Below, piece by piece: positions 1-32,585 of a DNA stretch of 32,585 bases. How positions within the stretch are numbered: the stretch's first letter is position 1; the number at the start of each line of letters is the position of its first letter. The position numbers and the translations under genes are program-made. The DNA comes from Phycisphaera mikurensis NBRC 102666 (GTDB lineage: Bacteria > Planctomycetota > Phycisphaerae > Phycisphaerales > SM1A02), in NCBI GenBank assembly GCA_945870475.1, contig CAMBSR010000002.1, positions 1 to 32,585 on the forward strand. The letters are read 5' to 3'. A model generated the notes under the pieces. That model searched no databases, had not been told where the DNA came from, and worked only from the letters and a program-made list of their open reading frames with translations.

Positions 1-1
1 C

Positions 2-646
2 AATGGTGCCGCTCGCCACGGCGCGTCCGCGGTCGATCAGCACTGCGCGGTCGCAGCTGGCCTCCACCTCGGCAAGGACGTGGCTCGAGAGGAGGATGGT
101 GGTCTCGGCGCGGAGTTCGCGCAGGAGCGCACGGAAGTCGAGCACCTGCGCCGGGTCAAGGCCCGAGGTCGGCTCATCAAGCACCAGGACGCGCGGGCCG
201 TGCACGATGGCCGCGGCCATGCCCACGCGCTGGCGGTAGCCCTTCGAGAGCTGGCCGCAGAGGCGGCGTCGGACGTCGGTCACGTTGCAGCGCGCCAGTG
301 CGCGGTCGACCGCGGCGGCACGCTCGCGGCGCGGCACGCCGTAGAGCTCGGCGCGGAAGCGGACGAACTCGTCCACCGTCAGGTCGGGCTGCACCGGGCT
401 TTCCTCGGCCAGGTACCCCACCGCCCGCCGCGCGGCTGCGGCATCGGCGTCCATGGACATGCCGGCCACCGTCACGGTTCCCTCGTCCGGCGCCATCGCG
501 CCGACGATCATCCGGATGGAGGTGGACTTCCCCGCCCCGTTCGGGCCCAGGAACCCGCACACCGCGCCCGCAGGCACCGAGAACGACACGTGGTCGACGG
601 CAACCACGCGACCGAACCGCTTGACGATGCCGTGGGTCTCGATCAT
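2..646 (-). CDS. ABC transporter ATP-binding protein (3' end runs off left edge)
   Basis: Reverse-strand reading from ATG at 646 gives MIETHGIVKRFGRVVAVDHVSFSVPAGAVCGFLGPNGAGKSTSIRMIVG...LSKGYRQRVGMAAAIVHGPRVLVLDEPTSGLDPAQ...: Walker A, signature LSKGYRQR, Walker B, H-loop SSH. No stop before the edge, so it is absent from the ORF track. Confidence 0.93.
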   Translation of the reverse strand, partial: MIETHGIVKRFGRVVAVDHVSFSVPAGAVCGFLGPNGAGKSTSIRMIVGAMAPDEGTVTVAGMSMDADAAAARRAVGYLAEESPVQPDLTVDEFVRFRAELYGVPRRERAAAVDRALARCNVTDVRRRLCGQLSKGYRQRVGMAAAIVHGPRVLVLDEPTSGLDPAQVLDFRALLRELRAETTILLSSHVLAEVEASCDRAVLIDRGRAVASGTI

Positions 647-747
647 TGCGTGGGGTGGTCGCCATGCGCGGGAACCGCAGGGCAGGAATCCCCGAATTCT
701 ACCTGACCCGCCGGGATACACTCTGCCCCACCGCACGGAGCGCGCCC

Positions 748-2280
748 TTGTCACCGCAGTCCCGAACGAGCCTCAATGCCAGCGACCCGGCCCTCCTCCT
801 CGAGGAGATCGGCGACGGCATCGGCGTGGTCGACCAGGGCGGCGAGATCCTCTGGATGAACCAGCGGCTCGAGGCCCTCAGCGCGGAAACCCTGCGCCGC
901 TTCTGCGACTGCTGCCGCGACCTCCTCTCGGAACTCGCGCGCGATGGCGCCGACCGCCGCACCCACCTGCGCAGCTTCCGCGCCGGCGACCGCTCCTGGG
1001 AAGTGGCCATCACGCCGCTCGTGGCGGACACCGGCAGCAAGGCCCACGCCACCCGCGCGGTGGGCGTGCTGCATGACGTCTCCACGCGCCAGCGCGTCCT
1101 CGACCGCGTCGACTCCATCGATGCGGCCGGCGCGGACCTCCTGGCGCTCGATGCCAAGATCGTCAATCCGCTCAACGTCGCCGAGCGCCTGGGCCTCATC
1201 GAAGGCAAGATCGTCGCCGGCCTCGAGAAGCTCTTCGGCGCCAAGGAGTTCGAGGTGCGCCTGGTGGACAAGGCCACGCAGCGCCTCGAACTGGTGACGA
1301 GCCGCGGCATCGCACCGCTCGCGCCCGGGCGCTTCATGCACGCGAGCCTCGAAGGCAACGGCATCTCCGGCCACGTGGCGTGCTGCGGCGAGCCGTACCT
1401 CTGCATCGATGCCGAGGCGGACCCGTACTACCTGCCCGGCCTCGAAGGCGGGCGCTCCAGCATCACGGCACCGCTCCTCCTCCATGACAAGGTGGTGGGC
1501 GTCCTGAACGTTGAAAGCACGCAGGCTGCGCGCTTTGACGAGGAAGACCTGCTCTGCCTCGAGCTCTTCGGCCGCTACGTGGCCATGGCGCTCAACATCC
1601 TCGACATGCTGGTGGTGGAGCGCTACACCACCAACCAGCGCGTGAGCGGCGCCCTGCGCGACGAGATCGCCGCGCCCATCTCTTCGATCCGCACCGCCGT
1701 CGAACACCTGAAGCGCGATCCCGACGTCCCGCCGCAGGCCATCGCCGAGCTCGAGCGCGCCATCGCGAGCGTCGAGAACCGCGTCCGCGGAGCCACCGGC
1801 GGTCCGCAGACCGTGCTCGGCGTCGACCGCCTCGACCGCAGCAAGGGCGTGGACCCGGAGATCGCCGGTCGCCGCGTCGCCGTGCTCGACGACGAGGAGC
1901 CGGTGCGCGACGTGGTGGCCAACGTGCTTGCGGAAGTGGGCGCGTCCGTCGATCGCTTCTCCTCGAGCAACGAAGGCTGCGCCTCCATCGAGCGCGCCGC
2001 CGCGGAAGGCAAGCCCTACGACGTGATCATCAGCGACGTGCGCATGCCCGAGCGCAACGGCTACGAGGTCTTCCGCCTCGCGAAGGCCGCATGCCCGCGC
2101 ACGCAGGTGATCCTGATGACGGGCTTCGGCTACGACCCGAACCACTCGATCGTGCGCAGCACGCAGGAAGGCCTGCACTGCTTCCTCTTCAAGCCGTTCC
2201 AGGCGCAGCACCTGGTGGACGAGGTGCGCAAGGCCGTGGCGGAGTGGAAGGGCGAACGCCCGCTCGCCGAAGGTCGCTGA
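748..2280 (+). CDS. PAS-GAF-(degenerate HisKA-like)-REC signalling protein
   Basis: ORF 646..2280. GAF-like region GLEKLFGAKEFEVRLVD...APLLLHDKVVGVLNVES, and an intact C-terminal receiver (AVLDDEEPVRD, IISDVRMPERNG, ILMTG, FKPF). Start chosen as TTG 748 with GGAG upstream, because the -10-like TACACT at 717-722 would lie inside the gene if ATG 646 were used. Confidence 0.8.
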   Translation: MSPQSRTSLNASDPALLLEEIGDGIGVVDQGGEILWMNQRLEALSAETLRRFCDCCRDLLSELARDGADRRTHLRSFRAGDRSWEVAITPLVADTGSKAHATRAVGVLHDVSTRQRVLDRVDSIDAAGADLLALDAKIVNPLNVAERLGLIEGKIVAGLEKLFGAKEFEVRLVDKATQRLELVTSRGIAPLAPGRFMHASLEGNGISGHVACCGEPYLCIDAEADPYYLPGLEGGRSSITAPLLLHDKVVGVLNVESTQAARFDEEDLLCLELFGRYVAMALNILDMLVVERYTTNQRVSGALRDEIAAPISSIRTAVEHLKRDPDVPPQAIAELERAIASVENRVRGATGGPQTVLGVDRLDRSKGVDPEIAGRRVAVLDDEEPVRDVVANVLAEVGASVDRFSSSNEGCASIERAAAEGKPYDVIISDVRMPERNGYEVFRLAKAACPRTQVILMTGFGYDPNHSIVRSTQEGLHCFLFKPFQAQHLVDEVRKAVAEWKGERPLAEGR

Positions 2281-2334
2281 GACGCAGGAGGCAGTTCGCG
2301 CATCGCGACGCCCACCCGACTCCAGCCGCTCCGC

Positions 2335-3306
2335 TCACCGCCGCGTTGCCACCAGCACTCGCCAGAAATCCTCGAAATCCCTGCGGACTTCCGCTCCCAC
2401 GAGCGCTGCGTTGGCCTGCGCCGCGGCAAGCGCATCGTCCCGCTGGCGATGCCCGATCTCGACCACCAGCCGTCCGCCCGGCACCAGCCATTCATGCGCG
2501 CTGGCCACGAGCGGTGCGATCACGTCCATGCCGACCTTCCCTCCCGCCAGTGCGGAACGCGGTTCGTGCTCGCGGACGTTGGGCTCCATCTCGTCCCATT
2601 CGTCATCGCGCACGTAGGGCGGGTTCGAGACCAGGATGTGGAATGAGCCGCGCTCCGCGGCAGTGAGCGGCGCGTAGACGGAGCCCGCGCGGAAATCGAT
2701 GAACTCGGCCACGCGGTGCGCCGCGGCATTGGTGCGCGCGAGGTCAAGCGCGGCCGCAACGATGTCCGTGGCCACGATGCGCACCTCGACCGGCGGCGGA
2801 GCGGCGCCCTCGCCCGGCTCGGTGCCGCGCCGCTGCCCGCGCAGCGCGGCGGCGATGCACGTACTGATGCAGCCGGTGCCGGTGCCGATCTCCAGGATTC
2901 GCACGGGGTTCGCGCCACCGGCCACGGCCGCGCGGGCCGCCGCCACGCATTCCTCCACCACGTGCTCGGTGGCCGGGCGCGGAATCAGCGTCGCCGGCCC
3001 CACCGCAAAGCGCTTCGACCAGAACCACGCCTCACCCACCAGGTACTGGACGGGCTCGTGCCGCGCGGCGCGCGCCACCAGGGCGCGCAGCCGCTCGAGC
3101 TCGGCGGGCGATGCCGGGCGGTCGGCCTCCATGTAGAGCTGCATTCGCTCGGCGCCCAGGACGTGCCCAACCAGCATCTCGGCACAGACGCGCGGGGCGT
3201 CGATCCCCTTGCCGCCCAGGTGGCCGTCGATCCAGCGGATCAGCCGCCGCGTGGTCCAGGTTTCCCCGGCACTTCCGGCGGATTCTTTCTCGGTGTTCAC
3301 GGCCAT
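2335..3306 (-). CDS. prmC: Peptide chain release factor N5-glutamine methyltransferase (HemK/PrmC)
   Basis: LEIGTGTGCIS motif I, NPPYV catalytic motif, RSALAGGKVGMDVI, C-terminal LVVEIGHRQ; length typical of PrmC. Confidence 0.93.
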   Translation of the reverse strand: MAVNTEKESAGSAGETWTTRRLIRWIDGHLGGKGIDAPRVCAEMLVGHVLGAERMQLYMEADRPASPAELERLRALVARAARHEPVQYLVGEAWFWSKRFAVGPATLIPRPATEHVVEECVAAARAAVAGGANPVRILEIGTGTGCISTCIAAALRGQRRGTEPGEGAAPPPVEVRIVATDIVAAALDLARTNAAAHRVAEFIDFRAGSVYAPLTAAERGSFHILVSNPPYVRDDEWDEMEPNVREHEPRSALAGGKVGMDVIAPLVASAHEWLVPGGRLVVEIGHRQRDDALAAAQANAALVGAEVRRDFEDFWRVLVATRR

Positions 3307-3348
3307 GGAAGAGGTATCCTATGCGCCCCCTCGGGAAGAACTCCTCAT

Positions 3349-3792
3349 ATGAACGAAGCACTTGCCACCGTCCTCCAGCACGTCCAGTCGAGCGGCCGCT
3401 TCGGCGCCGCCAAGATCGAAGGCGCCGCCCTGCGCTGCGAAGCCAAGGACGCCGCCGGCGGCGCCTGGTACCTGGTGGAACGCTCCGGCGAGGGCTGGGC
3501 CGTCTCGCTCCTCACCTCGGACCGCTGGCTCAGCGAGTCGATCGAGGGCGACATGCTCGAGGGCCGCGACACCGCCGAGGAGCTGGTGGACGACGAACTG
3601 GTGGAAGTGGGCTTCCCGCACCGCTGCCCCAAGGTGAAGCACTACCGCGACGACGCCAAGGTCTACGTCTTCCGCAGCGAGATCCCGCTCGATGGCATCG
3701 CCGACACCGGCGCAGGTATCGCCACCTACCTGCTGGCCTTCGAAGCCGCGTTCTCGCAGCTCGGCGACATGCAGGGAAGCAGCGCGGAATGA
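3349..3792 (+). CDS. Conserved-looking hypothetical protein (147 aa), start-stop overlapped with downstream glycosyltransferase
   Basis: MNEALATVLQHVQSSGRFGAAKIEGAAL...GIATYLLAFEAAFSQLGDMQGSSAE; stop TGA overlaps the next gene's ATG (ATGA at 3789-3792). Confidence 0.75.
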   Translation: MNEALATVLQHVQSSGRFGAAKIEGAALRCEAKDAAGGAWYLVERSGEGWAVSLLTSDRWLSESIEGDMLEGRDTAEELVDDELVEVGFPHRCPKVKHYRDDAKVYVFRSEIPLDGIADTGAGIATYLLAFEAAFSQLGDMQGSSAE

Positions 3793-5564
3793 CCCTCGCG
3801 CGGCCGAAGGTCGTGATGCTCGGCTGGGAGTTCCCGCCATTCATCACCGGCGGACTCGGCACGGCGTGCCACGGCCTGACCAAGGCCCTGGCGTCCATGG
3901 ACGTGGACGTCACCTTCGTGCTGCCCAAGGGCGTGAAGGGCGACCACGCATCGCACGTTGACCTGGTGGTGCCGGGAAGCGCAGCCGACGAGCTGAAGGT
4001 GGCGACGCGCGGCGCGGAGCCGGCGCCTGCTGCCCTGCCGGTCGACCGCCGGTCCGCGGACCGCGGCATTGCCGCGCGACGCAACGCGGGTGAACCCGTG
4101 CCTGCACCGGGAAGCGCGCTTGCCGCCGCCACCGCCGCCGTTGGCGCGGCGGCTGCCGCCGGAAAGCCGCTCGCCGAGGCGGGCGCCCACATCGGCACTG
4201 CCTCGAATCCTGGCCGCATTCACGGCGAGAGCGCGCTCGGGCGCACCATCCGGATGATCGCGGCGCCCTTCGTTGCAAGCGGCGCCTACGCATCACCCGG
4301 TGCGCGCACCGTGCTCGAGCGCATCGCGCTTGCGAGCGCCGCGCCGCAGCGGCTCCTTCGCCCCGGTGCGCTTGCCAGCGCCGTCGGCCCCGACGATATC
4401 AGCGCCGAGCTCTTCACCGGGCTCGACGACGCCGCACGCGAGGAAGCGCTCGGCATCCTGGAAGCATGGGAGCGCTACGGCACCGACGACCCGACGGCCG
4501 TGGCGGAGATGGTGGAGATGGTGCGCGCCGTGCGTGCCGCCGTCCCCGAATCAAACGGCCGCGGCGCGCGCGTGGCGCTCGCGGGCGGCACCGGCGTGCC
4601 CGACTACGCGGGCGATCTCCTCGCGCAGAGCGAGGCGTACGCGCGCTTCGTGGTGGAAAGCTGCCGCGACCGCAACTTCGACGTGATCCACGCGCACGAC
4701 TGGCTCACCTACCCCGCCGGCATCGCCCTCGCGCGCGTCACCGGCAAGCCGCTCGTGGTGCACGTCCACAGCACGGAATTCGACCGTTCCGGCGAGCACG
4801 TCAACCAGCCCGTCTACAACATCGAGCGCCGCGGCATGCACGCCGCCGTCAAGGTGATCACGGTCAGCATGCTGACCCGGAACATCTGCGCCAACCGCTA
4901 CGCCGTGCCCGTTTCCAAGTGCGAGGTGGTCTACAACGGCGTCGACCTCGACCCGAAGGCCGTGGGCATCAGCACCATCGGCAAGCGCGACAAGATCGTC
5001 CTCTACTTCGGCCGCATCACGCTGCAGAAGGGGCCGGAGTACTTCGTGCACGCCGCCAAGCGCGTCCTGGAGAAGTACGAGGACGTCAAGTTCGTGGTGG
5101 CCGGCAGCGGCGACCAGGCGCAGTCGATGATCCAGCTTGCCGCCGAGCTCGGCATCGGGCACAAGGTGCTCTTCACCGGCTTCCTCCGCGGCAAGGACAT
5201 CCCGCGCGTCTTCAGCATGGCGGACCTCTACGTCATGCCGAGCGTGAGCGAGCCGTTCGGCATCGCGCCGCTCGAGGCGCTCGGCCACCGCGTGCCGGTC
5301 CTCATCAGCCGCCAGTCGGGCGTGAGCGAGGTGCTCACCAACGCGCTCAAGGTGGACTTCTGGGATGTCGACGACATGGCGAACAAGATCGTCGCCGTCC
5401 TGCGCCACCCGCCGCTCCAGCGCACGCTGACCGACCATGGCTTCGACGAGGTCCGCGGCATCACCTGGGACGGCGCCGCGGAGCGGTGCATCGAGGTATA
5501 CGGGCGGGCGCTCGCCGCGGTGGGCCGCGGCCTATACTCCGCAAATGGCGTTTTTCACGCGTAA
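3789..5564 (+). CDS. Glycosyltransferase, glycogen synthase-like GT4/GT5, with long Ala-rich insertion
   Basis: VVMLGWEFPPFITGGLGTACHGLTKAL N-terminus; FDVIHAHDWLTYPAGIALAR; GRITLQKGPEYFVHAAK; PSVSEPFGIAPLEALGHRVPVLISRQSGVSEV. Confidence 0.92.
   Translation: MTLARPKVVMLGWEFPPFITGGLGTACHGLTKALASMDVDVTFVLPKGVKGDHASHVDLVVPGSAADELKVATRGAEPAPAALPVDRRSADRGIAARRNAGEPVPAPGSALAAATAAVGAAAAAGKPLAEAGAHIGTASNPGRIHGESALGRTIRMIAAPFVASGAYASPGARTVLERIALASAAPQRLLRPGALASAVGPDDISAELFTGLDDAAREEALGILEAWERYGTDDPTAVAEMVEMVRAVRAAVPESNGRGARVALAGGTGVPDYAGDLLAQSEAYARFVVESCRDRNFDVIHAHDWLTYPAGIALARVTGKPLVVHVHSTEFDRSGEHVNQPVYNIERRGMHAAVKVITVSMLTRNICANRYAVPVSKCEVVYNGVDLDPKAVGISTIGKRDKIVLYFGRITLQKGPEYFVHAAKRVLEKYEDVKFVVAGSGDQAQSMIQLAAELGIGHKVLFTGFLRGKDIPRVFSMADLYVMPSVSEPFGIAPLEALGHRVPVLISRQSGVSEVLTNALKVDFWDVDDMANKIVAVLRHPPLQRTLTDHGFDEVRGITWDGAAERCIEVYGRALAAVGRGLYSANGVFHA
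5533..5538 (+). promoter_or_regulatory. -10-like TATACT, 6 nt before putA ATG (leaderless candidate)
   Basis: ggccTATACTccgcaaATG; no SD. Confidence 0.45.
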
Positions 5565-8556
5565 GAAGCCCGCTCCCGTCCGCACGTCCGCTCCGGCCGC
5601 CGCCCCCGCAGGCCGTGCCGCACCGCGTGACCCCGCCTTCGAACGCCGCGTCCAGGAGATCGGCGCCGAGTACCTGCGCACCGCGCGAGAGGCCGGCGCC
5701 GGCGTCTTCAGCGGCAGCCTCTCGGTGTTCAAGGACAAGCTCATGGACTGGGCGATGCAGGACGAGGCGTTCCGCGTCCAGCTCTTCCGCTTCGTGGACT
5801 GCTTCCCGACGCTGCGCAGCAACGACGCCATCTACGAGCACCTCACCGACTACCTCTCGCAGCCGGGCGTGAAGGCGCCGCCGGGCTTCGAGCTCGGCAT
5901 GGCGGCGGGCGGCCTGGCGAAGGGCCTGATGGCGAAGACCATGGCCGGCCAGATCGAGGGCATGGCGTCCAAGTTCATCGCCGGCACCGATGCGGCGAGC
6001 GCCCTTCCCTCGCTCGAGAAGATGTGGAAGAACGGTCTCTGCTTCAGCGTGGACCTCCTGGGCGAGGCCTGCGTGAGCGACGAGGAAGCCCGCCTCTACC
6101 GGCAGAAGTACCTGGACCTGGTGGAGAACCTGCCCAAGCGCGTCGCCAGCTGGCCGGGCAATCCCGTCCTGGAGAGCGACCACCTGGGCGCTGTGCCGCG
6201 CACCAACGTCAGCATCAAGATCAGCAGCCTGAGCGCGCGCGTCGACCCGATCGACACCGAGGGCTCCATCCGCACGCTCATGGCGGAGATCCTGCCGATC
6301 CTGGAAAGCGCCAGGAAGCACGGTGTTCTCGTCAATTTCGACATGGAGCAGTTCGCGCTCAAGGACCTCACCATCGAGCTCCTCAAGCGCTGCTGCGAGG
6401 CGGTGGACTTCGAGGCCGGCCTTGCCATGCAGGCCTACCTGCGCAGCGCGCCGGACGACGCGCGCAGCGTGGTCGAGTGGGCCAAGCGCACCGGGCGCGT
6501 GGTCACCGTGCGACTGGTGAAGGGCGCGTACTGGGACTACGAGACCATCCACGCCGAGCAGCAGGGATGGCCGGTGCCGGTGTGGAGCCGCAAGTGCGAC
6601 ACCGACGCGTGCTTCGAGCGCGTGGCGCAGTACTTCATCGAGAACAGCCCGCGCAAGATCGGCGAGGGCGGCGTGAAGCTCGCGCTCGGCTCGCACAACG
6701 CGCGCTCCATCGCGGCCGCGCTCGCCACGCTCGAGAAGCACGGGCTGCCGAAGTCGGCGATCGAGCTGCAGATGCTCCACGGCATGGGCGACCCGCTCAA
6801 GGCCGCGGCCATCGCCATGGGCCTGCGCGTGCGCGAGTACGTGCCGGTGGGCGAGATGATCCCCGGCATGGCGTACCTGGTGCGTCGCCTCCTCGAGAAC
6901 ACTTCCAACGAGAGCTGGCTCAAGGCCGGCTTCCTGGACAACGCCGACGTCTCGTCGCTGGTGGCGAGCCCGTTCCGCGAGCACGATTCCGACCCCGGCG
7001 TCGAGCGCATCCGCCTGGCCCCCGAGCGCCACACCCTCTCCTGCGCCGCCGCCGGCGTGGGCGACGGACGCCCGTTCTTCACGGAGCCGATGCGGAACTT
7101 CTCCGTTTCCTCGGCGCGTGACGCGTATCGCGCGGCCATCGCGTCGACTGCGGTGCCGAGCGTGGCGAACGATTCCACCGTGACCGACGCCGCCCGTGCC
7201 GTGGCCGCCGCCGACGCCGCGTTCCCGCGCTGGCGCGACCGGCCCAACGCCGAGCGCGCCGACATGCTGGTGCGCGCCGCGGCCACCATGCGCGCACGCC
7301 GCGACGAGCTCTCCGCCATCGTCATCAAGGAGAGCGGCAAGACCTGGCGCGAGGCCGACGCCGACGTCTGCGAGGCGATCGACTTCTGCGAGTACTACGC
7401 GCGCGAGTCCACCAAGCTGTTCGCGCGCCAGCGCCTGGGCAACTTCGTCGGCGAGCTCGACGAGCAGTGGTACCAGCCGCGCGGCGTGGCCGCGGTGATC
7501 AGCCCGTGGAACTTCCCGTTCGCCATCTGCTGCGGCATGACCGTGGCGGCGCTGGTGACGGGCAACACCGCGGTGGTGAAGCCCGCGGAGCAGACCCCGG
7601 CCATCGCCAAGGTGCTCTGCGACATCCTGTGGGCGGCCGGCGTGCCGCGCGACGTGCTGCACTTCGTGCCCGGCCCCGGCGAGACCGTCGGTGCCGCGCT
7701 GGTGCGCGACCCGCGCGTGGCGCTCATCGCGTTCACGGGCAGCAAGGCCGTGGGCCTCGACATCATCAAGGCCGCGGGCGAGCCGCGCGAGGGCCAGGAG
7801 TTCGTCAAGAAGGTGGTCTGCGAGATGGGCGGCAAGAACGCCCTCATCATCGACGAGAGCGCGGACCTCGACGAGGCCGTGCTCGGCGTGCGGCAGAGCG
7901 CCTTCGGCTTCCAGGGCCAGAAGTGCTCGGCGTGCAGCCGCGTGATCGTGCTCGACAGCGCGTACGACGTCTTCCTCCACCGCCTGGTGGAAGCGACGCG
8001 CGCGCTGGTGGTGGGCGACCCGCGCGAGCCCGGCACCGACGTCGGTCCGGTGATCGACGCCGAGGCCGCCGCCAAGATCCGCTCGTACATCGAGATCGGC
8101 GCCAAGGAAGGGAAGCTCGAGCTGACGCTCCCCGTCCCCGCAGGACTCGAGGCCAAGGTGGGCATGCCCTACGTCGGCCCCACCATCATCAGCGGCGTGC
8201 GCGCGGATGCGCGCGTCGCGACCGAGGAGATCTTCGGACCGGTGCTCGCAGTGATCCGCGCCAAGGACTTCGACGAGGCGCTGCGCATCGCCAACGCGCC
8301 CGCGTACAAGCTCACGGGCGGCATCTACACGCGCAAGCCCATGAACCTCGAGCGCGCCAAGCGCGAGTTCCGTGTCGGCAACCTCTACGTGAACCGCGGC
8401 ATCACCGGGGCGCTGGTCGGGCGCCAGCCCTTCGGTGGCTTCGGCATGTCGGGCGTCGGCAGCAAGGCCGGCGGCAGCGACTACCTGCTGCAGTTCGTGG
8501 AGCCGCGCGCCTGCTGCGAGAACACCATGCGCCGGGGCTTTGCGCCCGGGCTGTGA
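5545..8556 (+). CDS. putA: Bifunctional proline dehydrogenase / delta-1-pyrroline-5-carboxylate dehydrogenase
   Basis: PRODH motifs (NVSIKISSLSARVDPIDTEGS, VRLVKGAYWDYE, LASHN-like LALGSHNARS, LQMLHGMGDPLK) then P5CDH motifs (VISPWNFPFAI, FTGSKAVGLDIIKAA, GQKCSACSRVIV, RQPFGGFGMSGVGSKAGG). Confidence 0.95.
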   Translation: MAFFTRKKPAPVRTSAPAAAPAGRAAPRDPAFERRVQEIGAEYLRTAREAGAGVFSGSLSVFKDKLMDWAMQDEAFRVQLFRFVDCFPTLRSNDAIYEHLTDYLSQPGVKAPPGFELGMAAGGLAKGLMAKTMAGQIEGMASKFIAGTDAASALPSLEKMWKNGLCFSVDLLGEACVSDEEARLYRQKYLDLVENLPKRVASWPGNPVLESDHLGAVPRTNVSIKISSLSARVDPIDTEGSIRTLMAEILPILESARKHGVLVNFDMEQFALKDLTIELLKRCCEAVDFEAGLAMQAYLRSAPDDARSVVEWAKRTGRVVTVRLVKGAYWDYETIHAEQQGWPVPVWSRKCDTDACFERVAQYFIENSPRKIGEGGVKLALGSHNARSIAAALATLEKHGLPKSAIELQMLHGMGDPLKAAAIAMGLRVREYVPVGEMIPGMAYLVRRLLENTSNESWLKAGFLDNADVSSLVASPFREHDSDPGVERIRLAPERHTLSCAAAGVGDGRPFFTEPMRNFSVSSARDAYRAAIASTAVPSVANDSTVTDAARAVAAADAAFPRWRDRPNAERADMLVRAAATMRARRDELSAIVIKESGKTWREADADVCEAIDFCEYYARESTKLFARQRLGNFVGELDEQWYQPRGVAAVISPWNFPFAICCGMTVAALVTGNTAVVKPAEQTPAIAKVLCDILWAAGVPRDVLHFVPGPGETVGAALVRDPRVALIAFTGSKAVGLDIIKAAGEPREGQEFVKKVVCEMGGKNALIIDESADLDEAVLGVRQSAFGFQGQKCSACSRVIVLDSAYDVFLHRLVEATRALVVGDPREPGTDVGPVIDAEAAAKIRSYIEIGAKEGKLELTLPVPAGLEAKVGMPYVGPTIISGVRADARVATEEIFGPVLAVIRAKDFDEALRIANAPAYKLTGGIYTRKPMNLERAKREFRVGNLYVNRGITGALVGRQPFGGFGMSGVGSKAGGSDYLLQFVEPRACCENTMRRGFAPGL

Positions 8557-8613
8557 GGCGGGCGTGACGGCAGCACCCGCAATGCACCGGCATCGGCCCG
8601 CGTTGACCCGGGA

Positions 8614-9507
8614 ATGATCGCACGCTGCTCCCCGCATCTCCGCCGCTGCATGGTCACCATGGCAACCGTGGCGGCCGCCGCCTGCCTGATGGCGGCCACG
8701 ATCCCCGGCCGCATGGACCAAGGTGAAGGCACCCGCCGCACCTGGACCATCGAGGGCACGGAGCGAGAGGCGATCGTCCATCTGCCATCCGGCGCGCCAC
8801 GCCCCTGCCCGCTGATCCTGGCGTTCCACGGCCACGGCGGCAGCGCACAGCGCGTCTCGCGATCCATGCACCTGCAGGACGAATGGCCGGGTGCCGTCGT
8901 CGTCTATGCGCAGGGGCTTCCCACCAAGAGCCAGCGCGTCGATCCCGAGGGCAAGCGTCCCGGCTGGCAGAATCGCCCGGGCGAGTACGGTGACCGTGAC
9001 CTGAAGCTTATGGACTCGATCGTGGATTCGCTGCGCAACGAGGGCTGGGTGGACGACACCCGCGTCTACGCCACCGGCCACTCCAACGGTGCCGGCTTCA
9101 CGTATGCGCTCTGGCTCGCGCGCCCGGAAATGCTCGCGGCCGTGGCGCCGGTGGCGGGAGGTTCGCTCGCCGCGAGGCAGCTTGTGCCGATGCCGTGCAT
9201 GCACATCGCCGGCCGGGCGGATGCCATCGTTCCCTTCGCCGGCCAGGAACGCGTGATGAACGTGGTGCGCCAGGTCAACGGGTGCGAAGGAACCGGGAAG
9301 CCATGGGCGAAGGAGTGCACCCGGTGGGAGTCGCCGCTGGGCACGCCCTTCGTGGCCATGGTCACCGACGGCGGCCACCAGTACCCGGCCGAGGCCCCTG
9401 CCCTGATCGTGCGCTTCCTGAGGGAACACTCCGCATTGATCCCCTGCGGACCGCCCGCACCGGGCGAAAGGTGGCCACGCGTGGTCCGTACGCGCAGCGC
9501 CAAGTAG
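8614..9507 (+). CDS. Secreted PHB-depolymerase / LpqC-like alpha/beta-hydrolase esterase
   Basis: PLILAFHGHGGSA, WVDDTRVYATGHSNGAGFTYALW (G-H-S-N-G nucleophile elbow), VAPVAGG, GGHQYP; hydrophobic N-terminus. Confidence 0.85.
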   Translation: MIARCSPHLRRCMVTMATVAAAACLMAATIPGRMDQGEGTRRTWTIEGTEREAIVHLPSGAPRPCPLILAFHGHGGSAQRVSRSMHLQDEWPGAVVVYAQGLPTKSQRVDPEGKRPGWQNRPGEYGDRDLKLMDSIVDSLRNEGWVDDTRVYATGHSNGAGFTYALWLARPEMLAAVAPVAGGSLAARQLVPMPCMHIAGRADAIVPFAGQERVMNVVRQVNGCEGTGKPWAKECTRWESPLGTPFVAMVTDGGHQYPAEAPALIVRFLREHSALIPCGPPAPGERWPRVVRTRSAK

Positions 9508-9570
9508 GATGCGGGACCGTTCTTCCGCACTTCCGCGGGGAACCCCCACTTCGCCCAAGGGCCACGACAC

Positions 9571-11943
9571 ATGATGACCATCGCCGGACTTGTCGTCCTC
9601 GCAAGCGCTTCGCTTGCCACCCCGTTCATGACGTTCCAGGCACCGCCGGCCGCGCCCGCGCAGGGCGCAGGCTCGGACGCCGCCCCGGCGGCCGCGCAGA
9701 CCGCGGTGGTTCCCTCGGAGTGGCCGCAGGTGGCCACCACCGACGGCGTGACCTTCACCATCAACGAGCCTTCCTACACCGCCATCGCCGGCAATACCGT
9801 GACGCTCCGCGCCGTGGTGCAGGTGAAGCGCGCAACGGGCAGCCCGACCGCGGGCACGCTCGACATGACCGCCGTGGTCACCTCCTCGGAGACGCCGGGC
9901 GTGGTCGAACTGAACGAGTTCACCATCAACACGTGCATGCTCGACGACGGTACCGGCGCGGCCACGCAGGCCGAGTTTGCCAAGCTCCTCGAGGGCGTCG
10001 GCTTCGATGCCACGCTGAGCACCATCGTCGAGGGCATCGCCATCGATTCCTCGCGCGACGTGAAGGACCTCTCGAACGCCGTCCCGGTGATCAAGGTCAC
10101 CGAGCGCAACACGGTGCTGATCTCCGTCAACGGCGCACCGCGCTTCGGTCCCTGCGGCACGGGCGGCTGGAAGCGCGTGGTGAACACGCCGAACATCCTG
10201 CTCAAGTCCCCGTCCGGTGCGTGGTACACCCGGCTTTCCTCCCAGGAATGGGTGAGCGCGGCCACCATGGAAGGCCCGTTCAACGCGGCGCAGACCGATC
10301 CGCCGCAGGACGTCATCACCGCGCTCGGCAAGCCGAAGGCGCCCCCCGCCGACGTGAAGGACACCATCGACCTGCACCGCACCACTCACGTCCAGGGTCC
10401 GCCGCCGGACGTCTACATCGCCATCCGTCCCACCGTCCTCGTATCCATCTCCGGCAAGCCGGAACTGGCCGACGCGTGCCCCGGCGTGCAGCGCGTGACC
10501 AACACGGCGGACACCATCCTCCGCAGCGGCAACGAGTGGTGGATCCTCGGCTCGGGCCGCTGGTTCGCCTCGACCGACCTGCTGAAGGGCCCGTGGGCAT
10601 ACCAGGCCGCCGACAAGGTTCCGGCCGCGTTCGCCAAGCTGCCGGCCAGCGGCAGGATGGGCGCCGTGCGCGCCAGCGTCCCCGGCACCACCGAGGCGAA
10701 GGCGGCGAGCCTCACCAGCAACCTGGTGCGCACGCTCACGCTCACCCGCGCCGATGCCAAGTGCATGCCGGTCTACAGCGGCCAGCCGCACTTCTCGCCG
10801 ATCGAAGGCAGCGCGCTCTCGTACTGCACCAACGCACGGCAGCCGGTGCTGAAGCTCGATGCGGCCTACTACTGCTGCGACGACGGCGCGTGGTTCACGG
10901 CCACCGACCCGAACGGCCCGTGGACGCTCTGCGATTCGGTGCCCGAGGCGATCTACTCGATCCCGGCCTCGTGCCCGGTGTACGCGTGCACGTACGTCGA
11001 GGTCTACGGCAGCACCCCGAACGCCGTGACCTACGGATCGACCGCCGGCTACTTCGGCACGTACATGCAGAACGGCACCCCGGTCTACGGCACGGGCTAT
11101 GACTACAACGCAGCCCTGCACGCCTCCACGGCGGACCAGGACGCGATGGCGGCCAACGACCCGAACTACGTGGCCCCGGCCTACCCGGCCACCTACGGCA
11201 ACCAGGCCGAGTACTCCCCGGATGACGGCACCTATGCGCCGCCGACGAGCAACGAGTACATCGATGACTACCCGGACATGTACTCCGACGTCTACGACGA
11301 CGGCTACGGCGGCTACGGCTGGTGCCCCTACTGGGGTTCCGCCTACGGCTACGGCTATGGCTATGGCTACGGCTGGAACGACTGGGGCCGCTGGCACCGC
11401 CGGTGGGACGACCACCGTCGCACGGCAGCAGCAGCGCGCGCAGCCAACGACCACCGCAACGACCTCGGCGGCATGGGCCGCGCGAACGCGAACGCGGCAG
11501 CCGCCGACCGCGCACGCGCGGGCGCCGGTTGGCGCGGCGGAGCGGGCATGGACGCAGGCATGCGTGGCGCCGGCGGCATGGGCATCGACCAGGGCATGCG
11601 CGGCACCGGCGGCATGGGCATCGACCAGGGCATGCGCGGCGTCGGCGGCATGGGCATCGACCAGGGCATGCGCGGCACCGAAGGCGTGGACCGCGGCATG
11701 GGCACCAACCGTGGCATGGGTACGCAGCCCGGCATGGGCACCAACCGCGGCATGGGCACCCAGCCGGGCATGGGCAACAACCGCTGGGGCGCAGCCAACG
11801 CGGCCAACAACCGCGGCGGTGGCGGCTACGGCGGCTCCCGCGGCGCGTCCGGCTTCCACAGCGCACAGCGCATGAGCGCGCCGAACTACGGAAATCGTGG
11901 TGGCGGCGGCATGCGCGGCGGTGGTGGTGGCGGTCGCCGCTGA
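9571..11943 (+). CDS. Exported modular hypothetical protein with three related W/F-GPW modules and Tyr/Gly- and Gly/Met-rich C-terminal repeats
   Basis: Signal-like N-terminus; three modules of form V.(I/Y)SG.P....NT...(L/I)....WY/WW....W(F/V)....GP(W/F); TYVEVYGSTPNAVTYGSTAGYFGTYMQNGTPVYGTGYDYN; GGMGIDQGMRGT repeats; GGGGG-RR C-terminus. Confidence 0.85.
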   Translation: MMTIAGLVVLASASLATPFMTFQAPPAAPAQGAGSDAAPAAAQTAVVPSEWPQVATTDGVTFTINEPSYTAIAGNTVTLRAVVQVKRATGSPTAGTLDMTAVVTSSETPGVVELNEFTINTCMLDDGTGAATQAEFAKLLEGVGFDATLSTIVEGIAIDSSRDVKDLSNAVPVIKVTERNTVLISVNGAPRFGPCGTGGWKRVVNTPNILLKSPSGAWYTRLSSQEWVSAATMEGPFNAAQTDPPQDVITALGKPKAPPADVKDTIDLHRTTHVQGPPPDVYIAIRPTVLVSISGKPELADACPGVQRVTNTADTILRSGNEWWILGSGRWFASTDLLKGPWAYQAADKVPAAFAKLPASGRMGAVRASVPGTTEAKAASLTSNLVRTLTLTRADAKCMPVYSGQPHFSPIEGSALSYCTNARQPVLKLDAAYYCCDDGAWFTATDPNGPWTLCDSVPEAIYSIPASCPVYACTYVEVYGSTPNAVTYGSTAGYFGTYMQNGTPVYGTGYDYNAALHASTADQDAMAANDPNYVAPAYPATYGNQAEYSPDDGTYAPPTSNEYIDDYPDMYSDVYDDGYGGYGWCPYWGSAYGYGYGYGYGWNDWGRWHRRWDDHRRTAAAARAANDHRNDLGGMGRANANAAAADRARAGAGWRGGAGMDAGMRGAGGMGIDQGMRGTGGMGIDQGMRGVGGMGIDQGMRGTEGVDRGMGTNRGMGTQPGMGTNRGMGTQPGMGNNRWGAANAANNRGGGGYGGSRGASGFHSAQRMSAPNYGNRGGGGMRGGGGGGRR
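11572..11679 (+). repeat. 36-bp tandem repeat x3 (GGMGIDQGMRGx)
   Basis: ggcggcatgggcatcgaccagggcatgcgcggc(acc/gtc) starting at 11572, 11608 and 11644, near-identical. Confidence 0.9.
11692..11781 (+). repeat. 18-bp degenerate tandem repeat x5 ([RP]GMGT[NQ][RP])
   Basis: Units at 11692, 11710, 11728, 11746 and 11764: cgcggcatgggcaccaac / cgtggcatgggtacgcag / cccggcatgggcaccaac / cgcggcatgggcacccag / ccgggcatgggcaacaac. Confidence 0.88.
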
Positions 11944-11970
11944 GTCGGCGAACATCTCACAGGAGAACCC

Positions 11971-12010
11971 GCAGGTTCCGGCCAACACGCGTTGGCCGGA
12001 ACCTGCTTTC
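11971..12010 (+). terminator. Intrinsic terminator of the 9571..11943 gene
   Basis: 16-bp perfect inverted repeat GCAGGTTCCGGCCAAC-ACGC-GTTGGCCGGAACCTGC followed by TTTCTTT. Confidence 0.88.
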
Positions 12011-12047
12011 TTTCCCGGGCGCGGTGCTCGCGAGCACGCACCGCCCT

Positions 12048-13598
12048 TCACCCCGCATGCCGATCAAGCACGCGGTACTGCACCGCCTCCGCCACGTGCA
12101 CGGCGCTCACCTGCGCCACGCCGTCAAGATCCGCAATCGTGCGTGCCATCCGTCGCACCTTGTCGTAGGCGCGAGCGCTCAAGCCCAGTTGCCCGATCGC
12201 CTCGCCGAGGAGCGCCCGCCCGGCGACGTCGAGCTCTGCCGCCGCATCGAGCGCCTTCCCGCGCAGGTGCGCGTTGAGCACCGCACCCTGCCGCGCGCGC
12301 TGCACCGCACGCGCGGCCATCACGCGCGATCGCAGTTCGGCGGTGCCCTCGCCCACGGGAGCTGCGGCCAGCCGCTCGAAGGGCACGGCCCGCACCTCCA
12401 CGTGCAGGTCGATGCGGTCGACGATGGGCCCGCTCACGCGCTCCATGTACTTCTCCTGCTCCCGCACACCGCGCGTGCCCGCGCCGCGATTGCCACGCGC
12501 AGTGGGATTCATGGCGGCCACCAGGATGCTCCTTGCGGGGAAGCGCGCGCTGCCATGCGCACGGGCCACCGTGATGAACCCGTCCTCGAGGGGTTCGCGG
12601 AGCGCTTCCAGCGCGCTTCGGCCGAATTCCGGGAGCTCGTCCATGAAGAGGACGCCGTGGTGCGCGAGCGTCACCTCGCCCGGGCGCGGGACTCCCGCCG
12701 CGCCGCCCCCGACGAGCGCCACCGTGCTGGCCGTGTGGTGCGGCGCCCGAAACGGCCGCTCGGTCACGAGCCGCGGCGCGCCGGAACCGGCCGCGCTCCA
12801 GATCCGCGTGACCTCGAGCGCCTCGTCGGGCTCGAGGGGCGGCATGATCCCGGGCAGCGCGCGCGCCATCATGGTCTTGCCGCACCCGGCCGGGCCGATG
12901 AGGAGCGCGTTGTGCCCGCCCGCCGCGGCGATCGTGAGCGCACGCTTCGCAGGGCCCTGCCCGCGGATCTCGCGGAAGTCGACCGCCGGCGCCGTCACCG
13001 CGATGGCCCCGCGCACGTCCACCGGCTGCGCCTTCGGCAGGACGCACGCGCCGCGGAAGAATGCCACCACTTCGGGCAGCGCCCCCGCGGCACGCACGTC
13101 CATCCCTTCCACCACCGCCGCCTCGCGCGCGTTGTCGGCCGGCACCACGATGCCTGCCAGCCCCAACCGCCGCGCCAGGAGCGCCATCCCCACCGCCCCG
13201 CGCACGCTGCGCAACGATCCATCGAGCGCCAGCTCGCCGGCGAGCATCCACGCGCCAACCTCCGGCACGCGATCGCCGCCTGTGCCGCCGCCGCTTCCTC
13301 GACCATCCGCCGCGTCCGGCGCCGCCAGAAGCAGCGCCACCGCAATCGGCAGGTCGAACGCCGGCCCCTGCTTCCGCAGGTCCGCGGGCGCAAGGCTGAT
13401 GGTGGTCCGGTGCCGCGGCGGTTCGAATCCGCTGGCCGCCATCGCACTCTTCACGCGTTCGATGCTCTCGCGCACGGCGAGGTCCGGCAGACCCACCAGC
13501 GCAATGCGTGGCAGCCCGCGCGACTGGAGCGAGACCTCCACGTCGCAGCGGACCGCATCGATGCCCTGCAGGGCGAAACTGGGAATGGTCACGAGCAT
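12048..13598 (-). CDS. YifB/ComM family Mg-chelatase-like AAA+ ATPase
   Basis: VEVSLQSRGLPRIALVGLPDLAVRESIERVKSAMAASGFEPP; LLIGPAGCGKTMMARALPGIMPPL; FRAPHHTAS; GVLFMDELPEF; FILVAAMNPT; typical length. Confidence 0.95.
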   Translation of the reverse strand: MLVTIPSFALQGIDAVRCDVEVSLQSRGLPRIALVGLPDLAVRESIERVKSAMAASGFEPPRHRTTISLAPADLRKQGPAFDLPIAVALLLAAPDAADGRGSGGGTGGDRVPEVGAWMLAGELALDGSLRSVRGAVGMALLARRLGLAGIVVPADNAREAAVVEGMDVRAAGALPEVVAFFRGACVLPKAQPVDVRGAIAVTAPAVDFREIRGQGPAKRALTIAAAGGHNALLIGPAGCGKTMMARALPGIMPPLEPDEALEVTRIWSAAGSGAPRLVTERPFRAPHHTASTVALVGGGAAGVPRPGEVTLAHHGVLFMDELPEFGRSALEALREPLEDGFITVARAHGSARFPARSILVAAMNPTARGNRGAGTRGVREQEKYMERVSGPIVDRIDLHVEVRAVPFERLAAAPVGEGTAELRSRVMAARAVQRARQGAVLNAHLRGKALDAAAELDVAGRALLGEAIGQLGLSARAYDKVRRMARTIADLDGVAQVSAVHVAEAVQYRVLDRHAG

Positions 13599-13663
13599 GG
13601 GCGCGATCTTCCAGCGCCCGGCGGAACCGCCGGGGAAGCACCGCCCTTTTTCCTGCCGATCGT

Positions 13664-13669
13664 TACGCT
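13664..13669 (+). promoter_or_regulatory. -10-like TACGCT, 6 nt before TSUP gene ATG
   Basis: cgtTACGCTttccggATG; no SD. Confidence 0.45.
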
Positions 13670-13675
13670 TTCCGG

Positions 13676-14500
13676 ATGGATCCGCAGACCATCGCCGAGT
13701 ACCTGGCCTTCGGGCTCTTCGGCGGCGTCATCGGCGGTCTTCTCGGCGTGGGCGGGTCCATCGGGATCATCCCGCTCGCCACCATCTTCATCTCCCCCGA
13801 CAAGCAGCAGCTCCAGGGCGCGGCCATGATCACCAATCTGGTGGTGGCAGCCACCGCGTACCGCCGCTACAGCCGCGCCGGGAAGATCGAATGGACATAC
13901 GCGCGGCGCATCCTGCCCGCGGCCATCGTCTTCGTCCTCGTCGGCGTGGCGGTGAGCACGCAGGTGGATGCCAGCGGATTCCGCGTCATGTTCGCCGTCT
14001 TCCTGGCCGCCATCGCCATCCGCGAGTTCATGCTCCTTGCAGGAGGCCATGAGCACGCGGAGGAGCACGCCCAGGAGCTCACCACCGCGCGCGGTGGCGG
14101 CATCGGCTTCACGATGGGTTTCCTGAGCGGCCTCCTGGGAATCGGCGGCGGCGTGGTGGGTATCCCGCTGATGCGTGCGTGGGCCCGCATCCCGATGAAG
14201 CGCGCGGTGATCACCAGCATCTGCACCATGGTGCCGCTCACCCTGGTGGGCGCCACGCTGAAGTCGGTCACGCTCTGGAACACACCGCTCGAGGGCGGCG
14301 GCACCGCCCTCTGGCCCACCCTGGTGATCGCCGCATGCCTGGCGCCCACCGCCATCGTCGGCAGCTGGCTCGGCGCGAGCATCAATGTCCGCGTCACCGG
14401 GAAGGCCGTGCGCTGGGTCCTTGCCCTGTACCTGCCGCTTGCGGCAGCATGGATGGCCTGGCCGGTGATTGCGCGTTGGTTGGCGGGTAATACCCACTGA
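13676..14500 (+). CDS. TSUP family (TauE/SafE) membrane permease
   Basis: Duplicated GxxxGxxxGxGGG motifs: GLFGGVIGGLLGVGGSIGIIPLA and GFLSGLLGIGGGVVGIPLM; multiple hydrophobic segments. Confidence 0.9.
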   Translation: MDPQTIAEYLAFGLFGGVIGGLLGVGGSIGIIPLATIFISPDKQQLQGAAMITNLVVAATAYRRYSRAGKIEWTYARRILPAAIVFVLVGVAVSTQVDASGFRVMFAVFLAAIAIREFMLLAGGHEHAEEHAQELTTARGGGIGFTMGFLSGLLGIGGGVVGIPLMRAWARIPMKRAVITSICTMVPLTLVGATLKSVTLWNTPLEGGGTALWPTLVIAACLAPTAIVGSWLGASINVRVTGKAVRWVLALYLPLAAAWMAWPVIARWLAGNTH

Positions 14501-14637
14501 ATCCGGCCCCTCGCCGGCCAACGGAACGCCACCGTTCCCGTGACACACTTCGAGCGCCGATTCCGCCTCTCCCCGGCCGAGGCGTGGGTGTTCCCGCGTC
14601 GGCGATGTTGCCATCCCAACCTGGAGTGCCTGCGCCC

Positions 14638-15279
14638 ATGACCCGCCCCTTCCCGCGCCACGAGTCCGCCCTGTTCGCAACGGCCGCCGCGCTGCTGATC
14701 TCCTCGGGCGCAAGCGCCGCCGTCTACCACTACTCCCTGGGCTTCAGCAACGGTTTCCTGGCCGAGGGCGAGTTCACGACCAAGGCCTCCGCTCCCGCGT
14801 CCTTCATCGAGAAGAACCCGGACCTGATCAACGAGACGACCACCGCCTGGAACCCGGCCACCCTGCAGGACGCTCCCTACGCGGCCACGTACCTCGAGTC
14901 GCACTCGATGCGGGTGTCGCAGGGCGGGCTGCTCCTCGGGGAATCGCAGACCGTCATCGCCGGCATCTGCACCGACAAGTTCCTGTACCTGAACTTCACC
15001 GACGCAGGCACGCCGACCATCGCGGCCCTCGACTTCTCGACGGTGACGCCCGGTGCCACGTCGTACTACTTCGTCACCAACGGCACAAACCCGGCCGGCG
15101 AGGCGGTGGCCTTCGGAAGCACGGGCTACAACCTGTTCCTCTTCGATGTTGCCACCCTGACGGGCACGTACATCGGCACTGCCAACTCGCTCTCGGTGTC
15201 GCTTGTCCCTGCACCCGGCGCGCTGTCGCTCCTGGCATTTGCCGGCGGCGCGTGCGCCGCACGTCGTCGCCGGGCGTGA
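14638..15279 (+). CDS. PEP-CTERM-like secreted protein (PAPGA variant)
   Basis: N-terminal signal peptide ...ALLISSGASAA; C-terminal VPAPGALSLLAFAGGACAARRRRA (motif + hydrophobic helix + Arg cluster). Confidence 0.82.
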   Translation: MTRPFPRHESALFATAAALLISSGASAAVYHYSLGFSNGFLAEGEFTTKASAPASFIEKNPDLINETTTAWNPATLQDAPYAATYLESHSMRVSQGGLLLGESQTVIAGICTDKFLYLNFTDAGTPTIAALDFSTVTPGATSYYFVTNGTNPAGEAVAFGSTGYNLFLFDVATLTGTYIGTANSLSVSLVPAPGALSLLAFAGGACAARRRRA

Positions 15280-15293
15280 CGCACGCGCGCCGC

Positions 15294-15299
15294 TAGACT
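15294..15299 (+). promoter_or_regulatory. -10-like TAGACT, 6 nt before EAL gene ATG
   Basis: cgcTAGACTcgcggcATG; no SD. Confidence 0.45.
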
Positions 15300-15305
15300 C
15301 GCGGC

Positions 15306-16979
15306 ATGACCCGCGTCCTCCTCGTCGAGCCCGACCCCGCCACGCGTGACCGCCTGGCGCTCGGGCTGCGGCAGGCGAGGTTCGAGGTGCGCTCCTCCGG
15401 CGACGCCGAGGGTGGGCTGCGGCTGGTGGCCGAGGCGTATCCGGAAGTGGCGATCTTCAGCACCGAGCGTTCCGGCATGGAGCTCGCGGAGTTCTGCTCC
15501 AGCGCGCGCACGATCGCGGCGTCGGGAAGGCTGGCGGTGATCGCCCTGCTTCCCGTCGAGAGCCAATCCGCCGCAGATATCCGCGACGCGCTCCTGGCCG
15601 GCGCCGATGACGCGCTGGCCACCCCCGCGGATCCACACGCCCTTGTCGAGGCTGTCCGCGGCCGCGAGCGGCGCTTCCCGAACCCCGTCCCCACGGTGGT
15701 GGCGGACGCCGGCGCACACGCCGCCATCGAGGCCGCGCTTGCTTCCATGCACCGCCCGGCGCTCCTCTGCACGCTGGAACTCGAGGACGCCGCCGCCATC
15801 GCCTCGGTGGAAGGCTTCGAGGCACTCCGCGAGCTCGACGAACTCTGGCGAACCCGCATCCGCGCGCTCATCCCGGAGCAGGCCGCGCTCTTCCCGGGCT
15901 CCCGCGGCGAGGCCATCGTGCTGATCCCCGGCTCCGCCGCCGAACCGCGCGGACTGCTCGCCGCCCTGGGCGGCACGGGCCAGCCCGCGGTGCAGGTGGG
16001 CGCGAACGAACTGCGCATCCGTGCGGCGATCGGCGTACTCCGCATCGCGAGCGGCGAACCGATGCCGCCCATCGAGATCGCGATCGCACGCAGCCGCCAT
16101 GCGCTTCGCATGGCACGTACGAGTTCGCAGCCGCGCATCCACTTCTACGCGGAGGCCCAGGCCGAGGACGCGCTCCGCGACGCACAGCTCGCCACGATGC
16201 TGCAGCGTGCGCTCGAACAAGGCGCGTTCCGCCTCGTGTACCAGCCGAAGGTCAGCATCCTCACCGGCCGGATGGTGGGCGCCGAGGCGCTCATCCGCTG
16301 GACGCTCCCCACCACCGGCGAAGCCGTGCCGGCCAGGCGCCTGCTGGCCATCGCCGAGGACGCGGGACTGCTGGACGAGATCGGCAGCTGGGCCCTCCGC
16401 GAGGCGTGCCGCCAGTGCGCGGCCTGGTGCCTGGCCGGCTGCGAGCTTCCGGTGAGCGTGAACATCGCCGCCAGCCAGCTCCGGCGCGGCGACCTGGAGG
16501 ACGAGTTGCGCATGGCCCTGACCGAGTCTGCACTTCCAGGCCGCCTGCTCACGGTGGAGGTCCAGGAAGGCGTGCTGCACCAGGCAGGCGACGCCGTGCG
16601 CGTGCAGCTGGAAGCGATGCGCATTGCCGGCGTGCAGGTCTCCATCGACGACTTCGGCACGGGCATCGGCGGCTTCGACGTGCTGCGCCGCTTCCCCATC
16701 GACGAACTGAAGGTCGACCAGTCGGTGGTGGCGCGCCTCCCCGGCTCCGCCGAGGACCGCGCCATGCTCGACGGTGCGCTGCGCCACGCGCGCATGCTCG
16801 GCGTCGACTGCGTGGCCGAGGGCGTCGAGAACCCTGCGCAATGGGCGTTCCTGGCCGAGCGTGGCTGGCACGCCGCGCAGGGCTGGCACATCTCGCATCC
16901 GCTCGCCGGCGACCAGGTGCCGACCTTCGCGCGGCGCGATCCGGGCATCCTTGCCACGATCACCACGCCCGAGGCGTGA
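15306..16979 (+). CDS. Pseudo-receiver / degenerate GGDEF / EAL (putative c-di-GMP phosphodiesterase)
   Basis: EAL motifs conserved: GAEALIRW, SVNIAASQL, LTVEVQEG, SIDDFGTG, ELKVDQS, VAEGVEN, AAQGWHISHPL. N-terminal REC-like fold with phospho-Asp replaced; GSRGEAIVLIPG in GGDEF position. Confidence 0.9.
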   Translation: MTRVLLVEPDPATRDRLALGLRQARFEVRSSGDAEGGLRLVAEAYPEVAIFSTERSGMELAEFCSSARTIAASGRLAVIALLPVESQSAADIRDALLAGADDALATPADPHALVEAVRGRERRFPNPVPTVVADAGAHAAIEAALASMHRPALLCTLELEDAAAIASVEGFEALRELDELWRTRIRALIPEQAALFPGSRGEAIVLIPGSAAEPRGLLAALGGTGQPAVQVGANELRIRAAIGVLRIASGEPMPPIEIAIARSRHALRMARTSSQPRIHFYAEAQAEDALRDAQLATMLQRALEQGAFRLVYQPKVSILTGRMVGAEALIRWTLPTTGEAVPARRLLAIAEDAGLLDEIGSWALREACRQCAAWCLAGCELPVSVNIAASQLRRGDLEDELRMALTESALPGRLLTVEVQEGVLHQAGDAVRVQLEAMRIAGVQVSIDDFGTGIGGFDVLRRFPIDELKVDQSVVARLPGSAEDRAMLDGALRHARMLGVDCVAEGVENPAQWAFLAERGWHAAQGWHISHPLAGDQVPTFARRDPGILATITTPEA

Positions 16980-16991
16980 GCCGGTACGCGC

Positions 16992-19199
16992 TCAGCGGTC
17001 GATGCCCGCCAGGTCGAGGAAGAACGCCTGCTCCAGCGCAGCCTGCTGGAGCCGCTCGAAACGACCGCTCTTGCCGCCGTGCCCGGCCTCCATGTTGACG
17101 TGGAGCAGGAACGGGTTGCCGTCGGTGCGCAGCCGGCGCAGGCGGGCCACGTACTTGGTGGGCTCGTAGTACTGCACCTGCGAATCCCACAGCCCGGTGG
17201 TCACCAGCATGGCGGGGTACGCCTTCGCAGCCAGGTTGTCGTAGGGCGAGTACGAGAGGATGTAGTCGTACGCCGCCTTCGACTCCTTCGGATTGCCCCA
17301 CTGCGTCCACTCGTTGGTGGTGAGCGGGATGGTCTCGTCGAGCATGGTGGTCATGGCGTCCACGAACGGCACGTGGAGCGCCGTGCCCTTGTAACGGTCG
17401 CCGGCCTGGTTCGCCACCGCGCCCATCAGCAGGCCGCCCGCCGAGCCACCCGTGGCGAAGACGCGGTCGCCGCAGAAGCCGTCCTTGCGCAGGAAATCCG
17501 TGGCATCCACGAAGTCGTTGAACGTGTTCCGCTTGTGCATCAGGCGGCCGTCCTCGTACCAGTCCTGGCCCATGTCGGCACCGCCGCGCACGTGCGCCGC
17601 GGCGATCAGGAAGCCGCGGTCCATGAGGTTGATGGCGCCCATGTCGAACTCGGCGTCGGTGGGGATGCCGTACGCGCCGTAGCCCTCGATGCGCACCGGC
17701 GAGCGGTCGAACTTCTTCCACGCCGACTTGCGCCAGGAGAGCGACACCGGGATCCGCTTGCCGTCGCGGCTCGGCGCCCACACGCGCGCCGTGGCGTAGA
17801 GCGCGCGGTCGTAGCCGATCACCGGCTGCACCTTCCGCACGGTGCGCTTGCCGGTGGCCATGTCCACGTCCATGGTGGTGCGCGGCGTGATCATCGAGGT
17901 GTAGCCGATGCGCACCGAGCCGTTGGCGGCATCGAGGTTCTCGCCGAGGCCCATGGAGAACGCGGTCTCGTCGGCCGGCACCACGAAGCCGTCGCCGCCC
18001 GACCACGGCATGATGCGGATGCGCGCGTTCGCCTCCACGCGCTCAAGCACGGCGATGCCGCCATCGAAGGCAAGCGCCTGGTCCACGGCCGCGTCGGTGC
18101 GGTGCGGGAGGATGGGCAGCCACGCGGCACGGTCCTCGGGGTTCTGCTCGGGCGCGACGGCCAGCCGGAAGTTCCGGGCGCCGTCGTTGGTGCGCACCAG
18201 CCAGCGGCCGGCGCAGTGGTCCGCGTAGTTGCGCACGTTGGGGCGGCGCGCCAGCACCACGGTCGCCGGTGCGTCGGCCTGCTCGAGCGGCACGGCGCGG
18301 AGCTCGTTGGTGTCGTAGCCCTCCATCTCTATCAGCAGGTACTTATGGCTGCGGCTTGCGCCGATGGTGGTGAAGAGCGTCTTGTCGGGCTCGTCGTGGA
18401 CCAGCACGTCCTGCGCGACCGGCGTGCCCATCACGTGCCGGTACACCGGGCCGCTCTGGAGGAGGACCGGATCCTGCTTGATGTAGAAGACCGTCCGACC
18501 GTCCGCGGACCACTCCACGCTCTCCAGCACGCCCTCGATGCGGTCGGGGAGGACGGTGCCCGTGCGCAGGTCCTTGAAGCGCAGCGAATGGATGCGGCGG
18601 CCCGTCACGTCCTGGCTCCAGGCGAGCATGTGGCCGTCCGGGCTCACCGCGGTGTCTCCGATGCGCATGTAGTCCTCGCCCGTTGCGAGGGCAGGCACGT
18701 CGAGGATCACCTCCGGCGCGGCGGTCTCGTCCTGCGCCGCCGCCGTCCCGCGCTGGCGCAGGTAGGTCGGGTACTCCGCGCCCTGGTCGAAGCGCTGCCA
18801 GTACCAGTAGCCGCGGTCGTAGGCCGGGACGGTGGAATCGTCCTCCTTGATGCGCGCGCGCATCTCCTTCACGAGCGTCTCCTCGAGGGGGCGCAGCCGC
18901 GCCATCATGGCGTCGGTGTAGGCCACTTCGGCCCGCAGGTAGTCCATGACGTCGTCGCGCTTGTTGCTCGCGTCGTCGTCGCGAACCCAGTAGTACTCGT
19001 CGGTGCGGTCGCCGAAGGGGCTCTTGACCAGGTACGGCTCCTGCTTCGCCACGGGCGGCGTGGGCACGCCGTTGGCGGTGCTCACGGCCGCTGCCGGCGC
19101 GGCGCGCTCAGGCCCGGAACCACAGCCCGCGAGCGCAGTCGCCAGCATCAGGAGTGCAGAACCGGAGCGGACGCGGGCGAAGGCGTTGGTGCGCATCAT
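16992..19199 (-). CDS. S9 prolyl oligopeptidase / oligopeptidase B-like peptidase, predicted lipoprotein
   Basis: Lipobox LATALAGC near N-terminus; catalytic GGSAGGLL (Ser), GLWDSQV (Asp), AGHGGKSGR (His). Start may be the second ATG (19196). Confidence 0.92.
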   Translation of the reverse strand: MMRTNAFARVRSGSALLMLATALAGCGSGPERAAPAAAVSTANGVPTPPVAKQEPYLVKSPFGDRTDEYYWVRDDDASNKRDDVMDYLRAEVAYTDAMMARLRPLEETLVKEMRARIKEDDSTVPAYDRGYWYWQRFDQGAEYPTYLRQRGTAAAQDETAAPEVILDVPALATGEDYMRIGDTAVSPDGHMLAWSQDVTGRRIHSLRFKDLRTGTVLPDRIEGVLESVEWSADGRTVFYIKQDPVLLQSGPVYRHVMGTPVAQDVLVHDEPDKTLFTTIGASRSHKYLLIEMEGYDTNELRAVPLEQADAPATVVLARRPNVRNYADHCAGRWLVRTNDGARNFRLAVAPEQNPEDRAAWLPILPHRTDAAVDQALAFDGGIAVLERVEANARIRIMPWSGGDGFVVPADETAFSMGLGENLDAANGSVRIGYTSMITPRTTMDVDMATGKRTVRKVQPVIGYDRALYATARVWAPSRDGKRIPVSLSWRKSAWKKFDRSPVRIEGYGAYGIPTDAEFDMGAINLMDRGFLIAAAHVRGGADMGQDWYEDGRLMHKRNTFNDFVDATDFLRKDGFCGDRVFATGGSAGGLLMGAVANQAGDRYKGTALHVPFVDAMTTMLDETIPLTTNEWTQWGNPKESKAAYDYILSYSPYDNLAAKAYPAMLVTTGLWDSQVQYYEPTKYVARLRRLRTDGNPFLLHVNMEAGHGGKSGRFERLQQAALEQAFFLDLAGIDR

Positions 19200-19202
19200 C
19201 GA

Positions 19203-19208
19203 ACGATA
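19203..19208 (-). promoter_or_regulatory. -10-like TATCGT, 6 nt before second ATG of S9 peptidase
   Basis: Reverse strand cgcTATCGTtcgatgATG. Confidence 0.4.
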
Positions 19209-19237
19209 GCGGGCCGCCCGGGAAGGGACGGCCCGCT
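19208..19237 (-). terminator. Possible stem-loop terminator downstream of isc cluster
   Basis: AGCGGGCCG ... CGGCCCGCT 9-bp inverted repeat in the iscA-to-peptidase gap; no clear T-tract, so weak. Confidence 0.35.
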
Positions 19238-19281
19238 GGGGGTTCTGTGGATGGACGGACCTCTGCCCGCCGGCACCGCGG

Positions 19282-19704
19282 TCAGGCGCTGAAGCTCGAG
19301 CCGCAGCCGCAGGTGGTGGAGGCGTTCGGGTTGCTGAAGACGAACCCGCGGCCCATGATCTCGTCCTTGAAGTCGATGGTGGTGCCGTTGAGGTACAGGT
19401 AGCTCTTGGGGTCGCAGACCACGCGCACCGTGAAGGTGCCCGGCTCGGCGACGGCCGTGGCGGTGCCGCCGGTGGCGCCCTCGACGCGGGTCAGGCCCTT
19501 GCCGTCGGCCGACGGACGGTAGCTGAACTCCCAGAGCTCATCGGTGTCCTTCTGGACCTCGGTGAGGTCGAGGATGTAGCTGAAGCCGCTGCATCCGCCG
19601 CCCTTCACGCCGACGCGGAGGCGGATCTTGTCCCCGTCCAGGCCCTGCTGGTTGACGATGTTGTTGATCTCGCGCGCGGCGGTGTCGGTGATGATGACTG
19701 GCAT
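19282..19704 (-). CDS. iscA: HesB/IscA-family iron-sulfur assembly protein with internal insertion
   Basis: VKGGGCSGFSY, VVCDPKSYLYLNGTTIDF, FSNPNASTTCGCGSSF (three conserved Cys). Confidence 0.92.
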   Translation of the reverse strand: MPVIITDTAAREINNIVNQQGLDGDKIRLRVGVKGGGCSGFSYILDLTEVQKDTDELWEFSYRPSADGKGLTRVEGATGGTATAVAEPGTFTVRVVCDPKSYLYLNGTTIDFKDEIMGRGFVFSNPNASTTCGCGSSFSA

Positions 19705-19738
19705 GGTGGTGTGCTTTCCGTAGGTGCGCTGTGACCGT

Positions 19739-20164
19739 TCAGTGCGCGGCGGCGGTCGTCTCGGCGACCACACCGTTCTTCTTGCGGTAATCGGCAATGG
19801 CCGCGCGGATCGAGTCCTCGGCCAGCACGCTGCAGTGGATCTTGACCGGCGGGAGGCTGAGCTCCTCGACGATCTGCGTGTTCTTGATGGTCAGGGCCTC
19901 GTCCACGGACTTGCCCTTGAGCCACTCGGTGGCCAGGCTGCTGGAGGCGATGGCGCTGCCGCAGCCGAAGCACTTGAACTTGGCGTCCTCGATGAGGCCC
20001 TGCTCGTTCACCTTGATCTGGAGCTGCATCACGTCGCCGCACTCGGGTGCGCCGACGATGCCGACGCCCACATCGGTGCGCTTGGCGACGTCCGCGCTGG
20101 TGCCGAAGCTGCCGACGTTGCGCGGGTGCTGGAAGTGATCGACGACCTTGTCCGAATATGCCAT
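19739..20164 (-). CDS. iscU: Iron-sulfur cluster scaffold IscU
   Basis: MAYSDKVVDHFQHPRNVGSF, GAPECGDVMQLQIKV, FKCFGCGSAIASSS, LPPVKIHCSVLAEDSIRAAI. Confidence 0.97.
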   Translation of the reverse strand: MAYSDKVVDHFQHPRNVGSFGTSADVAKRTDVGVGIVGAPECGDVMQLQIKVNEQGLIEDAKFKCFGCGSAIASSSLATEWLKGKSVDEALTIKNTQIVEELSLPPVKIHCSVLAEDSIRAAIADYRKKNGVVAETTAAAH

Positions 20165-20239
20165 GGGTTCGTGTCCTGTTGGAGCGGCGGGGCCGCGGTG
20201 GTGCGGTGTTTCTGTCAGCGTGTCAACGCGCGGCGCGGC

Positions 20240-21478
20240 TCAGTGGGCCTGCCAGACGATCTTCGAGATGTCGATGCCTTCCTTGTGCAGGTCGAAGAGC
20301 GGGCTCATGGTGCGCAGGTGCTCCACGGCCTTCACGATCTGCTCGATGGCGAAGTCGACTTCCTCCTCGGTGGTCCAGCGGCCGAGCGAGAGGCGCAGCG
20401 AGCTGTGCGCCAGCTCGTCGCCGACGCCGAGGGCCTTGAGGACGTAGCTCGGCTCGAGGCTCGCGCTGGTGCACGCGCTGCCGGAACTGCAGGCGATGTC
20501 CTTGACGCCCATCATCAGGCTCTCGCCCTCGACGAAGCCGAAGGAGATGTTGCAGATGTGCGGCAGGCGCTTGTCGGCGTGGCCGTTGACCTGGGTGACC
20601 TCGATGCGCTTGCTGAGCTCGGTCTCGAGCTTGCGGCGCAGCTTGACCAGGCGCTCGCATTCCTGCTCCATGTGCTCCTTGCAGAGCTCGCAGGCCTTGC
20701 CGAAGCCGACGATGCCCGTGACGTTCAGCGTGCCGGAGCGCATGCCGCGCTCATGGCCGCCGCCGTCGATCAGGGCCTCGAGGCGCACGCGCGGCTTGCG
20801 GCGGCGCACGAAGAGCGCGCCCACGCCCTTGGGGCCGTACATCTTGTGGGCGCTCCAGCTCATGAGGTCGATGCAGTCGCGCTCGACGTCGGTGGGCATC
20901 TTGCCGACCCACTGCGTGGCGTCGGTGTGGAGGATGATCTCCTTCTCGTGGCAGAGCTTGCCGATCTGCGGGAGCTCGTTGATGGTGCCGATCTCGTTGT
21001 TGGCCCACATCAGGGTCACCAGGATCGTGTCCGGGCGGATGGCGCCGGCCACCATATCGGCGGTGATGATGCCGTCCTCGCCGGGCTCCAGGAAGGTCAC
21101 GTCGAAGCCCTCGCGCTGCAGGCGCTTGCAGGGGTCGAGGACCGCCTTGTGCTCGTGGGTGGCCGTGATGATGTGGCCGCGACCGGTCTGGCCGACGGGG
21201 GCCTTCGCGTACATCTCGGCGGCGCCCTTGATGGCCAGGTTGTTGCTCTCGGTGGAGCCCGAGGTGAAGATGATTTCCTTCGGGTTCGCGCCGATCAGGG
21301 CGGCAGCCTGCTCACGGGCCAGTTCGACGGCGTCCTCGCCCTCCCAGCCGAACTTGTGGTTGCGGCTGGCGGAGTTGCCGAACTTCTCGCTGAAGTAGGG
21401 AAGCATGGCCTCCACGACGCGGGGGTCGCAGCGGGTGGTAGCGGCATTGTCGAGGAAGATGGGGAGCTTGGGTGCCAT
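20240..21478 (-). CDS. iscS: Cysteine desulfurase IscS/NifS
   Basis: IFLDNAATTRCDPRVVEAMLPYF; ITATHEHKAVLDPC; DLMSWSAHKMYGPKGVGALFVRR; SSGSACTSASLEPSYVLKALG. Confidence 0.97.
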   Translation of the reverse strand: MAPKLPIFLDNAATTRCDPRVVEAMLPYFSEKFGNSASRNHKFGWEGEDAVELAREQAAALIGANPKEIIFTSGSTESNNLAIKGAAEMYAKAPVGQTGRGHIITATHEHKAVLDPCKRLQREGFDVTFLEPGEDGIITADMVAGAIRPDTILVTLMWANNEIGTINELPQIGKLCHEKEIILHTDATQWVGKMPTDVERDCIDLMSWSAHKMYGPKGVGALFVRRRKPRVRLEALIDGGGHERGMRSGTLNVTGIVGFGKACELCKEHMEQECERLVKLRRKLETELSKRIEVTQVNGHADKRLPHICNISFGFVEGESLMMGVKDIACSSGSACTSASLEPSYVLKALGVGDELAHSSLRLSLGRWTTEEEVDFAIEQIVKAVEHLRTMSPLFDLHKEGIDISKIVWQAH

Positions 21479-21661
21479 GGTGTCTTGGGCGGCCTTCCCA
21501 GTGTCCGGCGCCTTCGCGGGCGGCCGGCGTTGAGATTCAGTCGCACCGCACAGTGTAGGGCTGCCCGGCAGGGATGAGAAGGCTTTCATCGCGCGTTCTC
21601 CGCGAATTCTCGGACAGAACCCCCGCGCAGGACGCCCCGCGACCGCTATTGTGCGCCGCCC

Positions 21662-22504
21662 GTGCAGTTGATCCACGATCCAGCCTCGCTTGCCCCGTTC
21701 GCGGGATGCGCCCTGGTCCCCACGATGGGCGCGCTCCACGAGGGCCACGGCTCCCTCATCCGCCAGGTCCGCGGCCGCGGGATGCCCGTCGTCGCCACGG
21801 TCTTCGTCAACCCGACGCAGTTCGGCCCGCGCGAGGACTTCGCCAAGTACCCGCGCACGCTCGAGCATGACGTGGCGCTCGCCGAGCGCTGCGGCGCGGA
21901 CGTGGTGTTCGCACCCGCGGCGGAGACCGTCTACACCGATGGGCTCGAGGCTGCGCAACAGCACGCGGCGTCATGGCCGCTGCCCGCCGTCGCGCGGGAG
22001 CCAGGGCTCGAGGACGCGTGCCGCCCTGGCCACTTCAACGGCGTGTGCCAGGTGGTGGCGCGGCTCTTCGACCTCACGCGCCCTGCCCTCGCCGTCTTCG
22101 GCGAGAAGGACTTCCAGCAGCTGCGCGTCCTCACGCAGATGGTCACCGAATCCGGCGGCCGCTGGGGCGCACTGCGCGTCGAGCCCGGCGCCACGGTGCG
22201 CGAGCCCGATGGCCTGGCCCTGAGCAGCCGCAACCGCTACCTGCGCCCGGAACAGCGTGACCAGGCGCTGGGCCTGGTGCGCGCACTGCAGATGGCAGCC
22301 AGCGCGCAGCACCCACAGACCGCCGAACGCCTCATGCAGGAGACGCTCGCCGACCACGGCCTGGCCGTCGACTACGCCGTGGTCCGCGATGCCACCACGC
22401 TGCTTCCCGTGACCGGCTTCGAGCGCCCCACGCGTGCCCTCATCGCCGCGCGGCTCGACACCGTGCGCCTCATCGACAACATGGCCATGCCCGTCTGTCG
22501 GTGA
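21662..22504 (+). CDS. panC: Pantothenate synthetase
   Basis: LVPTMGALHEGHGSLIRQVR; VVATVFVNPTQFGPREDFAKYPRTLEHD; HFNGVCQVVARLFDLTRPALAVFGEKDFQQL; GLALSSRNRYL. GTG start. Confidence 0.96.
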   Translation: MQLIHDPASLAPFAGCALVPTMGALHEGHGSLIRQVRGRGMPVVATVFVNPTQFGPREDFAKYPRTLEHDVALAERCGADVVFAPAAETVYTDGLEAAQQHAASWPLPAVAREPGLEDACRPGHFNGVCQVVARLFDLTRPALAVFGEKDFQQLRVLTQMVTESGGRWGALRVEPGATVREPDGLALSSRNRYLRPEQRDQALGLVRALQMAASAQHPQTAERLMQETLADHGLAVDYAVVRDATTLLPVTGFERPTRALIAARLDTVRLIDNMAMPVCR

Positions 22505-22557
22505 GCGGCGCTCGCGGCCTTTCCGCGGCATTCTTGGAGCAATGAGGCCCATCCCGG

Positions 22558-22563
22558 TAGCAT
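22558..22563 (+). promoter_or_regulatory. -10-like TAGCAT, 7 nt before TlpA gene ATG
   Basis: TTGGAG (22534-22539) - 18 nt - TAGCAT - tcggggc - ATG. Confidence 0.5.
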
Positions 22564-22570
22564 TCGGGGC

Positions 22571-23827
22571 ATGATCCAGGCCCCCCTCGTCGCCCGGTTG
22601 TGCATCGCCGCATCGGCATCGTTCCTCGCGGCCGCCGCGTTCGCCGCGCCGCAGTACGGGGGCTCCAAGGGCGGAGCAACCGCCCCGCCGATGACCGACG
22701 GCGACGGCAAGGGCAAGGTGAAGGACGACAAGGGTAAGGATGACAGGGGTGCCGCTCCCATGTCGGAAGCCAAGTACTACGAGAAGCTCGACAAGGAGGA
22801 CCGCGAGGCCCTCCAGGCGAACGTCGGCTGGGTGATCCCCAAGCCCCCGGCCACGCTCAACTGGTTCGGCGGCGAGGCGATGGCCCGCAGCGATTTCCAG
22901 GGCAAGGTCACGGTGATCCGTTCCGTGGGCGGAAAGTCCAGCCCGCGCGTGGCGCTCGAGAAGGTGAAGAAGGCACTGCCCGAGGGCGTGGTCCTCGTGG
23001 GCCTGCACACCCCGGAGCAGGCCGACCGTGCCGACAACATCTTCGCGAAGGACCCGCCGTGCCTGGTGGCGGTGGACGCCTCCGGCGAATGGTGCGACGC
23101 GCTCGGCGTGTGGAAGCGCCCGGTGAACATCGTCATCGACAAGACCGGCGCGGTCCGCTTCGCGGGCCTCAGCGAGGACGGCCTGAAGGCGAAGCTCCCC
23201 GAGCTCCTGGCGGAGGAAACGGACGAGAGCGTCGAGGCGAAGGAGAAGCCGGCTGCGCCGGGAGCTGCGGCGACCAAGCCTGCGGAGGACGTGAAGTGGC
23301 CGGAGTTCCTCGCACCCGTCGATAGCGCCTCCGACATGCGCGGCAAGACGATCCCCGGCTTCACGGTGGCATCATGGATCACCCCGCGCCCCGATGCGAG
23401 CGGTCGGCTGGTGGCGATCGACTTCTGGGCCACCTGGTGCGGCCCCTGCCGCGCCGCCATCCCGCACGTCAACGAGCTGAACGACAAGTACGGCAAGGAC
23501 ATGCTGTTCGTGGGGATCAGCGACGAGAAGGACAGCGCCTTCACCGCCGGCCTCAAGAAGCAGAAGCTCAAGCCCGCCGACTTCAGGTATTCGCTTGCGC
23601 TCGACCCCGCCGGCACGCTGAAGAACAAGTTCTTCGGCGTGAAGGGCATCCCGCACATGGCCATCTTCTCGCCCGACGGCATCGTCCGCTGGCAGGGACA
23701 CCCGATGAGCCTGCAGGAATCCGACATCGAGAAGATGATCGCCGCCAACCGCGCCAATGCGAAGCCCGTCGCCACCAAGGGCGCACGCGGATGGGCAGCC
23801 TCGGGCGCCGGTCAGAAGTCTCGGTGA
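22571..23827 (+). CDS. TlpA-like protein with two thioredoxin-fold domains (first lacks CXXC, second has WCGPC)
   Basis: VAIDFWATWCGPCRAAIPHVNELNDKYGKDMLFVGISDE in the second domain; first domain FQGKVTVIRSVGGKSSPR... VNIVIDKTGAVRFAGL. Confidence 0.88.
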   Translation: MIQAPLVARLCIAASASFLAAAAFAAPQYGGSKGGATAPPMTDGDGKGKVKDDKGKDDRGAAPMSEAKYYEKLDKEDREALQANVGWVIPKPPATLNWFGGEAMARSDFQGKVTVIRSVGGKSSPRVALEKVKKALPEGVVLVGLHTPEQADRADNIFAKDPPCLVAVDASGEWCDALGVWKRPVNIVIDKTGAVRFAGLSEDGLKAKLPELLAEETDESVEAKEKPAAPGAAATKPAEDVKWPEFLAPVDSASDMRGKTIPGFTVASWITPRPDASGRLVAIDFWATWCGPCRAAIPHVNELNDKYGKDMLFVGISDEKDSAFTAGLKKQKLKPADFRYSLALDPAGTLKNKFFGVKGIPHMAIFSPDGIVRWQGHPMSLQESDIEKMIAANRANAKPVATKGARGWAASGAGQKSR

Positions 23828-24783
23828 ACGATCGCCATCGCCGCGGCATCGAGCGCATCCCGCGACACTCCCGCGGGGACGTGCCGCAGTTCCGTGCGCG
23901 CCGCCGCCACCAGCTCCACCGCGCGTGAGCGCGCAGCAGCGAGCGAGCCGCTCGACGTGAGCTCCGCCAGCAGGGCCGCGCCGTCGCGCGCGCGGATTGC
24001 CTCGATCGTGCGCTCGCGCACCTCGCCGGAGGCCTGTGCCAGGTGGATGATCACCGGGAGCGTGAGCTTCCCCTTCTCGAGGTCGCGGCCGAGGCTCTTG
24101 CCCACCACGTCCTGGCGCCCTTCGAGGTCGAGCAGGTCGTCCTGGATCTGGAACGCCACGCCGATCCCCTCGCCGAAGCGACGCAGCGCGGCCACGGCAT
24201 CGGCCGGCGCACCCGAGAGCTGCGCACCGAGCTCGCAGCACGCACCGATCAGGACGGCGGTCTTGCGGCGCACGATCTCGAAGTACGTGCGCTCATCCAG
24301 CGAGAGGTCCTCGCGGTGGCTGAGCTGCACCAACTCGCCCTCGCAGAGCGTGTTGGTCACTTCCCCGAGGCGCAGGTTGAGCGCCGGGTCGCCGGCGCGG
24401 CTGCACAGGTGGAAGGCGTTCGAGATCAGGTAGTCGCCGAGCATCACCGCCACCTCGTTGCCGCGCAGGTGGTTCACGGTGTGGCCCTTGCGGCGCACCT
24501 CGGCCTCGTCGAGCACGTCATCGTGCACGAGGGTGGCCATGTGGATCATCTCGCAGGTGGCGGCCACGATCACGTGCCGCTCGCCCACCGGGCCGAATGC
24601 CTGGCCGCAGAGGAACACCATGGTGGGCCGCAGCATCTTGCCGCGGTAGCGCTCGACGTGGCGGCACAGCGTGTTGACGGGCGGCAGGTCGCTCGCGAGC
24701 TGGCGCTCGAAGGCCTTGCCCACTTCCGCCAGGAGCGGCGCGAGCTGGGACAGTCCCAGGCCTTCGGAGCCGGTCGAGATCAC
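23812..24783 (-). CDS. Polyprenyl (octaprenyl-like) diphosphate synthase
   Basis: First Asp-rich motif LVHDDVLDEAEVRR, second FQIQDDLLDLEG; GKSLGRDLEKGKLTLPVI. GTG start overlapping the upstream stop (GTGA). Confidence 0.93.
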   Translation of the reverse strand: MISTGSEGLGLSQLAPLLAEVGKAFERQLASDLPPVNTLCRHVERYRGKMLRPTMVFLCGQAFGPVGERHVIVAATCEMIHMATLVHDDVLDEAEVRRKGHTVNHLRGNEVAVMLGDYLISNAFHLCSRAGDPALNLRLGEVTNTLCEGELVQLSHREDLSLDERTYFEIVRRKTAVLIGACCELGAQLSGAPADAVAALRRFGEGIGVAFQIQDDLLDLEGRQDVVGKSLGRDLEKGKLTLPVIIHLAQASGEVRERTIEAIRARDGAALLAELTSSGSLAAARSRAVELVAAARTELRHVPAGVSRDALDAAAMAIVHRDF

Positions 24784-25634
24784 CGCGGCTTCTCCGCCGA
24801 CAGGTAGGCGATCCAGCCCGCGCAGGCCTCGCCGACCGTCTTCTTGCGGTAGATGCCGTTGCCTTCGCCGGTCTTCTTGACGGTGCCTTCCCAGTACACG
24901 GCCGGACGCACGAAGCCCGCGTCCTCCAGCGCTTCCTGGATCTCGGCCAGCGTCCACAGGCGCCAGTCGTAGGTGAAGGCCTTGCGGATCTCGGTGCCAT
25001 CGGGGAAGCGGAAGTGGATGTGGTTCAGGACGTCGCCGTTGACCGGGTTGTACTTCTCGGTGTCCCAGATGTAGGTGAAGCCGTCGAGGTCGCGCTCCTC
25101 CTTGGTGACGGAGAAGCTCTCGTAGCCGCCGTACGAATCCAGCACGAACACGCCGCCCGGCTTGAGGTTGGAGAACGCGGCCTTGAAGTACTTCACCAGC
25201 TCGGCGCGCTTCTTGAAGATGAAGTAGCTGAAGTTGAGCGCCACCAGCACGTCGGCCGGCTCGGTGCGCGTGCTGAGCACGTTGCCCTTCACGTACTTCA
25301 TGCGGCCGCGCTGCTCGGCGGAGAGCTTGTCCCAGTGACGCTTCCTGCCCCACGCCATGGTCTTGGCACAGAGATCGATACCGACGGCGCGGTTGCCCGC
25401 GCGGTGCTTCACCCATTCGCAGCTGGCGAAGCCGGTGCCGCAGAAGTCCTCGCGCACCACCTCCGGCAGGCGGCCGTTGCGCTCGCGGAAGGCGCGCTCG
25501 ATGAAGGCGATCTCCGCGGAAGGTTCCTGCACCGAGCCCTCGTAGAGCTCGTGGCGGTCGCTGGTGCGGGCGGTGCGCCAGCCGGAACGGGCGGGCTTCT
25601 TCTTGGTCTTGCGACGGGTGTTGGCAGTGGGCAT
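24780..25634 (-). CDS. Class I SAM-dependent methyltransferase with basic N-terminal tail
   Basis: VVREDFCGTGFASCEWVKHR...AVGIDLCAKTMAWGRKRH, DVLVALNFSYFIFKKR, LKPGGVFVLDSYGG. Confidence 0.88.
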   Translation of the reverse strand: MPTANTRRKTKKKPARSGWRTARTSDRHELYEGSVQEPSAEIAFIERAFRERNGRLPEVVREDFCGTGFASCEWVKHRAGNRAVGIDLCAKTMAWGRKRHWDKLSAEQRGRMKYVKGNVLSTRTEPADVLVALNFSYFIFKKRAELVKYFKAAFSNLKPGGVFVLDSYGGYESFSVTKEERDLDGFTYIWDTEKYNPVNGDVLNHIHFRFPDGTEIRKAFTYDWRLWTLAEIQEALEDAGFVRPAVYWEGTVKKTGEGNGIYRKKTVGEACAGWIAYLSAEKPR

Positions 25635-25663
25635 TTGAGGGGCGGAATCGTAGCCGCCACGGC

Positions 25664-26989
25664 TCAGCGGCGCGGCGTGCCGTCGTTCGTCCGGTACCAC
25701 TGCGAGGCCGACTGCGAGAGCATGGCGGGCGCCACCCCGAAGTCCTCGCCAAGGGCCTTCTGCCACGGCGCTCCGCCCTTCACCGACTTGACCCAGGTGC
25801 CGAACTTCTGCGGTCGGTCGGCGATCATCAGGTCCACCAGCAGGTAGCCCACCGAGTACCCGATGGCGTTGTCGCCGGGCCACGTGCCTTCCTTGCCGCT
25901 CATGGCCATGATCTTGCCGGCATCGCCGCCCTGGCGGAAGAACGCCAGCCCCTGCGGGCGCCGGCTGGCGTCCACCTTGGAACGCGGCACGCAGGTGCGC
26001 GCCACCCATTCCGCGAAGCCCTCGTTGGCCCAGTCCGGCAGCTGCACCGGCGTGGCGTAGCGGTAGACGATGCCGTGGGTGGTCTCGTGCACCAGGGTGC
26101 TCGCGAACTCCAGCTCGTCGTTGCCGCGGTAGATGTTGATGTAGACCTGCGGGCCCTTCATGTGGCAGACGCCGCGCAGGTTCGGCGGCGCCTTGTGGTT
26201 GAAGATGGCAGCCTCGGCCAAACGGAACGTGTCCTGCTTCTGGAACGCCAGGATCACCGCCTTGCCCCAGAACAGGTTGACGCCCTTGGGCACGGCCAGC
26301 ACGTCGGCCACGCGCGCATACATGCTGTCGAGCTCGCGGCCCCAGCGCTGGAGCTCCGCGCGCGGCAGGTCTCCGTACAGGAGGAACATCTCGGTTTCCA
26401 CGCTTTCCGAGGTCACGCCCGCCACCTGCATCGCGGCCACCGCCTCCTGGCGCATCCGGTCGATCGCCTGCGCGCGCTCCGCGTCCGTGAGCACGGGCCA
26501 TGGCTTCGCGGTGGCGTCGTCGGGAAGCACGTCGTCCTGCAGGCGCTTCTCGCGGTCCATGCGCTCGCGCTCCTCGCGCGCGGCGAACGCGGCCTTGCCG
26601 CGGGTGCGCGCGGCGTCGATCGCAGCCGGCGCGGCACCCAGGCGCTTGGCCTGGCCGAATGCATCGTCGGCGAACTGCGTGCCGCCCTTCGCGCCCGTGA
26701 GCAGCTCGCCGAGGTTCACCCAGAGTGGCGCGCTCTTGCGATCCATCACCTGCATGTAGATGCGGCGCAGGTCGGCCGCCACCAGGTCGCTCCAACCGTA
26801 CTCGCCGAAACTCCCCACGAACCGATCGGTGGTCCAGGAGGTGATCTTCCCTGCGAACGCCGCGCCGGTGACCAGGCGGCCGCGAACCTCCACCGGCCGA
26901 TCCAACGTGCCCTGCGAGTGCGCCTGCCAGCACAGGCACGCTGCCATGATGGCAGCGAAGAGGAGCGGGAATCGTGGTGCGGCACCCAT
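25664..26989 (-). CDS. Secreted HExxH zinc-metalloprotease-like protein
   Basis: Signal peptide LLFAAIMAACLCWQAHSQ; TLVHETTHGIVYRYATPVQLPDWANEGFAEWVA (HETTH plus downstream Glu in NEGFAEW). Confidence 0.8.
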   Translation of the reverse strand: MGAAPRFPLLFAAIMAACLCWQAHSQGTLDRPVEVRGRLVTGAAFAGKITSWTTDRFVGSFGEYGWSDLVAADLRRIYMQVMDRKSAPLWVNLGELLTGAKGGTQFADDAFGQAKRLGAAPAAIDAARTRGKAAFAAREERERMDREKRLQDDVLPDDATAKPWPVLTDAERAQAIDRMRQEAVAAMQVAGVTSESVETEMFLLYGDLPRAELQRWGRELDSMYARVADVLAVPKGVNLFWGKAVILAFQKQDTFRLAEAAIFNHKAPPNLRGVCHMKGPQVYINIYRGNDELEFASTLVHETTHGIVYRYATPVQLPDWANEGFAEWVARTCVPRSKVDASRRPQGLAFFRQGGDAGKIMAMSGKEGTWPGDNAIGYSVGYLLVDLMIADRPQKFGTWVKSVKGGAPWQKALGEDFGVAPAMLSQSASQWYRTNDGTPRR

Positions 26990-26997
26990 GGAAGGAA

Positions 26998-27003
26998 AGC
27001 GTA
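26998..27003 (-). promoter_or_regulatory. -10-like TACGCT, 8 nt before metalloprotease ATG
   Basis: Reverse strand ggcTACGCTttccttccATG. Confidence 0.45.
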
Positions 27004-27169
27004 GCCGCCCCCAACGCCGCGCACGACGCAAACCAACGCATGGAAGGCTCTTACGCGCCTCACCCTCGATTCCGACCCCGAAACTGAGCACCCACAAATG
27101 CACGAATCCCGCCTGAAGACGTCAATACCGCCCCCCTTCATGCCGATGCCTTTCCCGCTGGCCACGGAT

Positions 27170-27185
27170 TGGCAAGCCGTTTGCA
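27170..27185 (+). promoter_or_regulatory. Sigma54-like -24/-12 element upstream of clpC
   Basis: TGGCAAGCCGTTTGCA versus consensus TGGCACG-N4-TTGCA: one mismatch, exact GG-N10-GC spacing, intergenic, about 113 nt upstream of ATG. Confidence 0.45.
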
Positions 27186-27297
27186 CCCTGTATCCGCACG
27201 AACCCACGGATCAATTCCTAGCATTGACCGCTCACGGTTCGTACGGTTGGAATGAAGCAGGTCCGGAGAACCCGGACCAACCCCGAAGGAGGCTGGA

Positions 27298-29838
27298 ATG
27301 TTCGAACGACTCACTGACCGCGCCCGCAAGGTCATGGCCCTGGCAAACCAGGAAGCCCAGCGTTTCAACCACGAGTACATCGGCACGGAGCACATCCTGC
27401 TCGGCCTCGTGAAGGAGGGCTCGGGCGTCGGCGCCAACGTCCTCAAGAATCTGGACATCGACCTCCGCAAGGTTCGCCTCGAGGTGGAGAAGCTCGTCAA
27501 GAGCGGCCCCGAGATGGTGACCATGGGCAAGCTCCCGCAGACGCCCCGCGCCAAGAAGGTCATCGAGTACGCGATCGAGGAAGCGCGCAACCTGAACCAC
27601 AACTACGTGGGCACCGAGCACCTCCTGCTCGGCCTGCTCCGCGAGCACGACGGCGTCGCCGCCCAGGTGCTCATGAACCTCGGCCTCAAGCTCGAGGAAG
27701 TCCGCGAGGAAGTCCTCAACCTCCTCGGCGCCGGCAGCGACCAGGAGCGCGACGAGGCTCCGCAGCAGCCCGCCGAACCGCAGTCCCAGGAGCCCGGCCC
27801 CGTCGAGGGCGGCACCACGGCCCGCCGCGGCAAGAGCAAGACCCCGGCCCTCGACAGCTTCGGCCGCGACCTCACCGAACTCGCCAAGAGCGGCGAGCTC
27901 GACCCGGTGATCGGCCGCGAGCACGAGATCGAGCGCCTCATCCAGATCCTGAGCCGCCGCACCAAGAACAACCCCGTCCTCCTGGGCGAGGCCGGCGTCG
28001 GCAAGACCGCGATCGTGGAGGGCCTGGCACAGCGCATCCTGGCGCAGGAAGTCCCCGACCTCCTGTTCGACAAGCGCCTGGTGGTGCTTGACCTCGCCAG
28101 CATGGTGGCCGGCACCAAGTACCGCGGCCAGTTCGAGGAGCGCATCAAGGCGGTGATGAACGAGGTGCGTCGCGCCAAGAACATCATCCTCTTCATCGAC
28201 GAGCTGCACACGCTCGTGGGTGCCGGCGGCGCCGAGGGCGCGATCGACGCGTCCAACGTGCTCAAGCCCGCCCTCGCCCGCGGCGAGATCCAGTGCGTCG
28301 GCGCCACCACCTTCGACGAGTACCGCAAGTACATCGAGAAGGATGCCGCGCTCGAGCGCCGCTTCCAGTCGATCCCCGTCGAGCCGCCGAACGCCGAGCA
28401 GAGCTTCCTGATCCTGCAGGGCCTGCGCGAGCGCTACGAGAAGCACCACAAGGTGCGCATCACCGACGGTGCCCTCAAGGCCGCGGTGGACCTCTCGGGC
28501 CGGTACATCACCGGTCGCGTGCAGCCGGACAAGTCGATCGACGTGATCGACGAGGCCGGTGCGCGGTTGCGCCTCAAGTCCATGACCAAGCCGCCGGATC
28601 TGGCGGACATGGAGGCCCGCATCGAGCGCCTCTCCATCGAGAAGGACGAGTCGGTCAAGAACGCCGACTACGAGAAGGCCGCGGAACTCCGCGACCAGGC
28701 CGAGAAGCTCCGCAAGGAGAAGGAGCGCATGCAGCAGACCTGGCGCGACCGCATGAACGAGGTCGATGCCGTGGTCGACGAGAACGTCATCGCCGAGGTC
28801 GTCAGCAAGATGACCGGCGTGCCGCTCACCCGCCTCGAGAAGGCGGAAAGCGCGCGTCTCCTGCAGCTGGAGGCCGAACTGCACAAGTCGGTCATCAGCC
28901 AGGACGAGGCGGTCAAGCAGGTGGCCCGCGCCATCCGCAAGGCCCGCTCCGGCCTCAAGGACCCGAAGCGCCCGATGGGCTCCTTCATGTTCCTCGGGCC
29001 GACCGGCGTCGGCAAGACGCTCCTCGCCAAGGCCCTCGCCGAGTTCATGTTCGGCGACCCGGACGCGATGATCCGCCTCGACATGTCCGAGTACATGGAG
29101 AAGCACAACGTGTCGCGCCTGGTCGGCGCTCCTCCCGGCTACGTCGGGTACGAGGAGGGCGGCCAGCTCACCGAGCGCGTGCGCCGGCGTCCCTACTCGG
29201 TCATCCTCTTCGACGAGGTCGAGAAGGCCCACCCGGACGTCTTCAACATGCTCCTGCAGGTGATGGACGACGGCCACCTGACCGACTCGTTCGGCCGCCG
29301 CATCGATTTCCGCAACGCCATCATCATCATGACGTCGAACATCGGTTCCGACATCATCAAGGGCGGCGCGAACTTCGGCTTCACCAAGCGCCAGGAGGTG
29401 CAGGACTACGAGAAGATCAAGAAGTCCCTGCAGAGCGAGGCGGAGAAGTTCTTCCGTCCCGAGTTCATCAACCGCCTCGACGACATGATCGTGTTCCGTC
29501 CGCTCATCAAGCCGGACCTCACGCACATCATCGACCTCGAGATGGCCAAGGTGCGCGATCGCCTGAAGGGCCGCGGCATGAGCCTCACGGTGAGCGATGC
29601 CGCCAAGGACTTCCTGATCGAGAAGGGCTACAACCCCGACTACGGTGCCCGTCCGCTGCGCCGCGCGCTGGCGCAGTACATCGAGGATCCGCTCGCCGAG
29701 CGCCTGCTCAGCGGCGAGTTCATGGACGGGACCGCCATCGAGGCCACCCGCGACGAAGGCAACGACTACCTCACCTTCGTGGGAACCGGCGGCACCTCCA
29801 CCGACGAGACCCGCAAGGTCGAGGCACAGCCGACCTGA
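27298..29838 (+). CDS. clpC: ATP-dependent Clp protease ATP-binding subunit ClpC
   Basis: Two N-domain repeats ([30 protein letters not shown]), two Walker A motifs ([26 protein letters not shown]), UVR-like coil; strong SD AAGGAGG at 27286-27292. Confidence 0.97.
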
Positions 29839-29871
29839 CCGCCGACGGGCCAGCAACCAAGTTCCAGCTTC

Positions 29872-29918
29872 CGTCCGCCGGACACGCACTGACGCGTGTC
29901 CGGCGGACGTGCTTTTGG
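29872..29918 (+). terminator. Intrinsic terminator of clpC
   Basis: 16-bp perfect stem CGTCCGCCGGACACGC-actgac-GCGTGTCCGGCGGACG then TGCTTTTGG. Confidence 0.82.
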
Positions 29919-30071
29919 TCGGATAAGCCGCAGAGGGCTGATGCGGCCCGGCTCCGGCGGCGAATCCGTACCGGGGGAGCAACGATGGACCCATTCCGGG
30001 CAACCGTCGTTTCCCTCCCGGGGGTTCCCGGGGTACCGTTATCCCGGAACCACCGACGACGGAATCCAGAC

Positions 30072-32318
30072 ATGCAGACCCGATCCACCGCCCTCCTCGT
30101 ACTCGCGGCCACGGCCATCCTCACCCCTGCCGTGGCGATCGCCGCCGAGCAGGAGCAGCGCTCGACCCTCACGCGCGTGCGTGAGGGGGGTACGCCGTAT
30201 GACCCCAACCAGTCGCTCGTGCCGTACGCAATCGACGTGTCCGGTGCGCGCGACATGCCCGCCGGGGCAGGCGCGTTCACCGCACCGAACCCGTCCCTGG
30301 TCTCGAGCCCACCGGAGTATTCGCCCACCCGCGGAGTGCTCTTCCAGTACGGCAGCAGCTGGAACACGGTGGTGACAGCGTGCGTCAGCGCACTGACGGC
30401 CGGAACCGTGAACGACGAGATCGCCTACGTGCTGGTGGCCAACCAGACCACGGCGACGTCCGCGGCGAGCGCCTTCTCCGCAGCGGGGGCGAACCTCTCG
30501 AAGGTCGTCTTCATCATCCAGCCGAACAACTCGATCTGGATGCGCGACTACGGCCCGCACTTCGTCTTCGAGAACGGCACGCTCGCGGTGGTGGACAGCC
30601 ACTACTACTCGACGCGTCCCCAGGACAACTTCATCCCCACGCTCGTCGGCGATGCGACCTTCGGCGTGTCCACCTACGACCAGGGGCTGTACTACTCCGG
30701 CGGCAACTTCCAGCCCGGCCCAGGCCGCTCCGGTTTCTGCACGGCGCTCGTGAACCTCGACAACCCGTCCAGCGAGGGATTCAGCGACTCGCTCGTCCGC
30801 GAGCTCCACGACTCGTTCCAGGGGATCGATACCCTCCACGTCCTGCCTCAGCTGCCGTTCTCCGTGGACGGCACCGGGCACATCGACATGTGGATGTACC
30901 TCGTCGACGAGAACACGGTCGTGATCTCGGAGTTCATCGCCGGCTCGAACGCGACGGCGATCAGCGTCACCAACAACGCCGTGCCGTACATGCAGGCGCT
31001 CGGCTTCGAGGTGCTGCGGCCGAAGGCATGGAACGTCGGCTCGACGCACTACACCTACGCCAACGCGTTCCGCGTCAACAACCGGATCTTCATCCCCGTG
31101 TACGGGACCGCGGTGGTGCCGGGCGGCAACGCCTCCTACAACGACGAGGACGCCGACGCCATCGCCAAGTGGACCGCCGCGGCCGGGTCGGGCGTGACGC
31201 TGGTGCCCATCCAGTGCTCGAGCATCATCACTGCCTCGGGTGCGATCCACTGCATCGTCAAGCAGGTGCCGCGCTACGCGAACGCCCTGCCGGCGGCGCA
31301 CCTGTCCGCACCCTCCGGGGGCGTGGTGCTCGCGGGTTCGGTGCAGGAGATCCGCTGGAACGCCACCGACACCAACAACGCGGCGCTCGCGAGCGTGGAT
31401 CTCGCGTACTCGCTCGACGGCACCGTGTGGACGAACATCGCCACGGGCATCCCGGACTCGGGCGCCTACTCCTGGACGGTGCCCGTCGGCATCGCGGGCA
31501 CCGCCGCGCGGGTGCGCGTCACGGCACGCGCCGCGGACGGCGACACGGTCATGGCGATGGGCAACCCGTTCCGCGTCGGGCCGGGCACGCGAAAGGTCTA
31601 CGACCTGTCCACGGACACGGGCGTCGGCCGCTTCGTGACCGGTACGCAGACCACCGCGTGGTCGGCCGCATCCGGCAACCAGCTTCCCGTGACCGGCGCG
31701 GTCACGTCGGCCAACTACACCGCGATGGCAACGTCAAACGCCAACGGCGGAATCACCGACACCAACCGCTACATCTCCCCGACGGTGGCCGCTGCAAGCC
31801 GGGCGACGCATGTCTTCCGCTTCCGCATCACCGAATCGCCTGCATCGATCTCCGAGCTGCGAATCACCTGGGAGGGCTTTGCAGACCGCTGCACCCAGGC
31901 AGAGCTCTACGTGTGGGACGTGGCCCGCGCCCAGTGGGGAAATGCCGCCGGACTCGTCGGCGAGAACCGCTACGCGGACAGCTGGGCCGGCAACCGGGAC
32001 GAGGCCCTCACGGCGTCCATCACCGCCGACATCGGCAGCTTCGTGGCGGCCGACGGCACGGTGCGCTTCATGGTCTACGCCGACCGGGTCGCCGACGAGA
32101 CCTTCCATGACTTCGCCGCCGTGGCGGTGACGAGCCTCACCCCCTCGTGCACCGGCGACTTCGGTGGCAACGGCGTCGTCGACGGAGCCGACCTCGGGGT
32201 CATGCTCGCCCTGTGGGGCCAGTCCTGCGGCGCATGCGTCGCCGACCTGAACGGAGACACCGTGGTCGACGGTGCGGACCTCGGCGCGCTCCTGAGCCGC
32301 TGGGGGCCCTGCCCCTGA
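30072..32318 (+). CDS. Secreted peptidylarginine/agmatine deiminase-family protein with Ig-like, jelly-roll-like and dockerin-like C-terminal modules
   Basis: Signal peptide MQTRSTALLVLAATAILTPAVAIAA; SIWMRDYGPHFVF, FSVDGTGHIDMWMYLVDE, TYANAFRVNNRIFIPVYG, ITASGAIHCIVKQVP (Asp, His-Asp, Asn and Cys active-site positions); C-terminal DFGGNGVVDGADLGVMLALWG...DLNGDTVVDGADLGALLSRWG. Confidence 0.92.
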   Translation: MQTRSTALLVLAATAILTPAVAIAAEQEQRSTLTRVREGGTPYDPNQSLVPYAIDVSGARDMPAGAGAFTAPNPSLVSSPPEYSPTRGVLFQYGSSWNTVVTACVSALTAGTVNDEIAYVLVANQTTATSAASAFSAAGANLSKVVFIIQPNNSIWMRDYGPHFVFENGTLAVVDSHYYSTRPQDNFIPTLVGDATFGVSTYDQGLYYSGGNFQPGPGRSGFCTALVNLDNPSSEGFSDSLVRELHDSFQGIDTLHVLPQLPFSVDGTGHIDMWMYLVDENTVVISEFIAGSNATAISVTNNAVPYMQALGFEVLRPKAWNVGSTHYTYANAFRVNNRIFIPVYGTAVVPGGNASYNDEDADAIAKWTAAAGSGVTLVPIQCSSIITASGAIHCIVKQVPRYANALPAAHLSAPSGGVVLAGSVQEIRWNATDTNNAALASVDLAYSLDGTVWTNIATGIPDSGAYSWTVPVGIAGTAARVRVTARAADGDTVMAMGNPFRVGPGTRKVYDLSTDTGVGRFVTGTQTTAWSAASGNQLPVTGAVTSANYTAMATSNANGGITDTNRYISPTVAAASRATHVFRFRITESPASISELRITWEGFADRCTQAELYVWDVARAQWGNAAGLVGENRYADSWAGNRDEALTASITADIGSFVAADGTVRFMVYADRVADETFHDFAAVAVTSLTPSCTGDFGGNGVVDGADLGVMLALWGQSCGACVADLNGDTVVDGADLGALLSRWGPCP

Positions 32319-32370
32319 GGCGGGGCCCGCGATAACCTCGAGGAGACGCCCGCGCCTACGATCCGCCCCC

Positions 32371-32585
32371 ATGGACCTCCTGATCCTCGGCGGCACCGCA
32401 TTCCTCGGGCCTGAAATCGTCGACGCCGCCACGCGCCGTGGCTGGAAGATCACCCTCTTCAACCGCGGCAAGACGCACGCGGAGCTCTTTCCCGAGCTCG
32501 AGAAGATCCGCGGCGACCGAGATCCGTCCAAGGGCGAGGGACTGAAGGAGCTCGAGGCCGCCATCGCCAAGGGGCGGCGCTGGGA
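32371..32585 (+). CDS. NAD-dependent epimerase/dehydratase-like (partial, runs off right edge)
   Basis: MDLLILGGTAFLGPEIVDAATRRGWKITLFNRGKT: Rossmann GGTxFLG motif; open to the window end. Confidence 0.85.
   Translation, partial: MDLLILGGTAFLGPEIVDAATRRGWKITLFNRGKTHAELFPELEKIRGDRDPSKGEGLKELEAAIAKGRRW

Follow-up and report, generated by a model that had tools for sequence, protein, structure and literature searches.

A secreted PPAD-like deiminase with a dockerin-like tail in a freshwater planctomycete, probably acting on peptidyl-arginine

The peptidylarginine deiminase (PAD) of Porphyromonas gingivalis, PPAD, is investigated as a link from gum disease to rheumatoid arthritis. Agmatine deiminase (AguA) is a cytosolic enzyme of a single domain. 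Among microbes, PPAD has been called unique in being a PAD that is secreted (PMC4487231); it has also been named the only prokaryotic PAD known (PMC4893104). Enzymes of its type are phyletically distinct from the PADIs (PMC8826395). In the proposal of Goulas et al., PPAD arose by the transfer of a single-domain agmatine deiminase, which was followed by fusion (PMC4487231).

The active site of PPAD has been defined in two studies (Goulas 2015; Montgomery 2015; PMC4487231; PMC4893104). The carboxylate of the substrate has three ligands, namely R152, Y233, and R154, the last of which binds the carboxylate as well as the preceding peptide carbonyl. The hydrogen bond of R154 to this carbonyl is the main factor in the preference for peptidyl-arginine over free arginine (PMC4487231). 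R152 forms a double salt bridge to the C-terminal carboxylate and is indispensable, and the R152A exchange abolishes the activity (PMC4487231). Y233, the gate on the Michaelis loop, clashes with C-terminal extensions of the substrate, whereas the equivalent Ser468 of human PAD4 leaves room for them (PMC4487231). N151 and E201 frame the hydroxide-entry channel.

The deiminase described here is encoded in the window (the whole stretch of 32,585 nucleotides that was analysed) of a metagenome-assembled genome (MAG) from a freshwater planctomycete, which is 87% complete. Judged by its sequence, this exported enzyme resembles PPAD more than any housekeeping enzyme. It is most likely, with a rough probability of 0.55, an exported PPAD-type deiminase that would act on arginine in peptides or proteins to yield citrulline and ammonia, and in which the requirement for a C-terminal arginine would be relaxed.

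Gene, domains and tail

The gene and its parts, all on the + strand, are as follows.
30072..32318, + strand: whole gene of the exported modular deiminase, 748 aa (ORF, start of the same-genus orthologue, purifying selection)
30072..30143, + strand: signal peptide, about aa 1-24 (MQTRSTALLVLAATAILTPAVAIA, followed by AEQ), with a short basic n-region, a hydrophobic core, and an AIA-A cleavage-like end
30309..31277, + strand: catalytic domain of the PAD_porph / guanidino-modifying fold, about aa 80-402 (Pfam PF04371, AlphaFold2, Foldseek)
31284..31580, + strand: Ig-like beta-sandwich, about aa 405-503 (AlphaFold2 tail model; Big_7/Kre9_KNH in relatives)
31581..32138, + strand: second beta-rich module, jelly-roll/CBM-like, about aa 504-689 (AlphaFold2 tail model)
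32148..32315, + strand: two dockerin-like repeats of Ca-binding style, aa 693-748 (NF041540, below the cut-off)

The open reading frame runs from the ATG at 30072 to a stop ending at 32318 and encodes 748 aa, as the original prediction had it, and every motif quoted there is found in the sequence. An alternative in-frame ATG at 29985 is preceded by GGGGGAG, a good ribosome-binding-like sequence; 30072 is kept as the start because its Met aligns with the start position of the same-genus orthologue. The comparison with this orthologue gives a dN of 0.16 and a dS of 0.64 for the whole protein, and 0.09 and 0.47 for the catalytic domain, and the stretch is therefore a real gene under purifying selection.

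A plasmid or phage origin of the gene was dropped, as tblastn against collections of plasmids and phages returned no match. Likewise, no functional partner gene was found when the flanking ORFs of 62 close-clade loci were compared all against all; the neighbours that recur in these loci, including an upstream ClpC, are restricted to a few near relatives, and a conserved operon or neighbour was dropped on this ground. Elsewhere in the window, positions 5437-8556 (+ strand) encode PutA of proline utilisation (proline dehydrogenase and aldehyde dehydrogenase, 1039 aa). An open frame of 2196 aa that lies antisense to PutA and its neighbours (5461-12051, - strand) is in all likelihood an artefact due to high G+C, and with an ORF of 790 aa at 9571-11943 (+ strand) Pfam gave no match (E up to 0.01).

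The export of the protein, claimed from the first reading of the sequence, is borne out by a signal peptide that can be seen directly. Pfam PAD_porph (PF04371) matches aa 80-400 with 2.1e-19 and 70.4 bits against a cut-off of 25, and positions 3-321 of the 321 in the model are covered. The full-length AlphaFold2 model has a mean pLDDT of 79, with the catalytic domain mostly at 75-98. In the AlphaFold2 model of the tail (45 sequences, mean pLDDT 93.8), an Ig-like sandwich is followed by a second beta-rich module, mostly above 90, and a two-helix dockerin-like end. In the window protein all three parts are sub-threshold in Pfam and NCBIfam, with Kre9_KNH for example at E 0.013; close relatives match Big_7/Kre9_KNH over the Ig region. 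The Ig-like stretch of the original prediction is thus supported by the tail model, and it directly follows the catalytic domain, as in PPAD. The beta-rich module is likewise present in the model, whereas for its proposed jelly-roll identity there are weak Foldseek matches to the Ig+CBM regions of sialidases and to a porphyran-binding CBM. A jelly-roll-like fold is plausible from these matches; the module has no Pfam match, and no Pfam CBM match occurs anywhere in the window protein.

The dockerin-like repeats were also modelled by AlphaFold2 and are shared with other secreted proteins, but their score with NF041540 (dockerin_GC) is 20.9 bits and lies below the 29-bit cut-off; Dockerin_1 is not among the Pfam matches of the window protein at E up to 1. 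Proteins anchored by GC-type dockerins (NF041540) have C-terminal tandem D-x-N-G-D-x-x-V-x-G-A-D-L repeats, and such repeats are present on many exported proteins of the source genome, in which the GC-type model found 16 matches (E up to 0.01). The exported carriers include a GH5 cellulase with CBM2, a PhoD phosphatase, a subtilase, an M12-type metallopeptidase, and a CBM96 protein. Since the same tail is found on many exported enzymes, it appears to be a general secretome tag in this genome, and it may act as an anchor or a sorting tag. The assembly through a dockerin that had been suggested is not supported in the source genome: no cohesin was found in its 87%-complete assembly, and a cellulosome-type arrangement was set aside here for that reason. 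Genomes of the same genus have 8 to 39 GC-type dockerin tails, and weak cohesin matches occur in 6 of 12 of them. Two genomes of another family in the same order (G003 and G013) have at least 150 such tails each, a very large tagged secretome.

Kinship with PPAD and separation from AguA

AguA (TIGR03380; PDB 2jer, 3h7c) and the window protein have the same fold and the same catalytic Cys/His/Asp/Asn/Asp. They differ in that AguA is cytosolic and single-domain, while the window protein is exported and modular. The motif HxDD is found in 30 of 30 AguA loci of the same class, whereas the window protein and its relatives have HIDM; an arginine at the position of R182 is present in the window protein and its relatives but in none of these AguA loci. 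The AguA equivalog model TIGR03380 gives the window protein 27.3 bits against a cut-off of 381.8. A firm grouping with cytosolic AguA, named in the original prediction among the outcomes that would tell against it, did not occur, as AguA forms one clade at 100/100 in a tree of 76 rows and the window protein lies outside it. By its low score, the missing HxDD, and the separate branch, the window protein is not an agmatine deiminase. The AguA models of NCBIfam match every scanned family member weakly, and naming by these matches would mislabel a PPAD-like secreted family as agmatine deiminases. With human PAD4 and the PADI family, the window protein would share the guanidino-modifying chemistry and a small residue (PAD4 Ser468) at the position of PPAD Tyr233, but that family, of eukaryotes and cyanobacteria, has the PAD_N, PAD_M, and PAD_C domains, none of which gave a Pfam match in the window protein at E up to 1.

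The closest CHARACTERISED relative of the window protein is PPAD, a kinship that is favoured and not proven. A single-sequence search with the window protein found PPAD at 2e-14 and the next AguA-like chain at 2e-6, and a profile of 55 family members gave 2e-53 (185 bits) for PPAD against 1.7e-26 (96 bits) for the best AguA-like entry. The structural comparison with PPAD and AguA proposed earlier points the same way: with the full model, the first seven places in Foldseek are all PPAD (best 5.8e-30 over 456 columns), and the best AguA-like entry, 1xkn, comes after them with 3e-21. The identity of PPAD to the window protein is about 21% over the structural alignment.

In the trees, which were built without further Bacteroidota PPAD-like sequences, the modular side includes PPAD at 99/88. 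As its pairing with the sequence L051 in the first tree could be an artefact of long branches, the tree was rebuilt without L051, and PPAD then groups with the core family and two planctomycete sequences at 98/88. The profile, Foldseek, and the tree hence support a catalytic domain of PPAD type rather than AguA type, as had been predicted. The phylogeny was less decisive for PPAD itself, a long branch, as the AU test did not reject its grouping with AguA (p 0.123), and the kinship is for this reason favoured and not proven.

L051 (2979-5456 region, - strand, G242:C8) encodes a deiminase of another sort from the same class, with a dockerin-like tail; it has no equivalent of R154, has the HIDCW of PPAD (Cys239), and joins PPAD as a long branch. 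Two planctomycete deiminases branching just outside the core family (L177 and L178, from G399 and G365) have both PPAD arginines, and L177 is the row closest to PPAD, with 33% over 297 columns.

PPAD (PDB 4yt9, 4ytb, 5ak7, 6i0x) is similar to the window protein in being exported and in the order of its parts, in which an Ig-like domain and then a C-terminal tail for secretion or attachment come after the catalytic domain. The succession of a catalytic and an Ig-superfamily domain is seen in the AlphaFold2 models and in Foldseek; the profile alignment continues into the Ig domain of PPAD without a gain in score there, which leaves homology from Ig to Ig undemonstrated. The window protein differs in its extra beta module and in having a dockerin-like tail in place of the T9SS C-terminal domain, and scans against Pfam and NCBIfam (E up to 1) found no T9SS sorting domain in it.

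Substrate pocket and likely reaction

The residues of the predicted active site, all on the + strand, were located by alignment with PPAD.
30537..30548, + strand: W156 and D159, guanidinium pocket (PPAD W127 and D130; alignment with 4yt9)
30609..30617, + strand: S180-T-R182, in which S180 replaces PPAD R152 and R182 corresponds to PPAD R154
30870..30887, + strand: G267-T-G-H270-I-D272, in which G267 replaces PPAD Y233, and H270 and D272 correspond to the catalytic H236 and D238
31062..31064, + strand: N331 (PPAD N297)
31251..31253, + strand: C394, predicted nucleophile (PPAD C351)

All five catalytic residues of PPAD (D130, H236, D238, N297, and C351) are thus matched in the window protein by D159, H270, D272, N331, and C394, and C394 is invariant across the 55-sequence family alignment. 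The equivalents of W127 and R154 are also present. The alignment by which the pockets were compared has R152/S180, Y233/G267, N151/Y179, E201/D230, and C239/M273 as the differing PPAD/window pairs. Pocket residues were counted over 147 rows with the HxDM motif, some of which are duplicated between sources. The equivalent of R154 is found in 146 of the 147 and is invariant in the 55-sequence alignment. An equivalent of R152 is present in 77 of 146 relatives, typically within YNRPRPND, a sequence identical to that of PPAD, and is lost in the branch of the window protein, where most kin have Pro. At the position of Y233, Tyr occurs in 0 of 146 relatives; most of the R152-bearing members have Ser, and the branch of the window protein has Gly or Ala. 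Further rim positions that separate this branch from the main one include Y179 (PPAD N151), S209 (T180), and D230 (E201). The main branch looks like a PPAD-like pocket with an open gate, and the branch of the window protein like an open gate from which the R152 clamp is absent. The raw counts for the two positions (R+S 61, P+G 47) are suggestive of R152 loss and Gly/Ala at position 233 going together, but this coupling is not significant when kinship is allowed for (six independent pairs on the tree, median p 0.375). Two acidobacterial members of the same branch differ at the R152 position, with Arg in L129 and Pro in L133.

For the favoured PPAD-type deiminase, the signal peptide would export the enzyme, which would then act on arginine in extracellular peptides or proteins. 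By the chemistry of PPAD, D159 and D272 would hold the guanidinium, C394 would attack it to form a covalent amidino intermediate with the departure of ammonia, and H270 as the general base would activate water for the release of citrulline. R182, the retained arginine that binds the peptide carbonyl, would favour peptidyl-arginine, which is probably the substrate. Because the R152 and Y233 that fix the C-terminal carboxylate are lost, the requirement for a C-terminal arginine may be relaxed and internal arginines may be accepted; exodeimination as in PPAD is not to be assumed, since these carboxylate-clamping side chains are absent. The role of the Ig and jelly-roll-like modules may be to retain or target the enzyme, and that of the dockerin-like tail to serve as a generic surface or secretome tag. 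As R152A abolishes the activity of PPAD, the loss of R152 could also signal a different substrate and not a wider one.

Such a substrate could be small. A secreted hydrolase releasing extracellular ammonia and nitrogen from free arginine, agmatine, or another guanidine, for which peptides are not the substrate, would be in keeping with the AguA superfamily and with the weak AguA matches of all scanned members, and nitrogen scavenging would suit a small-genome freshwater planctomycete. However, the score of 27 bits against a 382-bit cut-off, HIDM in place of HxDD, and an R182 that has no equivalent in AguA argue against AguA itself; other small substrates are conceivable, but export and a modular tail of binding type would be odd for a soluble small molecule, and this reading, the chief rival of the favoured one, is unlikely.

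It is rather doubtful that the enzyme works as PPAD does, by citrullinating the C-terminal arginines that secreted proteases leave behind, while another residue stands in for R152. PPAD is its nearest characterised relative, the equivalent of R154 is kept, and among the exported proteins of the genome are a subtilase and an M12-type protease with the same tail. Two of the three carboxylate ligands of PPAD are nevertheless gone, including the indispensable R152. A gingipain-like partner protease was dropped, as no Peptidase_C25 was found in the source genome or its genus. In a genome of another family in the same order (G581), seven frames about 980-1060 aa long match gingipain-type Peptidase_C25 strongly.

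A substrate of another kind, such as a glycan, lipid, or natural product that bears a guanidino group, is improbable: the second beta module weakly resembles carbohydrate-binding jelly rolls and could point to a glycan, the tail carriers include a cellulase and the CBM96 protein, and the rim of the pocket is changed at Y179, S180, S209, and D230, but the retained peptide-carbonyl arginine and the closeness to PPAD favour peptides, and the window protein has no Pfam CBM match.

A secreted family and the origin of PPAD

A search with PAD_porph over 298 genomes of the same class found two main kinds of match. The AguA-like kind scores about 250-400 bits in frames mostly of 340-440 aa, and the second kind about 70-125 bits in frames mostly of 450-900 aa. 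Among the matches listed, the second kind is present in at least 56 of the 298 genomes, and 54 of its sequences were checked. By crude rules, hydrophobic N-termini occur in 116 of 138 family loci against 0 of 30 AguA loci, and 97 of the 138 have a dockerin-like end; in this set some loci are entered twice, having been taken from different sources, and some contigs are truncated. Members were found in 26 of 61 genomes of the same taxonomic family as the source genome, and more rarely (21 of 246 genomes, its own counted) in a phylum-wide draw. A scan of public genomes yielded no fewer than 561 relatives, and the loci kept from it, 79 in number, are mostly from Planctomycetota, and also from Acidobacteriota, Zixiibacteriota, and Gammaproteobacteria (Wenzhouxiangella, Tahibacter). 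The window protein is placed by these matches in a widespread secreted modular family.

No paper joining peptidylarginine deiminase with planctomycetes was found in the open-access literature, and a widespread environmental PPAD-like family is apparently undescribed. Its existence suggests that PPAD is not unique among microbes. The environmental family has the catalytic set of PPAD and its order of catalytic domain plus Ig, and about half of the members share the substrate-binding arginines. It is plausible as a rival origin for PPAD, against a single-domain agmatine deiminase with later fusion. A wider proposal can be put forward only tentatively: extracellular citrullination of PPAD type would be a widespread environmental trait, with an RPRPND branch and a branch whose opened pocket serves internal arginines, and PPAD would descend from a secreted family of two domains. 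If this is true, hundreds of Planctomycetota, Acidobacteriota, and some Gammaproteobacteria export deiminases with catalytic and Ig domains, and the citrullination of proteins is no speciality of one oral pathogen. Enzymes of the environmental family, being from non-pathogens, could be used for work on specificity, and they raise the question of what role extracellular citrullination has for lake bacteria.

Two tandem deiminase genes of the PPAD-like secreted family are present in one genome (L066:3438-11304, G116). Both have ICDYGP and not IRDYGP, in which the Arg beside the guanidinium-binding Asp is replaced by Cys.
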